DNA from: Alphaproteobacteria bacterium
GTDB taxonomy: Bacteria; Pseudomonadota; Alphaproteobacteria; UBA8366; Aestuariispiraceae
DNA length: 64,000 nucleotides
Direction: 5' to 3'
Assembly: GCA_024743195.1 (NCBI GenBank)
Contig: JANSXE010000003.1
Span: 372,001-436,000 of the forward strand
This document shows, one piece after another, positions 1 through 64,000 of this stretch; position 1 is the first letter of the stretch, and every line of letters begins with the position of its first letter. Under the pieces are notes generated by a model that saw only the letters and a program-made list of their open reading frames with translations, was not told where the DNA came from and did not search any database. The translations under genes were made by a program, and so were the position numbers.

Positions 1-127
1 CTCGCATTGGTTTATTCCGATGAAACGCGGCCGGAAGAGTGATGAAGGCGGCGCCGCTCTGCGCAACGGTGCGGCTGCTTTGTTGAATGAGGGGGGGGAT
101 CTTGGGTTCGCGAACGAAAAGCACTGA
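1..127 (+). CDS. possible 3' end of an upstream gene (partial, uncertain)
   Basis: Reading from base 2, one plus-strand frame stays open from the window edge to a TGA at 125-127 and would encode about 41 C-terminal residues, beginning SHWFIPMKRG. Its codons look reasonably coding-like for this genome, but it would overlap the glycosyltransferase start at 87 by some 40 bases. A second frame from base 1 stops at 40-42. Too little is present to name a product, and it may be non-coding leader of the next gene. Confidence 0.25.
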   Translation, partial: SHWFIPMKRGRKSDEGGAALRNGAAALLNEGGDLGFANEKH

Positions 128-1103
128 GCCCGCGGGAAACGACGGACAGGATCGCATCGAGATTTCCGTTCTTGTCCCTTTTTACAATGAAGAGGACAAT
201 GTCGAGCCGCTCTATCGAGAACTCGTCGAGGTCCTGGAGGCCGACGGCCGGCGCTTTGAGCTGGTTTTCGTGAATGACGGCAGCAGGGACGGGACGACGG
301 ACGTCCTAGACCGACTCGCCGAGGCGGATTCGCGGGTCGTTGCGATTCATCTTGTCCGGAACTTCGGACAAACGGCGGCCATGTCAGCGGCGATCGACCA
401 GGCGGCGGGCGAGCTGATGGTGGGATTGGACGGCGACCGGCACAACGATCCCAACGACATCCCCGAGATGCTTGAGAAGCTGAATGAGGGCTTCGACGTC
501 GTGTCCGGGTGGCGCCGCGACCGGAAGGACTCGCGCTCGCGAACCCTGCCGAGCCAGATTGCCAACTGGCTCATCTCTCGCGTTTCCGGCGTCCAACTGC
601 ACGACTACGGCTGTTCCCTGAAAGTCTACCGCAGAGACGTCATCAAGGGTGTGCGGCTCTATGGGGAGATGCACCGGTTCATTCCGATCTATACGAAATG
701 GATGGGCGGGCGCGTCACGGAGATGGTGGTGAACCACCGTCCGCGCGTCGCAGGAAAGTCCAAATACGGTATGAAGCGTATCTTCAAAGTCGTGCTCGAT
801 TTGCTGTTGGTGCGTTTTCTGGACCGTTACCTCACGAAGCCAATTCACTTTTTTGGCGGGGCCGGTTTGATTTCAATCGGTTTGGCTTTTCTGGCAGGGC
901 TGTACGCCCTGTTCTTGAAGCTCTTCGAGGGGGTCTCCTACATTGAAACGCCGCTGCCGCTGCTCAGCGCCATGGGCTTCATGATCGGCGTCCTTCTTGT
1001 GCTGATGGGCATTCTGGCGGAGCTGATCGTGCGCACCTATTTCGAGGGCCAGGACAAACGCACCTATCAGGTTCGCGTCATTCGCAACGGCGAAGAGGCC
1101 TAG
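87..1103 (+). CDS. GT2 family glycosyltransferase, polyprenyl-phosphate sugar type
   Basis: The 338-residue protein has a GT-A fold catalytic domain (about residues 26-230) starting at ISVLVPFYNEEDNV, with the VNDGSRDGT nucleotide-sugar motif and a DGD metal-binding triad followed by NDPNDIP. Two hydrophobic segments follow near residues 258-280 and 292-318. This layout is that of dolichol/undecaprenyl-phosphate glycosyltransferases (ArnC, GtrB, DPM1-like), which move a sugar from UDP or GDP to a polyprenyl phosphate on the cytoplasmic face. The first 25 residues are not conserved-looking, so a later start is possible. It is followed 8 bp later by an asparagine-synthase-like gene, suggesting a shared surface-glycan operon. 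The donor sugar cannot be read from the sequence. Confidence 0.88.
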   Translation: MRGGILGSRTKSTEPAGNDGQDRIEISVLVPFYNEEDNVEPLYRELVEVLEADGRRFELVFVNDGSRDGTTDVLDRLAEADSRVVAIHLVRNFGQTAAMSAAIDQAAGELMVGLDGDRHNDPNDIPEMLEKLNEGFDVVSGWRRDRKDSRSRTLPSQIANWLISRVSGVQLHDYGCSLKVYRRDVIKGVRLYGEMHRFIPIYTKWMGGRVTEMVVNHRPRVAGKSKYGMKRIFKVVLDLLLVRFLDRYLTKPIHFFGGAGLISIGLAFLAGLYALFLKLFEGVSYIETPLPLLSAMGFMIGVLLVLMGILAELIVRTYFEGQDKRTYQVRVIRNGEEA

Positions 1104-1111
1104 CGCGCGCC

Positions 1112-2986
1112 ATGTGCGGAATCGCAGGATTCGTGGGGAGCGGCGACCGGCGCGATCTGGAAGCAATGACCGACGCTCTTGTTCATCGCGGTCCTGATGC
1201 GTGCGGCTACCATGTTGATCCGTCGCGCCGCCTCCATTTCGGGCATCGGCGTTTGTCGATCCGCGATTTGTCCGGCGGCGGCCAACCGATGTGGAGCCGC
1301 GATGGCGCGCTTTGCGTGATCTACAACGGCGAGATTTTCAACTTCGAGGAATTGCGTGCGCAACTGGAAGCGGCGGGCCATCGCTTCGAGACGAGCCATT
1401 CCGACACCGAGGTTCTGATTCACGGCTACAGGGAGTGGGGCGAGGGGGTTGCGGAACGGCTCAACGGCCAGTTCGCGTTCGCGATCTTCGATAGGGGGCG
1501 GGAGCGGCTGTATCTGGCGCGAGACCGTTTCGGCGAAAAGCCGCTCTATTACGCCGCTCGTCCTGATCTGTTCGCTTTCGCCAGTGAATTGAGCGCGCTT
1601 GCGAAACACAGTGATGTGAAGACGGAGATGTCGCAACGCGCGCTGCAGAAATTGTTTGCCTACGGGTATCTGCCGGCTCCGAACGCGCTCTATCACGGCA
1701 CTGCGAAACTGCCCGGCGGACACTTTATGACGGTCGATCTTCGATCCCTTTCCATGGAGATCAAACGCTATTGGCGCTTTTCGCTCGAGCCGGACGAGGC
1801 GATGGCCGCGCGCGGCGAAGACGCCCTGGCGGAGGAACTGCGCGGGCTCCTCGTTCAGGCGGTCGAACGGCGGTTGGTGAGCGATGTTCCGATCGGCGTC
1901 TTCCTCAGCGGAGGGGTCGATTCCAGCGGCATTCTCGCCGCCGCGGCCACGCGTGCGCCGGCCAAGACCCTGCGAAGCTTCACCATCGGATTCCAAGAAC
2001 CGTCCTATGACGAGTCCGTCTACGCCGCTCAGGTCGCCGAACATGTCGGGTCCCATCATGCGCAGCGCGTTCTGACGCTGGATCAAGCGCGAGACCTCAT
2101 CCCATCGGTACTGGGACGATTGGACGAGCCGTTGGGTGACGCGTCGATCGTTCCGACCTATATGCTGAGCGCCTTCACCAGGGAGCATGTCACTGTCGCC
2201 CTGTCAGGCGACGGCGGCGACGAGATGTTCGCGGGCTACGACCCCTTTCTCGCCCTGAAGCCGGCTGCGCTCTACAGCCGGTTCGTGCCGAAACCATTGC
2301 ATCGCGTCTTCCAGCATCTGGCCGAGATGCTGCCGAAATCGAGCCGGAACATGAGCCTCGATTTCAAGCTGCGCCGGACGCTGGGGGGATTGTCCTATCC
2401 TGAATCCGCCTGGGCTCCGGCCTGGATGGCCCCGCTGGACCCCCGCGATGCAGCGGATCTCTTCGAGGAACCGCTGCGTCCCGAGGATCTCTACAGTGAG
2501 GCGATGGAGCTCTGGGAAACCGGTCCCGCCAAGGGGCGCGTCGATCGTCTGCTGCAGTTCTTCACCCAACTCTATCTCCAGGACGACATCCTGACCAAAT
2601 CCGACCGAGCCAGCATGATGGTGTCGCTTGAGTCGCGTGCGGTCTTCCTGGACAACGATTTGGTCGAGTTCTGCCAGCGCTTGCCGCATCGCTTCAAGCT
2701 TCGAGACGGGCAGCGCAAATACCTGCTTAAGAAGGCGTTGGAGCCGCTCTTGCCGCATGACATCGTGCATCGCCGGAAGAAGGGATTCGGCATTCCGCTG
2801 GCCGACTGGATGCGTGAGGCGCCCGCCCGCCCGCCAATGGAGCCGACCCCTGGCGTTTGCGTGCCTTGGGCGGAGAAGGCCTGGGCGGCGCACCGCGCCG
2901 GCCGCTCCGACCATCGTCTTTTCATGTGGACTTGGTGGAGCGTGCAGACCGCCCTTCGCGATCACACCGCGGCGGCCGCGGCTTAG
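1112..2986 (+). CDS. asnB: asparagine synthase (glutamine-hydrolysing) family amidotransferase
   Basis: The 624-residue protein starts MCGIAGF, so after Met removal Cys2 is the nucleophile of an N-terminal class II glutaminase domain (NGEIFN and HRGPDA motifs are present). The C-terminal synthetase domain carries the PP-loop SGGVDSS at about residues 266-272 and the LSGDGGDEMFAGY and TKSDRASM segments. The family transfers ammonia from glutamine to an adenylated carboxylate, either aspartate or, in polysaccharide loci, a sugar acid. Its place between a polyprenyl-type glycosyltransferase and a run of methyltransferases argues for glycan modification rather than, or besides, asparagine synthesis. 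The start is fixed by the need for Cys2. Confidence 0.9.
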   Translation: MCGIAGFVGSGDRRDLEAMTDALVHRGPDACGYHVDPSRRLHFGHRRLSIRDLSGGGQPMWSRDGALCVIYNGEIFNFEELRAQLEAAGHRFETSHSDTEVLIHGYREWGEGVAERLNGQFAFAIFDRGRERLYLARDRFGEKPLYYAARPDLFAFASELSALAKHSDVKTEMSQRALQKLFAYGYLPAPNALYHGTAKLPGGHFMTVDLRSLSMEIKRYWRFSLEPDEAMAARGEDALAEELRGLLVQAVERRLVSDVPIGVFLSGGVDSSGILAAAATRAPAKTLRSFTIGFQEPSYDESVYAAQVAEHVGSHHAQRVLTLDQARDLIPSVLGRLDEPLGDASIVPTYMLSAFTREHVTVALSGDGGDEMFAGYDPFLALKPAALYSRFVPKPLHRVFQHLAEMLPKSSRNMSLDFKLRRTLGGLSYPESAWAPAWMAPLDPRDAADLFEEPLRPEDLYSEAMELWETGPAKGRVDRLLQFFTQLYLQDDILTKSDRASMMVSLESRAVFLDNDLVEFCQRLPHRFKLRDGQRKYLLKKALEPLLPHDIVHRRKKGFGIPLADWMREAPARPPMEPTPGVCVPWAEKAWAAHRAGRSDHRLFMWTWWSVQTALRDHTAAAAA

Positions 2987-2999
2987 GAGGGGCGGGGGC

Positions 3000-3791
3000 G
3001 TGGAGCAGGCTGTTTATGCGGCCGAAGCGGCGCTTGAGGAGCGTCACTGGTGGTTCGTCTGCCGCCGCCGTCTGTTCGCGCGCGAACTGGCCCGCGCGGG
3101 CGTCGCCAAGGATGCGGCCATGCTGGATGTTGGCACGAGCACCGGTACGAATCTACGCATGCTGCGCGACGCCGGCTATCACGATGTGACCGGCCTCGAT
3201 ATGAGCGACGAGGCCATCCGCTATTGCCGGGACAAGGGCCTGGGCGACGTGCGCAAGGGCGATATCTGCGCCATGCCGTTCCCGGACGCGCGTTTCGATG
3301 CAGTGCTCGCGACCGACATCGTGGAGCATGTCGATGACGACGCAGCCGCCCTGGCGGAGATCCGGCGCGTGCTGAAACCAGGCGGTCTCGCTCTACTGAC
3401 CGTCCCGGCGTTCGAGCAGCTCTGGGGCGCCCAGGACGACCTGTCGCATCACAAGCGGCGCTATCGCTTGCCGCGCTTCTGCGCCCTGGTCGAAGAAACG
3501 GGCCTAGAAGTCGAGCGACGCTACCACTTCAACTACCTGCTGTTCGCGCCGATCTGGCTCGCCCGACAAATCATCCGGCGCTCGGGCGCAACGCGGCGCA
3601 GTGAGAATCACATTAACGCGCCCGGCCTGAACGAACTGCTGACCTTGCTGTTCGAGATCGACTGCCGTACGGCGCCGCTGGTGCGCCCGCCGTTCGGAGT
3701 ATCGATCCTCGTCGGGGCGCGAGAAAATACGATGCCGGTCCACCGAAACGGAGCCTCTCATGAACGACAAACTGCGCACACAGACCATTGA
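3000..3791 (+). CDS. class I SAM-dependent methyltransferase (intact paralog of the relic at 4809-4994)
   Basis: A GTG start at 3000 is preferred to the long upstream open frame because an AGGAGG Shine-Dalgarno sequence sits at 2985-2990, overlapping the asnB stop. This gives 263 residues. The SAM-binding motif I is MLDVGTSTGTNLRML (about residues 41-55), followed by TGLDMS, an acidic DIVEHVDD motif and RVLKPGG (motif III). It resembles Methyltransf_11 enzymes of polysaccharide and small-molecule loci. The last 31 bases overlap the next gene. Its C-terminal segment SENHINAPGLN...RPPFGVSILV is repeated in decayed form about 1.2 kb downstream, so the present C-terminus beyond that point may be a rearrangement product. 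Confidence 0.85.
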   Translation: MEQAVYAAEAALEERHWWFVCRRRLFARELARAGVAKDAAMLDVGTSTGTNLRMLRDAGYHDVTGLDMSDEAIRYCRDKGLGDVRKGDICAMPFPDARFDAVLATDIVEHVDDDAAALAEIRRVLKPGGLALLTVPAFEQLWGAQDDLSHHKRRYRLPRFCALVEETGLEVERRYHFNYLLFAPIWLARQIIRRSGATRRSENHINAPGLNELLTLLFEIDCRTAPLVRPPFGVSILVGARENTMPVHRNGASHERQTAHTDH

Positions 3792-4569
3792 GGACTTCGG
3801 CGACCAATGGACGCGTTACCAAGACAATGAAGGATACTACGGTTCGGTCGAACTGCTGCGCGACATCCTCGAACCCCTGACGCCGCTGGAGAGCGTTCGG
3901 GGGCAAACCGTCGCCGAAATTGGCAGCGGCACCGGCCGAATTGTTCAAATGCTCCTAGACGCAGGCGTTTCTCGGATCACTGCATTGGAACCTTCCAAGG
4001 CGATGGACGTGCTGCGGGCGAACACTGTCGAGAAGAGCGACCGCATTCGTTACGTCCAAGCGAGGGGCGAGCAGTTGCCGAGCGATCAGCCCTTTGATTT
4101 TGTGTTTTCCATCGGCGTCTTGCATCACATCCCGGATCCCGCACCGGTCGTGCGAGCGGCCCACCGCGCCCTCAAAGAGGAGGGGCGCATCGTGATTTGG
4201 CTCTACGGGAGGGAAGGCAATGGTCTCTACCTGGCTTTCGTACTCCCGCTGCGCAAATTGACGGCTCTGCTGCCGCATTCCTTGCTCACGCCGATCTGCC
4301 ATGTCCTGAACGCGGGACTTGGGGCATACATAGCGCTGGCGCGAATTGTCCCGGTGCCCCTGCGCGGATACATGACCGAGGTTATCGGAAATTTTTCAAC
4401 CAGTAAACGATACCTAGTGATATATGATCAACTTAAACCTGCATACGCCAAGTACTACAGGCGCGCCGAAGCGGAATCGCTTCTTGAGGAAGCGGGCTTT
4501 GTCGATGTCCGCTCTCATAATCGGCACGGATACAGTTGGACCGTCGTTGGGGTCAAAAAGGCGACGTAA
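3760..4569 (+). CDS. class I SAM-dependent methyltransferase
   Basis: The 269-residue protein has motif I VAEIGSGTGRIVQML (about residues 46-60), the acidic ITALEPS strand, FSIGVLHHIPDP and an ALKEEGRIVIWLYG strand typical of Methyltransf_11/25 enzymes. A hydrophobic stretch around residues 160-200 (rich in Leu, Ala and Pro) suggests a membrane-associated or lipid-like substrate. The ATG lies within the 3' end of the preceding methyltransferase and has GGAG a few bases upstream (3750-3753), so the two are probably co-translated. It is unlike its neighbour outside the Rossmann core. Substrate unknown. Confidence 0.82.
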   Translation: MNDKLRTQTIEDFGDQWTRYQDNEGYYGSVELLRDILEPLTPLESVRGQTVAEIGSGTGRIVQMLLDAGVSRITALEPSKAMDVLRANTVEKSDRIRYVQARGEQLPSDQPFDFVFSIGVLHHIPDPAPVVRAAHRALKEEGRIVIWLYGREGNGLYLAFVLPLRKLTALLPHSLLTPICHVLNAGLGAYIALARIVPVPLRGYMTEVIGNFSTSKRYLVIYDQLKPAYAKYYRRAEAESLLEEAGFVDVRSHNRHGYSWTVVGVKKAT

Positions 4570-4611
4570 CCTTCCGCCTGCGCAATCTACTCGGTTTGGA
4601 TCGGTCACCCC

Positions 4612-4810
4612 TAGAGCGGGATGATTTTTGACGGAATCGGGTTTTATAGATTCCAGGATGCGGCGAATAGTATTCACCATGGATGCTGGGAGAAGAGGCC
4701 AGCATGCATGACGCGGTCCTTTTCGATGGCTCTTCGCGAACGTGTCGTTTTGCGGTTGAGGCTGAGGCTGAGGCTGAGGCTGAGGCTGAGGGCTTGTCCC
4801 GTCGATAGGC
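4612..4810 (+). mobile_element. relic of the left end of an IS630-type insertion sequence
   Basis: The segment begins at a TAGAGCGGGATGA sequence, of the kind that forms outer ends of IS630-like elements, which insert at TA. About 90 bases on, the frame MTRSFSMALRERVV (from 4707) matches the usual N-terminus of IS630 transposases (DLRERVV). After a frameshift in a T-run at 4748-4751 a second frame reads AVEAEAEAEAEAEGLSRR, stop, AARR, which fits the family continuation AVE-G-GLSRRQAARR with CAG mutated to TAG and an expanded EA repeat. Only the first 40 or so codons remain. The element is dead and fused to the methyltransferase relic that follows. The IS family assignment is by memory of the motif and was not searched. 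Confidence 0.6.
4757..4791 (+). repeat. TGAGGC hexamer tandem repeat
   Basis: Five perfect TGAGGC units run from 4757 to 4786 followed by a partial sixth. Within the IS630-like relic they encode a run of Glu-Ala pairs where the transposase normally has a single pair. The repeat is best explained as slippage expansion in a non-functional gene. Confidence 0.9.
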
Positions 4811-4994
4811 GGCGCGCCGGCTGATACGGCTCTTGGGCGTGCGCGTTGCAAGCGAGAATCACATCAACGCTCCGGGCTTGAACGGTCTCCTGACGGCTCT
4901 GTTCGATCTCGATTGCCGCTTGGCGCCGATGCTTCGCCCGCCGTTCGGAGTATCGATTTTGGTCGTTGGAGAGCGCGGCCCGTCGGTCGAATGA
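4809..4994 (+). pseudogene. 3' remnant of a second methyltransferase, paralogous to the gene at 3000-3791
   Basis: Read from a stop codon at 4806-4808, the frame gives about 61 residues ending in TGA at 4992-4994. Its segment SENHINAPGLN...RPPFGVSILV is identical at 31 of 38 positions to the C-terminal region of the intact methyltransferase at 3000, and similarity extends upstream (ARRLIRLLG versus ARQIIRRSG). No start codon or SAM-binding domain remains. The two copies are direct repeats flanking the second methyltransferase and the IS relic, so this is either the original 3' end displaced by an insertion or the leftover of a deleted homologue. Confidence 0.85.
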
Positions 4995-5018
4995 CCGCGC
5001 GTGTGCTCACCGCGCTTA

Positions 5019-5993
5019 TCAGCGCGATGTTGCGCGGGCGTCGACAGGTCTATTGACGGCCGTGAGAGCCCAGGACACGGACCCGGGAATGCACTGACCC
5101 AAGGTGCACGCGGCGAAGACTGCAGCGACCGCAGCCGCTTCTGCGGAGGGAGCGCCAAACAGCGTGAGCGTTGCGACGACGGCCCCTTCGCGCAAGCCGA
5201 ACCCCGCAAGGGTGATCGGAATCATCGCAGCCAACGTGGCGAGTGTTGTCGAGAGGATTGCGAGGTCGAGGCGCGCCAACTCCGTGGAAACCGACGCGAG
5301 CGAGAAGTACATGCTGGCGAAGATCGCAACTTGGACGGCGAGCGAGAGACCCAAGGCCGCCATGATCCGTGAGGGGCCCCGGAAGAGCCGGCGCACGATG
5401 TAGACCAGCCGCGCAAGGTGTCGATAGGCCCAATACCGCATCCAGTTTCGAGAAATCGGAAAGAGGTAGACGAAAACGAAGCCGAGCCCGACAGCCGCGG
5501 CGAGCCCCCAGACGACCCGTTGAACGCCCGGCTGGACGGTCGCGTTCACCGAGAGCGCCGCAGCGCACAGGGCGATCAAGACCAAGAGGCTGCAGAACCG
5601 GTCCGCCAGAACCGAACTGAGCACGTCCCAATAGCGCCCGCGAGCGTGGCCGAGTTTGTAAACCCGAAACACGTCTCCCCCGACCGAGCCCGGTAGCACC
5701 AGGTTTAGGGTCACCGCTTCCGCATAGATGCGCGCGCAGGTCCGCAGCGCGGCGTCGATGCGAAAGAACCTGAGGAAGACCTGCCAGCGATAGGCCGACA
5801 GGGCCACATTCACCCACATGGCCAGGACGCCGAGCAAGACGTATCCAGCATCTATTTCGCGGATGACGAGCAACAGCTCATTCGTGTCGATCATCCGCAC
5901 GATGAATAAAAGGAGGAAGACGGTCACCGCCGCCTTCGCGCCCAAGATCAAGACTTTGCGCTGAGCGTCGCTTGGCTTCGGCCAGCGCAGCAT
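5019..5993 (-). CDS. YbhN/UPF0104 family membrane protein (flippase-like, LPG synthase TM domain)
   Basis: The start chosen is the ATG at 5993, which overlaps the stop of the upstream methyltransferase as TGATG and gives 324 residues. The longer open frame upstream reads Arg- and Pro-rich shadow sequence. About eight hydrophobic segments are visible, and the signature LVLPGSVGGDVFRVYKLG near residues 90-110 is the PG-GGD motif of the lysylphosphatidylglycerol synthase TM region family (YbhN, AglD, MprF N-terminal half). Members are integral inner-membrane proteins often found beside GT2 glycosyltransferases and thought to move or hold lipid-linked substrates. A role in handling the lipid-linked product of this locus is inference. 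Confidence 0.82.
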   Translation of the reverse strand: MLRWPKPSDAQRKVLILGAKAAVTVFLLLFIVRMIDTNELLLVIREIDAGYVLLGVLAMWVNVALSAYRWQVFLRFFRIDAALRTCARIYAEAVTLNLVLPGSVGGDVFRVYKLGHARGRYWDVLSSVLADRFCSLLVLIALCAAALSVNATVQPGVQRVVWGLAAAVGLGFVFVYLFPISRNWMRYWAYRHLARLVYIVRRLFRGPSRIMAALGLSLAVQVAIFASMYFSLASVSTELARLDLAILSTTLATLAAMIPITLAGFGLREGAVVATLTLFGAPSAEAAAVAAVFAACTLGQCIPGSVSWALTAVNRPVDARATSR

Positions 5994-6982
5994 CACCGCG
6001 GCCGGCGGCAAACAAGGCGCATATTCGACGTCCTTCCGGAGATCGTTTTCTGCACCACGTCCAGTCCGCTCGCGACCGACAAGGCGGCGATATTGTCGAC
6101 GTCGATCGCTCGGCCCAGGCGATCCCATCCAAGACGCTCGCGCATCCAATACTGCACGCTGTGAAGCCACCCGAACGGGTTCAGCGTATAGCCCGCGGAC
6201 ACCACTTCGAGACCGCTTTTTTCGGCCAGCGCTCCCAGCGACTGGGCGCTGAAGATGTTCCAATGGCGCGGGGCGTGCCAACCGCCCCAGTAACGGCGGC
6301 GGAACATGCGCGCGTCCCATGCCGTGTGGTTCGGGGTTTCCATGATCAGGACCCCGCCGGGCCTGAGCATGCGCGCGCAACTGCGCAACACTTCGCCCGG
6401 GTCTTCGACATGCTCGATGAGCTGGTTCATTACGAAGACGCCGACTTGTTCGAGCGAAGCCTCAGGTAGCGCTTCGATGCGGCCCTCGATGACCTCGAGA
6501 TCTTTCGCGCGTGCACGAGAAACGGCGTCATTGGAGAAATCGACGCCGACCAAGCGCCAACTCGGGTCGCCATGTTCCCGGATCAGGCCCAAGAGATCGC
6601 CTGCGCCGCAGCCGATGTCCACGATCGTATCGCCCGGCCGGGCGTGCTCCGCGATGGGACGGATCTTTCGCGCCTGAACAGCGTTGCGCAGCTTGAAGAT
6701 CAAAGGCCCCAACGAGTTTTCGTAGTCGTACGTGAGGTAGTTCTTCGGATAGATGGTCGAGAGTTCCGCCAAGGTGGGCCGGTTCTTGAGATACAGATGG
6801 CCGCACTCCGCACACTCGACATAGTGAAACTCGTTGTCGCAGGTCTCGTAGCAGAAGTCCTTCGTGACGCACACCTCGCGCCGAACGTCGTGTGCGCCGC
6901 ATAGCACGCAGGACGCTTCGAGCGTCTCGATAAAGCCGCCGGTTGCGGCGCCAGGGTTCTCGGACGGCTCAGGCGCGGGCAT
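5993..6982 (-). CDS. SAM-dependent methyltransferase with N-terminal Cys-rich zinc-ribbon-like region
   Basis: The ATG at 6982 overlaps the end of the upstream desaturase by 14 bases and gives 329 residues. The N-terminus holds Cys25, Cys28, Cys38, Cys44, Cys48, Cys57 and Cys60, including two CxxC pairs, which suggests a bound zinc. The methyltransferase core follows with VDIGCGAGDLL (about 121-131), GVDFSND, NQLIEHVEDP and RMLRPGGVLIMETPN (Methyltransf_23 type). Such Cys-rich C- or O-methyltransferases are common in sugar and lipid modification loci. It is translationally coupled to genes on both sides, so desaturase, methyltransferase and YbhN-like protein probably form one minus-strand operon. 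Confidence 0.85.
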   Translation of the reverse strand: MPAPEPSENPGAATGGFIETLEASCVLCGAHDVRREVCVTKDFCYETCDNEFHYVECAECGHLYLKNRPTLAELSTIYPKNYLTYDYENSLGPLIFKLRNAVQARKIRPIAEHARPGDTIVDIGCGAGDLLGLIREHGDPSWRLVGVDFSNDAVSRARAKDLEVIEGRIEALPEASLEQVGVFVMNQLIEHVEDPGEVLRSCARMLRPGGVLIMETPNHTAWDARMFRRRYWGGWHAPRHWNIFSAQSLGALAEKSGLEVVSAGYTLNPFGWLHSVQYWMRERLGWDRLGRAIDVDNIAALSVASGLDVVQKTISGRTSNMRLVCRRPR

Positions 6983-7928
6983 CGAGCACCCGCCGAAAAA
7001 CGGTGCCGAACATCGAGGGAGAGACGGTCTGCTCGGAATGATATTGCGACCCGAAGCGCTCATACAGGTCAGGCAGTCGATTCGACGGCAGTTGAGGGAA
7101 GAGATGATGCTCCAGATGATAATTGAAGTGCGCGTCGTACAGCAGCGCCGCGTCAACCCAGTTCGGGCGGTGCGAACGGGTGAAATCGAGCGTCTCAACG
7201 CCTTCCGGCCGGGCGTGCTCCGCGAAGGTGCGCATACGGGCGAGGAAGAGGCTGACCGTTACCGCCGCCAATGGGTAGAGAAACAGGGTCCATAGAACCG
7301 TCCCGAAATTGGTCACGAGAGCGGCGAGAACCAATTGCGCGGCGAGGGTTCCGCCAAGCCAAAGGAGCCGGGTGCGGGCGCCGACGTCCCCGACCCGATC
7401 CATGATGGACTGATGAGCTTCCGAATCGGCCTCAAGATCGCCGCCGCCATAGCCGAGCAGAATCTCCGGCGCGCGCGTTCCCAACAGGGGCGTCAGCAAA
7501 TGCCGCAAGAGCTTGCTGCGCGGCGCGCCGCCGAACCCGTTCACCTCGCCATGCTGCGGGTCGAGGCCCTGGCCGTTGTAGCGATGATGCAAGAGATGCG
7601 TCTGGCGGAATGCATCGTAGTTCACCCCTACCAGCCAGCCGCAGACGCGCCCGACCCACAGATTGACCGATTGCTTCGCAAACAGGGCGTTATGGGAGCA
7701 GTCATGAAGGATGAAGCTGATCTTGTAGCCGTAGACGCCCATGACGAGCACGATCGGAACCGCCCACCACGGTGAAGATTGAACGAGATGGGGCGCGAGT
7801 ATGAACGCGCTCAGAAAGGGAACGAGAATGCGACCGGATACCCAAAGACCGTATCGGTCGCTGACGCTCGACCAGTCTTTCGGGAGACCCTGTTTCACGA
7901 TGGCGGCGCGAATCTTGGCGACCGACAT
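6969..7928 (-). CDS. membrane fatty acid desaturase
   Basis: The 319-residue integral membrane protein has the three histidine boxes of di-iron acyl desaturases and hydroxylases: HDCSH near residue 75, HLLHH near 110 and HLEHH near 270, with hydrophobic segments between. These enzymes use oxygen to desaturate or hydroxylate acyl chains in the inner membrane. GGGA precedes the ATG. Context with methyltransferases, a YbhN-like protein and the divergent glycosyltransferase group suggests it may modify the acyl part of a glycolipid or an amide-linked acyl chain rather than bulk phospholipid, but the sequence does not settle this. Confidence 0.9.
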   Translation of the reverse strand: MSVAKIRAAIVKQGLPKDWSSVSDRYGLWVSGRILVPFLSAFILAPHLVQSSPWWAVPIVLVMGVYGYKISFILHDCSHNALFAKQSVNLWVGRVCGWLVGVNYDAFRQTHLLHHRYNGQGLDPQHGEVNGFGGAPRSKLLRHLLTPLLGTRAPEILLGYGGGDLEADSEAHQSIMDRVGDVGARTRLLWLGGTLAAQLVLAALVTNFGTVLWTLFLYPLAAVTVSLFLARMRTFAEHARPEGVETLDFTRSHRPNWVDAALLYDAHFNYHLEHHLFPQLPSNRLPDLYERFGSQYHSEQTVSPSMFGTVFRRVLDARA

Positions 7929-8051
7929 GTTCCCTCCTCACACCCCAATCACGACCCCGAACCTGCCTTCCGCCGGAGCGGTGCGCTGGCGATCGACAAT
8001 TTAGTTCGGGCCATCGGGCTTGACCAGTCATCCTTAGCGCGAAGCGCGCGC

Positions 8052-8825
8052 TTACGCCGGCGCGTCCGTGCGCCGCCAAACGGCGAGAAAGGCTGCGTAC
8101 GGCTTCCGCCCCGGCAGGAGGCCATAGGCGCGTTCGATCGGGAAGAGCAACCTCTGTAAGGCGGGCTTTGCCTTGAGTGGAACTCGCATGATCAAACTAT
8201 TGAGGATCATGTAGAACGCAGGTCCGCCGAAGTAGTGCAAACGCTCTACCGCAAAGTAGGGAGCGGCGCGTTCGGCGATCTCGTCATGCTTGAGGGCTTC
8301 TTCCGTGTCGGCTTCGAACCAACGGTCGCTGCGATACCAAACGCGCCGGACGACGCTCAAGAGGAAATCGTCGTTCGGCTCCATCATCATGAAAAAGCCG
8401 CCCGGCTTCACTAGGTGCGCGACGTTTCGAAGCGTTTGCTCAAGGTCGAGCACGCAATGATGCAGGCCGCCGATCACGAGCGCCGCGTCGTGCTGGGAGG
8501 ATTCGCCCAGCGGCTGCGTCAGGTCCAGCCGGTGCGCCTCTCCGCCGGTCAAGCGCCGATAGTCGGCGCACGCCGCCTCAGAGATGTCGTAGCCGACGGT
8601 GTTTACCTCCGGATAGTACTCGCGCAGCGCCAACGAGTTATGCCCGCTACCGCAAGCGAGGTCCGCCACCGACTTCCCGTTCAAATCCATGCCGGCGAAC
8701 AGGGGGCCGTAGAGGAACCTGTGACGGTACGCAATCGACGGCGCATCATAGTAATGCGCCTCATACGCGTCGTGAATTGCCTCGTAATGCTGTTGTTGCG
8801 GGTTCACCGGCGCGGGCGAATTCAT
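8052..8825 (-). CDS. class I SAM-dependent methyltransferase
   Basis: The 257-residue protein shows motif I VADLACGSGHNSLAL (about residues 53-67), VGYDIS, LVIGGLHHCVLD and HLVKPGGFFMMMEPNDD, the pattern of Methyltransf_11/25 enzymes. GGAGAG lies upstream of the ATG. A C-terminal segment rich in Leu, Pro and aromatic residues follows the core, as in lipid-acting methyltransferases. It is separated from the desaturase by 123 bp and may head the same minus-strand transcription unit. Substrate unknown. Confidence 0.83.
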   Translation of the reverse strand: MNSPAPVNPQQQHYEAIHDAYEAHYYDAPSIAYRHRFLYGPLFAGMDLNGKSVADLACGSGHNSLALREYYPEVNTVGYDISEAACADYRRLTGGEAHRLDLTQPLGESSQHDAALVIGGLHHCVLDLEQTLRNVAHLVKPGGFFMMMEPNDDFLLSVVRRVWYRSDRWFEADTEEALKHDEIAERAAPYFAVERLHYFGGPAFYMILNSLIMRVPLKAKPALQRLLFPIERAYGLLPGRKPYAAFLAVWRRTDAPA

Positions 8826-9373
8826 CGCGTTCTCTCCATTAAAGTGGCGGTCCTTGAAAGAACCAGACCGGACTGCGCCGATGTTTCCGTCGCACGGCGC
8901 GTCCAGAGCCCCGGCTCGATTGAAAGCTCAAGAGGGGGGAGCTTTCCGGCCTGAAGGCGTTGAAGGGGCGTCGCTCGGAATGGGCAGGTGCTATGCGCGA
9001 AGCCTCCAGAGGCGAGAACATCCTATCGACACCGTGATTTATGAAACCTAGCGCCTCGGCGCAAGGCTATGCAGACCGCCAAGATAGGGGGGACTTCGAA
9101 AATGTCGCGAGCCAGACCCGATCGGAAGACCCTTGCGGCGGCGCGCGGTCGCCGCCGATGGCGTTTCCATGCGGCGAATCCGCGCCTGGGTGATCTGCGG
9201 GTGGCGGCGTCCTGCGATCATCCCAAGGATGCTGGTTCGGACCTTGCTCCGCGGCGCGCCCGCTTGACGTCAGCAGGATCTGACCTGCCGCTCTCAGAAA
9301 ACGGGGCGGAAACGTTTCAGATCCCCAATCAATGCGGCGTGCAACGAGACTTGGGCCAAGAAGCCAAAAAAGC
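8826..9373. other. 548-bp intergenic region
   Basis: This lies between the stop of lptD and the start of the methyltransferase, both on the minus strand. The short open frames here have no Shine-Dalgarno sequence and no recognisable protein features. A run of six T follows the lptD stop on the minus strand, but without a clear GC hairpin just before it. I see no RNA gene or repeat. It presumably holds the promoter of the methyltransferase group. Confidence 0.4.
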
Positions 9374-11644
9374 TCATTCGTCATTGTTCAGGTTGAACAA
9401 GTAATCGTAATCGCCAAGCGTCTTCAACGTGATGTTTACAAGGAACCCGTCGAACGTTTGCCCGCGCCCGTTCACTTCCGTGAAGCTGCGGGCGAAAGTG
9501 CCTTTGACGAAGACGCATTCATTGAACCACCCCAATGAAGCGGAGATGGACCGCGTGGCGTCGGCCGTGACGTCGCGGTTGACGCCGGCCGAATAGGTCC
9601 AGCCCCCCTGAACGCCCTCGAAACCCGCCGAGTAAAACTCCGAGTCGGCGACCGAGTCGCCGAACACCGCATTGTCGACAAAGGTGTAGTTGCCGATGGC
9701 GCGCAGATACGTCGGACCGAGCGCGACGTTCAAGATCTGCCGGCGCGCGGTCTCGAAGCCCAGATCGTCCGTCCGGAAACGATAACTCACGCCGCCATAG
9801 TCGACATGGTCGACATCGAGCGCGCCCACCCAATCATTGCCGAAGGTCCCGAGTCCGGTGCGTCGGTCCATTTCATCATTTGATTCAGCGGACAGCATGC
9901 GCGCCAACGTCGCGTCGACGCTGATATCTCCCCAACCAAGGCCATATTGTAGTCCGGCCGCGACGCTGCTGCCGCTGTCAATGGCGTCGTTCCCATTGAG
10001 CCGGTCATGGGACAGGACGTTCAGTTCGTCCAGTTCGAAAGTGACCGCATCCTCGAAGCGCACGGCGTCCGGCGGGTCCACGCTGGGGGCGAGGACGCCG
10101 AACATCAGCGGCGTAATCGTCTGCGTGGTCGCGGGCCCGCTTCGCACGAACGGGTAGGACACTTGGGCGGACGCTTTCGGCACCACCATGCCCTCTAGTT
10201 CGAAGGTTTTCGTGTCGCCGGCGGACCGATTGAAATCGCGCTCAATGGCGTATCCATTCGCCTGGACGGTCGCCAATCCGTCGAACTTGAAGCCCCATGG
10301 CGAGGTGCGGGTGAGCCCATAGCCGGGCGTTACGGTGACGCGGTGCAGGTCGTCGTCGTTCTCGACTGAGAGAAAGCGCGCTTCGGTGTCGAATTGCCAT
10401 CTTCCGCCGAACCGATCGGCTGCACCGACTCCGTTATAGGCGAGACGTGGGATCACGTCCTGTTCCCGATAGTTCGGCGGTAGTTCCGTCCGTAGCGACT
10501 GGATCGACAGCATTTGGGCCGACGCGTAGTTTCGGGTTCTAAACCCCTCCAAGCTGGCCCTGCTGACGGCTTGTGTGTCCGGCAGGCCGAAAAGGGGATA
10601 GGCGCGTCCGAAGGACGGGTCGGTGAGGCGGTTCAGATCCAAACTCGCTCGCCAAGTCTCGTCGATGTGATACGCCCCCTGGGCGCGAATGTGGCCGCGC
10701 GCCTTGCGCCCGTCCAACAGTTCTTCGCCGGCGATCGCGTCGTCACCGTCGGAACTCTGCACCGGATCGAGATCGCCTAAGGAGAAATCCGCGTCAATGA
10801 AGCCTCGATTGAACCGCTGACGGTATTGCGCGGCGGCGATCACATCGCCGGTGCTCCCGAATACGGGCTCGATCGTCACGTCCTTGTCCGGCGCGAACGC
10901 CCAGAAATAGCGCGGTTGGACGAAGCGATCGAGGCCGCTGGTGCTTCCGAAAGACGGCGGCAGAAAACCGGACTTTCGCTCTACGCGTGAATCGTAGTGC
11001 TGAAAGTACGGTGAATAGAGGACCGGCACGCCCGCGACCTCCAGCCAGACATCTTCGTACTTCAGCAGATAGTCCTGCTCGTCATGCGTCACGCGGCGCG
11101 CCTTCAATTGCCATAGAGGCGCGCGCGTCGGATCCTCCCGGCAGACGTCGCAGGGCGAATAGACCGCCCGCGCCATCTCCGTCGTATTCCCGTCGGAGCG
11201 CCGCGCGCCGCTGGCGGCCAATCGCGCGTTGTCCGTCAGCAGGATGCGGAGATTCTCGATCACGCCGTTTTTGAAGCCGTCCGACGTGATCTCCGTGTAG
11301 GTGCTGAAGAAGACCGTGCCGTCCGGATGCATCAGCACCACGTCGCCGGACGCCGTCAGCGTGTCGGCTTCGCGGTTATAGCTGACCGTGTCTGCGGTCA
11401 GGACATAGCCCGCCTGGGCGATTTCGACGCCGCCCCGCAGAACGGTGACGCCAAGCTCGCTGTGATGCACCACCTCGTCGGCCCGAAAGAGGGTTTCTTC
11501 GGATTGCGACAGGCTGACCCCGTCGGCGGCCTGCTGCGCGCGCGCCGGATCCGCGCCCGGCCCCGCGCTCAGAAGCGCGAGCGCCGCCGCGCCGGCCAGG
11601 ACCGCCGACCGCCAAGTCGGCGTGCGTTCAGACGTCTCGCTCAC
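9374..11644 (-). CDS. lptD: LPS-assembly protein LptD
   Basis: This is the outer-membrane beta-barrel that inserts lipopolysaccharide with LptE. A GTG at 11644 is preferred because it gives a standard signal peptide (hydrophobic AVLAGAAALALLSAG, cleavage near ARA-QQ) after a short Arg-containing start; the open frame continues upstream without one. At 756 residues it has an OstA-like N-terminal domain (about 50-170, VLRGGVEI, ADTVSYN, ASGDVVLMHPDGT) and a long barrel domain with the YSPYFQHYDS segment. Few cysteines are seen (CDVC near residue 165 and one close to the C-terminus), fewer than the two pairs of the E. coli protein. The usual alphaproteobacterial partners lptFG, surA and pdxA are not beside it. 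Confidence 0.9.
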   Translation of the reverse strand: MSETSERTPTWRSAVLAGAAALALLSAGPGADPARAQQAADGVSLSQSEETLFRADEVVHHSELGVTVLRGGVEIAQAGYVLTADTVSYNREADTLTASGDVVLMHPDGTVFFSTYTEITSDGFKNGVIENLRILLTDNARLAASGARRSDGNTTEMARAVYSPCDVCREDPTRAPLWQLKARRVTHDEQDYLLKYEDVWLEVAGVPVLYSPYFQHYDSRVERKSGFLPPSFGSTSGLDRFVQPRYFWAFAPDKDVTIEPVFGSTGDVIAAAQYRQRFNRGFIDADFSLGDLDPVQSSDGDDAIAGEELLDGRKARGHIRAQGAYHIDETWRASLDLNRLTDPSFGRAYPLFGLPDTQAVSRASLEGFRTRNYASAQMLSIQSLRTELPPNYREQDVIPRLAYNGVGAADRFGGRWQFDTEARFLSVENDDDLHRVTVTPGYGLTRTSPWGFKFDGLATVQANGYAIERDFNRSAGDTKTFELEGMVVPKASAQVSYPFVRSGPATTQTITPLMFGVLAPSVDPPDAVRFEDAVTFELDELNVLSHDRLNGNDAIDSGSSVAAGLQYGLGWGDISVDATLARMLSAESNDEMDRRTGLGTFGNDWVGALDVDHVDYGGVSYRFRTDDLGFETARRQILNVALGPTYLRAIGNYTFVDNAVFGDSVADSEFYSAGFEGVQGGWTYSAGVNRDVTADATRSISASLGWFNECVFVKGTFARSFTEVNGRGQTFDGFLVNITLKTLGDYDYLFNLNNDE

Positions 11645-12042
11645 GCGCTCCCAACTCCCCGACGGGCTTGCGCGCCCGGATTTCCCTGTCCCGTACGTCC
11701 CGGCGCCCCGTTGCGCGCGCCCCACCACCAGCGGCGCGCCGTGGCGGAATCAGCCGTACGATTAGCCCTTTCAATGGGTTAAGTAAAGTAGATGCGTGTC
11801 GAGTCGCGCCAGTGTTTCCGCGGAGTCGCTGCGCTGCACGATCGAGCCCCGAGGCTCAAGTCGACCGGCGTCGGCGTCCCGGCGGCGCGCGACAGTCCGC
11901 GCCGGCGCCCGGTCATGACGACGGCATAGACGAGCGTCGCCGCGACGCGGGCGAAGAGGAGCCGGCCTGCCGGCGCGCGCCTTCCCCCAGCGGCCCCGGA
12001 GCGCCAAGTCCCTTTTGTGGCCGCCGTGGCGGCTTCCCGTGA
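11645..12042. other. intergenic region upstream of lptD
   Basis: About 400 bp separate the lptD start from the tRNA-Lys promoter. Open frames here on both strands are Arg- and Pro-rich and have no supporting features. It presumably holds the lptD promoter. A short AT-richer patch occurs at 11765-11795, but I cannot assign convincing -35 and -10 boxes. Confidence 0.4.
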
Positions 12043-12071
12043 TTGACGGCGTTGGGCGGCGCTCTTATGGT
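12043..12071 (+). promoter_or_regulatory. sigma-70 type promoter of tRNA-Lys
   Basis: TTGACG at 12043-12048 and TATGGT at 12066-12071 are separated by 17 bp and lie about 20 bp upstream of the mature tRNA 5' end. This is the expected geometry for a stable-RNA promoter. Confidence 0.7.
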
Positions 12072-12091
12072 CCGCGCGTTCCGATTTCTCG

Positions 12092-12167
12092 GGGCCCGTA
12101 GCTCAGCTGGTAGAGCAACTGACTTTTAATCAGTAGGTCACAGGTTCGACCCCTGTCGGGCTCACCA
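12092..12167 (+). tRNA. tRNA-Lys(TTT)
   Basis: The 76-nt sequence folds as a full cloverleaf: acceptor stem GGGCCCG/CGGGCTC (with one G-U pair), D arm GCTC-AGCTGGTA-GAGC, anticodon stem ACTGA/TCAGT with loop CTTTTAA and anticodon TTT at 12125-12127, and T arm CACAGG/CCTGTC closing on TTCGACC. The CCA end at 12165-12167 is encoded. It has its own promoter and terminator, so it is monocistronic. Confidence 0.97.
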
Positions 12168-12178
12168 CTTCCTATCGA

Positions 12179-12210
12179 CGCCCCGGCCGGTTCTTCCGCC
12201 GGGGCGTTTT
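12179..12210 (+). terminator. Rho-independent terminator of tRNA-Lys
   Basis: The stem CGCCCCGGC (12179-12187) pairs with GCCGGGGCG (12198-12206) and is followed by TTTT, 12 bases after the tRNA CCA. The downstream gene is convergent, so it may be used from one side only. Confidence 0.85.
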
Positions 12211-12223
12211 GTCTTGCGGCGGG

Positions 12224-13099
12224 TCAGGCCGGTTGCGGCCCGCGCATCCGCCGGAGCGCGAAAACGATCGGCAGCGTCACCAGATACATCGTCACCCCGT
12301 AGACGCCCGACGGCAGCGAGAAGGGCGGCAGGCCCGCGGCCGCTTCGACGATCAATGAGCCGACGGTGATGCCGAGCGTGCCGTTCTGCACGCCCGTCTC
12401 GAGCGCGATCGCGACCGCCTCGGGCCGGGGCAGGGCGAGCAGGCGCGCGATCCCGAAGCCGATCGCCAACAGACCGAGATTGAGCGCGATCAAGAGCGGT
12501 CCGAGCGTTCCGATATTGGCGAGGAAAGCCTGCCAATTGGCGGCCAGCGCCCCTAGGACGATCAGCGCGAAAAGCAGCGTCGCCAAGAGCGAGGCCGGCC
12601 GCTCGACAGCCTGCACGAGCCGCGGCGCGGCGGCGCGCAGCCCGACGCCGAGCGCCACCGGCGCCGTCGTGATGGCCGCCATGGCGATCGCGAGTTGGGT
12701 CACGTCGACCCGCGCGCCGGCGGCGCCGATGAACCCGTCGACCGCCGCCGCGGTCAGGATCGGCACGGTGACGACGGCCAGAAGGCTGGCGATCCCGGTC
12801 AGCGTGACGGAGAGGGCGACCGACCCGCCGGCGTACTTCGTCAGGATGTTGCTGGTCACCCCGCCGGGGCTGAAGGCCAGGATCATGACGCCGACCGCCA
12901 ATTCCGGCGGCAGCGGAAAGACCATCAGCAGCGCCAGCGCGGTCGCGGGCAGGACCGCCAACTGCGCCGTCAGCCCCGCCAGCACGGCCTTCGGCATGCG
13001 CAGCACCCGCGCGAAGTCCGCCGCGCTCAGCCCGAGCCCCAGAGAAAACATGATGAAGGCGAGCGACAGCGGCAGCACCACCGACAGGATCACATCCAT
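12224..13099 (-). CDS. bile acid:sodium symporter (BASS) family transporter
   Basis: The ATG at 13099, preceded by AAAGGG, gives 291 residues; the longer open frame adds Arg- and Pro-rich sequence with no transmembrane character. About nine to ten hydrophobic segments span the protein. The FSPGGVTSNILTKYAGG segment near residue 80 and the ETGVQNGTLGITV segment near 230 correspond to the two conserved crossover motifs (SPGG-SN and E-G-QN) that bind sodium and substrate in ASBT/NTCP homologues. Bacterial members import organic acids such as pyruvate, pantoate or bile acids with sodium, so the substrate cannot be called. Confidence 0.88.
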   Translation of the reverse strand: MDVILSVVLPLSLAFIMFSLGLGLSAADFARVLRMPKAVLAGLTAQLAVLPATALALLMVFPLPPELAVGVMILAFSPGGVTSNILTKYAGGSVALSVTLTGIASLLAVVTVPILTAAAVDGFIGAAGARVDVTQLAIAMAAITTAPVALGVGLRAAAPRLVQAVERPASLLATLLFALIVLGALAANWQAFLANIGTLGPLLIALNLGLLAIGFGIARLLALPRPEAVAIALETGVQNGTLGITVGSLIVEAAAGLPPFSLPSGVYGVTMYLVTLPIVFALRRMRGPQPA

Positions 13100-13247
13100 T
13101 CCGCACCCTTTCCGGAAAGCCGTCGCCGATCGGCGAGGGCGCCAAGTGTAACCGGCGGCCGACCGGATGAATAGGCGCGCGCATGATCTTGAAAAGCCGG
13201 GTCGACCCCCGATTTGAGGTAAGGGAGCGCGGGACGGGGGAGCCGGC

Positions 13248-14969
13248 ATGGCGGACGCGATTACGGACTACATCTTCTACGAAATCGCGGCGCTTCTCGT
13301 GCTGGCGGCGGGCGTCGGCTTCATCGGCGTGCTGCTGCGCCAGCCGCTGATCGTGAGTTTCATCGCGGTCGGCATCCTGGCCGGTCCGTCGGCGCTCGAC
13401 ATCGCGCGCTCGGACGAACATATCGACCTGCTCGCCGAACTGGGCATCGCGCTGCTGTTGTTTCTGGTCGGGCTGAAGCTCGACCTCAAGCTGGTGCGCA
13501 ATCTGGGCCCGGTGGCGCTGATGACCGGGTTGGGGCAGGTGGCCTTCACCACCTTCTTCGGCTTCCTGATCGGCTTGGCGCTCGGCTTCGATTGGGTCAC
13601 CAGCCTCTATGTGGCGGTGGCGCTGACCTTTTCCTCCACGATCATCATCGTGAAGCTGCTCTCCGACAAGCGGGAGATCGATTCGCTGCACGGGCGGATC
13701 GCGCTCGGCTTCCTGATCGTGCAGGACGTGGTCGTGGTCCTCGCCATGATCGTCCTGTCCGCCGTCGGCGTCGGCGCGGCGGGGGAGCGGGGGTGGCTCG
13801 ACGCCGCGCTGGTCTTCGTCTACGGCGCGATCATGCTGGGCGCGGTGCTGCTGTTCATCCGCTATGTCGCGAACCCGCTGGTGGCGACGCTGTCCCGCGC
13901 GCCGGAATTGCTCGTCTCCTTCGCGATCGGCTGGGCGGCGCTGTTGGCCGCGCTCGGCCATTACTTCGGGTTCGGGAAGGAGTTGGGGGGGCTGTTGGCC
14001 GGCGTCTCGCTCGCCTCGACCCCGTTCCGTGAGGCGATCGCGGCCCGGCTGGCCTCGCTGCGCGACTTCCTGCTGCTCTTCTTCTTCATCGGGCTCGGCG
14101 CCGCGCTCGATCTGTCGGTGTTGGGCGCCAATGTCGGCGCGGCGATCCTGTTCTCGCTCTTCGTGCTGATCGGCAATCCGCTGATCGTGCTCGCGATCAT
14201 GGGGGCCATGGGCTATCGCAAGCGGACCGGGTTCCTGGCCGGGCTCACCGTCGCCCAGATCAGCGAGTTCTCGCTGATCCTGATGGCGATGGGCGTGGCG
14301 CTCGGCCACGTGGCCGGCGACGCGCTCGGCCTGATCACGCTGGTCGGCCTGATCACGATCGCGGCGTCGACCTACATGATCACCTATTCGCATTGGCTCT
14401 ATCAGCGCCTCGAGCCGTTCCTGGGGCCGTTCGAGCGCGGGCCCGAACGTCTGCGCCCGGAGGAGGGCGGCGACGAGCGGCAGACCCCGCACGAAGTGGT
14501 CATCCTCGGCCTCGGGCGCTACGGCCTCGCCATCGCGCAGGAACTGCGCGCGCAGGGGCGCGACGTGCTGGGCGTCGACTTCAGCCCGACGGCTGTGCGC
14601 TACGCGCGCGAGCAGGGCCTTGACGTGCTGTTCGGAGACGCGACGGACCCGGAGTTTCTGGCGCATCTGCCGCTGGCCGGGACGGGATGGGCGATCGCCG
14701 CCGTGCCGGAGCATGCGACGGGCCTCACCCACGACGATCCGCGCCGCGCCTTCATCCGCTCGCTGAAGGACATGAACTATCGCGGCCGTATCGCCGTCGC
14801 CGCGCATTCGAGCGAGGCGGTGGAGGGGCTGCGCGCCGACGGCGCGGATCTTGTCTTCCTGCCGTTCCGGGATGCGGCGGCGCAGGCGGCCTCGCTGATC
14901 TTGAACCCGGGTCCGGCGGCGCGTATCGATCTTGAGGACCCGGCCGGCCAGAAGGATCTTGTTCCATGA
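13248..14969 (+). CDS. CPA2 family cation:proton antiporter with C-terminal TrkA-N domain
   Basis: The 573-residue protein begins with about twelve transmembrane segments (residues 5-385) of the Na_H_Exchanger type, with GPSALD near residue 45 and LLFLVGLKLD as in KefB/KefC and YbaL. A Rossmann-type TrkA-N (RCK) domain starts near residue 415 at VVILGLGRYGLAIAQ, with VLGVDFS and LFGDATDPEFL for nucleotide binding. Members exchange K+ or Na+ for protons under nucleotide or redox control. The gene ends in an ATGA overlap with a UspA-domain gene. A GGGGGAG sequence precedes the ATG. Confidence 0.9.
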   Translation: MADAITDYIFYEIAALLVLAAGVGFIGVLLRQPLIVSFIAVGILAGPSALDIARSDEHIDLLAELGIALLLFLVGLKLDLKLVRNLGPVALMTGLGQVAFTTFFGFLIGLALGFDWVTSLYVAVALTFSSTIIIVKLLSDKREIDSLHGRIALGFLIVQDVVVVLAMIVLSAVGVGAAGERGWLDAALVFVYGAIMLGAVLLFIRYVANPLVATLSRAPELLVSFAIGWAALLAALGHYFGFGKELGGLLAGVSLASTPFREAIAARLASLRDFLLLFFFIGLGAALDLSVLGANVGAAILFSLFVLIGNPLIVLAIMGAMGYRKRTGFLAGLTVAQISEFSLILMAMGVALGHVAGDALGLITLVGLITIAASTYMITYSHWLYQRLEPFLGPFERGPERLRPEEGGDERQTPHEVVILGLGRYGLAIAQELRAQGRDVLGVDFSPTAVRYAREQGLDVLFGDATDPEFLAHLPLAGTGWAIAAVPEHATGLTHDDPRRAFIRSLKDMNYRGRIAVAAHSSEAVEGLRADGADLVFLPFRDAAAQAASLILNPGPAARIDLEDPAGQKDLVP

Positions 14970-15952
14970 CCGATGCATCCCCCATGCTGGACGCTGGCGG
15001 TTTCTCGCGCCTTCTCGTCGTCTGCGACGGTGAGGATGCGGACGCTGACCGCGCTGCTCTGCAGCGGGCGCTGGAGATCGCTGCGCGGGACGGCGCGGCC
15101 CTTCACCTGCTGAGCGTCGTCGAGCCGCCGAGCGAAATCGAACGGATCGCGCAAGCCGTCGGGCTCAGCGCGCCGGCCGCCGTCGAGCGTCTGGTGGACG
15201 AACGCCGCGCCGAGCTCAAGGCCTTGGCCGACGCGGTCGGCGGCGGCCCCGATCTCGCGCCCGACGTGCGCGTCGGCAAGCCCTTCCTGGAGATCATCCG
15301 CGCGGCGATCGCCATGCAGGCCGATCTGGTGGTCAAGGCGCCGGTCATGGTGTCCGGCCTGTTCGCCAGCACGGACCAGCATCTGTTGCGCAAGTGTCCG
15401 TGCCCGGTCTGGCTCTACAGGCCGGAAACCACAAGGCCCCTGGGCGCGGTCGTGGCCTCCGTGGATGTCGACCCGGGGGCGGCGGAGGGGGAGACCGGCG
15501 ACGGCCTCAATCGGCGCATTCTGGAGACCGCGGCGGCGATCGCCCGCATCGACGGTGCGGCGCTGCATCTCGTGCACGCCTGGGAGGCCCCCGCCGAGGG
15601 GCTGGTGCGCCGCTGGGCGGGGGACGAGAAGGAGGTGATCGACTACGTCGCCGGGGTCGAGGCCGACCATCGCCGGGTCCTGCGGCGGCTGCGCGACGCC
15701 TTGGCGGCCGCCTTGCCGGCGGCGGCGCGCGACCGCCTCTTCATCCATGTGCTGCGCGGCCCGCCGCGCGAGGTGATCCCGGCGCAGGCGGCGGACCTCG
15801 CGGCCGACCTCCTCGTCATGGGGACGATCGCGCGCACGGGCGTGCCCGGCTTCATCATCGGCAACACCGCCGAGGACATCCTGAACGCGGTCACCTGCTC
15901 CGTCGTCACGGTGAAGCCGCCCGGCTATGTGAGCCCGGTGGCGAGCGCATGA
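14966..15952 (+). CDS. tandem universal stress protein (UspA) domain protein
   Basis: The 328-residue cytosolic protein has two UspA domains, about residues 12-150 and 160-312. The second ends with the ATP-binding signature GTIARTGVPGFIIGNTAEDIL (read as G-2x-G-9x-G-S/T with NTAE) and SVVTVK; the first has a degenerate version (KAPVMVSGLFASTDQHLL). It starts inside the antiporter stop codon, so the two are translationally coupled. UspA-domain partners commonly bind and tune ion transporters, and here the partner is probably the CPA2 antiporter. Confidence 0.9.
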   Translation: MTDASPMLDAGGFSRLLVVCDGEDADADRAALQRALEIAARDGAALHLLSVVEPPSEIERIAQAVGLSAPAAVERLVDERRAELKALADAVGGGPDLAPDVRVGKPFLEIIRAAIAMQADLVVKAPVMVSGLFASTDQHLLRKCPCPVWLYRPETTRPLGAVVASVDVDPGAAEGETGDGLNRRILETAAAIARIDGAALHLVHAWEAPAEGLVRRWAGDEKEVIDYVAGVEADHRRVLRRLRDALAAALPAAARDRLFIHVLRGPPREVIPAQAADLAADLLVMGTIARTGVPGFIIGNTAEDILNAVTCSVVTVKPPGYVSPVASA

Positions 15953-16071
15953 CGACGGTCTAACGTCTCATTCGGTCTCAGCCGCGCCCAGCGCCCGGCG
16001 CCCGGCGTCCGGTCGGGAATCGCCTTATCCTCCTCGAGTTCGTCCGGGGCGTTCGGGGAAGGGGTGAGGTC

Positions 16072-17367
16072 ATGGAATGGGGGCAAAGCGCCGCCGGTTT
16101 GGCGGCGTTCGCGGGGTGCGCCTGGGCCTGGGGCGCGGCCGGCGGGGCGCAGGCCGATCGACGGGTCTGGCGCCTGGCCGCAGGGGCGCTTGCTCTGCAG
16201 GTCGGGCTGGCCGCCCTGTTCGTGCACGCGCCGGGGGCGGCGGCCGTCTTTGCAACGCTGAACGGCGCGGTGGAGGCGCTGCAGGAGGCGACACGGGCCG
16301 GGACGTCGCTCGTGTTCGGCTACTTGGGAGGCGGCGCCTTGCCATTTGCGCCGGACGGCCCGGGCGCGCCCTTCGTGCTGGCCTTCCAGGCGTTGCCGCT
16401 GGTCCTGGTGGTGAGTGCGCTCGGCGCGTTGCTGTTCCATTGGGGCGTCATGCAGCGCATCGTCGGCGCCTTCGCCTGGGCGCTTCGGCGAAGCCTCGGG
16501 GTGCGCGGTCCGCTCGGCGTGGGGGCGGCCGCCAATATTTTCGTGGGCATGGTGGAAGCGCCGGTTCTGATCCGACCCTATGTCGCCCGACTGTCGCGCA
16601 GCGATCTGTTCGCGCTCATGGTCTGCGGCATGGCGACGATCGCCGGCACCGTCCTGGCGCTCTACGCCCAATTCCTGCAGGGCGTGGTGGAGAATCCGGC
16701 CGGCCACCTGATCGCGGCCTCGGTGATCAGCGTACCGGCGGCGCTGCTCGTCGCGCGTCTGATGATCCCGCCGGGCGCGGACGATCCCGCAGTCGACGCG
16801 GTCGCTCGGGGGCAGGAGGGGGCGACGGCGCCCGACGCGCAGATCTCCGGTCGCGGGGGCGGGTCGATGAAGGCGCTGACCGAGGGGACGCTCGCGGGTT
16901 TGGAGCTTCTGCTGTCGATCGCCGCCATGTTGATCGTGCTGGTCGCCTTGGTCGCGCTCGTGAACATGGCGCTTGGGCTGGGCCCGGAGGTCGGCGGGGC
17001 GCCGTTGACGCTGGAGCGGGTCTTCGGCTGGATCCTGGCGCCCTTCACCTACCTGGTCGGCGTGCCCTGGGCGGAGGCGCAGACGGCCGGGTCCCTGATG
17101 GGGCAGAAGACCGTTTTGAACGAGTTGATCGCCTTCTCCGCCATGGCCGGTCTGCCCGAGGGGGCGCTCTCGGAGCGCAGCCGGCTGCTGATGACCTACG
17201 CGCTATGCGGGTTCGCCAATCCGGGCAGCGTCGGGATCATGATCGGCGGTCTGTCGGCCATGGCGCCCGACAGGGCGGGCGAGATCGCGGCGCTCGCTTG
17301 GCCGGCGTTGGTCGGGGGAACGCTGGCCACCCTGATGACGGCGGCTGCGGTCGGTGTAGTCCTATAG
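16072..17367 (+). CDS. concentrative nucleoside transporter (CNT/NupC family)
   Basis: The 431-residue polytopic membrane protein carries the CNT motifs FGYLGGG, NIFVGMVEAPVLIRPYVARLSRSD (split here: GMVEAP then LIRPY) and, near the C-terminus, MTYALCGFANPGSVGIMIGGL. The glutamate of EAP and the NPGSVGI loop belong to the nucleoside-binding hairpins of the family. It imports nucleosides with Na+ or H+. About 27 residues around 235-262 are polar and variable, a cytoplasmic loop. The gene stands alone, with GAGG upstream of the ATG. Confidence 0.9.
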   Translation: MEWGQSAAGLAAFAGCAWAWGAAGGAQADRRVWRLAAGALALQVGLAALFVHAPGAAAVFATLNGAVEALQEATRAGTSLVFGYLGGGALPFAPDGPGAPFVLAFQALPLVLVVSALGALLFHWGVMQRIVGAFAWALRRSLGVRGPLGVGAAANIFVGMVEAPVLIRPYVARLSRSDLFALMVCGMATIAGTVLALYAQFLQGVVENPAGHLIAASVISVPAALLVARLMIPPGADDPAVDAVARGQEGATAPDAQISGRGGGSMKALTEGTLAGLELLLSIAAMLIVLVALVALVNMALGLGPEVGGAPLTLERVFGWILAPFTYLVGVPWAEAQTAGSLMGQKTVLNELIAFSAMAGLPEGALSERSRLLMTYALCGFANPGSVGIMIGGLSAMAPDRAGEIAALAWPALVGGTLATLMTAAAVGVVL

Positions 17368-17381
17368 GTCGAGCGCTTTGT

Positions 17382-18854
17382 TCAATCCGTGAACAGTCCG
17401 GGAAACACGGCGGGGCCGCCGATGCAGATGCGGGCGACCTCGCGCAACTGCATGGCCGTCGACACGTCGTCGACGCCGTTGACATAAAGGGCGACGTCGC
17501 GGCGCGCGCAGAGCTGCGCGATCTGGCGGAAGCTTTCCGCAACCGCGGCCGGGTCCGGACCGAAGCGATCGCGCGGCACCCGAATGAACTCGACATTCCC
17601 GGTCTTGGAGATCAGCCGCTGGAGGGCGCTCGACTGCGCCAGGTCGACCCCGTCGACGATGGCCCGTTTCGCCTGATTGAAGACGGCCGCGAACTGCGCG
17701 CCGTCCTTGTCCGTCAGGGCGCGCGCGCCGGAGGCGAGCACCAGGACATTCGGCTTGAAGGCGTCCGCCGCGCCCCGTCCGAGACGGGCCAGCATGACCG
17801 CGTCCATTTCGACGCAGGCGGGCGCCCCTTGGGCCTCGGCGGCGCTTCCGGCGGCCTCGATGCGCCCGCGCAACAGGTCGAGGGCGATCCGATGCTCCTC
17901 CGCCGTGGGCCTTTCGCTCAAGGCGCTCAGCGGATTGTCGAAGGAGAGGAGGGCCAGGACCGGCTCGCCCGACGTCGTCGAATAGGCGACTTCGAGGCTG
18001 AAGGACTGGCTCGTCCGGCGCCTTTCGAGCGATTGGTCGAGCGCGGAACGGGCCTGCGCCGGCGACTGGACCTCGCCGGCCTGCAGACGGACATCGGCCA
18101 GCCGGGTGGCGGTGATCATTTTCTCGATCACGTCCAGCTTCTCCTGGACGTCGATGTCGGCGTCGGCGAGGTCGATCGCCGCGCGGTCGACCCCGTAATC
18201 GGGGCCCGCGGCTTCCGCGGCGCGCTGCGAGACGCTCTCTGCGTCGAACTCCGCGCCGTGCAGCACGGAGACCGTCTTTTCATCGACCCGGAAGGCGCGG
18301 CCGCGGCCCTCGGCGGCGAGCGCGACGCTGCTGGTCATGCGGTCGGCCGCCGCCAGAATGGCGTCGATGTCTCCGTCGTCGGCGTTCTCCGCGTCAAGCG
18401 AATAGACCGAGAGCGTCGGATCGTCATAGACGGCGTCGCGAAGGTCGCGCTCGACATCGGCCAGAATGTCGGCGACGTCTTCGACCGCGCCGGCCTCTTC
18501 GCCGGCGACGCCGCCGCCCTCATCATGCATCGCGAACAGCCGCACGACCCCGAGGCCGCCCTGCTTGGTCAGTTTGCTGAGGCGCACCCGGAAGGGGATC
18601 GAGCCGCCGACATGGTCGTTGAACCCCAGCCGGTCGTCATGACGGCCCCCGGTGCGCAGCACGCTCTCCACGGCGTCGGTCGCCAGCCACACATCCTCGT
18701 CGGAAACGAGGTCGTAGAGACTGATGCCCTCCACCGCCGACGAGGACAGCCCGAGCGTCCCGAACGTGTCGCCCTCGCAGCGCAGGATCAATCCGCTCGC
18801 ATCGACGTCGAGAAAGAAGCTCGCCCCGGCCTGTGCGTCGGCGGCCAGGCTCAT
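17382..18854 (-). CDS. uncharacterised protein with PAS-like N-terminus and degenerate EAL-like C-terminus
   Basis: The 490-residue cytosolic protein has an N-terminal region (about 10-112) that reads like a PAS fold (FFLDVDASGLILRC, GISLYDLV, PFRVRLSKL, GVVRLFAMHD). A polar, acidic middle (115-235) is followed by a long helical-looking region. The C-terminus, with VEFIRVPRDRFGPDPAA, FRQIAQLCARRDVALYVNGVDD and MQLREVARICIGGPAVF, matches the spacing of the last strands of an EAL phosphodiesterase domain, but the E-A-L triad and other catalytic residues are not visible. A catalytically dead sensor or effector is the best reading. The ATG overlaps the stop of the upstream gene at 18851 (ATGA), so the two act together. 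Confidence 0.6.
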   Translation of the reverse strand: MSLAADAQAGASFFLDVDASGLILRCEGDTFGTLGLSSSAVEGISLYDLVSDEDVWLATDAVESVLRTGGRHDDRLGFNDHVGGSIPFRVRLSKLTKQGGLGVVRLFAMHDEGGGVAGEEAGAVEDVADILADVERDLRDAVYDDPTLSVYSLDAENADDGDIDAILAAADRMTSSVALAAEGRGRAFRVDEKTVSVLHGAEFDAESVSQRAAEAAGPDYGVDRAAIDLADADIDVQEKLDVIEKMITATRLADVRLQAGEVQSPAQARSALDQSLERRRTSQSFSLEVAYSTTSGEPVLALLSFDNPLSALSERPTAEEHRIALDLLRGRIEAAGSAAEAQGAPACVEMDAVMLARLGRGAADAFKPNVLVLASGARALTDKDGAQFAAVFNQAKRAIVDGVDLAQSSALQRLISKTGNVEFIRVPRDRFGPDPAAVAESFRQIAQLCARRDVALYVNGVDDVSTAMQLREVARICIGGPAVFPGLFTD

Positions 18855-20134
18855 GAGGCCGCCCTCTCCGCGGAGTAGTCCTGACCGTTGACCGCGATGA
18901 TGAAATCATAGAACGGCTCGAGATTGGCCGATTTCTGAAGCGGCTTGCGCCCGCCGGCGGTGAGTTCCTCCCAGGCGTTCGCCGTGTGCGCCAGGACCCC
19001 GATCGACAGGCCGACGGTGATGAAGCTCTGCGGCGCGTCGCGCAGGAACTGCTGGAAGCGGGCGGGGGAGTCCTCGTCGATCATGGCGTCGAAAGCCGCA
19101 TTATAGTCCTTCAGAATCTGCGTGATCTTAACATGGGTTGCGCGAATCAGCTTGCGCGCCTTGTCGCGGCGATAGGTGAAGCGATCCAGCGCGCTCGTCT
19201 CCATGCCGGCGGAGTCCTTCGGCATCGAGTCGCTCGACCCCAGCCAGCGATAGAAGCGCTTCAGCTTCTCCTCGTAGATCTGATATTGGTACTCGTAGTA
19301 GTTGATGCCCTTCCAGGCGAACAGGATGCGCGTGGTCTCCGCCTCGTCGAGCCGGAAACTGCGGATCAATTGCCGCGCCCCCTGGGTCGCTTCGCCGCGC
19401 CAGATGCTGTCGACGACGGCGGACGTCATGATGCGCCGCGCTTCGTCCTCTTCGCTTTCCGGGCCGTCGTCTGACATGTACTGCTGATAGACGTCGATGG
19501 CCGCCCCATGGTTCGCCTTGCTGACCAGCATCGAGATGCGGGTCATCACGGGCTTGCGAATCCGGGTCCAATCGGCTTCCGAAATCTCGAAATAGACTCC
19601 GTCGACGCCGCGATCCGCCTCCAGTTCGCGCCGGCGGGACAGCATCAGAAACGGATCGAAGGTGGGAAGGGAGGAGAGCACCTCCAGCACCTTGTGATCG
19701 TGCGGCGTGAAGCTCTCCCCCTGCTTTACGGCGCCGCGTTTGCTGAGCGTCTCGAAGATCTCCTTCGGGTCGGCGGACGTGGATTCGCCGCCTTCGAGAA
19801 TGTCTTCGTCATTGTAGGGGAAGAAGATCCGCGTGGTGACGCCGACATCGTCCGGATCCTCCTCCGACGCCGCGACTTCCTTGAAGAACACCCCGAGGTT
19901 GAGGGTTCCGAGATCGAACAGGCTGCGGGCGGCGGCTTGCGCAGGCGGGGCGTCCGACGTCGCCTCGCGCCGCGCATCCGCGTCCTGGGTCTGCAGATCG
20001 CGAAACGGCTGGCGGACGTCGAAACACAGGAAGCGTCCCGAACCGAGCAACATTCGTAGCGCGCGCCTGTTCAAACCGTCCCCCTGTTTCGCGGCCTTCC
20101 CAGAACCGCTTTTCGACCCGCCGTCGCCGACCAT
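18851..20134 (-). CDS. uncharacterised 427-residue protein coupled to the PAS/EAL-like gene
   Basis: I do not recognise this protein. It has no signal peptide or membrane segment. A Ser/Gly/Lys-rich start (1-20) is followed by RMLLGSGRFLCFDVRQPFRDLQ, a low-complexity Ala-rich linker near 50-70, and then a mixed domain with FFPYNDED, SFTPHDHKVLEVLSSLPTFDPFLML and DWTRIRKPVMTRISMLVSK. The C-terminal half is strongly helical (YYEYQYQIYEEKLKRFYRWL, and RDKARKLIRATHVKITQIL). It is the first gene of a two-gene unit, ending in a 4-base overlap with the PAS/EAL-like gene. The architecture suggests a partner or scaffold for that protein. Confidence 0.65.
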   Translation of the reverse strand: MVGDGGSKSGSGKAAKQGDGLNRRALRMLLGSGRFLCFDVRQPFRDLQTQDADARREATSDAPPAQAAARSLFDLGTLNLGVFFKEVAASEEDPDDVGVTTRIFFPYNDEDILEGGESTSADPKEIFETLSKRGAVKQGESFTPHDHKVLEVLSSLPTFDPFLMLSRRRELEADRGVDGVYFEISEADWTRIRKPVMTRISMLVSKANHGAAIDVYQQYMSDDGPESEEDEARRIMTSAVVDSIWRGEATQGARQLIRSFRLDEAETTRILFAWKGINYYEYQYQIYEEKLKRFYRWLGSSDSMPKDSAGMETSALDRFTYRRDKARKLIRATHVKITQILKDYNAAFDAMIDEDSPARFQQFLRDAPQSFITVGLSIGVLAHTANAWEELTAGGRKPLQKSANLEPFYDFIIAVNGQDYSAERAAS

Positions 20135-20277
20135 TCGTCGTTGCGTCGAGGTTACGCCACCTTAGCAGGAACGGAAAGTTCAGAAAGAAAGTTGCTCGTG
20201 GTCGTCGGCCTCGAGCCGGGCGCGCCGCGAGTCGGAGACGATCCCCCACACTGTGCCGTCGAGTCCTTAACGTGACG

Positions 20278-20490
20278 TTAACATTTCCCCTGGTGCGCGC
20301 CCGTTGCAACCAGTCGTTCCACTTTGATCCATTTCGCAGCGCCGTCGCGGTCGCCGAACGCTTTGCGCTCGTAGGCGAGCCGCCGGGCTTCAGCCGCCGC
20401 ATCGGGCCCGAAGGCGCGACGCAGCAACCGGGCCCAGGCGACCGTTTCCTCCTCATGAGACACTGCCTCTCGTCTCCCGGATCGTTCCAT
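20278..20490 (-). CDS. small conserved-looking hypothetical protein
   Basis: The ATG at 20490 gives 70 residues; a GTG at 20463 with GGGAG about ten bases upstream would give 61 and may be the true start. The sequence ARLLRRAFGPDAAAEARRLAYERK is followed by GDRDGAAKWIKVERLV, which recalls small alphaproteobacterial proteins of about 60-70 residues that end in a GD--GA--W--V pattern. No membrane segment is present. It lies alone between two minus-strand genes. Codon use is consistent with coding, but this remains a tentative call. Confidence 0.5.
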   Translation of the reverse strand: MERSGRREAVSHEEETVAWARLLRRAFGPDAAAEARRLAYERKAFGDRDGAAKWIKVERLVATGAHQGKC

Positions 20491-20583
20491 GCAGGCGGCC
20501 GCGGAATGATCGTTCCGGGAAAAACGTACTCGACGCGTCTCTTTGGTGAAGCTCTGGGCGTCTCTCAGGCTTGTCTGGCCGTC

Positions 20584-21612
20584 TCAGGCCGTGAGCGTGC
20601 GGAACCAGTCGGGAAGCGGGGAGGCGGCCCCGGTCGGGAGGTCGCCGGCATCGACGCGTCGCCGATAGTCGGCCGGACTTTCGCCAAAGCGTTGCTTGAA
20701 ACTGCGCGAGAAGTGCGCGGGGCTCTTGAAGCCGCACCGATAGGCGACTTCGCTCGCTCCGACGGGCCGGGGCGAACCCGCCGCCAGCATCGCGGCGGCG
20801 CGGCGCAGCCGCAGCCTGAAGAGCTCTTGCCGCACGCCGCCCTGCTGCTTGAACAGCCGATAGACCGCGGCGCGCGACAGCCCCGCGCTCCGTGCGATGC
20901 GCTCGGGCGTCAGGTCGGGGTCGTGGAGCTCCTGCTCCATGAACTGGCGCACCCGATAGAGCCTGGATTGGTCCAACGCGTCATTCGGCGCCGGGCGCTC
21001 GCCTTCTTCGTTCATGGCGGCGGCGCACAGATTGATCAGCGCGTCCGCCATCGCCGGCGCCGCCCGGCGGCTCAGCCGCGGCGCCCCGGCGCCGAGTCGC
21101 AGCATGGCGTCGCGCAGCACCTGGAAGGCGAACCCCTGCGGGTCGAGACGCCGGCCTTGCTGGCTGTCGGGCGCCCGCAATAGCGGCGCCAGTTTGCGGC
21201 GCGGCGCGATCAACGTCAGGTTCGTGTAGGTTTCGGACGTCTTGGCGTCGTGCGCGTCGGCGAGGTCGTAGAGCGCGATGTCGCCCGCAGTCAGCGCCAG
21301 TTCGGCGCGGCCGCGGCGATGACGCGTTGCGCCGTCGACATAGAGCTGAATCAGATAATGGTCCAAGCCGTCGCGCGCATAGCGGTCGGGCGCGCGGCGG
21401 AAGGTCTGGGCGTGGCTGTCGCACCGGACGAAGCCGACCCCGTCGATCAGGCAACTCTCAAGCCGGGTGTTCAAGGCCGAAGCGGGGAGGTGCGAGGGCC
21501 GGTCCAGGTCGAAATAGATGCTGATCGCCTCGCGCCAGCGCTCGAACCGGTCGGCCTCCGGCGCCGCGTCCGTCGTGAAGAGATCGCTTGGGATCGGATC
21601 GTCGATGGTCAT
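20584..21612 (-). CDS. AraC family transcriptional regulator
   Basis: The 342-residue protein has an N-terminal sensing region resembling the AraC-binding-like domain (residues 20-210; DRFERWREAISIYFDLD, FRRAPDRYARDGLDHYLIQLYVDG) and a C-terminal double helix-turn-helix (about 235-325) with LTPERIARSAGLSRAAVYRLF and the AraC signature VAYRCGFKSPAHFSRSFKQRFGESPADYRR. It lies 11 bp downstream of a Crp/Fnr gene and is probably co-transcribed with it. The target genes and ligand are not evident from the neighbourhood. Confidence 0.9.
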   Translation of the reverse strand: MTIDDPIPSDLFTTDAAPEADRFERWREAISIYFDLDRPSHLPASALNTRLESCLIDGVGFVRCDSHAQTFRRAPDRYARDGLDHYLIQLYVDGATRHRRGRAELALTAGDIALYDLADAHDAKTSETYTNLTLIAPRRKLAPLLRAPDSQQGRRLDPQGFAFQVLRDAMLRLGAGAPRLSRRAAPAMADALINLCAAAMNEEGERPAPNDALDQSRLYRVRQFMEQELHDPDLTPERIARSAGLSRAAVYRLFKQQGGVRQELFRLRLRRAAAMLAAGSPRPVGASEVAYRCGFKSPAHFSRSFKQRFGESPADYRRRVDAGDLPTGAASPLPDWFRTLTA

Positions 21613-21623
21613 CCGGCGGCCCC

Positions 21624-22322
21624 TCAGTCTCCGCGGAAATCCTCCACCATGTCCTGCAGCATGTCGAGATCGGAGATCTCAAGCACGGCGCCTTCGCGGC
21701 GCACCAACCCCTTGCGGGCGAGATCGCTCATGACGCGGGCCACGGTCTCGCGCGTGGTGCTGACGCGGCTGGCGATTTCGCCGTGGATCGGCACCGGGCT
21801 GATGCGCGCGCGCCCGTTCTCGCGCTCGCCCCCTTTGGCCAGACGCAGGATTTCCGCATAGACGCGGTTATTGGCCCCCAGGGTGCTCAGATCCATGATC
21901 CGCTCGACCGAGATGCGGATGATCCGGGCGAGCCGCTGCATCAGGCGCAGCGCGACGTCGGGATGCGCGGCGAGCACTTCCCGGAAGGTCGTGGGGCTCA
22001 AGCTCGCAACGGTGGTCGGCGCGATCGCCACGACGTTGGCGGAGCGCCGCTCGCCGTCCAGCGCGGCCAGTTCGCCGAAGATGCTGCCGGCCTGAATGTC
22101 GTCGAAGGACACTTCTCGGCCCGAGACGGAATAGTTCACGACCCGGACCGCGCCGCTGACGATGAAGAACACGTCCTTTGAGTCGTCCTCGAAGTCGATG
22201 ATCTGCTCGTGCGGCGCATAGCTCCGCCAGCGACAGCGCGCCTCGATCGCGTGCAACTCCCGCTCCGTCAATCCGCCGAAGATCGCGATCTCGGCGAGGG
22301 AGCGGTCCTCCTGCCCACCCAT
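21624..22322 (-). CDS. Crp/Fnr family transcriptional regulator
   Basis: The 232-residue protein has a cyclic-nucleotide-binding-like domain (about 15-130; FFIVSGAVRVVNYSVSGREVSF, IFGELAALDGERRSANVVA) and a winged helix-turn-helix (about 150-225; HGEIASRVSTTRETVARVMSDLARKGLV). The GELA..R.A pattern resembles cNMP-binding members. The Fnr-type N-terminal cysteine cluster is absent, so it is not an iron-sulfur oxygen sensor. AraC gene follows on the same strand. Confidence 0.9.
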   Translation of the reverse strand: MGGQEDRSLAEIAIFGGLTERELHAIEARCRWRSYAPHEQIIDFEDDSKDVFFIVSGAVRVVNYSVSGREVSFDDIQAGSIFGELAALDGERRSANVVAIAPTTVASLSPTTFREVLAAHPDVALRLMQRLARIIRISVERIMDLSTLGANNRVYAEILRLAKGGERENGRARISPVPIHGEIASRVSTTRETVARVMSDLARKGLVRREGAVLEISDLDMLQDMVEDFRGD

Positions 22323-22496
22323 ACTCAGGACCTCTTTCCCGTCCGTTCCCTCACTCTACCGGAAGGCCGACGGGGTGGCGAGCCGCTTATCGCCAGGCCC
22401 GCCCCCGCCGAGGAGCCTTCCCCCAAGTCTCCCCCTTCTCTATATAGAAGGCTTGGGCTTTCGCAGGTGCGAAAGGAAACGGGATCAAGGCGCGCG

Positions 22497-23309
22497 ATGC
22501 AGGGTCACGATCACGACGGCGACGACGGAGAGGACGGCGACGGCGGGCGGCACGGCAAGGGCCTGCTTGCGCGGCTGCGCGCCTATTTCCTGGCCGGCGT
22601 GCTGGTGACCGCCCCGATCGGGATCACCGCAGCGCTGGCCTGGTGGGTGGTCGAGGTCATCGATCGGCAGGTCGTGCCGTTGATCCCGGACCGCTACAAT
22701 CCGGACACCTATTTCCGGGAGTATCTGGGGGTCGAGATCGGCCTGCCGGGCCTTGGCGTTCTGGTCCTGCTGGTGACGATCACGCTGATCGGGTTTCTGA
22801 CCGCGGGGCTGGTCGGGCGCTGGGTTTTCGGCTTGGGCGAGAAGATGCTGGACCGGATGCCCGTCATCCGGAGCTTCTACAAGCTGACCAAGCAGATCTT
22901 CGAGACGGTGCTGCGCAATCAGTCCGACGCCTTTCGTCAGGCCGTGCTGGTCGAATATCCGCGCCGCGGCCTCTGGGCGGTGGCGTTCCTGACCGCGGGC
23001 ACCAAGGGCGAAATCCGCGCCAAGCTGAAGAAGGACCACGTCAACATCTTCCTGCCGACGACGCCGAACCCGACCTCGGGCTTCCTGCTGTTCGTGCCGT
23101 CCGAGGAGATCATCGTCCTCGACATGCCGGTGGAGGACGCCGTGAAACTCGTCATCTCGGCCGGCATCGTCACCCCGCCGCACGCGGACGATCTGGAGCC
23201 CACGCTCGACCTGCCGGAGCCGGATGAGGCGACGCAGCGCAAGCGCGCGCGCACCCGCGAGGAGATCAAACGCGCGCTCGCCCAGGGCAAGCCGCACGAG
23301 GACGCCTGA
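22497..23309 (+). CDS. DUF502 family inner-membrane protein
   Basis: The ATG at 22497 follows AAGG and gives 270 residues; the longer open frame upstream overlaps the divergent regulator. After an Asp/His/Gly-rich cytosolic start there are two transmembrane segments (about 29-50 and 80-105) and the DUF502 core: KMLDRMPVIRSFYKLTKQIFET, LVEYPRRGLWAVAFLT, and NIFLPTTPNPTSGFLLFVP. The C-terminus is charged. The family is widespread, of unknown function, and in many alphaproteobacteria sits beside recG, sdhE and mfd, as here. Confidence 0.88.
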   Translation: MQGHDHDGDDGEDGDGGRHGKGLLARLRAYFLAGVLVTAPIGITAALAWWVVEVIDRQVVPLIPDRYNPDTYFREYLGVEIGLPGLGVLVLLVTITLIGFLTAGLVGRWVFGLGEKMLDRMPVIRSFYKLTKQIFETVLRNQSDAFRQAVLVEYPRRGLWAVAFLTAGTKGEIRAKLKKDHVNIFLPTTPNPTSGFLLFVPSEEIIVLDMPVEDAVKLVISAGIVTPPHADDLEPTLDLPEPDEATQRKRARTREEIKRALAQGKPHEDA

Positions 23310-23321
23310 GAAACCGCCGCC

Positions 23322-26300
23322 TCAGGCGCGCTCCGCGATCTCCGCCAGCCGGGTCGCCAGGCTGCGTGCGCCGCGCAGGCGCTCTTTCTCCCCCGACCAA
23401 TCCCGCATCACGACCATCTTGTGGTCGGGCCGCAGCTTGGCCGTGCCGGCGAACTTCTGGATGAAGCCGATCAGGCCCTGCGGGTTCGGCACGCTGTTGT
23501 TGCGGAAGGTGACGAGCGCGCCCTTCGGGCCGGCGTCGATCTTCTCCACATGGGCGCGCTTGCAGGCCTGCTTGATGGCGACGACCTCCAGCAGGTTCTC
23601 CACCTCCTGGGGCAGGGGGCCGAAGCGGTCCGCCAGCTCTACCGCGAAGGCGTCGATCTCCTTCGCGTCGGCGAGTTGGGAGAGTCGCCGGTAGAGGCCG
23701 AGACGGACCGACAGGTCGGGCACGTAGCGCTCCGGGATCAGCACCGAAGCGCCGGTCGTGATCGCCGGCGACCAGGTCTCCTCCATCTGCTCGGCGACGG
23801 TCTCGTCGCGCGCGGCGGCGACCGCCTCCTCCAGCATGCGCTGATAGAGTTCGACGCCCACCTCGCGAACCTGGCCCGACTGTTCCTCGCCCAGCAGGTT
23901 TCCGGCGCCGCGGATGTCGAGATCGTGGCTCGCGAGCGTGAAGCCGGCGCCCAGCCCGTCCAGCGTCTGCATGACGTCGAGGCGCTTGCGCGCGGTCTCG
24001 CTCAACATCCGCCCAGGCGGCAGGGTCAGGTAGCAATAGGCGCGCTGCTTGCCGCGCCCGATCCGCCCGCGCAGCTGGTAGAGCTGGGCGAGGCCGAACA
24101 TGTCCGCGCGATGCACGATCATCGTGTTGGCGTTCGGGATGTCGAGGCCGCTCTCGACGATGTTGGTGGAGAGCAGCACGTCGTATTTGCCGTCGACGAA
24201 GTCGCTCATCACCGTCTCGAGCTCGGCCGCGCCCATGCGCCCGTGCGCCATGGCGACGGACGCGTCGGGGGCCAGCTCGCGCAGCCGCTCGCGGACCCGG
24301 TCCAGATCGGCGACCCGGGGGCAGACATAGAAGATCTGGCCGCCGCGGAAGCGCTCCCGCCGGATCGCCTCGCGCAGCACCATCGGGTCGTAGGGCAGCA
24401 CGAAGCTGCGCACCGCCAGCCGGTCCACCGGCGGGGTGGCGATGATCGACATTTCGCGCACGCCGGCCAGCGCCATCTGAAGCGTCCGCGGGATCGGGGT
24501 CGCGGTCAGCGTCAGCACGTGGATGTTGGCGCGAAGTTGCTTCAGGCGCTCCTTCTGGCCGACGCCGAAATGCTGCTCCTCGTCGACGATCATCAGCCCC
24601 AGATGATCGAAGCTCACCGACTTGGCCAGCACCGCATGGGTGCCGATCACGATGTCGAGCGTCCCGTCGGCCAGCGCCGCCTTCGTCTCCGCCGCCTGCT
24701 TCGGCGTCGCCAGGCGCGAAAGCTGGCCGATCTTCACCGGCAGCCCCTCGAAGCGTTGCATGAACAGCTTGTAGTGCTGGCGCGCCAACAGCGTCGTGGG
24801 CACCACGACCGCCACCTGGACGCCGTTCATCACGGCCAGATAGGCGGCGCGCAGCGCCACCTCCGTCTTGCCGAAGCCGACGTCGCCGCAGATCAGCCGG
24901 TCCATCGGCCGGCCGGACTGCAGATCCTCGGCCACATCCTCGATCGCGCGGGCCTGGTCCTCGGTCTCGGAATAGGGGAAGCGGGCGATGAACTCCTCAT
25001 AGGCGCCGTCGGTCGGGGCGAGGCGCTCGCCGTTCTTCAATTCTCGCTCGGCCGCCACCTTGAGGAGCTTGTCCGCCATCTCGCGGACCCGCTCCTTGAT
25101 CTTCGCCTTGCGCGCCTGCCAGGCGACGCCGCCCAGCCGGTCGAACTGCACCTCCGACTCCTCCGAGCCGTACTTGGTCAGCACCTCCAGATTCTCGACC
25201 GGCAGATAGAGCTTGTCGCCGCCGTGATAGATCAGCCGCAGGCAGTCGTGCGGGCCGCCGTCGACGGTCAGCGTCTCCAGACCGTCATAGCGGCCGATCC
25301 CATGGTCGATATGCACCACCACGTCGCCGATCTCGATGGCCGAGAGTTCGGAGATGAACTCCTCGCCGCGCCGGCGCCGGCGGGCCGGGCGAGCCATCCG
25401 CTCGCCCAGGATGTCGCTTTCGGTCAGGACCTGCAGCGCCGCCGTCTCAAAGCCGTGGTCGAGATTGAGGGTCGCGATCGCGGCCGTCCCGGCCGCCCGC
25501 TTCACGGCCTGACCCCAACGGGCGACGCTCGGCAGGTCGGTCAGGCCCGCTTCGCCGAGCAAGAGCTTCAGGCGCTCGCGCGAACCGTCGCTCGCCGCCG
25601 CGATCAGGCTCGGCTTCGCCGTCTCGCGATGCACGCGCTCCGCCACCGCCTCATAGAGATTGACGTGCGGGTCGGTGCGCGCCGCGGCGAAATCGATCAC
25701 CCGATGGCCGCCGAAATCGACGATCGGGCCCGTCTCCTCGCTGGCCGCCAGCTCCCCGTCGGCGGCGAAGGGCGTCAGGTGCAGGGCCGGCGCGGCGCTC
25801 AGCGACGCCCGCCACTCTTGATCGGTCAGGTACAGGCGGTCCGGCGGAACCGGTTTGTAAGGCGGCGGCGCGTCGGCGTCCTTGCGCCGGGCGTTGATCT
25901 CCAGATCGTCGAGGCGCGCCTGGTAGTGGTCGTGGATCAGGGCGAGGCGCTCATCCGCCGCCTCCTCCGCCTGGTGGTCCAGCAGCACGGGCGCGCCCGC
26001 GGGCAGATAGTCGAACAGGCTCTCCAGCCGCTCGTGGAACAAGGGCAGCCAATGCTCGACGCCGGGCGGGCGGCGGCCCTCGCTCACCGCCTCGAACAGC
26101 GGGTCGCCTTCGGTGGAGCCGCCGAAGAGCTGGCGATAGGCCTGGCGGAAGCGGTCGATGCTCTCGCTCTCCAGCATCACCTCGCTGACCGGTTTGAGGT
26201 TGAGCCCCGCCGCTTCGCCCGTGGTGCGCTGGCTCATCGCGTCGAAGCGCCGCACCGTCTCCAACTCGTCGCCGAAGAAGTCGAGGCGCAGCGGCTCCTC

Positions 26301-26876
26301 CTCGCCCGGCGGAAAGACGTCCAGGATGCCGCCGCGCACGGCAAACTCGCCCGGTTCGCGCACCGTGTCGGCGCGCCGATAGCCGTTCTTGGCGAAGAAC
26401 TGCGTCAGCCGGTCGAGCGGCGCGCTGTCGCCCGGCTTCAGCGCCAGCGCCGCGTCGGCCAACGCGGCCCGCGCCGGAACCCGCTGGGTTGCGGCGGCGA
26501 CGGTGGTCAGCACCACCGTCTCAGGGCCTGGCGCATCGGCCGCGAGCCGCGTCAGCGCCTCCAGCCGGCGCGCGACCGAGGCCGCGTTCGGCGACACCCG
26601 GTCGTAAGGCAGACAGTCCCATGCGGGAAGCTGAAGGACGGCGAGCGACGGGGCGACGAAGGCGAGCCGGTCGGCCATGGCCGCCATGCGCCCCTCGTCG
26701 CGCGCGATATAGAGGCAGGGGGCGCCCGCCGCCGCCTGCGCCTCGGCGAGCGCCAGGGCGTCCGCCCCGTCCGGCGCGCCCGCGACCGTGCTGCGCCCCG
26801 GCCGCGCCAGCAGGTCGGCCAGGGTCGGCGTCGGGGACGGCGCGGTCTTGGTCTGGGCGGCCACGCGCAGGGTCAC
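23322..26876 (-). CDS. mfd: transcription-repair coupling factor Mfd
   Basis: The 1184-residue protein removes RNA polymerase stalled at DNA damage and recruits UvrA. It has the UvrB-like N-terminal domains, the RNA polymerase interacting domain ([17 protein letters not shown] near residue 520), an SF2 helicase with Walker [16 protein letters not shown] (about 660), a DEEQ box (DEEQHFGV near 763) and helicase motif VI in [17 protein letters not shown], and a C-terminal TRCF domain. The start codon is GTG, overlapping the sdhE stop (GTGA), so sdhE and mfd are translationally coupled. Length is normal for the family. Confidence 0.97.
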
Positions 26877-27163
26877 TCGAAGCGGTGCGCGGCGTAGTCC
26901 AGGAGCGCGCGCATCATTGGCCCGTCATAGGCGTCCGGGATCGGATCCGCTTTGACGAGCATGTTGTAGAAATCCTGATCCGGGATGTGCAGCAGCGCCT
27001 CGAAGGCGTCGAGCGCCGCCTCGTCCATGCCGTCGAGGCGCTCCTTGGCGAAGCCGCCGAGCAGCAGGTCCATCTCCTTCGTGCCGCGATGCCAGGCGCG
27101 GAACAGGAGCTTGCGCTTGCGGGCGTCAATTGCGCCGGCGCTGTTGTCGTTGACGGGCTGCAT
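26873..27163 (-). CDS. sdhE: FAD assembly factor SdhE
   Basis: The ATG at 27163, with GAGG upstream, gives 96 residues; the longer frame adds non-conserved Arg-rich sequence. It contains the SdhE/Sdh5 (DUF339) core KLLFRAWHRGTKEMDLLLGGF with the RG-RE/KE-type motif, and DFYNMLVKADPIPD. The protein helps attach FAD covalently to succinate dehydrogenase flavoprotein. It sits between recG (divergent) and mfd, a common alphaproteobacterial order. Confidence 0.93.
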   Translation of the reverse strand: MQPVNDNSAGAIDARKRKLLFRAWHRGTKEMDLLLGGFAKERLDGMDEAALDAFEALLHIPDQDFYNMLVKADPIPDAYDGPMMRALLDYAAHRFE

Positions 27164-27315
27164 GGGCGGCGCCTCACGGTGAAAGAGGATGCAAGAGGTC
27201 GGGCGAGGGGGATATAGCGTCCGGACCCGGCCGGGTAAACCGCGCCCGGCGCGTCTCTTTCGGTCCGGCCGGCGCGCCGGTAGTCTAGCAGCCACGAGGA
27301 GGAGCCCGCCCGCCG

Positions 27316-29400
27316 ATGCGTCCCGAGATCCTGTTTCCCCTGTTCGCGCCGCTGACGAGCCTGAAAGGCGTCGGCGCGCGCATCGCGGGGCTGTTGGAGA
27401 AGGCCGCGGGGCCGAAGGTGGTGGACCTGCTCTGGCTGCTGCCGCGGGAGGTGATCGACCGCAGCCGGGAGCCCGCCATCGCCGACGCCCCGCCGGACCG
27501 CATCGCCACCATCACCGGCCATGTCGACAAGCATGAGGCGCCGCCGGACAGAAAGCGGCCCTATCGCGTGCTGCTGCGCGACGAGACGGCTTTTCTGACC
27601 CTGGTCTTCTTCCACGCCGACAAACGTTACATTGCGCAGATCCTGCCCGAGGGGGCGCGGGTCACGGTCAGCGGGCGGATCGAGCTCTATTCCGGGCGCA
27701 AGCAGATGGTCCATCCGGACCATATCGTCCCGGCCGAACGCAAGGCGGAGATTCCGGCGGTCGAGCCGGTCTATCCCCTGACCGCGGGCCTGACCGGCAA
27801 ATCGGTGCAGAAGGCGGTCGCCCAGGCGCTGGAGCGCGCGCCGGACCCGCCCGATTGGCTCGACCCCGCCTACAAGGCCCGCCAGGGCTGGCCCGGCTGG
27901 CGCGAGGCGCTGCTGGCGGCGCACGCGCCGTCCGCCGAAGGCGCGCTTTCGCCGCTCGCCCCGGCGCGTCAGCGCTTGGCCTATGACGAGCTGCTGGCGA
28001 ACCAGCTCGCGCTCGCCATCATGCGCCGCAAGGCGAAGCGCCAGGGCGGCCGGGCGATCGACGGCGACAAGCGGCTGCGGCGCAAGGCCCTGGCGGCGCT
28101 GCCCTTCGAGCTGACCGCCAGCCAGATCGAGGCCTTGCGCGAGATCGGCGCCGACATGGCCGCGCCGCGGCGCATGCTGCGCCTGCTGCAGGGCGACGTC
28201 GGCAGCGGCAAGACCGTGGTCGCGCTGATGGCGATGCTGAACGCCGTCGAGTGCGGCGGACAGGCCGCCCTGATGGCCCCGACGGAGATCCTGGCCCGCC
28301 AGCATTTCGAGACCATCGCGCCGCTGGCCGAGGCGGCGGGCGTGCGCGCCGCCGTCCTGACCGGCCGCGACAAGGGAAAGGGCCGGGCGGCGATCCTGGA
28401 GGCCCTGGCCCGGGGCGAGATCGACCTGATCGTCGGCACCCATGCGCTGTTCCAGGAGGATGTGGTCTTCGCCGATCTGATGCTGGCCGTGGTCGACGAG
28501 CAGCATCGCTTCGGCGTGCACCAGCGCCTCAACCTCGCCGCCAAGGGCAAGGGGGTCGACATGCTGGTGATGACCGCGACGCCGATCCCGCGCACGCTGA
28601 TGATGTCGGCTTATGGCGATCTCGACGGCTCTCGCCTGACCGACAAGCCGCCGGGCCGCAAGCCGGTGAAGACGGTGGTGATCGCCGCCCCCCGGCTGGA
28701 GGAGGTGATCGAGGGCGTCGGCCGTCAGATCGCGCAGGGCGCCAAGGTCTATTGGGTCTGCCCCCTGGTCGAGGAGTCGGAAACCAGCGACATGGCCGCC
28801 GCCGAGGCGCGCTACGCCGAACTGCGCCGGCGTTTCGGGGAGGAGGCGACGGCCCTCGTCCACGGCCGCATGAAGGGGACGCAGAAGGACGCCGCCATGG
28901 CGCGCTTCGCCGAGGGGCCCGCCAGCATTCTGGTCGCCACGACGGTGATCGAAGTCGGCGTCAATGTGCCCGAGGCGACGGTCATGGTGATCGAGCATGC
29001 GGAGCGCTTCGGCCTCGCCCAGCTTCACCAACTGCGCGGGCGCATCGGACGGGGCGAGAAGCCGTCCACCTGCATCCTGCTGCGCGCCGAGCAGATGACC
29101 GAGACCGCGCGGGAGCGGCTCAAGACGCTGGTCGAAACCGAGGACGGCTTCGTCATCGCGGAGAAGGATCTGGAACTGCGCGGGGCGGGCGAGATCCTCG
29201 GCGTGCGGCAGAGCGGCCTGCCGGCCTTCCGGCTCGCCGACATCGCGCTGCATGGCGAGCTGATGAAGGCCGCGCACGACGATTCCCGCCTGATCCTGGA
29301 GCGCGATCCGGAGCTCGAGAGCGATCGCGGCGGGGCCTTGCGCACGCTGCTCTATCTCTTCGAGCGCGACGCGGCGATCGCCACGCTGCGCTCGGGGTGA
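27316..29400 (+). CDS. recG: ATP-dependent DNA helicase RecG
   Basis: The 694-residue protein has the N-terminal wedge/OB domain (about 1-170; LKGVGARIAGLLEK, LLWLLPREVIDRS), Walker A GDVGSGKTVVALMAM near residue 293, DEQH box DEQHRFGVHQRL near 394, motif [13 protein letters not shown], and motif [21 protein letters not shown], then ELRGAGEILGVRQSGLP. RecG drives branch migration and fork reversal during recombination and repair. It is divergent from sdhE-mfd. GAGGAG stands 15-20 bases before the ATG. Confidence 0.97.
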   Translation: MRPEILFPLFAPLTSLKGVGARIAGLLEKAAGPKVVDLLWLLPREVIDRSREPAIADAPPDRIATITGHVDKHEAPPDRKRPYRVLLRDETAFLTLVFFHADKRYIAQILPEGARVTVSGRIELYSGRKQMVHPDHIVPAERKAEIPAVEPVYPLTAGLTGKSVQKAVAQALERAPDPPDWLDPAYKARQGWPGWREALLAAHAPSAEGALSPLAPARQRLAYDELLANQLALAIMRRKAKRQGGRAIDGDKRLRRKALAALPFELTASQIEALREIGADMAAPRRMLRLLQGDVGSGKTVVALMAMLNAVECGGQAALMAPTEILARQHFETIAPLAEAAGVRAAVLTGRDKGKGRAAILEALARGEIDLIVGTHALFQEDVVFADLMLAVVDEQHRFGVHQRLNLAAKGKGVDMLVMTATPIPRTLMMSAYGDLDGSRLTDKPPGRKPVKTVVIAAPRLEEVIEGVGRQIAQGAKVYWVCPLVEESETSDMAAAEARYAELRRRFGEEATALVHGRMKGTQKDAAMARFAEGPASILVATTVIEVGVNVPEATVMVIEHAERFGLAQLHQLRGRIGRGEKPSTCILLRAEQMTETARERLKTLVETEDGFVIAEKDLELRGAGEILGVRQSGLPAFRLADIALHGELMKAAHDDSRLILERDPELESDRGGALRTLLYLFERDAAIATLRSG

Positions 29401-29419
29401 CGCGGCGAGCGGGCCCGGC

Positions 29420-29535
29420 CTCCTCCTTCGAGACGGCCCTTCGGGCCTCCTCAGGAAGAGGCCTCAACTTTTCGATTCACGCGCACGGCCTACATCCTGA
29501 GGAGCCGCCGGCGGGCGGCGTCTCGAAGGACGTGG
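29420..29535. repeat. REP-like inverted repeat pair, CCTCCTTCGAGACG type
   Basis: The arm at 29420-29455 (CTCCTTCGAGACGGCCC, then GGGCCTCCTCAGGA) is partly the inverse of the arm at 29490-29533 (ATCCTGAGGAGCC, GCCGGCGGGCGGCG, TCTCGAAGGA). Each arm also holds an internal palindrome. This is the well-known alphaproteobacterial intergenic repeat in which CCTGAGGAG, a variable hairpin loop and CTCGAAGGA occur together, usually between genes. It fills most of the 303-bp gap between recG and nrdB. Confidence 0.8.
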
Positions 29536-29703
29536 GCGCTTTACCCACGCGCCCCCAAACAGAACCCCCGCCGGCGTCGCGCGCCGGCGGGGGAGGGGGC
29601 GGGGCTGAAACCTCCCCGCCGTTGGGCACAGGGTCAACAGGGAGCGCCAGGGATCTTGCGAGCGCAGCCGGCTTGGTCGACCCGGTAATACAGGCGCGCT
29701 CGG

Positions 29704-30663
29704 TTAAGCGAACGCCTCCTCCCAGCTGCCCTGGGTGGAGGCCTTGGAATACTCGGTGGCCCGGTTCTCGAAGAAATTCGTGTGCTCGACGCCGTTCAGC
29801 ATCTCGTCCATCCAGCGCAGCGGGTTCTTCTCCACGCCGTAGAGCGGATCGAGCCCCAACTGGCCGAGCCGGCGGTCCGCGATGTAGCGGATATACTGCT
29901 TCACCTCATCGCCCGAGAGGCCCCGGACGGGGCCGAGCTCGAAGGCCAGGTCGATGAAGGCGTCCTCATGCTCCACGATGGTGGCGCAGGCGTCGCGCAG
30001 CTCGGCCTGGAAGGCGTCCGACCAGACTTCCGGGTTCTCCGCGACGAAGGTCTTGAAAAGGCGGATGATGGAGCTGGTGTGCAGCGATTCGTCGCGCACC
30101 GACCAGCTCACGATCTGGCCCATCCCCTTCATCTTGTTGTTGCGCGGGAAGTTCATCAGCATGGCGAAGCTGGCGAAGAGCTGCAGCCCTTCGGTGAAGG
30201 CGCCGAATACGGCGAGCGTCTTGGCGATATCCTCCTTCGACTCCATGCCCCAGCCCTGCATGTAGTCGTATTTGTCCTTCATTTCCTTGTATTTGAGGAA
30301 GGCCTGATACTCCACCTCCGGCATCCCGATGGTGTCGAGCAGGTGGCTGTAGGCCGCGATGTGCACCGTCTCCATGTTGGAGAAGGCGGAGAGCATCATC
30401 TGCACCTCGGTCGGCTGGAAGACCTGACTGTACTTCTTCATGTAGCAGTTGTTCACCTCGACGTCCGCCTGGGTGAAGAAGCGGAAAATCTGGGTGAGCA
30501 GGTTGCGCTCGCCTTCGCTCAGAGTGCGGTGCCAGTCCTTGACGTCGTCGGCCAGCGGCACTTCCTCCGGCAGCCAATGGATGCGCTGCTGGGTCAGCCA
30601 GGCGTCGTACGCCCAGGGATAGTTGAACGGCTTGTAGACCGGGCTGGCGTCGAGAAGGCTCAT
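29704..30663 (-). CDS. nrdB: class Ia ribonucleotide reductase, small (beta) subunit
   Basis: The 319-residue protein holds the di-iron/tyrosyl radical cofactor. Motif METVHIAAYSHLLDTIG supplies an iron ligand Glu, His and the radical Tyr in the E-x2-H-x3-Y spacing of NrdB, and EHEDAFIDLAF and DESLHTSSI supply the second half. The C-terminal tail ends in EEAFA. It lies 40 bp downstream of nrdA, on the same strand, and shares the nrdA promoter. No ATP-cone domain is present. Confidence 0.95.
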   Translation of the reverse strand: MSLLDASPVYKPFNYPWAYDAWLTQQRIHWLPEEVPLADDVKDWHRTLSEGERNLLTQIFRFFTQADVEVNNCYMKKYSQVFQPTEVQMMLSAFSNMETVHIAAYSHLLDTIGMPEVEYQAFLKYKEMKDKYDYMQGWGMESKEDIAKTLAVFGAFTEGLQLFASFAMLMNFPRNNKMKGMGQIVSWSVRDESLHTSSIIRLFKTFVAENPEVWSDAFQAELRDACATIVEHEDAFIDLAFELGPVRGLSGDEVKQYIRYIADRRLGQLGLDPLYGVEKNPLRWMDEMLNGVEHTNFFENRATEYSKASTQGSWEEAFA

Positions 30664-30703
30664 TGGCGCGGCGTCCCTGAAGTTCGGCGTCCCTGTCCGG
30701 GCG

Positions 30704-32746
30704 CTATTGGCAGCTCAGACACTCTTCGTAATCCGGCGGATCCTGCGGCGCCTCGCCGCCGACCTTGCCCATCAGCGGCACCGCCACCGAGCCCCCCACG
30801 CCCCCGGCCGCGGCGTCGGAGCGCGGCTTCAGGATGGAGGCGTCGGCTTCCGCCCGCTGGATCGACTTGGAGCGGCAGTAGTAGAGGCTCTTAACCCCCT
30901 TCTTCCAGGCCTGGAAGTGGAGCTGGTGCAGCTCGCGCTTGTGCACGTCGGCTGGCAGGAAGACGTTCAGCGACTGGGCCTGGCAAATATAGGGCGCGCG
31001 GTCGGCCGCGTGCTCGATCAGCCAGCGCTGGTCGATCTCGAAGGCGGTCTTGAAGACGTCCTTCTCGTGATCCTCCAGGAAGTCGAGATGCTGGACCGAG
31101 CCCTCGTTGATCGAGATCGAGGACCAGGTGTCGTCGTCATCCTTGCCTTTTTCCGCAAGAAGCGCCTTCAAGTGCTTGTTCCGAACCGAAAAGCTGCCGG
31201 ACAGCGTCTTGTGGGTGAAGCTGTTGGCGGCGATCGGCTCGATCCCCGGCGAGGCGCCGCCGCAGATGATCGAGATCGAGGCCGTCGGCGCGATCGCCAT
31301 CTTGTTGGAGAAGCGCTCCATGATCCCGAATTCCTCGGCGTCGGGGCAGGGGCCGCGCTCTTCGGCCAGCGCCTTGGAGGCCGCGTCGGCCTGGCCGCGG
31401 ATGTGCTTGAACATCCGCGTGTTCCAGACCTTCGCCATGACCCCTTCCCAGGGGATCATCTGGCTCTGCAGGAAGCTGTGGAAGCCCATCACGCCGAGGC
31501 CGACCGAGCGCTCGCGCATGGCGGAGTACTTGGCCCGGCGGAAATCGTCCGGCGCATTGTCGATGAAGTCCTGCAGCACGTTGTCGAGGAAGCGCATCAC
31601 GTCCGCGATGAAGCGCGGGTCGCCCTCCCACTCCAGATACTTTTCGAGATTGAGCGAGGAGAGGCAGCAGACCGCCGTGCGCTCCTGGCCCCAGATATCC
31701 TCGCCCGTCGGCAGGGTGATCTCGGAGCACAGGTTGGAGGTCTTCACCTCCAGCCCGGCGAGCTTCTGGTGCTCGGGCCGGGAATTGTTCACATGATCGA
31801 TGTAGATGATATAGGGCTCGCCGGTCTCGATCCGGGCGGTCAGCAGACGGATCCAGAGGTCGCGGGCGCGCACCTTGCGGATCGTGCTGCGGTCCTTCGG
31901 GCTCTGCAGCTTCCAGTCCAGATCCTCTTCGACCGCGCGCATGAAGTCGTCGGTCAGCAGCACGCCGTGATGCAGGTTGAGCGCCTTGCGGTTGGGGTCG
32001 CCGCCGGTCGGCCGGCGGATTTCCAGGAATTCCTCGATCTCCGGATGCCAGATCGGCAGATAGACCGCCGCCGAGCCGCGGCGCAGCGAGCCCTGGCTGA
32101 TCGCGAGCGTCAGCGAATCCATCACCCGGATGAAGGGGACGACGCCCGAGGTCTTGCCGTTCTGACCGACCGATTCCCCGATCGAGCGCAGATTGCCCCA
32201 ATAGCTGCCGATGCCGCCGCCGCGCGCCGCGAGCCAGACATTCTCGTTCCACAGGCCGACGATGCCTTCCAGGCTGTCATTGGCCTCGTTCAGGAAGCAG
32301 GAGATCGGCAGGCCGCGCTTGGCGCCGCCGTTGGACAGAACCGGCGTCGCGGGCATGAACCAGAGCTTCGAGATGTAGTCGTAGAGGCGCTGGGCGTGGG
32401 CGCTGTCGTCCGCGAAATGCATCGCGACGCGCGCGAACATGTCCTGCGGGCCCTCGTCGGGCAGCAGGTAGCGGTCCTCGACCGTGGCGAGCCCGAAGGA
32501 CGTCATGTTCGAATCGCGGCTGCGATCGACCAGGACGCTGATCCCGCGGTCGTTCTGCTTGTGGTCGCGCACGTCGATGTCGAGGTCGCCCCCAAGATCG
32601 CCGCCAAGGTCGAGCAGGCCGCCTTCGGCTTCGACCCGGTTGCGCAGACGCTCGAGCGCCGCGTCGACGTCTTGCTTGGCGGCGGTCCGGCTGTCTTCAC
32701 TGGCTTTGTAGGACCCGTCCGGCACGTCTCTAATCCCCCAGTCCAT
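30704..32746 (-). CDS. nrdA: class Ia ribonucleotide reductase, large (alpha) subunit
   Basis: The 680-residue catalytic subunit converts ribonucleoside to deoxyribonucleoside diphosphates. It shows the conserved finger-loop and active-site residues: PISCFLNEANDS (first active-site Cys), NLCSEITLPT (N, C and E of the radical site), the substrate-binding TASISIICGGASPGIEP, and the C-terminal redox pair ECLSCQ. The N-terminus (MDWGIRDVPDGSYKAS) has a short acidic region but no ATP-cone, so overall dATP inhibition by that domain would be missing. It is transcribed from an NrdR-type promoter about 230 bp upstream. Confidence 0.96.
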   Translation of the reverse strand: MDWGIRDVPDGSYKASEDSRTAAKQDVDAALERLRNRVEAEGGLLDLGGDLGGDLDIDVRDHKQNDRGISVLVDRSRDSNMTSFGLATVEDRYLLPDEGPQDMFARVAMHFADDSAHAQRLYDYISKLWFMPATPVLSNGGAKRGLPISCFLNEANDSLEGIVGLWNENVWLAARGGGIGSYWGNLRSIGESVGQNGKTSGVVPFIRVMDSLTLAISQGSLRRGSAAVYLPIWHPEIEEFLEIRRPTGGDPNRKALNLHHGVLLTDDFMRAVEEDLDWKLQSPKDRSTIRKVRARDLWIRLLTARIETGEPYIIYIDHVNNSRPEHQKLAGLEVKTSNLCSEITLPTGEDIWGQERTAVCCLSSLNLEKYLEWEGDPRFIADVMRFLDNVLQDFIDNAPDDFRRAKYSAMRERSVGLGVMGFHSFLQSQMIPWEGVMAKVWNTRMFKHIRGQADAASKALAEERGPCPDAEEFGIMERFSNKMAIAPTASISIICGGASPGIEPIAANSFTHKTLSGSFSVRNKHLKALLAEKGKDDDDTWSSISINEGSVQHLDFLEDHEKDVFKTAFEIDQRWLIEHAADRAPYICQAQSLNVFLPADVHKRELHQLHFQAWKKGVKSLYYCRSKSIQRAEADASILKPRSDAAAGGVGGSVAVPLMGKVGGEAPQDPPDYEECLSCQ

Positions 32747-32937
32747 TGCGCCGCGCAGGTGGGGCGACGCCCGCTCCCTCGCGATCCCGTTGTTCCGCGC
32801 CGGTTATCCGACGCCTTGTCCACAGGTGCTCCGCGCCGACGCAGCCGGCGGGCCCCGGATTTCCGGGCGTTGGCCGCGCGACCGCCGTTCGGTCCCCGCT
32901 TTTCACAGAGCGGTGTTTTCGAAACACGAGGATAAAA

Positions 32938-32953
32938 ACACCATATATCGTGC
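32938..32953 (-). promoter_or_regulatory. NrdR box, proximal to nrdA
   Basis: ACACCATATATCGTGC matches the NrdR consensus ACAC-ATATAT-GTGT at most positions. NrdR is the ATP-cone repressor that senses (d)ATP and shuts down ribonucleotide reductase genes. Confidence 0.75.
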
Positions 32954-32970
32954 CTCACCCCGAACGGTCG

Positions 32971-33002
32971 ACAAGATATAGCGGAGCGCTTTTCGCTGTC
33001 AA
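32971..33002 (-). promoter_or_regulatory. nrdA promoter overlapping a second, weaker NrdR box
   Basis: On the minus strand TTGACA (complement of 32997-33002) and TATATC (complement of 32975-32980) are 16 bp apart. ACAAGATATAGCGG at 32971-32984 overlaps the -10 and resembles a degenerate NrdR box; its centre is 33 bp from that of the better box, about three helical turns, which is the usual NrdR arrangement. Confidence 0.65.
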
Positions 33003-33117
33003 AGGAAACTGTCGCGGGATCGTCATCTTCCGCGCGGGCGGTGTGGATATCGCAGGGCCCGGCCGATCGCCCGCGGACGCGACGCGGCTCCATCGCGCCC
33101 GCGGCCGCGCGGGTCAA

Positions 33118-33681
33118 TCATCCTTGGGCGTCCGTCTCCAGGTCGCGGCATGGGATGACGACGCGGCGCGACCAGAGACGCGGCGCGAGGTCGGGGTCGG
33201 TCTGTGTGATCCGGTACTGGCTGAAGCCCAGGATCTGATCCACCCGGTCGGGCTCAGACGCCAGGGGAAGCATCAGCCGCTCGCCGTCGAGATGGGGCGG
33301 CAGCGGATCGCTGGACGACGCGTCGGGGCGTTCCGTCTCGGATTCGAGCACGGCGTATTGGATTTGGGGCGTCTCGACGACGGCGCGCCATCGCCGCCGC
33401 ATTTCCGGATAGGCCGCGGCCCCGATCAGCTCGCGCAACGCCTTGTGCTTGAGGGAGCCGCGCCAGGCGAGGTTGACCCGCTCTCCGGACAGCGTGAACA
33501 GGAAGTCGTCGCGCGCCGGATCGAATCGCGCGATCCAGACGCCCGGCAGCCAGCGCGGGACGCTGAAGGGATCGAAATCCTTCTTGAGGGGGACGAGCGC
33601 GCCATTGCGGGCGGTCAGCCAAGCGTCCAGCATCGATCGGACGGCCGGACTGGCTTCGCACAGACTGCGTGTCGACGCCAT
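33118..33681 (-). CDS. PAS domain-containing protein
   Basis: The ATG at 33681, preceded by AAGGAAG, gives 187 residues. LPGVWIARFDPARDDFLFTLSGERVNLAWRGSLKHKALREL reads as the PAS_5-type family of short alphaproteobacterial PAS proteins (one PAS domain, no output domain). The remainder (DQILGFSQYRITQTDP) is consistent with that family. No partner kinase or cyclase is nearby, and the ligand is unknown. Confidence 0.7.
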   Translation of the reverse strand: MASTRSLCEASPAVRSMLDAWLTARNGALVPLKKDFDPFSVPRWLPGVWIARFDPARDDFLFTLSGERVNLAWRGSLKHKALRELIGAAAYPEMRRRWRAVVETPQIQYAVLESETERPDASSSDPLPPHLDGERLMLPLASEPDRVDQILGFSQYRITQTDPDLAPRLWSRRVVIPCRDLETDAQG

Positions 33682-33751
33682 GCATCGCTTCCTTTTGGGG
33701 TCTGTGCGGTAGGATAAGGCGGTTTCGGCGAAAGGACAGGGTGGGACGCGA

Positions 33752-34366
33752 ATGCTCGACGCGGCGCTGCGCAAGCTGATCGATCCGCCGCTCGACCGGG
33801 CCGGCGCCGCACTGGCGCGGCTCGGCGTTTCCGCCGATGCTGTGACGCTGTTCGGCCTTCTCCCCGGCGGCCTGGCGGTGCTGGCGCTGTCGCAGGCGCG
33901 CTACGACCTCGCGCTCGCCTGCCTGGCGCTCAATCGGCTGTGCGACGGGCTCGACGGGGCCGTGGCGCGGCGCACGAAGACGACGGATTTCGGCGGCTTT
34001 CTCGACATCGTGGGCGACTTCCTGGTCTATGCGGCGATTCCGCTCGGCTTCGCGTTGGCGGATCCGGCCGCCAACGCGATTCCCGCCGCCGTGCTGATGG
34101 CCAGCTTCTTCGGCGCCGGCTCGAGCTTCCTCGCCTTCGCGGTGATCGCGGCCAAGCGGCGGATCGCCACGGATGCGCGCGGGCGCAAGAGCTTCTATTA
34201 TCTCGGCGGTCTGGCGGAGGGAACGGAGACCGTCGCGGTCTTCGTCGCCATGCATCTCGCGCCGGATTGGTTTCCATGGCTGGCCTACGGCTTCGCCGCC
34301 CTCTGTTGGGCGACGGCGCTGGGCCGGGTGCTGCAGGCGCGGGCGATGTTCCGCGACGGCGCGTAG
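33752..34366 (+). CDS. CDP-alcohol phosphatidyltransferase family protein
   Basis: The 204-residue membrane protein has the CDP-alcohol phosphotransferase motif at about residues 66-93: CDGLDGAVARR, then FGGFLDIVGDF, supplying the conserved D-DG-AR and G-D-D residues that bind two metal ions. About six hydrophobic segments follow. Enzymes of this family join CDP-diacylglycerol or a similar CDP-lipid to an alcohol (glycerol phosphate, serine, inositol or choline). The alcohol cannot be called. AAAGGA lies about 15 bases before the ATG. Confidence 0.85.
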   Translation: MLDAALRKLIDPPLDRAGAALARLGVSADAVTLFGLLPGGLAVLALSQARYDLALACLALNRLCDGLDGAVARRTKTTDFGGFLDIVGDFLVYAAIPLGFALADPAANAIPAAVLMASFFGAGSSFLAFAVIAAKRRIATDARGRKSFYYLGGLAEGTETVAVFVAMHLAPDWFPWLAYGFAALCWATALGRVLQARAMFRDGA

Positions 34367-34384
34367 GGGCGAAGGAACGGGGCG

Positions 34385-35158
34385 ATGTGCGGGCGCTACT
34401 CTCTGACCACGCCGGTCGACGGAATCCGGCGGCTCTTCGGCTTCCAAGAGCTGCCGAACCTGCCGCCGCGCTACAACATCGCGCCGACTCAGGCGGTGCT
34501 GGCCGTGTTGCGCGGCGACGGCCTCAAGGACCAGGAGGCCGGGGACAGCGCGCCGCGCGCGCGCCTGTTGCGCTGGGGCCTGATCCCGAGTTGGGCGAAG
34601 GACCCGGCGATCGCCTCCAAGCTGATCAACGCGCGCAGCGAAACGGTGCGCGACAAGCCCTCCTTCAAGAAGGCGTTCCAGCGCCGGCGCTGCCTCCTGC
34701 CGGCCGACGGCTTCTACGAATGGAAGACGATCCACGGCAAGAAACAGCCGTTCCGCATCCGCTTCGCAGACGGGGAGCCCTTCGCCTTCGCCGGGTTGTG
34801 GGAGCGTTGGCAGGCCCCGGACGGCGGCGAGATCGAGAGCTGCAGCATCCTGACCGCCGAGGCCGCGCCGCAGATCGCGGACATCCATCATCGCATGCCG
34901 GTGATCCTGGACCCGGGCGCCTTCGACGCTTGGCTCGGCGCGCCGCAGGACGATGCGGAGGCGCTGCTCGGCCCCTATCGCGGGGCGCGGGCGCTGGAGG
35001 CATATCCCGTCGACCGACGCGTCAATGACGTGCGCAACGACGACGAGGCGCTGATCGAGCCGGTCGCGCTTTCCGAGCCGGAAGAGGCGGCGACGCCCGA
35101 GGACCCTGCGGAACCTGAGGGCGCGCGCCGGGCCGGCGGTCAGCTATCCCTGTTCTGA
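34385..35158 (+). CDS. SOS response-associated peptidase (SRAP, YedK/HMCES family)
   Basis: The 257-residue protein starts MCGRYSL, exposing Cys2, which forms a thiazolidine crosslink with abasic sites in single-stranded DNA. Also present are NIAPTQ, RWGLIPSWAKD, the NARSET loop near 82-87, the FYEW motif with Glu112 and HHRMPV with His169, the catalytic partners. Residues 205-257 form an acidic, Pro/Ala-rich tail not shared with E. coli YedK. The start is fixed by the Cys2 requirement. It overlaps the convergent EamA gene by 15 bases at the 3' end. Confidence 0.93.
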   Translation: MCGRYSLTTPVDGIRRLFGFQELPNLPPRYNIAPTQAVLAVLRGDGLKDQEAGDSAPRARLLRWGLIPSWAKDPAIASKLINARSETVRDKPSFKKAFQRRRCLLPADGFYEWKTIHGKKQPFRIRFADGEPFAFAGLWERWQAPDGGEIESCSILTAEAAPQIADIHHRMPVILDPGAFDAWLGAPQDDAEALLGPYRGARALEAYPVDRRVNDVRNDDEALIEPVALSEPEEAATPEDPAEPEGARRAGGQLSLF

Positions 35159-36046
35159 GGCGCGCGCCGGGTTCGGCCGGATCAGGAACAGCGCCAGCAG
35201 CACCAGCGCCGTCGCGGCGGCGACCCGCAGGCTCGCCGCCTCGTCCAACAGGATCAGGCCCCAGACGACGCCGGCCGGGGTGACGATGTAGGACACTTGA
35301 CTGGCGAACACGGCGCCGCCTTGGCGGATCGCGACGAACAACCCGCCATAGGCTCCAAGATGCAGCAGCGCCATGGCGACGACGGCCGCTTCGTCCCCGT
35401 CGAGGGACGCGGGCGGCAGGATCGGCAACTCGAGCGCCAGGAGGGCCCCGGTCAGCCAGAGCACCGCGGCGAGCGTCACGCCCCACAGCAACGCCGGGGT
35501 GTCGAGCGACGCCGGGCGCTTCAGGGAGACGTAAACGTTCTCCACCGCGTAACAGGCCGCGGCGCCGAGTGCGACGCCCATCCAGAAGACGTGGTTCGGC
35601 CCGGCCGCGCGGAAGTCCGGATCGATCAGAAGCGCGACCGCCGCGAAGCCGAGCGCGAGCCCGGCGAAGCGCCGCAGCAGTCCGCGCTCGAGACCGAGCG
35701 TCAGGCTGACGAGCCAGGTCATCAGCGGGATCAGCGCATAGACGATCGCCCGCGGCCCGGCCGCCAGATGGGCGGCGGCGTAGAAGGTGAGCGCGTGCGG
35801 CAGCGCCGTCCCGATCAGCCCGACCAGCGCGTAGAACAGGAGCGTGCGCCGATCATGCGGCGGGCCCCGGCGTCTGAGGACCATCACGCCGGTCAGCACG
35901 GCCAGCCCGACCAGCGCGCTCCACAGCGCGACCGTCATCGGGTGATGGCCGCCCGCCGAGGCCAGCGTCGCGAGCGAGACGGTCGCGCCCCAGCTCAGGC
36001 CGGAGACGACCAGGATCGCCCGGAGAAGGAGAGGGGATTTCGACAT
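35144..36046 (-). CDS. EamA/DMT family transporter
   Basis: The 300-residue protein has ten hydrophobic segments in two repeats of five, the arrangement of EamA drug/metabolite transporters, with GPRAIVYALIPLMTWLVSL in the first half and ASQVSYIVTPAGVVWGLILLDE in the second. These export or import small metabolites across the inner membrane. The C-terminus overlaps the convergent SRAP gene. Substrate unknown. Confidence 0.88.
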   Translation of the reverse strand: MSKSPLLLRAILVVSGLSWGATVSLATLASAGGHHPMTVALWSALVGLAVLTGVMVLRRRGPPHDRRTLLFYALVGLIGTALPHALTFYAAAHLAAGPRAIVYALIPLMTWLVSLTLGLERGLLRRFAGLALGFAAVALLIDPDFRAAGPNHVFWMGVALGAAACYAVENVYVSLKRPASLDTPALLWGVTLAAVLWLTGALLALELPILPPASLDGDEAAVVAMALLHLGAYGGLFVAIRQGGAVFASQVSYIVTPAGVVWGLILLDEAASLRVAAATALVLLALFLIRPNPARASEQG

Positions 36047-36056
36047 CCCGTCGCGG

Positions 36057-37064
36057 TCAGCCGCCCAGCGCCTGCTCGTAATAGGCCTTGGCCCCGTTAT
36101 GCATCGGCACCGGCGTCTCGCGGGCCGCGTCCTCCAGCTTGGGAAAGCGACTTTCCGGATTGCTGGTCAGGTAGAGATCGCGCGAGGGGCCGCTCCAGAA
36201 GGCGCGGGCGATCGCCTCGATCAAATCCTCGTCCCGGTCGGCCCGCGTGACCCACTGGACGCCGAGCGAGAGCGTCGCGGTTTCGGGCACGCCGCGATAG
36301 AGCCCGTCGCGAATGGCGCCGCCCTGAACGAAGGGGTAGAGGCTCTGCATCTGACGGGCGGCCTCTCCCGCAATCGGCAGCAGGCGGATCGGCGTGCGCT
36401 CGGCCAGGGCCGCCAGCGCCTCGATCGGCGCGCCGCCGATTTCGAACAGCGCGTCGATCTCGCCGGCGGCCAGCGCGTCCGCGGCCGGCCCCGGGTTGAG
36501 AAAGCGCGGCCGTAGATCTTCCAGCGGAATGCCCTGCGTGCGCAGCAGCAGAAGCGCGTTCGACACCGTGCCGGACCCGCTGGGGCCGAGCGAAACGCTG
36601 CGCCCGCGCAGATCGTCGAAACTCTCGATCGCGGAGTCGGCGCGCACGGCGACATGGATCATCACGGGCGTCAGGTTGGCGATCACCCGGAGGCCTGTGA
36701 AGGGTTCGCGATGGCGGAAGGGGCCGGCGGCGTTATAGGCCCAATAGGCCATGTCCGCATGCACCAGCGCGCTCTCCAGGTCGCCCGCCACGAGCGATTC
36801 GAGATTCTCGATCGAGCCGCCCTTCGATTGGGCCACCGCGATCAGCCCCGGGACCCCGCAAATCCCGCCTTGATCGCAGGGGCTGCCGCCGGGCGGTCGG
36901 CTGATTCCCGCGGAAATCGCGGTTCCGAAGGCGTAGAGGGTCTCCGCCGTGGGCCCGGTGCCGATGCGGAAGAAGGTGAGCTGCTCCTCAGCCGCCGGGG
37001 CGGGGGAGGGGGCGAGGCTGGCCGCAAGCAGCGCCAACGCGAAGAAGGAGGCCGCGCGCATCAT
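36057..37064 (-). CDS. TAXI family TRAP transporter solute-binding protein
   Basis: The 335-residue periplasmic protein has a signal peptide (residues 1-24, cleavage near APA-AE) and the TAXI core: FRIGTGPTAETLYAFGTAIS, followed by GSIENLESLVAGDLESALVHADMAYWAY, and SLGPSGSGTVSNALLLL. TAXI proteins deliver substrates to TRAP membrane subunits. No TRAP membrane subunit gene is adjacent, so its permease is elsewhere or it is an orphan. A 10-bp gap separates it from the EamA transporter on the same strand. Confidence 0.87.
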   Translation of the reverse strand: MMRAASFFALALLAASLAPSPAPAAEEQLTFFRIGTGPTAETLYAFGTAISAGISRPPGGSPCDQGGICGVPGLIAVAQSKGGSIENLESLVAGDLESALVHADMAYWAYNAAGPFRHREPFTGLRVIANLTPVMIHVAVRADSAIESFDDLRGRSVSLGPSGSGTVSNALLLLRTQGIPLEDLRPRFLNPGPAADALAAGEIDALFEIGGAPIEALAALAERTPIRLLPIAGEAARQMQSLYPFVQGGAIRDGLYRGVPETATLSLGVQWVTRADRDEDLIEAIARAFWSGPSRDLYLTSNPESRFPKLEDAARETPVPMHNGAKAYYEQALGG

Positions 37065-37106
37065 GCGCTCTTCTACGCCCGCCCCCGCGCAGGCGTCAAT
37101 TGCGGC

Positions 37107-38090
37107 TCAGGCGAGACCGGCCGTGCGCGCCTTCAGATTGACGATTCCATAGACTGCTTCGAGCGTCGGGGTCGGCAGACCGAGCCGCTGGGCGGTCTCA
37201 AGAACCGAGCCGAGGATCGGGTCCAACTCCAGCGAGCGACCGCGGTCGAAGTCCTGCAGCATTGAGGACCGGAAGCCCTTGAGGCCGCCGGCTGCGGATT
37301 GGCGAAGGCGTTCGTCGATATCCTGGTCCAAGGCGACGCCGAGGGCGCGCGCCACCTCGCGCGCTTCGATCGTCATGCGCTTGGCGGCGGCGTAGACGCC
37401 GGGCTCCTCCAGCATCTCGCCCATCGTCGCCTCGGTCGCGACCGACATCGGATTGGCCCACAGGTTTCCCAGGAGCTTCATCCAGACGGCCTGTCGGATG
37501 TCGTCCAGGATCGGCGCGTCGAAGCCCGCCGCGGACAGCGCCTCGGCAAAGGCTTCCAGGCCCGGCGCGCCGCCGAGGACGGGGCGGCCAAGCTGCAGGC
37601 GTTGGAATCCCTGGCTCTTCACCCGTCCGGGCTGCACCACCTCGGCGGCGACATAGACGACGCAGCCCGCAATGCGCTCGGCCGGAATCGCGTCGGCCAA
37701 CGCGCCGTCCGGGTCGAGGCTGGCGAGCCGCGCGTCGCAGAGCGGCCCGCCGATCCCCTGGAAGTACCACCAGGGCAGGCCGTTGATCGCAGGCGCGACA
37801 AGGGTTTCGGGGCGCAAGAGCGGCCGAAGGGACGGCAGCGCGCCGGCAATCTGGTGCGCCTTGAGCGCCAGCACCAGCACGTCCTGCGGCGGCAGGCTTT
37901 CCGGATCGTCGGTCGCGGCGGCCAGCGGCGCGTCATAGCGCCCGTCCACGTCGTCCAGCGTCAATCCGCCGCGCTTCAGGGCGGCCAACGTTTCGCCCCG
38001 CGCGACGACGCTGACGGCCGACCCGTGCGCGGCCAGACGGGCCGCGATCATGCCGCCGACGGCGCCGGCTCCGAAGACGGTGATGCGCAT
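37107..38090 (-). CDS. panE: 2-dehydropantoate 2-reductase (ketopantoate reductase)
   Basis: The ATG at 38090 gives 327 residues; the long frame upstream is not conserved-looking. The N-terminus has the NAD(P) motif GAGAVGG (residues 7-13) and KAHQI near 77, and the C-terminal ApbA_C domain has VWMKLLGNLWANPM, containing the catalytic Lys, and KGFRSSMLQDFDRGRSLELDPILG. It makes pantoate for coenzyme A synthesis. panB and panC are 20 kb away, so it may alternatively be a paralog acting on another 2-keto acid. Confidence 0.85.
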   Translation of the reverse strand: MRITVFGAGAVGGMIAARLAAHGSAVSVVARGETLAALKRGGLTLDDVDGRYDAPLAAATDDPESLPPQDVLVLALKAHQIAGALPSLRPLLRPETLVAPAINGLPWWYFQGIGGPLCDARLASLDPDGALADAIPAERIAGCVVYVAAEVVQPGRVKSQGFQRLQLGRPVLGGAPGLEAFAEALSAAGFDAPILDDIRQAVWMKLLGNLWANPMSVATEATMGEMLEEPGVYAAAKRMTIEAREVARALGVALDQDIDERLRQSAAGGLKGFRSSMLQDFDRGRSLELDPILGSVLETAQRLGLPTPTLEAVYGIVNLKARTAGLA

Positions 38091-38270
38091 GGCGGGACGG
38101 CTCCTTGCTCCTGACGGTAAGACGCGCCCACCCAGGCGGGCCGGCCTTTCGAATACACGCTCCCGAACGGCTTGCAAACGGGGGGACGCTCTTTCTCGCG
38201 TGCGCCGGGCCGGCTATCATGGACACGCCTTGGCCGGCGTTTCACGAGGCGAGTTGCGAGGAGAGGCGGC

Positions 38271-39065
38271 GTGCGGCTGCGGATGGTTCTGGCGGGGCTG
38301 GCGGTGGCGCTCGTGATCGCGGGCGCCGGGGCGGCCTTTTTGGCGAGCGTCGGCGGCGGCGTCCTCGTGCGCGACCCGCGCATCGTCGCCAGCGAGCACT
38401 CCCCGACCGACGCCAAGCTCTTCCTGACCATCGAGAACACGAGCGGCGAGACGGACCGTCTGATCGGCGTCTCGACGGACATGGCCTGGGGCTGCGGTTT
38501 TCACGGGCCCACGGCCGCCGAGGGCGCGACGCCCTACATCACCGTGCCGGCGGGGCAAACCATCGAACTCGGTCCCGAGACGGCTTACATCGACCTCTCC
38601 GACATCGGGGAGCCGGTGCAGGCCGGCCAGATGGCCCCGATGATCCTGGTGTTCGAGAAGGCGGGCGAGGTTCTGGTCAAGGCCCGCGTCGACGAGTTGC
38701 TGACGGGCGAGGCGGCGCGCCACGGCGCGGGCCTGTTCGACCCCGCGGCGGCGGGGGAGGCGGCGCCGGTCTTGGACCTTGCGGCCGAGGTGCTGGAGGA
38801 TCGACGCGTGCGCCTTTCGCTCGCGCTCGAGAACTTCGCGTTCGACGAAGCCGGCGTCGACGGCCCCCACCGGGAAGGGCGCGGCCACGCGCATCTCTAC
38901 ATCGACAATGTGAAGATCGGCCGGCTCTACGAGCCGGAATTCGTCAGCGAGCCGTTGGCGCCCGGCGCCCACCTGTTCGCCGTTATCCTCAACACGAACG
39001 ATCACCGCGCCTATGCGCGCGACGGGGCCGCCTTGACGCAGACGATCCGGGTCGAGGTTCCCTGA
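38271..39065 (+). CDS. PCuAC-like (DUF461) domain protein lacking the usual copper ligands
   Basis: A GTG start at 38271 is preferred because GAGGAGAGG precedes it by about eight bases; it gives 264 residues beginning with a single membrane anchor or signal segment (VLAGLAVALVIAGAGAAFL). Residues 30-140 resemble the periplasmic copper chaperone PCuAC fold (AKLFLTIENTSGETDRLIGVS, TVPAGQTIELGPE, GQMAPMILVFEKAGEVLVKARV), but the HxM and Met ligands are replaced (CGFHG, AYIDL). The second half (150-264; RGHAHLYIDNVKIGRLYEPEF, LFAVILNTNDHRAYA) is a separate beta-rich domain with two His-containing motifs. It is divergent from panE and convergent with the SCO gene. Confidence 0.7.
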   Translation: MRLRMVLAGLAVALVIAGAGAAFLASVGGGVLVRDPRIVASEHSPTDAKLFLTIENTSGETDRLIGVSTDMAWGCGFHGPTAAEGATPYITVPAGQTIELGPETAYIDLSDIGEPVQAGQMAPMILVFEKAGEVLVKARVDELLTGEAARHGAGLFDPAAAGEAAPVLDLAAEVLEDRRVRLSLALENFAFDEAGVDGPHREGRGHAHLYIDNVKIGRLYEPEFVSEPLAPGAHLFAVILNTNDHRAYARDGAALTQTIRVEVP

Positions 39066-39080
39066 GCCGCGCCGAAGCGG

Positions 39081-39725
39081 TCAACTGACCGGCGCGGCGT
39101 CGGCCAGGGCGCGCAACTTGCGGACCGCCGTCTCCGCTTCGTCCTTATAGGAGATCACGTCGGCGAAGCCGCCGTCCGCGCCCATCAGATAGATCGCGGC
39201 CGTGTGGTTCATCGTGTAATCGCCATCCTCCAGCGGAACCTTCGCGGCGTAGATCTTGTAGGCGTCGAGGATGGCTTCGATCTCCTCCGGCGTTCCGGTC
39301 AGCGGGATGATGCGCTCGCTGAAGGCGCGGGCGTAGCGGGTCATGGTCTCGATGTCGTCGCGCTCGGGATCGACGGTCACGAAGACGTAGCGCAGGGCGC
39401 CCGCCTGCGGGCCCAGTTCGTCCATCCAACCGGCCAGATCGTTCAGCGTGGTCGGGCAGACGTCCGGGCAATAGGTGAAGCCGAAGAAGATCGCATAGGG
39501 CTTGCCCGCCAGATCGGCGTCGGTGAAGCGCGCGCCGCCCGTCGTCTCCAGATTGAAGGGCCCGCCGAGGGTCACGCCGTCCTCTTCGGCCTGGGAGGTC
39601 ACGGTCCCGGAGGACGCGGCCTGTTGCGGCGGCTCCGGCGCATGGAAGCGGGTGACCAGGACGGCGCCGATCACCAGACTGAGCGCCGCGGCGACGGCGC
39701 CGATGATCAACGGGGTGTTGCGCAT
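39081..39725 (-). CDS. SCO1/SenC family copper-binding protein
   Basis: The 214-residue protein has one N-terminal transmembrane anchor (about 7-24) and a periplasmic thioredoxin-like domain with the copper motif TYCPDVCPTTL (Cys86, Cys90) and a distal His174 in YTMNHTAAIYL. SCO proteins deliver copper to the CuA site of cytochrome c oxidase or keep its thiols reduced. Upstream on the same strand is PCuAC, its usual metal donor. All metal ligands are intact. Confidence 0.94.
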   Translation of the reverse strand: MRNTPLIIGAVAAALSLVIGAVLVTRFHAPEPPQQAASSGTVTSQAEEDGVTLGGPFNLETTGGARFTDADLAGKPYAIFFGFTYCPDVCPTTLNDLAGWMDELGPQAGALRYVFVTVDPERDDIETMTRYARAFSERIIPLTGTPEEIEAILDAYKIYAAKVPLEDGDYTMNHTAAIYLMGADGGFADVISYKDEAETAVRKLRALADAAPVS

Positions 39726-39806
39726 GACGGACGGCTCCTTGATCGAGGGGGCTTGACGGGCGGCGGGGGCGCAGGGCGCGGACCGAAGCCCGCGCCCTGA
39801 CGCGGC

Positions 39807-40394
39807 CTACTGCTGCTGCATATTGTGCTGCATCTTGGTTTCGCCATGACCGCCATGACCGCCATGACCGCCGTGCGCGCCCTGGCCGTCATGGCTCTTG
39901 GCCCCCATGCCGGCGACGGCCAGATCCACCGTGACGCGCCCGGCGCGTTCGAACGCCAGCGTCACCGGAACCCGGGCGCCCTGCTCGAGCGCGTTCTTGA
40001 GCCCCATGAACATGAGGTGATAGCCGCCGGGCTTCAGCGTGACGGCGCCGCCGGGCGGGATCTCGAGCCCGTCTGGGAGGGCGCGCATCTTCATGACCTC
40101 GCCCTGCATGGCCATTTCGTGGATCTCGAGCCGCTCGGCGAAATCGACCGAACCGCCGATCAGGCGATCGGGCGCCGCGCCATGGTTCGTGATCGTCAGA
40201 TAGCCGCCCCCGACGCGCGCGCCGGGCGGGGTGGCGCGCGCCCAGGCCTGCTCGATCATGAGGTCGCCGGCCTTGACGGACTGGGCCTTGGCCTGCGGGG
40301 CGAGGCCGATCAGATAGATCCCGACGGCCAGAAGGCCGATCAGGGCGAGGGTGGCGGCGGTCGCCGCCTGATAGGGAAGAGTGGTGCTGCGCAT
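39807..40394 (-). CDS. periplasmic copper chaperone PCuAC with His-rich tail
   Basis: The 195-residue protein has a membrane anchor or signal segment (10-32) and the PCuAC domain with the ligands EIHEMAMQGEVMKMR (His92, Met94, Met101/103) and YHLMFM (His126, Met128). It binds Cu(I) and loads the CuA site with SCO. The last 28 residues are Gly/His-rich (GGHGGHGGHGE) and Met-ended, probably an extra copper-binding arm. That arm is encoded by a short tandem repeat at 39843-39875. Confidence 0.92.
   Translation of the reverse strand: MRSTTLPYQAATAATLALIGLLAVGIYLIGLAPQAKAQSVKAGDLMIEQAWARATPPGARVGGGYLTITNHGAAPDRLIGGSVDFAERLEIHEMAMQGEVMKMRALPDGLEIPPGGAVTLKPGGYHLMFMGLKNALEQGARVPVTLAFERAGRVTVDLAVAGMGAKSHDGQGAHGGHGGHGGHGETKMQHNMQQQ
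39843..39878 (-). repeat. 9-bp tandem repeat encoding Gly-Gly-His units
   Basis: Three to four copies of the unit CATGACCGC (plus-strand reading) lie in the 3' end of the PCuAC gene and encode GGH repeats of its C-terminal arm. The copy number may vary between strains through slippage. Confidence 0.8.
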
Positions 40395-40488
40395 GGGATT
40401 CGGCGCCTTTCCTGACGGACCGGCCGCCGGCGCGCCCTTGCGGCGCCAACCGGGCCCGGTCGGTTGACCAGAAGCTGGAACGGACGGG

Positions 40489-40929
40489 TCAGGAAAGCGG
40501 CGGGCCGCGTGCAGGCGGCGGCGCGCCTTCGGCCGCGTCGTCGGCGCCGTGCGCCGCCGGCGGCGGCGACAGATGTCGTGCGAGCGTCGGCGCGGCGAGC
40601 GCGACCGCCTCGTCGGACGGCGGCGGCGCCAGCAGAGTCTGGCTCAACAGGCAGGCGGCGCACAGGGCGTCTGCGGCGCGGGCCGGCGGCTCGGGCGCGT
40701 CGGTCTGTCGGTCCTCCGCCTGGGGAGCGCCGTAGCAGATCTCGGCGAGCGCGATCCGCGCCGCCGGATCCTGCGGCGCCGCCGCATTCGCGGCCGCGGC
40801 GGCGGTCGGTTGATGCCCGAAGCCGGCGGCGAGCGCCGCCAGGAGATAGAGCGCAGCCGTCGTCGCCCGGGCGACGCGAAGCCGCCCGAGGCGTGCGATC
40901 TCCAAGCTGGGGGACGCGACGCGCTTCAT
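40489..40929 (-). CDS. DUF2946-like protein of the copper cluster
   Basis: The 146-residue protein has a hydrophobic segment near residues 23-38 and then a Cys-containing periplasmic part (EICYG and a CAACLLSQ motif, giving CxxC) followed by a Pro/Ala-rich tail. Size, signal and CxxC agree with DUF2946 proteins, which commonly lie beside PCuAC, SCO and TonB copper genes. It is about 95 bp upstream of the PCuAC gene on the same strand. The family match is by pattern only. Confidence 0.6.
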   Translation of the reverse strand: MKRVASPSLEIARLGRLRVARATTAALYLLAALAAGFGHQPTAAAAANAAAPQDPAARIALAEICYGAPQAEDRQTDAPEPPARAADALCAACLLSQTLLAPPPSDEAVALAAPTLARHLSPPPAAHGADDAAEGAPPPARGPPLS

Positions 40930-41025
40930 GACCGCATCATATCGGCGAGGGCGCGCGCCCGGTCAATCGCGAAGCGTCCGCGCGCGACCCCGCGCCGCAG
41001 GCCTCGCCGTCGGCGAACCGGCCGC

Positions 41026-41817
<792 letters not shown>

Positions 41818-41849
41818 GATGAACTCTCCTTGCCTCAGCGTCCGTGCGC

Positions 41850-43295
41850 TCAGCGCTTGTGTCCGGTGTGCAGCTTCCCTTCGAGATAAATCGAATAGCG
41901 CGACATCCCGAAGCAGAAGACGAAATAGACCAGCGCGATGAAGAAATAGGCCTCATGCTCGAGCCCGAGCCACTTCGAATCCGTGACCGAGGATTTCGCG
42001 ATCAGCAGCAGATCCATCAGTCCGATGATGCTGACCAGCGAGGTGTCCTTGAACAGCCCGATGAAGGTGGAGACGATGCCCGGAATGACGATCTTCAGCG
42101 CCTGCGGCAGGACGATCAGCCGCATCTTCAGGAAGTAGTTGAGACCGAGGGACTCGGCCGCCTCGAACTGCCCCTTCGGGATCGCCTGCAGCCCGCCGCG
42201 CACCACCTCCGCCATATAGGCCGAGGCGAACAGCGACACGCCCACCAGCGCACGGACCACATTGTCGAAATTCACGCCTTCCGGCAGGAACAGCGGCAGC
42301 ATGAACTGCGCCATGAACAGGATGGTGATCAGCGGCACCGCGCGCACCAGTTCGATGAAGCCGATGCAGAGCATCTGGACCGCCGGCATGTTGTCGGCCC
42401 GCCGCCCGAGCGCGAGAATGATGCCGAGCGGCAGCGACACGCCGATCGCCACCGTCGCCAGGACAAGCGTCAGCATCAGCCCGCCGAAGGTGTTCGTCGG
42501 CTGGATCGTCAGGCCGAAGCCCCAGCTCAGGAAGACGATGACGGCGACGAAATAGGCGACCAGATAGCCGAGGAAGGCCCCCAGCGCGTCGAGCCGCTTC
42601 GACGACCAATAGCCGAAGCCGCCGCCGGCCAGGAACAGGATCGCATAGACGGCGATCCCCAGGCCCGACTGCAGGCTCTCCACATTGACCGGGCCGTACA
42701 GCAGCGACACCGACACCCAGGGAAAGACGCCGACGATCGCGATCGCGCAGACGCTGCGCGGCGAGCGCAGGAACACGCCGGCCGTGATCAGTCCGATGAA
42801 GGCCAGCAGGCCGATCGTGACCGGGAGGTTGAGGCTCGCCACCTGACCGAGGCCGCCGAACGCCCAGACCGCCCAACCGAGCCCGAAGACGCCCGTCACG
42901 CCGCCGACGAGCTTCGCCGGGATCTTCTCGAACAACACCGGAACTGCGAACACCAGAAGCATCAAACCGACGAGCGACGGTCGCCAATAATTCTCGATGT
43001 CGTAGAAGCCGTACCAGAACAGGTTGAGGCGCGCGTCGATGAAACCCCAGCAGGCTCCGGCGCCTTCGAACCGGCAATCCTGGTTCGAGGTGGCGTCCCA
43101 AACCGCCGAGAACAGAACCCAATCGAGCGTCGCCGGCACCATCAGGTAGAAGAGGTAGAGCACGACCAGCGTGCCGATCGAGTTGTACCAGGTGCTGAAG
43201 AAGTTGTGGCGCAGCCAACCGAAGACGCCCACCTCGCTCGCCGGCGGCGGCAGGTCCTCGTGGCGCTCGGTCTTGTTGTAGGCGAGATCGCTCAT
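41850..43295 (-). CDS. aapM: general L-amino acid ABC transporter, permease AapM
   Basis: The 481-residue permease has a long N-terminal cytosolic and membrane extension and the BPD_transp_1 domain in its C-terminal half (EAA-type loop [30 protein letters not shown]). Length above 430 is typical of AapM rather than GlnP. It imports a broad range of L-amino acids with AapQ. A 3-bp gap separates it from aapQ. Confidence 0.93.
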
Positions 43296-43298
43296 GGC

Positions 43299-44495
43299 TC
43301 AGCGCTCCACCAGCGCGATGCGCTTGTTGTACCAGTTCATGAACAGCGAGATCATGAGCGAGATCGTCAGATAGACCAGCATGGTCAGCGCGATGATCTC
43401 CACCGCGTTGCCCGTCTGGTTCAGCGAGATCCCGGTGAAGACGTTGACCAGATCCGGATAGCCGATCGCGATCGCGAGCGAGGAGTTCTTGGTCAGGTTC
43501 AGATACTGGCTCGTGGTCGGCGGCACGATGACGCGCAGCGCCTGCGGGATGATGATCTTGCGCATGGTCAGGCCGGGCCGGAGGCCGAGCGCGTAGGCGG
43601 CCTCCGTCTGGCCGTGGCTGACCGCCTGGATGCCGGCGCGCACGTTCTCGGCGATGAAGGCGCCGGTGTAGAAGGTGAGCGCGGCCAGCAACGCCCAGAA
43701 GGCCGCCGGCGCCTGTGCGCCGCCCTGGAAGTTGAAGCCCTGCAGCGAGGGAATGTTCCAACTGACCGGAAAGCCCGTGACCACGAGCGCCAGGAAGGGG
43801 ACGACGATGAGAACGCCGAGCGACGCCCAGAAGACCGGGAACTGTTGCCCCGTCGCGTCCTGCCGCTTCTTCGCCCATTTCGCCAGCGCCACGATCCCGC
43901 CGATCGACAGGATGATCGCGATCGGGAACAGCACGAAGCCCGATTCGAAGATCGGGCTCGGAAAGGTGAGATAGCGGTCGTTCAGGAAAATCACGTCGCC
44001 GATGCTGGCGGAGTTGCGCACGTTCGGCAGCAGCAGGAAGACGCCGAAGTACCAGATCAGGATCTGCAGCAGCAGCGGCACGTTGCGCGTGAACTCGATA
44101 TAGACCGCGGCGACGAAGGAGATCAGCATATTGCTGCTCAGGCGCAGCACGCCGAAGATAAAGCCGACGATCGTCGACAGGAGGATTCCGCAGGCGGCGA
44201 TCAGGATGGTGTTGACGAGGCCGAGCACGAACACGTCGCCGTGGGTGCTGGTGTTCACGTCGAAATTGGTGATGTTGAAGTTGGGGCCCGTCGGCATGAA
44301 GCCGGCGATGTTGCCCATGAAGTCGAAGCCGGGTTCGATCCCCAGCCGGTCCAGGTTCGAAATCGTGTTGTCCACGATGAACCAGACCAGGGAGAGGAAC
44401 GCGCTGACCACGACGATCTGGGTGATGATCGCGCGGTTGCGCTGATCGCGCCAGAAACTGGCCTTTGGCGCGGCGTCGGTGACCTCTACCGCCAT
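43299..44495 (-). CDS. aapQ: general L-amino acid ABC transporter, permease AapQ
   Basis: The 398-residue permease has the BPD_transp_1 domain and EAA loop TEAAYALGLRPGLTMRKIIIPQALRVIVPP. About eight to nine hydrophobic segments are visible. It heads the QMP part of the operon; a strong hairpin separates it from aapJ. The extra periplasmic loop near residues 180-230 is characteristic of AapQ. Confidence 0.94.
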   Translation of the reverse strand: MAVEVTDAAPKASFWRDQRNRAIITQIVVVSAFLSLVWFIVDNTISNLDRLGIEPGFDFMGNIAGFMPTGPNFNITNFDVNTSTHGDVFVLGLVNTILIAACGILLSTIVGFIFGVLRLSSNMLISFVAAVYIEFTRNVPLLLQILIWYFGVFLLLPNVRNSASIGDVIFLNDRYLTFPSPIFESGFVLFPIAIILSIGGIVALAKWAKKRQDATGQQFPVFWASLGVLIVVPFLALVVTGFPVSWNIPSLQGFNFQGGAQAPAAFWALLAALTFYTGAFIAENVRAGIQAVSHGQTEAAYALGLRPGLTMRKIIIPQALRVIVPPTTSQYLNLTKNSSLAIAIGYPDLVNVFTGISLNQTGNAVEIIALTMLVYLTISLMISLFMNWYNKRIALVER

Positions 44496-44799
44496 TTCAT
44501 GCTACCCCTTGGATTCCGCTTCCCGGCGTCGATCGGCCCGATGGCCGACGCCGCGGGACAATGCGCGCACGGCCGTCCGCGCGGGCCTCACGCTCCCTTG
44601 GCTCATCAGCCTCGACTGTCCAGGCGTCCCCTATCGACCGCGTCCCGCGCCCCATGCGGCAGGCGGCCGGCTCCCTGTCATGCGATCGGCGATGATCCGA
44701 TCGTCGCGTTTGTTGTCGGCGTCCGCCACAGCGTCCACCGAAACCGGCCGCCTTTCGCCGCGTCTGCGCGCGGCCCGGAAATGCGACCGGGAAGGCGAT
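44496..44799. other. aapJ-aapQ spacer
   Basis: Between the hairpin terminator downstream of aapJ and the aapQ start are about 300 bases with no credible gene. It may hold a weak internal promoter for aapQMP, but I cannot identify one. Open frames here are fragments of the antisense strand of aapQ or aapJ. Confidence 0.4.
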
Positions 44800-44844
44800 T
44801 CGAAAAGAGAGGGGCCGCGAAGCCTTTGGGAGGCTTCGCGGCCC
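44800..44844 (-). terminator. hairpin terminator/attenuator downstream of aapJ
   Basis: GGGCCGCGAAGCCT (44812-44825) pairs with AGGCTTCGCGGCCC (44831-44844), a 14-bp perfect stem with a 5-base loop. On the minus strand it is followed by CTCTCTTTTCG. Its place between binding-protein and permease genes suits partial termination, which lets the binding protein be made in excess. Confidence 0.8.
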
Positions 44845-44850
44845 GCGCTC

Positions 44851-45864
44851 TCACCGGAACGGAGGCGAGTAGAGAATGCCGCCTTCGTTGTAGAGGGCGT
44901 TCAACCCGCGATCGAGACCGATCGGGGTGTTCGGCCCGATGTGGCGATCGAAGATCTCGCCGTAGTTGCCGACGGCGGTCAGGGCGTTCAGCGCCCAGTC
45001 GGCCTCAAGCCCGAGCATGCCGCCGAGATCGCCCTCGGAGCCGAGGATGCGACGGATCTCCGGATTGTTGGACTCGGTCATGCTGGCCGCGTTGTCCGCG
45101 GTGATGCCGAGCTCCTCGGCCGTGATCAGCGCGTTGAGCGTCCAGCGCGCGATGTCGCCCCACTGGTTGTCGCCATGCCGCACGAGCGGGCCCAGCGGCT
45201 CCTTGGAGATGATCTCCGGCAGGACCATGTGGGCGTCCGGATCCTGCAGCACCGCACGCTGCGCGGCGAGGCCGGACCGGTCCGTCGTATAGACGTCGCA
45301 GGCGCCCTGGTCGTAGTTCTGACGCGCCTCGGCGGAGTCCTCGACCACGACAGGCGTGAAGGACATGTCGTTGGCGCGGAAGAAGTCCGCGAGGTTCAAC
45401 TCGGTCGTCGTGCCGGTCTGGATGCAGACCGACGCGCCGTCCAGCTGCTTCGCGGAGGTCACGCCCAGATCCTTGCGGATCATGAAGCCCTGGCCGTCAT
45501 AGTAGTTCACGCCCACGAACTCGAAGCCGAGATCGACGTCGCGCGAAAGCGTCCAGGTGGTGTTGCGGGCCAGCACGTCGACCTCGCCGGACTGCAGCGC
45601 GGTGAAGCGCGTCTTGCCCGTGGTGGGCGTGTACTTGACCTTGTCCGGATCGCCGAAGACCGCCGCCGACATGGCGCGGCAGAAATCGACGTCGAAACCG
45701 GTCCAGTTGCCCTGATCGTCGGGGGCCGCGAAGCCCGCAAGACCCGTGGTCACGCCGCAGTCGATGTAGCCCTTAGCCTTGACGTCGTCGAGCGTGGCCG
45801 CATTCGCGACCGAGGCGCCGAACGCCAAAGCCGCACCGGCGGCCATCAGCGTTTTAAGTTTCAT
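44851..45864 (-). CDS. aapJ: general L-amino acid ABC transporter, substrate-binding protein AapJ
   Basis: The 337-residue periplasmic protein has a signal peptide (1-22, cleavage near ANA-AT) and a SBP_bac_3 domain: VKAKGYIDCGVTTGLAGFA, FDVDFCRAMSAAVFG, and SVCIQTGTTTELNLADFF. It captures L-amino acids for AapQMP. The first gene of the cluster. Fits family length and order found in Rhizobium. Confidence 0.95.
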   Translation of the reverse strand: MKLKTLMAAGAALAFGASVANAATLDDVKAKGYIDCGVTTGLAGFAAPDDQGNWTGFDVDFCRAMSAAVFGDPDKVKYTPTTGKTRFTALQSGEVDVLARNTTWTLSRDVDLGFEFVGVNYYDGQGFMIRKDLGVTSAKQLDGASVCIQTGTTTELNLADFFRANDMSFTPVVVEDSAEARQNYDQGACDVYTTDRSGLAAQRAVLQDPDAHMVLPEIISKEPLGPLVRHGDNQWGDIARWTLNALITAEELGITADNAASMTESNNPEIRRILGSEGDLGGMLGLEADWALNALTAVGNYGEIFDRHIGPNTPIGLDRGLNALYNEGGILYSPPFR

Positions 45865-46369
45865 GCTGTTGTTACCCCTATGCTTCAGTCTGCGCCGGCC
45901 ATCGGTTCCGACGGGACGCCGGAAACGACGGTCCTGGCCCTGTTTACCCTATGCCGGCGGTGCGCGTTCGAGCCGGCGGAAACCGCCGGTCGAGCATGCC
46001 CCACACGACTCGTGCGGGACTCAATAGGGGGTCTTCGCCCGAATGATGGTGCACATGAAGTCCCCGTGAAGCCCCTTCGATCCGCTGTCCGCCGGCCTTG
46101 TCGGTCGTTCGGCTTCCACCCCGCCCCGTGAGGGGTTGCGAAACCCGATAACGCCCCCGGCCGGTCGCCGCGGATCGGTTATGCGCATAGACTGGCAGGA
46201 CTCTTCGGCCCATTCCAGTCTTTTATTCACGCTCCGTGACGGTTCGGAAGAACCGAAACGCCGGGCGCCGGAGCGCCGCAACGAGATTGCGCACGCCCCC
46301 CCGCATTGGGTACCCTCCCTCCCGGCGCTCGAAATCGGCGCAACGTCGAGCGGGGGAGGGAGACGGCGT
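45865..46369. other. 505-bp intergenic region between aapJ and the FlaF-like gene
   Basis: The two flanking genes are divergent. No RNA gene, repeat or Shine-Dalgarno-linked open frame is seen; a frame open from 46136 into the FlaF-like gene lacks ribosome-binding signals. It should hold the aapJ promoter and that of the FlaF-like gene, but neither can be identified with confidence. Confidence 0.35.
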
Positions 46370-46762
46370 ATGTCAGGCGAGACTTCAGGGGCGCCCAACG
46401 CCCTACCGGCGGGCGCGCGAGACGATTTGATCGACGATATGGCGCTGCCGTTTCTCGACATCGCCGAGAAGCTGGAGGCGTGCCGCCTCAACGGAGCCGA
46501 TCCGGAAACCTGGAAGGCGATCCTGGAGACCAACCTGTTTCTCTGGCGCTTCATCTCGCACTTCCTGCCCAAGCATTTCGACGCCGCGGTGACCGAAGAG
46601 ACGCGCGAATTGCTGCGCCGGATCAGCGATTTCATGGTGAAGGTCAGCGTCGCGTTGGAGGAGGGGCCGGAGCGGGACCCGCACCTGATCCGCAAGGTCG
46701 TGCATCTCAATCTGAACATGTGCGATCAGATTCTCGCAATCCGTTCGGATTTGCAGACCTGA
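46370..46762 (+). CDS. FlaF-like small hypothetical protein
   Basis: The ATG at 46370, with GGGGGAGGG upstream, gives 130 residues; the open frame starts earlier, but that part has no features. WKAILETNLFLWRFISHFLP, followed by EETRELLRRISDFMVKVSVAL and LIRKVVHLNLNMCDQI, resembles the alphaproteobacterial FlaF fold (N--LW, then a fV helix, then a final Li-iN helix), a flagellin-secretion regulator. There is no flagellar gene nearby, so a function in flagellin control is only an idea. The 3' end overlaps the convergent oxygenase gene by 56 bases. Confidence 0.55.
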   Translation: MSGETSGAPNALPAGARDDLIDDMALPFLDIAEKLEACRLNGADPETWKAILETNLFLWRFISHFLPKHFDAAVTEETRELLRRISDFMVKVSVALEEGPERDPHLIRKVVHLNLNMCDQILAIRSDLQT

Positions 46763-47618
46763 CGCCCGCGGCGCGCGGCGGAAGCGGCGCCCCGTCGCGG
46801 CAATGCTCGAACCAATGATAGGCGATGCGCGGCGCGCGGCCGTCCGGGTCGGGCGCGCCGCGCCCGGCGTCGAGTTCGCCGACATCGACGGTGCGGCCTT
46901 CGATGTTGAAGCGGCTGCGGCCCGTGCGGTTGACCGCGCTGGCGTGCAGATGGGCGGCCGAGAAGGCGACCAGATCCCCCGGGTCGGGCAGCAGCGCCGC
47001 CGGAGCTCCCCATTCCTCCGGCCGGCTGGCGGTCGGCAGCAAGGGCAGGGCGGCGGCGCGGCCCGCGGCGCGCTCCCGGCGCAACGCCTCCAGGTCCCAG
47101 CCGGCGCTGTCGTTCTCGACCGGCCTGTTCCAGGCGTCGGGATAAATCAGCAGCGTGCGTCCGGCGTCCAGCGGATAGACCGGCGCCCACCAGTTGATCT
47201 GTTGCGGCAGCATCGAGCCCCAACTGTCGCGATGCGCCGGCAGATTGAGGATGCGTCGGCTGTGGTGCGTCGCGCCGGGCGGATTGACCCGGACGCGCAG
47301 ACGGTCCCAATAGGTGCGCTCCAACACGCAGCCGCAGGCTTCCAACGCCCGGCGCCACAGCGCCATCGCCGCCGGATCGTCATGGTAGGCGCGGCGAAGA
47401 TCGGCCGCGCGGCCCACGAAGACGTCGCGGTCCAGACGCTCGGTGATCCGCTCCGGGCTCTCGGCTTCGGGAAAGGCGGCGCGGAGGCGGCGGTCCGCGT
47501 CTTCGGCCAACGCGCGGACCGGGGCGAGTCCCCGGAAGATCAGCACCTCGCCCGCAAAGAGCCGCGCCTGCAGCGCTTCAGGCTTCAACCCACGCGTCAG
47601 ATCGACGAACGCCGTCAC
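46707..47618 (-). CDS. phytanoyl-CoA dioxygenase-like Fe(II)/2-oxoglutarate oxygenase
   Basis: A GTG at 47618 with GGGAGG ten bases upstream is preferred to the TTG at 47648; it gives 303 residues. Visible ligands are the HxD pair in NLPAHRDSWGSML, the distal His in DLVAFSAAHLHASAVNRTG and the following Arg in RSRFNIEGR. WWAPVYPLDAGRTLLIYPDAWN lies between, as in the double-stranded beta-helix fold of PhyH proteins. It likely hydroxylates a small molecule. It is not the ectoine hydroxylase EctD: the EctD signature around its Fe site is missing. The C-terminus overlaps the FlaF-like gene. Confidence 0.72.
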   Translation of the reverse strand: MTAFVDLTRGLKPEALQARLFAGEVLIFRGLAPVRALAEDADRRLRAAFPEAESPERITERLDRDVFVGRAADLRRAYHDDPAAMALWRRALEACGCVLERTYWDRLRVRVNPPGATHHSRRILNLPAHRDSWGSMLPQQINWWAPVYPLDAGRTLLIYPDAWNRPVENDSAGWDLEALRRERAAGRAAALPLLPTASRPEEWGAPAALLPDPGDLVAFSAAHLHASAVNRTGRSRFNIEGRTVDVGELDAGRGAPDPDGRAPRIAYHWFEHCRDGAPLPPRAAGVRSANPNGLRESDRTCSD

Positions 47619-47707
47619 CTTCGCTAAACCTCCCGGATCGCCCGTCAATGACGGGCGTCCGTCTCATACTCATCCGTCGCATACTCAAGGGGAGCCGCGT
47701 ATCGGCC

Positions 47708-48349
47708 ATGTTCTACCGCACTGAAGACGATCATGGGCTCAGGCACAATCCGTTCAACGCGATCATCGTGCCCCGCCCGATCGGCTGGATATCGAGCTGT
47801 GACGCCGAGGGCCGCGTCAACCTGGCGCCCTACAGCTTCTTCAACGGGGTCGCCTACCATCCGCCGCAGATCATGTACGCCTCGACCGGGGACGCCGACC
47901 GCGGCGACGGCTTGAAGGATTCCATCGCCAACATCCGGGAGACGGGGGAGTTCGCGGTCAATCTCGTGTCCTACGACTTGCGCGAGGCGATGAACCGGAC
48001 GGCCGTTCCCGCCCCGCGCGGGGTCGACGAGTTCGAGGTCGCCGGCCTGACCAAGGCGCCCTGCGAGACGATCGGCGCGCCGCGCGTGGCGGAAAGCCCG
48101 GTGACCTTGGAATGTCGGCTCGTGCAGATCGTCGATCTGCCCTCCACCAATCCCGCGACCCCGAACCGGGCCGTCTTCGGCCATGTGACGGCGATCCACA
48201 TCGCCGATGCGGTGCTCGTCGACGGGGTGGTCGATATCGGCAAGCTCGCGCCGATTTCGCGCCTCGGCTATCGGGACTACGCGCGGGTCGGGGAGGTCTT
48301 CTCCATGACGCGGCCGACCTGGCCGCTCGCCGAGAGCGACGGCCGCTGA
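47708..48349 (+). CDS. flavin reductase family (FMN-binding split barrel) protein
   Basis: The 213-residue protein begins MFYRTEDDHGLRHNPF and has the DIM6/NTAB pattern: IIVPRPIGWISSCDAEGRVNLAPYSFFNGVAYHPP, then a GLKDSIANIRETGEFAVNL helix and VTLECRLVQIVDLP. FMN binding is expected. Members can be partners of monooxygenases. No monooxygenase is adjacent; the nearest gene is the divergent oxygenase. An ATG at 47648 in the same frame is possible, but the family starts near 47708. Confidence 0.85.
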   Translation: MFYRTEDDHGLRHNPFNAIIVPRPIGWISSCDAEGRVNLAPYSFFNGVAYHPPQIMYASTGDADRGDGLKDSIANIRETGEFAVNLVSYDLREAMNRTAVPAPRGVDEFEVAGLTKAPCETIGAPRVAESPVTLECRLVQIVDLPSTNPATPNRAVFGHVTAIHIADAVLVDGVVDIGKLAPISRLGYRDYARVGEVFSMTRPTWPLAESDGR

Positions 48350-48545
48350 TTGCCCGTTCAGCAAAGCGGGACACACTTTTGGGCGCATTTTTCGGGTTGC
48401 GCAGGCGTTTCCCCCTCAATTGAGGGTGTTTGCGACGCGGAACCGGGTGCATTTAGCGCCCGGTTGTCGGGCGACGATTGGGCCGTCCGAACCGAGAGCG
48501 GCGCGCCCTGGGTGCGCCGCCGCACACAAAGAAGGAGGACTTAAG

Positions 48546-48905
48546 ATGCCCCATCCCGTGGACAAGGCCGTGGGCGCGCGCGTGCGCGAGCTGCGGATCC
48601 GCGCCGGCGTCAGCCAGGTCGAGCTGGGCAATGCGCTGGGCGTGTCGTTCCAACAGATCCAGAAGTACGAGAAGGGTTCGAACCGCATGGGCGCGTCCCG
48701 TCTGGTTCAGGTGTCCAACGCGCTCAACGTGCCGGTCGAATCGCTGTTCGACGGCGTCAACGGCGTCGAGGGCGCGGCGCCCGACCATGCGGCGCTCGAC
48801 ACCGAGGCCTCGAAGATCGCGCGCGACTGGGCGCGCATCGGGGACCGGAACACGCGCGACACGCTGCGCGCGGTGCTCCAGTCGCTGGCCCGCGCGACGG
48901 GTTGA
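48546..48905 (+). CDS. XRE family helix-turn-helix regulator
   Basis: The ATG at 48546 follows AAGGAGG by eight bases and gives 119 residues; an upstream in-frame ATG lacks a ribosome-binding site. Residues 12-65 are a Cro/C1-type HTH (VRELRIRAGVSQVELGNALGVSFQQIQKYEKG). It belongs to the short helix-turn-helix proteins common in alphaproteobacteria with an ESLFDG motif after the HTH. There is no phage context. Its targets cannot be read. Confidence 0.9.
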   Translation: MPHPVDKAVGARVRELRIRAGVSQVELGNALGVSFQQIQKYEKGSNRMGASRLVQVSNALNVPVESLFDGVNGVEGAAPDHAALDTEASKIARDWARIGDRNTRDTLRAVLQSLARATG

Positions 48906-48954
48906 CCCGCGGCGTTCCTGAGGCGGCCGGACCCGTTCGGCCCATCCTCGGGTC

Positions 48955-49004
48955 AGAAAATCCCCGGACCGGCGCGCTGTCAGCCGTCGGCCCGGGGCTT
49001 TTCT
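48955..49004 (+). terminator. Rho-independent terminator of the XRE gene
   Basis: AGAAAA-T-CCCCGG (48955-48966) pairs with CCGGGG-C-TTTTCT (48992-49003), with a smaller CCGGC/GCCG hairpin inside. The stem ends in a T-run on the plus strand. The symmetrical sequence can act for either direction. Confidence 0.75.
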
Positions 49005-49140
49005 TTGGCGGATTGAAATGTGGCGGTTTCGCGGAGTCCGCTCCGGGCCCCTTGAACCGCCCCTGTCCCTTCTCACCTCCCGGTGAACCCTGACGCCCTC
49101 GGCCCTGCGCCGTCGGCGCAAGCTTTCACAAGGAGGTTCC

Positions 49141-49617
49141 ATGACCCCGTTCCGTCTGACGATGCGCTCCGGCGTCGCCGCGCTCGCCCTCGCCGCCGCG
49201 CTCGGGCTCGCCCCGGCGGCGACCGTCGCCCAAGAAGAGGGAGACGCTCCCGCAATGGCGGACGTTGTCGAGAACAGTTGGGCGGAAATAGAGGGCTTTA
49301 CCGCCGCCCAGAGCGAGGCTGCGGAGCGTCGCGCGGAAATGCTGCTCGAGGACATGGACGCCGCCTTGGCGCGCCTGAAGGCCCGCGCCGACGCCTCGGC
49401 CGCGGAGGCGGGCGAGAGCGCCCGCGAGAACTGGGACGCCGCGATCGAGCGGCTGGGCGTCCTGCGCCAGGCCGCGGCCGAGCAGTCGGACGCCCTCGGC
49501 GACGCGTCCGGCGACGCCTGGTCGGAGACGAAGCAGGGCTTTCGCCACGCGGCGAGCGCCTTCGCCAACGCCTTCGATGCGGCGCAGGACGAGGTGACGG
49601 AGGACGACGGCCGCTAA
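49141..49617 (+). CDS. exported coiled-coil protein of unknown function
   Basis: AAGGAGG at 49130-49136 sets the ATG at 49141. The 158-residue precursor has a signal peptide (1-30, cleavage near VAQ) and a mature part made almost wholly of Ala, Glu, Asp, Arg and Ser. It is predicted to be one long helix or coiled coil with seven-residue periodicity, followed by an acidic tail. There is no cysteine and no lipobox. I do not recognise the family; it may be a periplasmic stress or envelope protein. It overlaps the convergent hydrolase gene by 4 bases. Confidence 0.6.
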   Translation: MTPFRLTMRSGVAALALAAALGLAPAATVAQEEGDAPAMADVVENSWAEIEGFTAAQSEAAERRAEMLLEDMDAALARLKARADASAAEAGESARENWDAAIERLGVLRQAAAEQSDALGDASGDAWSETKQGFRHAASAFANAFDAAQDEVTEDDGR

Positions 49618-50321
49618 AGCCCGCCGAGCGCCTGATCGGAGACGAAGGGGTTGCTGCGGCGCTCCTGACCGAAGGTCGACATCGGTCCATGGCCCGGGAT
49701 GAAGGCGGTGTCGTCGCCCAACGGCCAAAGCTTCTCCGTGATCGAGCGGATCAGCTCTTCATGATTTCCGCGCGGGAAGTCCGTCCGCCCGATCGAGCCC
49801 TGGAACAGCACGTCGCCGACGACCGCCAACTGCGCGTCCGGGCTGTGAAACACCACATGGCCCGGCGTGTGCCCGGGGCAGTGGAAAACGTCCAGCGCCA
49901 CCTCGCCGATCGTCACCTGATCGCCGTCTTCGAGCCAGCGATCCGGCGTGACGGGCCGCGCGCCCGCCCCGGCGCCGAAGCGGCGGGCCTGATCCTCCAT
50001 CGCGGAGAGCCAGAAGACCTCCTCCTCCTGCGGACCTTCGATCGGGACGCCCAGGCGCTCCTTCAGATCCATCGCGCCGCCGGCGTGATCCAGATGGCCG
50101 TGGGTGAGCAGGATCTTCTCCACGACGACCCCTTGTCCGTCGCGGGCCTGGGCGATGGCCGCCTCGATCCGCTCCAGATCCCCGCCGGGATCGACGACGG
50201 CCGCGCGCCCGGTCTTCACGCACCAGAGGATCGAGCAGTTCTGCTGGAACGCCGTGACCGGCACGATCACGCCCTGCAAGGGCGGCGGCTGATGGGCGTC
50301 GGGCGCGGCGGCGTCGGACAT
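49614..50321 (-). CDS. MBL-fold metallo-hydrolase (glyoxalase II-like)
   Basis: The ATG at 50321 gives 235 residues. The metallo-beta-lactamase motif is THGHLDHAGG, followed by FHCPGHTPGHVVF, VGDVLFQGSIGRTDFPRG and PGHGPMSTFGQER, supplying all five His/Asp metal ligands. It is of the YcbL/GloB type, expected to hydrolyse thioesters such as S-lactoylglutathione. It is a common stand-alone gene. The tail overlaps the exported coiled-coil gene by 4 bases. Confidence 0.92.
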   Translation of the reverse strand: MSDAAAPDAHQPPPLQGVIVPVTAFQQNCSILWCVKTGRAAVVDPGGDLERIEAAIAQARDGQGVVVEKILLTHGHLDHAGGAMDLKERLGVPIEGPQEEEVFWLSAMEDQARRFGAGAGARPVTPDRWLEDGDQVTIGEVALDVFHCPGHTPGHVVFHSPDAQLAVVGDVLFQGSIGRTDFPRGNHEELIRSITEKLWPLGDDTAFIPGHGPMSTFGQERRSNPFVSDQALGGL

Positions 50322-50466
50322 GGCGCAGGATCCCTCGCAGTGCGATCGGGGCGGAACGGTAGGGCCGGCGCCCGGAAGCCGGACGCGCGACGAAGGCGTA
50401 GGGCGGCGCGCCGGTCCTGTCAAACCGACGCGGTCAGCGCCGCATCCGCCGATCGGGCGCGCAGCC

Positions 50467-51249
50467 TCACCCGCCGTAATAGTCCTTCACAACCGCGTAG
50501 ATCTCTCCCTGTTCCTGCAACTTCAGGAAGGCCGCGTCGAAGGCTTGGACCCAGGCCGCGGCCTGCGGATGCTTCAGGGTGAAGATCAGGTGGTTCGAGG
50601 TTCCCTGTTCCACGAACCGTCGGCTCTTGGTCCAGCGGGTATCGGCGATGCGCTCCGCCAGGGACAGGCCGAGCCGGCTGTCGACGGACACGATGTCGGC
50701 GGAGCCGTCCCAAAGCCTCTGGAAGCAGTCCGGCATGCTGGCGCCGGTGACGACGGGGATGGAGCCCGCATCCACCAGGGGCTTCAGATAGCCGTCGACG
50801 GCCCAGCCGTCGGGTACGCACAGGCTCTTTCGGTCGACGTCCGAGAACTCGACGATCCGATGCTGTCGGTTGACGTTCCAGAACAGCGACGGACGGACCT
50901 CGAACAGCGCCGTCGTATAGGCGAAATGCTGCTTGCGCTCCGCCGAGACGATGTAGGGGAAGGTCGCGATGAACTCACCGGTCCGGGTCTTCTCATAGCC
51001 CTCGTCCCAGGACATGAACTCGACCTCGGCGCTGAAGCCCATCTCGTCGAAGACGCGCTTGACCAGTTCGACCGCAAGACCGCCGCCGGGCAGGGTTTCG
51101 TCGGTATAGGGATGATAGGCGTTCCCGGTCACCAAGCGGATCACGGGCTTGTCCTGAGCGAGCGCCGCCGCCGGCGCCAAAGCCGCCGCGGCCGCCAGGC
51201 AGAGCCACGCCATGCGGCGGGCGACCTCTTGAAATCGCCTATGTCTCAT
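50467..51249 (-). CDS. polar amino acid-type ABC transporter substrate-binding protein
   Basis: The 260-residue protein has a signal peptide (1-31, cleavage at ALA-QD) and a SBP_bac_3 domain: IRLVTGNAYHPYTDETLPGGGLAVELVKRVFDEMGF, FIATFPYIVSAERK, and ADIVSVDSRLGLSLA. It may bind an amino acid or act as a periplasmic sensor domain on its own. No permease or ATPase gene is adjacent. It lies after the ectoine operon on the same strand but is separated by 186 bp with a hairpin between. Confidence 0.85.
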   Translation of the reverse strand: MRHRRFQEVARRMAWLCLAAAAALAPAAALAQDKPVIRLVTGNAYHPYTDETLPGGGLAVELVKRVFDEMGFSAEVEFMSWDEGYEKTRTGEFIATFPYIVSAERKQHFAYTTALFEVRPSLFWNVNRQHRIVEFSDVDRKSLCVPDGWAVDGYLKPLVDAGSIPVVTGASMPDCFQRLWDGSADIVSVDSRLGLSLAERIADTRWTKSRRFVEQGTSNHLIFTLKHPQAAAWVQAFDAAFLKLQEQGEIYAVVKDYYGG

Positions 51250-51321
51250 CCGTCTCTTCCTCCCCGTCCGTGCTCGTCCCGAGCAATCTTAGCCGGTTCG
51301 ATGCGGAAGGGAAGGCAAAGA

Positions 51322-51360
51322 CGCGCGCCCGCCGGCGCAAATGCAACCGCCGGGCGCGTC
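51322..51360 (-). terminator. probable terminator of the ectoine operon
   Basis: CGCGCCCG (51324-51331) and CGGGCGCG (51351-51358) form an 8-bp stem with a 19-base loop that contains a further CCGGCG. On the minus strand it follows the ask stop codon by about 80 bases and is followed by TCTTTGCC. The T-run is weak, so the call is moderate. Confidence 0.4.
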
Positions 51361-51435
51361 AGACAGGCGCCGCACGCGGCCCGAGAGCGGGAAAAGGGGC
51401 CGCGCCGGCGCCCGGCCGAACCGGGGGAAGATCGG

Positions 51436-53049
51436 TCAGGCGGCTTGGCGACCCGATACCTGCGCGGCCTGTTCGGTCGCGGGCGCGGAGCTGTCGCGGC
51501 CGGCGTGCTCGATCAGGGCTCCATGCAGCGTGCGCACGGCGTCCGCGTAGGCGCCCTCCGGCAGCACGAACTGCAGATCCACCCCGCGCGCGGGCGCATG
51601 CGCCGCAATCGGCGGGATGTCGGCCGCCTCAAGCGCCGCAAGGGCCCGGGCGAGCAGGGCGGGCTCCCTCAGATTGGCCCCGATCACCGAGACGAAGGCG
51701 ATCTTGCGGGTGCGCACGACGGCGTCGGGATGATGGCGTCCGATCGTCTCGACGATCCGGCGGACCGTCTTCATCGGCTGCGCGACATAGTAGGCCTGCG
51801 TATTGGCGTTCGAACTCTTGGCCATGATCGGCGTGCGGAAGCGGCGGAACACGCCGCTGACGGCCTCGTCCGAGCCGGCGACGCCGACCATGTCCTGGTC
51901 GACGACCTCGATCTCGGTCGCCGTCTCGCGGCCGGTGACGATCTCCACCTTCGGGCTCTCGGGCTCCCATGCGTCCTCGATCACCGTGCCGGGGTGATCC
52001 GGCTCGAAGGTGTTGACCACGCGCAGCGGAATGCCGTTCTGCCGCAGCCCCTTGGCCGCGCGCGGGTGGATGGCCTCCATCCCCATGTTGGAAAGCTGGT
52101 CGGCCACGTCGTAGTTGGTCTTGCCGATCGGGCGCACCGCCTCCTCGCCGACGACTTTCGGGTCGGCGCTGGAGAGATGGTACTCCTTGTGGATCAGCGC
52201 CTCGCGCGCGCCGGTCAGGCACGCGACCCGGGAGAAGGTGACCTCCGAATAGCCGCGGCCGTAGACGCCCATCAGCCCGTCCCCGCCGCCGTCGCCCGCC
52301 TGTGCGTAGCCGGTGACGATCGGGAGCTGGCGCGTCAGGTCGATGTCGGCGAAGGCGGCCTCGATGCGCGCGTCCAGGCTCAGGGTCTGGTCCGTCTCAC
52401 GCCAGCCGGAGAGGTCGACGAAAACGCCGTCCACGCCGCGCCGACGCAGCAGAAGCGCAGTGTTGTTCGCACTGTGCGCCTCGCCGAGCGCGCTCAGCAT
52501 CTCGCGCACCGTCATCAGATGCTGCTCGAGCTTGAAATGGCCGAAGCTGCACAGGCGGTGCAGATCCATCAGGCAGCTGCGCACGCCCTCGATCCGGTCC
52601 TGCACGAACTGATCGGCGGCCTTCAGATCCGACGGCTCGTCGAAGACCTCGGCGTTGATCTCGGTCATCTTGCGCGCGACGTCGCTCAGCGCGTCGCCCC
52701 AGGCCCAGTCGGATTCGGAACCCGCGTAGAGCTGGAACACGCCGGCCTCGCCCGTCTTCTTATTCTCCAGCAGCAGATCGGTGACGCCGCCATAGGCGGA
52801 GACCACGAAGATCCGGTTGTAGAGCGCGTCCTTCGGCCGGGCGCCGATCAGCACGTTCTCGAACACGGCCTCGACGTCGCTCATCGAGGTGCCGCCGATC
52901 TTGTGCACCGTGTGCCGGCCGCGCTCGGGCGCCTCGGCCTGGCTTTCGCGCGCATCGGCGCCGGGGCGGCGGCTCCGGTCCGTGTCGTCGGCCGCCTGGG
53001 GCTGCAGCGCCGGGGCGGCGGGCGGGTCGTCAAATCGCGGGGATGACAT
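51436..53049 (-). CDS. ask: ectoine-specific aspartate kinase (Ask_Ect)
   Basis: The 537-residue kinase phosphorylates aspartate to feed the L-aspartate semialdehyde branch into ectoine. After a 45-residue Pro/Ala/Arg-rich extension comes the kinase motif HKIGGTSMSD, then the family's GRGYSEVTFSRVA loop and IHKEYHLSSADPK. Two ACT-type regions follow at the C-terminus (VVDQDMVGVAGSDEAV, KIAFVSVIGANLREP). Such kinases linked to ect genes are usually insensitive to lysine and threonine. It is the last gene of the operon, 47 bp after ectC. The long N-terminal and C-terminal tails are unusual. Confidence 0.9.
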   Translation of the reverse strand: MSSPRFDDPPAAPALQPQAADDTDRSRRPGADARESQAEAPERGRHTVHKIGGTSMSDVEAVFENVLIGARPKDALYNRIFVVSAYGGVTDLLLENKKTGEAGVFQLYAGSESDWAWGDALSDVARKMTEINAEVFDEPSDLKAADQFVQDRIEGVRSCLMDLHRLCSFGHFKLEQHLMTVREMLSALGEAHSANNTALLLRRRGVDGVFVDLSGWRETDQTLSLDARIEAAFADIDLTRQLPIVTGYAQAGDGGGDGLMGVYGRGYSEVTFSRVACLTGAREALIHKEYHLSSADPKVVGEEAVRPIGKTNYDVADQLSNMGMEAIHPRAAKGLRQNGIPLRVVNTFEPDHPGTVIEDAWEPESPKVEIVTGRETATEIEVVDQDMVGVAGSDEAVSGVFRRFRTPIMAKSSNANTQAYYVAQPMKTVRRIVETIGRHHPDAVVRTRKIAFVSVIGANLREPALLARALAALEAADIPPIAAHAPARGVDLQFVLPEGAYADAVRTLHGALIEHAGRDSSAPATEQAAQVSGRQAA

Positions 53050-53096
53050 CGGTCGTCCCTCCTACTTCATCTGGTCGCATCCGGCTCGCGCCGCGG

Positions 53097-53501
53097 TTAC
53101 GACGCTTCGAGCGGGGCCTCGTCGAGCGCGTAGGCGCCGTCCTTGTCGTGCACCTCGCGCCCGTTCAGCGGCGGGTTGAAGACGCAGGCCAGCTTCATGT
53201 CCTTGGAGCCGCCGCGCAGCAGATGCTTGTCGTGCTTGTCGAGGATGTACACGACGCCGGGCTCGATCTTGTAGACCTTGCCGTCGGCGAGCGTCTCGAT
53301 CTCGCCGTCGCCCTCCATGCAGAACACCGTCTCCAGGTGGTTCTTGTAATGGATCGGCGTCTCCGTGCCGGCGAAGATCGTGGTGACGTGGAAGCTGAAG
53401 CCCATGCCGTCGTCGGCCAGCGACAGACGCGCGCTGGTCCAGGTGTCGGTCTTCACCATGCGGTCGCTGTTTTCCGCGTCTTTCAGATGGCGAACGATCA
53501 T
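53097..53501 (-). CDS. ectC: L-ectoine synthase
   Basis: The start is the ATG at 53501, with GGAGAG six bases before it; an in-frame TTG 15 bases upstream is unlikely. It gives 134 residues, the normal size. [18 protein letters not shown] is the family's start. The cupin domain has [41 protein letters not shown] (read as two overlapping stretches) and [19 protein letters not shown], including the metal-site Glu/His residues. EctC cyclises N-gamma-acetyl-diaminobutyrate to ectoine by water elimination. Confidence 0.95.
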
Positions 53502-53555
53502 TGCTCTCTCCGTCAATCTTGTCTGGGGGTCGCAGGGGAGGGGAGGCGCGCGGCC

Positions 53556-54878
53556 TTACTCGGCCGCCGCCTTCAGGCCCGCGCCGCCGCGCACCGCCTC
53601 GATCGCGGCCTCCAGGATGTCGAGCCCGTGCGCCAGATCCTCCTCCGAGATCGTCAGGGCGCAGAGAATCTTCACCACCTCGTCATGGCCGCCGCTGGTC
53701 TCGATGATCAAACCGCGCGCAAAGGCTTCCGCGCAGACCGCGCCGGCTTCCTCGCCGTCGGGGAAGACGATCCCCTGCATCAGGCCGCGGCCGCGCAGGC
53801 TCAGATCGCCGTCGCGCCCGAAGCGCTCCGCCATGCCGGCGAGGCGCCTGCGCACGATGTCGCCCTTGGCGCGCACGGACTGGGCGAAGGCGTCGTCGGC
53901 CCAGAATTTATCCAGCGCCACCGCGCCGGTGACGAAGGCGTGGTTGTTGCCGCGGAAGGTGCCGTTGTGCTGCGCCGGCTTGAAGACGTCCAGCTCGCGC
54001 TTCACCAGGGTCAGCGCCATCGGCAGCCCGAAGCCGGAGATCGACTTCGCCTGGGTCACCATGTCGGGCTCGATCCCGGCCTCTTCGAACGCGAAGTACT
54101 GGCCGGAGCGGCCGCAGCCCGCCTGGATGTCGTCGACGATCAGCAGGACGTCATGCTTGCGGCAGACGCGCTCCAGATTGCGCAGCCAGTCGGCGCGCGC
54201 CGCGTTCAGCCCGCCTTCGCCCTGGATGCACTCCACCAGCACCGCCGCCGGATGGTCGAGCCCGCTCGACGGATCGCTCAACAGCCGATCCAGCATCGCG
54301 GTCGTATCGACGTCGTCGCCGAAATAGCCGTCGAAGGCGGCGGTTGCGACGTCGTTCAGCGGAACCCCGGCGCCGGCGCGCTTGGAGCCGTTGCAGGTGG
54401 TCGCCAAAGCGCCCAGCGTCATGCCGTGGAAGCCGTTGGTGAAGTTGACGACCGTCGTTCGGCCGGTCGCGAGACGGGCCAGCTTCAACGCGGCCTCGAC
54501 CGCGTTTGCGCCGGTCGGGCCGGTGAACATCATCACGTAGTCGAGGCCGCGCGGCTTCAGGATCCGCTCCTCGAACGCCTTCAGGAAGCGCTCCTTGGCG
54601 TCCGTGTGCATGTCGAGGCCGTGGGCCACGCCGTCGCCGGCGATGTAGTCGATCAGCGCCTGGCGCATGTCGGGGTCGTTATGGCCGTAGTTCAGGCTGC
54701 CGCACCCGGCCAGGAAGTCGAGATAGCGGTTGCCGTCCCGGTCGCTCATCCAGGAGCCCTCCGCCTTGGCGAAGGTGACCGGGAAGGCGCGGCAGTAGCT
54801 GCGCACCTCCGATTCCCGGCGCTCGAACACGGCGTCGGGGGCGGTCGGGGCGATCGTTTTCTCGGTCGTGTAGGTCAT
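53556..54878 (-). CDS. ectB: diaminobutyrate-2-oxoglutarate transaminase
   Basis: The 440-residue PLP-dependent class III aminotransferase makes L-2,4-diaminobutyrate from aspartate semialdehyde. Motifs include FLAGCGSLNYGHNDP, MFTGPTGANAVEAALKLAR, GFHGMTLGAL, the Asp-bearing LLIVDDIQAGCGRSGQYFAFE and the Lys in MVTQAKSISGFGLPMALTL. C-terminal RGRGLMQGIVFP and IIETSGGHDEVVKILCALT are typical of EctB. Length is slightly above the usual 420. A 39-bp gap separates it from ectC at its 3' end. Confidence 0.96.
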   Translation of the reverse strand: MTYTTEKTIAPTAPDAVFERRESEVRSYCRAFPVTFAKAEGSWMSDRDGNRYLDFLAGCGSLNYGHNDPDMRQALIDYIAGDGVAHGLDMHTDAKERFLKAFEERILKPRGLDYVMMFTGPTGANAVEAALKLARLATGRTTVVNFTNGFHGMTLGALATTCNGSKRAGAGVPLNDVATAAFDGYFGDDVDTTAMLDRLLSDPSSGLDHPAAVLVECIQGEGGLNAARADWLRNLERVCRKHDVLLIVDDIQAGCGRSGQYFAFEEAGIEPDMVTQAKSISGFGLPMALTLVKRELDVFKPAQHNGTFRGNNHAFVTGAVALDKFWADDAFAQSVRAKGDIVRRRLAGMAERFGRDGDLSLRGRGLMQGIVFPDGEEAGAVCAEAFARGLIIETSGGHDEVVKILCALTISEEDLAHGLDILEAAIEAVRGGAGLKAAAE

Positions 54879-55030
54879 CCTATGTCGTCTCTTTCCGACA
54901 GGTCATCGCAAGCCGGCGCAGTGTGCGCAGTCGGCGCGGAAGGGTGTGCGCGAGGCCCGCGGTCGGCCTGTCATCCGTCCGCGCGCGCACTGTGGGTTTC
55001 CAGAAGGGTCCGAGCGGAGGCCCGGCGGCC
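54879..55030 (-). other. 152-bp ectA-ectB spacer
   Basis: The spacer between ectA and ectB is much longer than the other gaps in the operon (39 and 47 bp). It is GC-rich, with no clear hairpin followed by T or clear promoter. Differential expression of ectA relative to ectBC is possible. Confidence 0.4.
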
Positions 55031-55660
55031 TCACGCGGCCGAGCGGAGGTCCTCCGCCAGCTCTTCGGCCAGCTTGGGCAGAAGATCGTCGCGATCGAAC
55101 GGGCCGATGCGCCACAGGATTTCGCTCGGCTTGTCGCCGTCGAAGTGACGCTCCTCGCAGAACATCACCTTGCGCTTCACGCCGGTCTCCAGCGTCCGAG
55201 CGACCGAGGAGAAGACCCCCTGGCTGGGCGCGTTGTCCGGGGTGATGGTCGTGTGCAGCTCGGTGACGCCGTCGAGCGCCTCGCGGCTCAGAATGTCGAG
55301 GATCATGCGTTTGGCCAGCGACAGGCCGCGCGCCTCCTCGGCCACGGCCACCTGCCAGACGAAGAAGGCTTCCGGAGTCTCCGGCACGATGTAGCCGGAG
55401 ACGAAGCCGACGATTTCGCCGTCGAGTTCGGCGATCACGCAGGTCTCCGAGAAATGCGAACACTGCAACAGATTGCAGTAGACGGAATTCTCGTCCAGCG
55501 GCTCGCAGCGCGCGATCAAGGCGTTGACGGCCGCGCCGTCCTCGCTCTCCGGACGGCGCATCTCCAGCGCGTCCAGGTCGGCCGCTTTACGGACCGCGTC
55601 GACGGCGGCGCGCGCCGTGCGCGCGTCCCGCTCGCCGGGGAAATTCAAAGCACCTTCCAT
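55031..55660 (-). CDS. ectA: L-2,4-diaminobutyrate acetyltransferase
   Basis: The 209-residue GNAT enzyme acetylates diaminobutyrate in the second step of ectoine synthesis. Motifs are LVARCEPLDENSVYCNLLQCSHFSETC (read as LDENSVYCNL then CSHF), VGFVSGYIVPE, VWQVAVAEEARGLSLAKRMI (acetyl-CoA binding) and TTITPDNAPSQGVFSSVA. It is longer than most EctA by an N-terminal extension of about 25 residues. It is the first gene of the ect operon and divergent from ectR. Confidence 0.95.
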   Translation of the reverse strand: MEGALNFPGERDARTARAAVDAVRKAADLDALEMRRPESEDGAAVNALIARCEPLDENSVYCNLLQCSHFSETCVIAELDGEIVGFVSGYIVPETPEAFFVWQVAVAEEARGLSLAKRMILDILSREALDGVTELHTTITPDNAPSQGVFSSVARTLETGVKRKVMFCEERHFDGDKPSEILWRIGPFDRDDLLPKLAEELAEDLRSAA

Positions 55661-55761
55661 GAGTCCCGCTCTCTTCTGCTCTCTCCGCCGCGCGATCCAA
55701 GGCGACGCCTGATGGATCGGCGCTCGAATAATTCGAAACCCTATCGATTTCGATTGGCAGA

Positions 55762-55790
55762 TACATAGATAGACGATTGAATGGCGTCAA
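55762..55790 (-). promoter_or_regulatory. probable ectA promoter
   Basis: On the minus strand TTGACG (complement of 55785-55790) and TATGTA (complement of 55762-55767) are 17 bp apart and about 100 bp upstream of the ectA ATG. The -35 is good; the -10 is moderate, which suits a promoter that needs induction. The flanking ATCTATCTATGTATC is a short repeat and could also be part of an operator. Confidence 0.5.
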
Positions 55791-55819
55791 GCGCGTATCG
55801 GGAAAGCTTTGAGATTTCA

Positions 55820-55861
55820 TGATTTTCAGAGAATTTTTGGGCGATAGAGCCATGAAAATCA
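55820..55861. promoter_or_regulatory. inverted repeat TGATTTTCA...TGAAAATCA
   Basis: TGATTTTCA (55820-55828) and TGAAAATCA (55853-55861) are perfect inverse copies with a 24-base spacer, so their centres are 33 bp apart, about three helical turns. The element lies between the divergent ect genes. It is a candidate operator for EctR or another regulator. Confidence 0.45.
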
Positions 55862-55887
55862 ATCGATATTCAACAGAAAAAAGAATG

Positions 55888-55902
55888 TTTCATCAGATGA
55901 AA
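55888..55902. promoter_or_regulatory. 15-bp perfect palindrome TTTCATC-A-GATGAAA, candidate EctR operator
   Basis: The palindrome has 7-bp arms around a single A and lies 68 bp upstream of the ectR start. Its size and symmetry fit a MarR-family dimer. MarR proteins typically bind their own promoter region and the divergent gene. Confidence 0.5.
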
Positions 55903-55969
55903 TACGCTGCGCGAACGCTGAAGGATACCCGTTTGCGAAGCCTCTGGATCGGTCGATGGAAGGAGTCCT

Positions 55970-57992
<2,023 letters not shown>

Positions 57993-58008
57993 CGCGCCCT
58001 CAGGCTGC

Positions 58009-58860
58009 TCAAACCGCGATATTGTCGATCAGGCGGGCGCCGCCGAGCTTGGCGGCGCCGAGCGCGCGCTTTGCGCCTTCGTGCTCCCGGTCGACCGGCG
58101 CCAGGGTTTCGGCGTCGCGGATCGCGAGATAATCGACGGCCTGGAACCCGCTGGCGAGCAAGCGCTCCGCCGCCCTGGCGCAGGCGGCGTCCGGGTCGGC
58201 GCCGGCGCGCACGGCTTCGGCGGCCTCCTGCAGGGCGCGGTGGAGGGCGGGCGCGATCCGGCGCTCTTCCGCGCTCAGATACGCATTGCGCGAGGAGAGC
58301 GCGAGCCCGTCGGCGTCGCGCACCGTCTCGCAACCGACGATCCGCGTCGGGATGTCCAGATCGGCGACCATCCGACGGATGACCTGGAGCTGCTGGTAGT
58401 CCTTCTCGCCGAACAGCGCGACGTCGGCGCCGGTCTGCAGCAGCAGCTTGGTCACCACAGTGGCCACGCCGGTGAAAAAGCCGGGCCGGCTTTCCCCCTC
58501 CAGCATCGCGCCGAGCGCGCCGACATCGACGGACGTCGCAGCGCCGTCCGGATACATCGCCTCGACGCCCGGCGCATAGGCGAGATCGACGCCGGCCGCG
58601 GCCAATTTCGCGAGATCGCCGGATTCGTCGCGCGGATAGGCCGAGAAATCCTCGCGCGGGCCGAACTGCCGGGGATTGACGAACAGGCTGACAATGCAGC
58701 GTTCCGAGGCGGCGCGCGCCTGACGGACGAGCGACAGATGCCCCTCATGCAGCGCGCCCATGGTGGGCACGAAGCCGATGCGCTCGCCCGCTTCGCGCCA
58801 CTGCGCGGTCGCCGTGCGCAGGTCTGGGACGGTGCGCAGAACGGGAGGCGCCGCGCTCAC
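58009..58860 (-). CDS. panC: pantothenate synthetase
   Basis: A GTG at 58860, overlapping the panB stop as GTGA, gives 283 residues; an upstream in-frame codon would overlap panB further. It has the HIGH-like motif MGALHEGH (residues 34-41) that binds ATP, then [33 protein letters not shown] and LSSRNAYLS. It joins pantoate and beta-alanine in coenzyme A synthesis. Confidence 0.96.
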
Positions 58861-59687
58861 GCCGCGCCTCCCGCGCCGAAGCAATGCTCCGCCCCGGGGA
58901 AGCGGCGCGCGCGCACCTCTGCGGCGTAGGCGGCGGCGGCCCGACCGATCTCGTCCCCGAGCGCCGCATAGCGTTTGACGAATTTCGGCTGGAAGTCGGT
59001 GAAGAGCCCGAGCGCGTCCTCCGCGACCAGGATCTGCCCATCGCAGGCGGGCGAGGCGCCGATGCCGATCGTGGGCGCCGCCACGGCCTCGGTGATGCGC
59101 CGGCCCAGCGGCTCGATCACCCCTTCGACGACGAGCGCGAAGGCGCCGGCCGCGTCGATCGCCCGGGCGTCGGCGAGAATACGCTCCGCCTCCTGCGCGT
59201 CGCGCCCATGCGCTCGGAAGCCGCCGGCGGCGTTCACCGACTGCGGCAGCAGGCCGACATGGCCCAGAACCGGTATCCCGCGCTCCGCCAGGAAGCCCAC
59301 GGTCGCCGCCATCTCCGCGCCGCCTTCGAGCTTCACCGCCGCGGCGCCGGTCTCCTTCATGACGCGCGCGGCGGCGCGGAACGCCGCCTCCGGGCTTTCC
59401 TGGTAGGCGCCGAAGGGCAGGTCGACCACGATGCAGGCGCTTGGCGCCCCGCGCACGACCGCCGCGCCGTGCGCGATCATCATCTCCAGCGTGACCGGCA
59501 AGGTGCTGTCGAAGCCATAGAGCACCATGCCGAGCGAATCGCCGACCAACAGAAGATCCACGTGCGGGTCCAGGGCGCGCGCCATCGGCGTGGTGTAGGC
59601 GGTGAGGCAGACGATCGGATCGCCTCCCTTGCGCGTGCGGATGGAGCGGACGGTATGCCGGGTCGGCGCGTCGACGGTGGTGCTCAT
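58857..59687 (-). CDS. panB: 3-methyl-2-oxobutanoate hydroxymethyltransferase
   Basis: The ATG at 59687 gives 276 residues; the open frame reads on upstream to 59924, but that part is non-conserved and crosses the divergent ftsB promoter. Motifs are [26 protein letters not shown] (Mg2+ and substrate), [26 protein letters not shown] and [12 protein letters not shown]. It makes ketopantoate. It is translationally coupled to panC. Confidence 0.96.
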
Positions 59688-59922
59688 TGCTTTGGTCTGG
59701 GCCTCCTCAATCCCGGGCGATGGTCGGCAATCGGCGTCGTGATAGACGATCCCCGCGCGCCGGGAAACGGGAATTCGGGGAGGGCGACGCGGTCGACGCA
59801 ACATGCGGTCTATGACGGATCGATATAGGCAAGATATGCCGGCCGATCGGCAGATTCTTCCCGATAAGTCCCTGAATTTATTGCCGATTGACGGGCGCGG
59901 GCTTTCATGATTCCGTGCCGGC
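59688..59922. other. panB-ftsB divergent intergenic region
   Basis: The 235-bp region separates the divergent panB and ftsB genes and should hold promoters for both. On the plus strand TTGACG occurs at about 59888, but no convincing -10 follows at the right distance. Nothing else is seen. Confidence 0.4.
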
Positions 59923-60246
59923 ATGGCGGTCTTGCATGAACTTCGTCGGCGCTCGCGCCAGATTGTGCTGCCGGTCCTCGGGGCGTGCGTGATCGGCTAT
60001 TTCGCCTATCACACGGTCCAGGGAGACCGCGGGCTGCTCGCCTTCATGCGCATCAGCGGGGAGGTGGACCGGGCGCGCGCCTTGCTGGCCGCCGTGACGG
60101 CCGAGCGCGAGACGCTGGAGCGCAAGGTGCAGCTTCTGCAGCCGGACAGCCTCGATCTCGATATGCTGGAAGAGCGGGCGCGCGCCGTCCTGAACCGCGT
60201 CCGCGACGATGAGATCGTCGTCTTCACGCCGGTGGAGGGCGGGTGA
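59923..60246 (+). CDS. ftsB: septum formation initiator FtsB/DivIC family protein
   Basis: The 107-residue protein has a short cytosolic start, one transmembrane segment (about 15-33) and a coiled coil (about 40-78; [24 protein letters not shown]) followed by [23 protein letters not shown]. This is the bitopic FtsB/DivIC architecture of the cell-division complex. Its place between eno and pdhA is typical of alphaproteobacteria. Confidence 0.9.
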
Positions 60247-60583
60247 GGCGCCGAGCCCAGCCATGGACGAGCGAAGCGAAGACTCCGCTAAACAACATCA
60301 TCAACCGACTTCCAGTTAAAACGTGAAAGTCTTATTAAAAACAAGTGTTTGCTGCCTCCTTGCGAAAAGCTCGCACAGCCGCTATTGCTACTTCCAATGA
60401 GCCGGGGCCGGGCGTCTCTCGCGCAAGCGCGACGCTGCAAGGACCCGAGCGTTTGGCAGGGAGCGCAGGGGCAAGCCACGCCGCCGACTAGAGAATGGCG
60501 GACCGCCGGGAAGGCGGCCCGGCTCGATGGGGTGTGCGTCGTCTTGCAGCTCTCGCCGAACCCTAGCAGGCAGGGGAGCCCAG
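60247..60583. other. 337-bp region upstream of pdhA
   Basis: The region begins with an AT-rich stretch (60280-60345) and continues GC-rich. It contains a candidate promoter (listed separately). No gene is seen. The pdh transcript seems to start here, rather than being read through from ftsB. Confidence 0.5.
60360..60388 (+). promoter_or_regulatory. candidate pdhA promoter
   Basis: TTGCGA (60360-60365) and TATTGC (60383-60388) are 17 bp apart, about 195 bp upstream of the pdhA ATG. Neither box is perfect. Confidence 0.3.
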
Positions 60584-61666
60584 ATGGCGAACGAGTCCTC
60601 CAAGAAATCCAGCGCGAAGAAGTCGTCCGCGAAGCAGGCCGCGTCCAAGCGTGCAGCCGCCAAACGCGCGTCGCGGAAGGCCGCGACAAAGGCCCCGGCG
60701 GCGACTCCAGACGATTTGATGCAGTATTACCGGGACATGCTGTTGATCCGCCGCTTCGAAGAGAAGGCGGGGCAGCTTTACGGCATGGGGCTGATCGGGG
60801 GCTTCTGCCACCTCTATATCGGCCAGGAGGCCGTGGTGATCGGCATGCAGGCCTGCACCAAGGAGGGCGACTGCGTGATCACCAGCTATCGCGACCACGG
60901 CCACATGCTGGCGACCGGCATGGACCCGAAAGGCGTGATGGCCGAGCTGACCGGCCGCGAAGGCGGCTACTCCAAGGGGAAGGGGGGCTCGATGCACATG
61001 TTCTCCAAGGAGAAGAACTTCTATGGCGGGCATGGCATCGTCGGCGCGCAGGTGCCGCTGGGCGCCGGCATCGCCTTTGCGCTGCAGTACAAGGGCACCG
61101 ACAATGTCTGCCTGACCTACACCGGCGACGGCGCGATGAACCAGGGGCAGGTCTATGAGAGCTTCAATATGGCGACGCTCTGGAAGCTGCCGGTGATCTT
61201 CGTCATCGAGAACAACAAGTATGGCATGGGCACCTCGGTCGAGCGCAGTTCCGCCACCGGCGCCAACCTGCACGACCGCGGCAAGGCGCACGGCATTCCG
61301 GGCTTCGAGGTCGACGGCATGGACGTGCTGGCGGTGCGCGAGGCGGGCGAGGACGCGGTCGCCCACTGCCGCGCCGGCAAGGGGCCGATCATCCTGGAGA
61401 TGAAGACCTATCGCTATCGCGGCCACTCGATGTCCGATCCGGCGAAGTACCGCTCGAAGGAGGAAGTCAACAAGATGCGTCAGCAGCACGACCCGATCGA
61501 CCTGGTCCGGGGTCGGCTGATCGACGGCGGCCATGCGTCGGAAGAGGATTTGAAGGCCATCGACAAGGAGGTGAAGCAGATCGTCTCCGAGGCGGCGGAC
61601 TTCTCGCAACAGAGCCCCGAGCCCGATCCGTCCGAGCTGTGGACGGACGTGCTGTTGGACGCCTGA
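60584..61666 (+). CDS. pdhA: pyruvate dehydrogenase E1 component, alpha subunit, with a Lys/Ala-rich N-terminal tail
   Basis: The 360-residue subunit of the thiamine-diphosphate E1 enzyme decarboxylates pyruvate. The core starts near residue 40 ([23 protein letters not shown]). ThDP binding is by GDG (181-183) through NN (about 211), with [16 protein letters not shown] between, and [19 protein letters not shown] gives the phosphorylation-loop region. The first 38 residues, beginning [13 protein letters not shown], form a basic tail with nine Lys and three Arg in about thirty residues, rich in Ala and Ser. The ATG is in the open frame after CAGGGGAG, so the tail is translated. It is the first gene of the pdh operon. 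Confidence 0.95.
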
Positions 61667-61698
61667 GACGCCGGATCGATCGGGAGGAGCTTCCAGAA

Positions 61699-63081
61699 AT
61701 GACCATACAAGTCCTGATGCCGGCGCTGTCGCCCACCATGACCGAGGGCACGCTGGCGAAATGGAACGTGAAGGAGGGCGACGCGGTCGCCTCCGGCGAC
61801 GTGATTGCGGAAATCGAGACCGACAAGGCGACGATGGAGTTCGAGGCCGTCGACGAGGGCGTCATCGGTCAGATCCTCGTCGCGGAGGGGACCGAGGGCG
61901 TCGCGGTGAACACGCCCATCGCCGTCCTTCTCGAAGAGGGCGAGGACGAGAGCGCGCTGTCGAGCGCCGGCGCGTCGGCCCCTGCCGCAGCGCCCGCCGA
62001 GCCTGAGCCCGCGGAGCCCGCGCAGTCCGCGCCGGCCGCTCCGGCGGCCGCGGCGCCGGCTGAAGCCGCGCCGGCGGCGGAGGCCGAATGGACGGGCCCG
62101 ACAAAGACGCTGGCGGTGCGCGAGGCGCTGCGCGACGCCATGTGGGAGGAGATGGCCCGCGACGAAAGCGTCTTCCTGATGGGCGAGGAGGTGGCCGAGT
62201 ACCAGGGCGCCTACAAGGTGACGCAGGGGCTGCTTGACGAGTTCGGCGCCAAGCGCGTGATCGACACCCCGATCACGGAGCAGGGCTTCGCGGGGCTCGG
62301 CGTCGGCGCCGCCTTCATGGGCTTGCGACCGATCGTCGAGTTCATGACCTTCAACTTCGCCATGCAGGCGATCGACCAGATCATCAATTCAGCCGCCAAG
62401 ACGCTCTACATGTCGGGCGGCCAGATGGGCGCGCCGATCGTCTTCCGCGGACCGAACGGCGCGGCCAGCCGCGTCGGCGCCCAGCACTCGCAATGCTATG
62501 CGAGCTGGTACGCGCATTGTCCGGGCTTGAAGGTCGTCAGCCCCTGGAGCGCCGCCGACGCGAAGGGCCTGCTGAAATCCGCGATCCGCGACCCGAATCC
62601 GGTGATCTTCCTCGAGAACGAGATGCTTTACGGCCAGAGCTTCGAGGTGCCGGACGCGGACGACTGGCTCGTGCCGATCGGCAAGGCGAAGGTGGTGCGG
62701 CCGGGCAAGGACGTGACCATCACCGCCTTTTCGATCATGGTCGGCCGCGCGCTCGAGGCCGCCGAAAAGCTGGCGGAAGAGGGGATCGACGCCGAGGTCA
62801 TCGACCTGCGCTCGATCCGGCCGCTCGACGTGGAGACCATCGTGCGCTCGGTCCAGAAGACCAACCGCATCGTGTCCTGCGAGGAGGGGTGGCCTTTCGC
62901 CGGAGTCGGCTCGGAGATCGCAGCGCTCATGATGGAGCGCGCCTTCGACTGGCTCGACGCGCCGGTTGCGCGGGTGCACGGCGCCGACGTGCCGCTGCCC
63001 TATGCGGCCAATCTGGAGAAGCTGGCGCTGCCCCAGGCCCAGTCCATCGTCGAGGCGGCGAAAGCCGTCTGCTACCGCTGA
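61699..63081 (+). CDS. pdhB: pyruvate dehydrogenase E1 component, beta subunit, with N-terminal lipoyl domain
   Basis: The ATG at 61699 (GGGAGGAG upstream) gives 460 residues. An N-terminal lipoyl domain (1-80) carries the lipoylated Lys43 in ETDKATMEF. An Ala/Pro/Glu-rich hinge (85-132) leads to the transketolase-like E1 beta domain ([54 protein letters not shown]) and a C-terminal domain. A lipoyl domain on E1 beta is a hallmark of alphaproteobacterial complexes. The lipoyl part is almost identical to that of pdhC. Confidence 0.96.
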
Positions 63082-63108
63082 GCCCGAGCGCGCGGGAGGA
63101 GAAACACC

Positions 63109-64000
63109 ATGCCGATCCAGGTGCTGATGCCGGCGCTCTCGCCCACCATGACGGAGGGCGTGCTCGCCAAATGGCACGTCAAGGAGGGCGACGAGGTCGC
63201 CTCCGGCGACGTGATCGCGGAGATCGAAACCGACAAGGCGACGATGGAGTTCGAGGCGGTCGACGAAGGCGTCATCGCCAAGATCCTCGTGGCCGAGGGA
63301 ACCGAGGGCGTCGCGGTCAACGAGCCGATCGCCATCCTGGCCGAGGAGGGGGAGGACCCCGCCGAGGCCGCGAAGGGCTCCGCCGGCGCGCCGGAAGCGT
63401 CCGCCGAGCCTGCGGCCGCGGCGCCGGCTGCGCCCGCCGAGCCGACGCCTGCGCCGAGCGCGCCCAGCGCGCCGGCCCCGGCGGCCCCGCGCGCCGCTGG
63501 CGGGGAGCGCCTTTTCGCCAGCCCGCTGGCGCGCCGGATCGCGGCCAATGAAGGGCTGGACCTGACCCAGGTGAGGGGCAGCGGCCCGCACGGCCGCATC
63601 GTCAAGGCGGATGTGGAGCAGGCGCTTGCCGAAGGGACGGGCGCCGCGGCCCCGGCTGCGGCGGAGGCCAAGGCGCCGGCCGCGGCGGCGACGACGCCTT
63701 CGGCCGCGGCCCCGGCGACGCCGCAGGATCCGATCTTCCAGATGCTGCCGCCGTTCGAGGAGCTGCCCAACAGCTCCATGCGCAAGACCATCGCCAAGCG
63801 GCTGACCGAATCCGCGCGCGACACGCCGCACTTCAACCTGCAGATCGACGTCGAGATCGACGCGCTGATGGCGATGCGCAAGCAGCTCAATGAGCGCGAC
63901 GGGGCCGACTACAAGATCTCCGTCAACGACTTCATTGTGAAGGCGACGGCGCTGGCCTTGACCCGCGTCCCGGACGTCAATGTCGCCTACACGGAGGCCG
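63109..64000 (+). CDS. pdhC: pyruvate dehydrogenase E2 component (dihydrolipoamide acetyltransferase), partial
   Basis: The gene runs off the window; the first 297 codons are seen. GGGAGGAG precedes the ATG at 63109. A lipoyl domain (1-80, Lys43) is followed by an Ala/Pro/Glu-rich linker, the peripheral subunit-binding domain (about 128-168; [33 protein letters not shown]), a second linker and the start of the catalytic acetyltransferase core ([42 protein letters not shown]). The catalytic His motif lies beyond the window. Confidence 0.95.

Follow-up and report, generated by a model that had tools for sequence, protein, structure and literature searches.

A fused IS630-family and methyltransferase gene remnant, most likely a product of genome decay, beside two intact methyltransferase genes in an alphaproteobacterium

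The window analysed in this study is a 64-kb stretch of DNA that forms part of a 4.17 Mb genome (G000). Starting at position 87 is a gene that we take, from a reading of its protein, to be glycosyltransferase-like. This is followed by an asparagine-synthase-like gene (asnB), two methyltransferase genes (designated M1 and M2), a short relic and a convergent flippase-like gene (Table 1). Both methyltransferase genes appear intact, and the Pfam methyltransferase domain of M1 occupies residues 42-132 of its protein. The end of M1 and the start of M2 overlap by 32 nt, and M2 is separated from the convergent gene by 449 bp.

Table 1. Coordinates of the features at the locus, numbered from the first nucleotide of the window.
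Feature	Position	Strand	Supporting observation
asnB-like gene	1112-2986		TIGR01536 above its cut-off (NCBIfam)
M1, intact SAM-dependent methyltransferase, GTG start, 263 aa	3000-3791	+	Pfam Methyltransf_11, E 8.2e-24; 68% identical to Marivibrio halodurans M1
M2, intact second methyltransferase	3760-4569	+	Pfam Methyltransf_11, E 7.7e-19; 59% identical to the syntenic M. halodurans gene
Relic (IS630 piece and methyltransferase piece)	4612-4994	+	
IS630-family element, 5' end only (terminus, leader, first transposase codons)	4612-4820, right boundary approximate	+	80% identical to the G005 and G013 copies over 4611-4765
Hexamer TGAGGC, 5.8 copies, inside the transposase start	4757-4791	+	Tandem Repeats Finder
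Junction zone, codons AARR, assignable to either parent	4809-4820	+	M1 relatives and IS630 relatives; role in the fusion inferred
M1', 61-codon 3' end of a second M1-like methyltransferase, including its stop codon	4812-4994	+	69% identical to M1 residues 187-241, E 7.3e-18
Convergent flippase-like gene	stop at 5019	convergent	TIGR00374

The relic is composed of two pieces. The first of these has the left end TAGAGCGGGATGA, and its terminus and transposase start resemble those of IS630-family insertion sequences, with matching copies present in two genomes that belong to the same taxonomic family as the window (G005, E 4.8e-32; G013, E 4.9e-32). Assignment to the IS630 family rests on the G005 relative because the domain matches are those of its ORFs. 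Specifically, the N-terminal ORF of this copy matches Pfam HTH_Tnp_IS630 (E 1.1e-4, above the gathering score) as well as NCBIfam transpos_IS630 (below its cut-off), and the second ORF matches Pfam DDE_3 (E 2e-19). The likely right end of the G005 copy is located approximately 1.07 kb from its left end. Unlike such elements, this piece of the relic keeps only about the first 200 bases, and a search of the 64-kb window with up to 8 mismatches in 29 did not find the inverted right end. Insertion sequences of the IS630 family duplicate a TA target. The left-hand TA is seen at 4612, and the right end of the element has been lost.

What remains of the transposase is about 33 codons long and does not include the DDE transposase domain. 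MALRERVV and VEAEAEAEAEAEGLSRR-stop-AARR are encoded in different frames, and therefore the start of the gene carries both a frameshift (near 4749) and a nonsense codon (4806-4808). At the site of this stop codon, 8 of 15 IS630 relatives identified by tblastn encode Gln, where the 15 matches come from 8 genomes and several are copies within one genome. Between M2 and the left end of the element lie 42 bp that score 18 when compared with positions 2901-4569, whose score averaged 17.45 and reached at most 24 in 100 shuffles. The insertion sequence piece has no second copy in this genome, where the 34 other matches (E <= 10) are only 15-32 bases long, and we therefore rejected another copy in the same genome as its source.

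The transposase start also contains a tandem hexamer array that encodes a long EAEAEA stretch, at a place where the 15 IS630 matches have only a few residues. The expansion of this hexamer looks like the result of slippage. A DNA pattern for the expanded repeat gave no match in 240 genomes; these include the genome of the window, whose frameshifted copy cannot fit the pattern, and this negative result therefore carries little weight.

The second piece of the relic, M1', shares with the M1-type methyltransferases encoded next to asnB the C-terminal region ending in PFGVS, and it can be aligned with seven homologues. Unlike M1, it is missing approximately 185 N-terminal residues, including the entire Pfam methyltransferase domain, and a search of this fragment for a SAM-binding methyltransferase domain gave no Pfam match at E <= 0.1. 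In the core that extends from SEN to SILV, the relic and M1 are identical at 31 of 38 residues (81.6%), or at 31 of 40 if two further columns are counted. The sequence-only reading that preceded this analysis had described an IS630-type transposase scar fused to a 61-codon methyltransferase 3' end that matches the gene at 3000, as well as the overlap of that gene with the next methyltransferase, and these observations are borne out. The same reading noted 145-bp direct repeats that bracket M2 and the insertion sequence remnant. The placement stands and the length is about right, given that the ungapped core spans 115 nt (3600-3714 versus 4851-4965, 79% identical) and a genome search extends the match to 142 nt (3573-3714 versus 4824-4965, 77%, E 1.8e-22). 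However, the two copies are pieces of genes, namely of M1 and its dead counterpart, rather than mobile-element repeats.

Judged by residues, M1 is the nearest relative of the relic (31/40 identical), with lower values for locus L035 (24/40), for M. halodurans M1 (23/40) and for loci L036-L040 (16-20/40). Among 385 genomes of the class, the relic peptide matched 5 other genomes, and the best matches were 39-51% identical. M1 and the relic differ mainly by synonymous changes (dN 0.16, dS 0.77 over 40 codons), and therefore M1' had probably diverged as a working gene before its death. This pattern suggests that selection acted on both copies during most of their divergence, although 40 codons offer an indication and not proof. 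A simple recent tandem duplication was rejected on the basis of the same dS value. The dS between M1 and its L035 homologue is 0.57, which is below that between M1 and the relic. In a tree of 13 rows and 54 columns, 0 of 10 inner branches were well supported, and the relic and M1 were not joined by a supported branch.

The nearest genome available for comparison is that of M. halodurans, a member of the same genus (G001, NZ_JAGMWN010000001.1; locus L034/L015), which carries asnB, M1 and M2 followed by a convergent flippase-like gene, as is observed in the window. In that genome, the end of M1 falls in the same region and is followed after 31 bp by the start of M2, and a further 29 bp separate M2 from the end of the convergent gene. 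Thus the M. halodurans locus differs from the window in the shorter distance between M2 and the convergent gene, and also in that its syntenic locus has no second M1 end. The order of M1 and M2 is common to this nearest genome, which makes it unlikely that M2 is an insert. The alternatives for the extra 3' end are a gain in the lineage of the window and a loss in M. halodurans, and because the genus comparison comprises two genomes, the two are not firmly separable.

A broader search uncovered 23 loci, of which 7 (L034-L040) were compared in detail. The C-terminus was read in 19 of the 23, and L052, L053, L054 and L056 were omitted as partial matches; a stretch of G030 (L018) was set aside. 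The last ~22 residues of M1 (3723-3791), whose codons include the 32-nt overlap with M2, were not seen in the homologues read in this manner. In M. halodurans, the stop codon of M1 is located 31 bp upstream of M2, and the M1 gene of the window may have lost its old stop codon. When used as a query, the relic gave a single match per locus in 7 of the 7 loci compared in detail. Genes for asnB, M1 and an M2-like protein recur together in other Alphaproteobacteria: in L037 and L038, M1 is followed by a distant M2 (28% identical); in L036 and L040, which are two Acetobacteraceae contigs, the distant M2 (32-33%) is placed after asnB and before M1; and none was found within the DNA examined for L035 and L039. 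Yet of the 43 genomes of the order, just 2 contain M1 at E <= 1e-40, both in the genus of the window, and the combination hints at cassette transfer. Given the gene order in L036 and L040, M2 and M1' could be the older pair at the present locus and M1 the newcomer.

At the junction of the two pieces, the codons for AARR can be assigned to either parent. On the methyltransferase side, the corresponding residues are AARRLI in L037, LARRLI in L038 and L039, LVRRII in M. halodurans, AARQ in L035 and LARQ in M1 itself. On the insertion sequence side, AARRF is present in 1 of 15 relatives (L079), and the rest carry near forms such as QAAFRF, QAAARF and SAAKRF. Moreover, the transposase reading frame runs into that of the methyltransferase, which would occur by chance in one case of three. 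Both the ambiguity of AARR and the continuous frame would be explained if a deletion had occurred between two similar stretches, although we do not consider this a strong inference because neither parent is intact at this locus.

Taken together, we consider it probable that the relic is a scar without function, created when a second M1-like gene located after M2 and an IS630-family element beside it were reduced by a deletion that fused their two ends. In this scheme, the second gene, already diverged, would once have stood downstream of M2, having arisen there by duplication or having been imported as an allele of a relative. An IS630-family element would then have inserted at a TA between M2 and M1', and a later deletion would have left about the first 200 bases of the element and the last 61 codons of the gene, with the joining possibly occurring where both coded for similar residues, Ala-Ala-Arg-Arg or nearly so. 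In its favour, we count the well-matched 5' end of an IS630 element with no right end in the window and no second copy in the genome, the position of M1 as nearest relative by residues, the low identity of the best matches in the class, the excess of synonymous change, the different distances between M2 and the convergent gene in the two genomes and the single match per locus. Counted against it are the short homologous stretch (54 columns), the tree without a supported branch joining the relic to M1, the closer approach of L035 to M1 in dS, the placement of M2 before M1 in L036 and L040, the limit of two genomes for the genus and the failure of the 42 bp beside the element to resemble positions 2901-4569 better than shuffles do. 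The shared-codon idea is also weakened by the presence of exact AARR in just one IS630 relative and by the variation among M1 relatives.

An alternative account, which we regard as unlikely but deserving of consideration, is that M1' arrived already broken, such that the fusion with the IS630 piece formed elsewhere, in another strain or species, and was then inserted or recombined after M2. The divergence of M1' (dS 0.77), the restriction of M1 to two genomes of the order, which implies that such genes may move, and the lack of a recognised origin for the 42 bp to the left of the element are all consistent with this possibility, but the remnant lies beside the gene that is its nearest relative by residues, and a local event is the simplest account. 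More doubtful still is the idea that methyltransferase versions turn over beside M1, with a diverged allele gained, an IS630 insertion and a shared-codon deletion, as if this cassette exchanged methyltransferases among strains while the dead copy continued to recombine with the live one.

The sequence-only reading had suggested a different history, wherein M2 and the insertion sequence inserted into or next to one methyltransferase gene, leaving the relic as the old 3' end and giving M1 an acquired tail. Although the relic and the present 3' end of M1 resemble each other and stand on either side of M2 and the insertion sequence relic, and although the last ~22 residues of M1 were not seen in homologues, this history is very improbable. 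The stretch of M1 ending in PFGVS aligns in 7 of the 7 nearest homologues (in L040 in another frame), M. halodurans has asnB, M1 and M2 in the same order and an M1 whose end falls in that region too, L037 and L038 likewise place a distant M2 after M1, and none of the relatives compared has a single methyltransferase gene that ends in relic sequence. The more general suggestion that the locus was rebuilt by duplication or insertion may hold if it is taken to mean the gain of a second M1-like gene and its subsequent loss. Equally improbable is the proposal that the remnant of 61 codons has been retained for a use, such as donating sequence in gene conversion of the 3' end of M1 or encoding a small protein, for although its codons are free of internal stops and the two copies share an identical run of up to 23 nt (3684-3706), this run is not significant (it was reached in 5.6% of 10,000 shuffles) and sits on the conserved motif RPPFGVSI, and the frame starts behind a stop codon.

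The relic is thus most likely an insertion sequence stub and a pseudogene end fused by deletion, which is a known kind of genome decay, and nothing found in these comparisons appears to point to a function for it. As such, its significance extends little beyond annotation: the relic can be annotated as decay, and M1 and M2 as intact genes that are neighbours in M. halodurans as well. Neither the C-terminal region of M1 nor M2 need be read as acquired through an insertion sequence, and the relic is possibly a small case in which the end of such an element and the end of a gene were fused where both encode similar residues.
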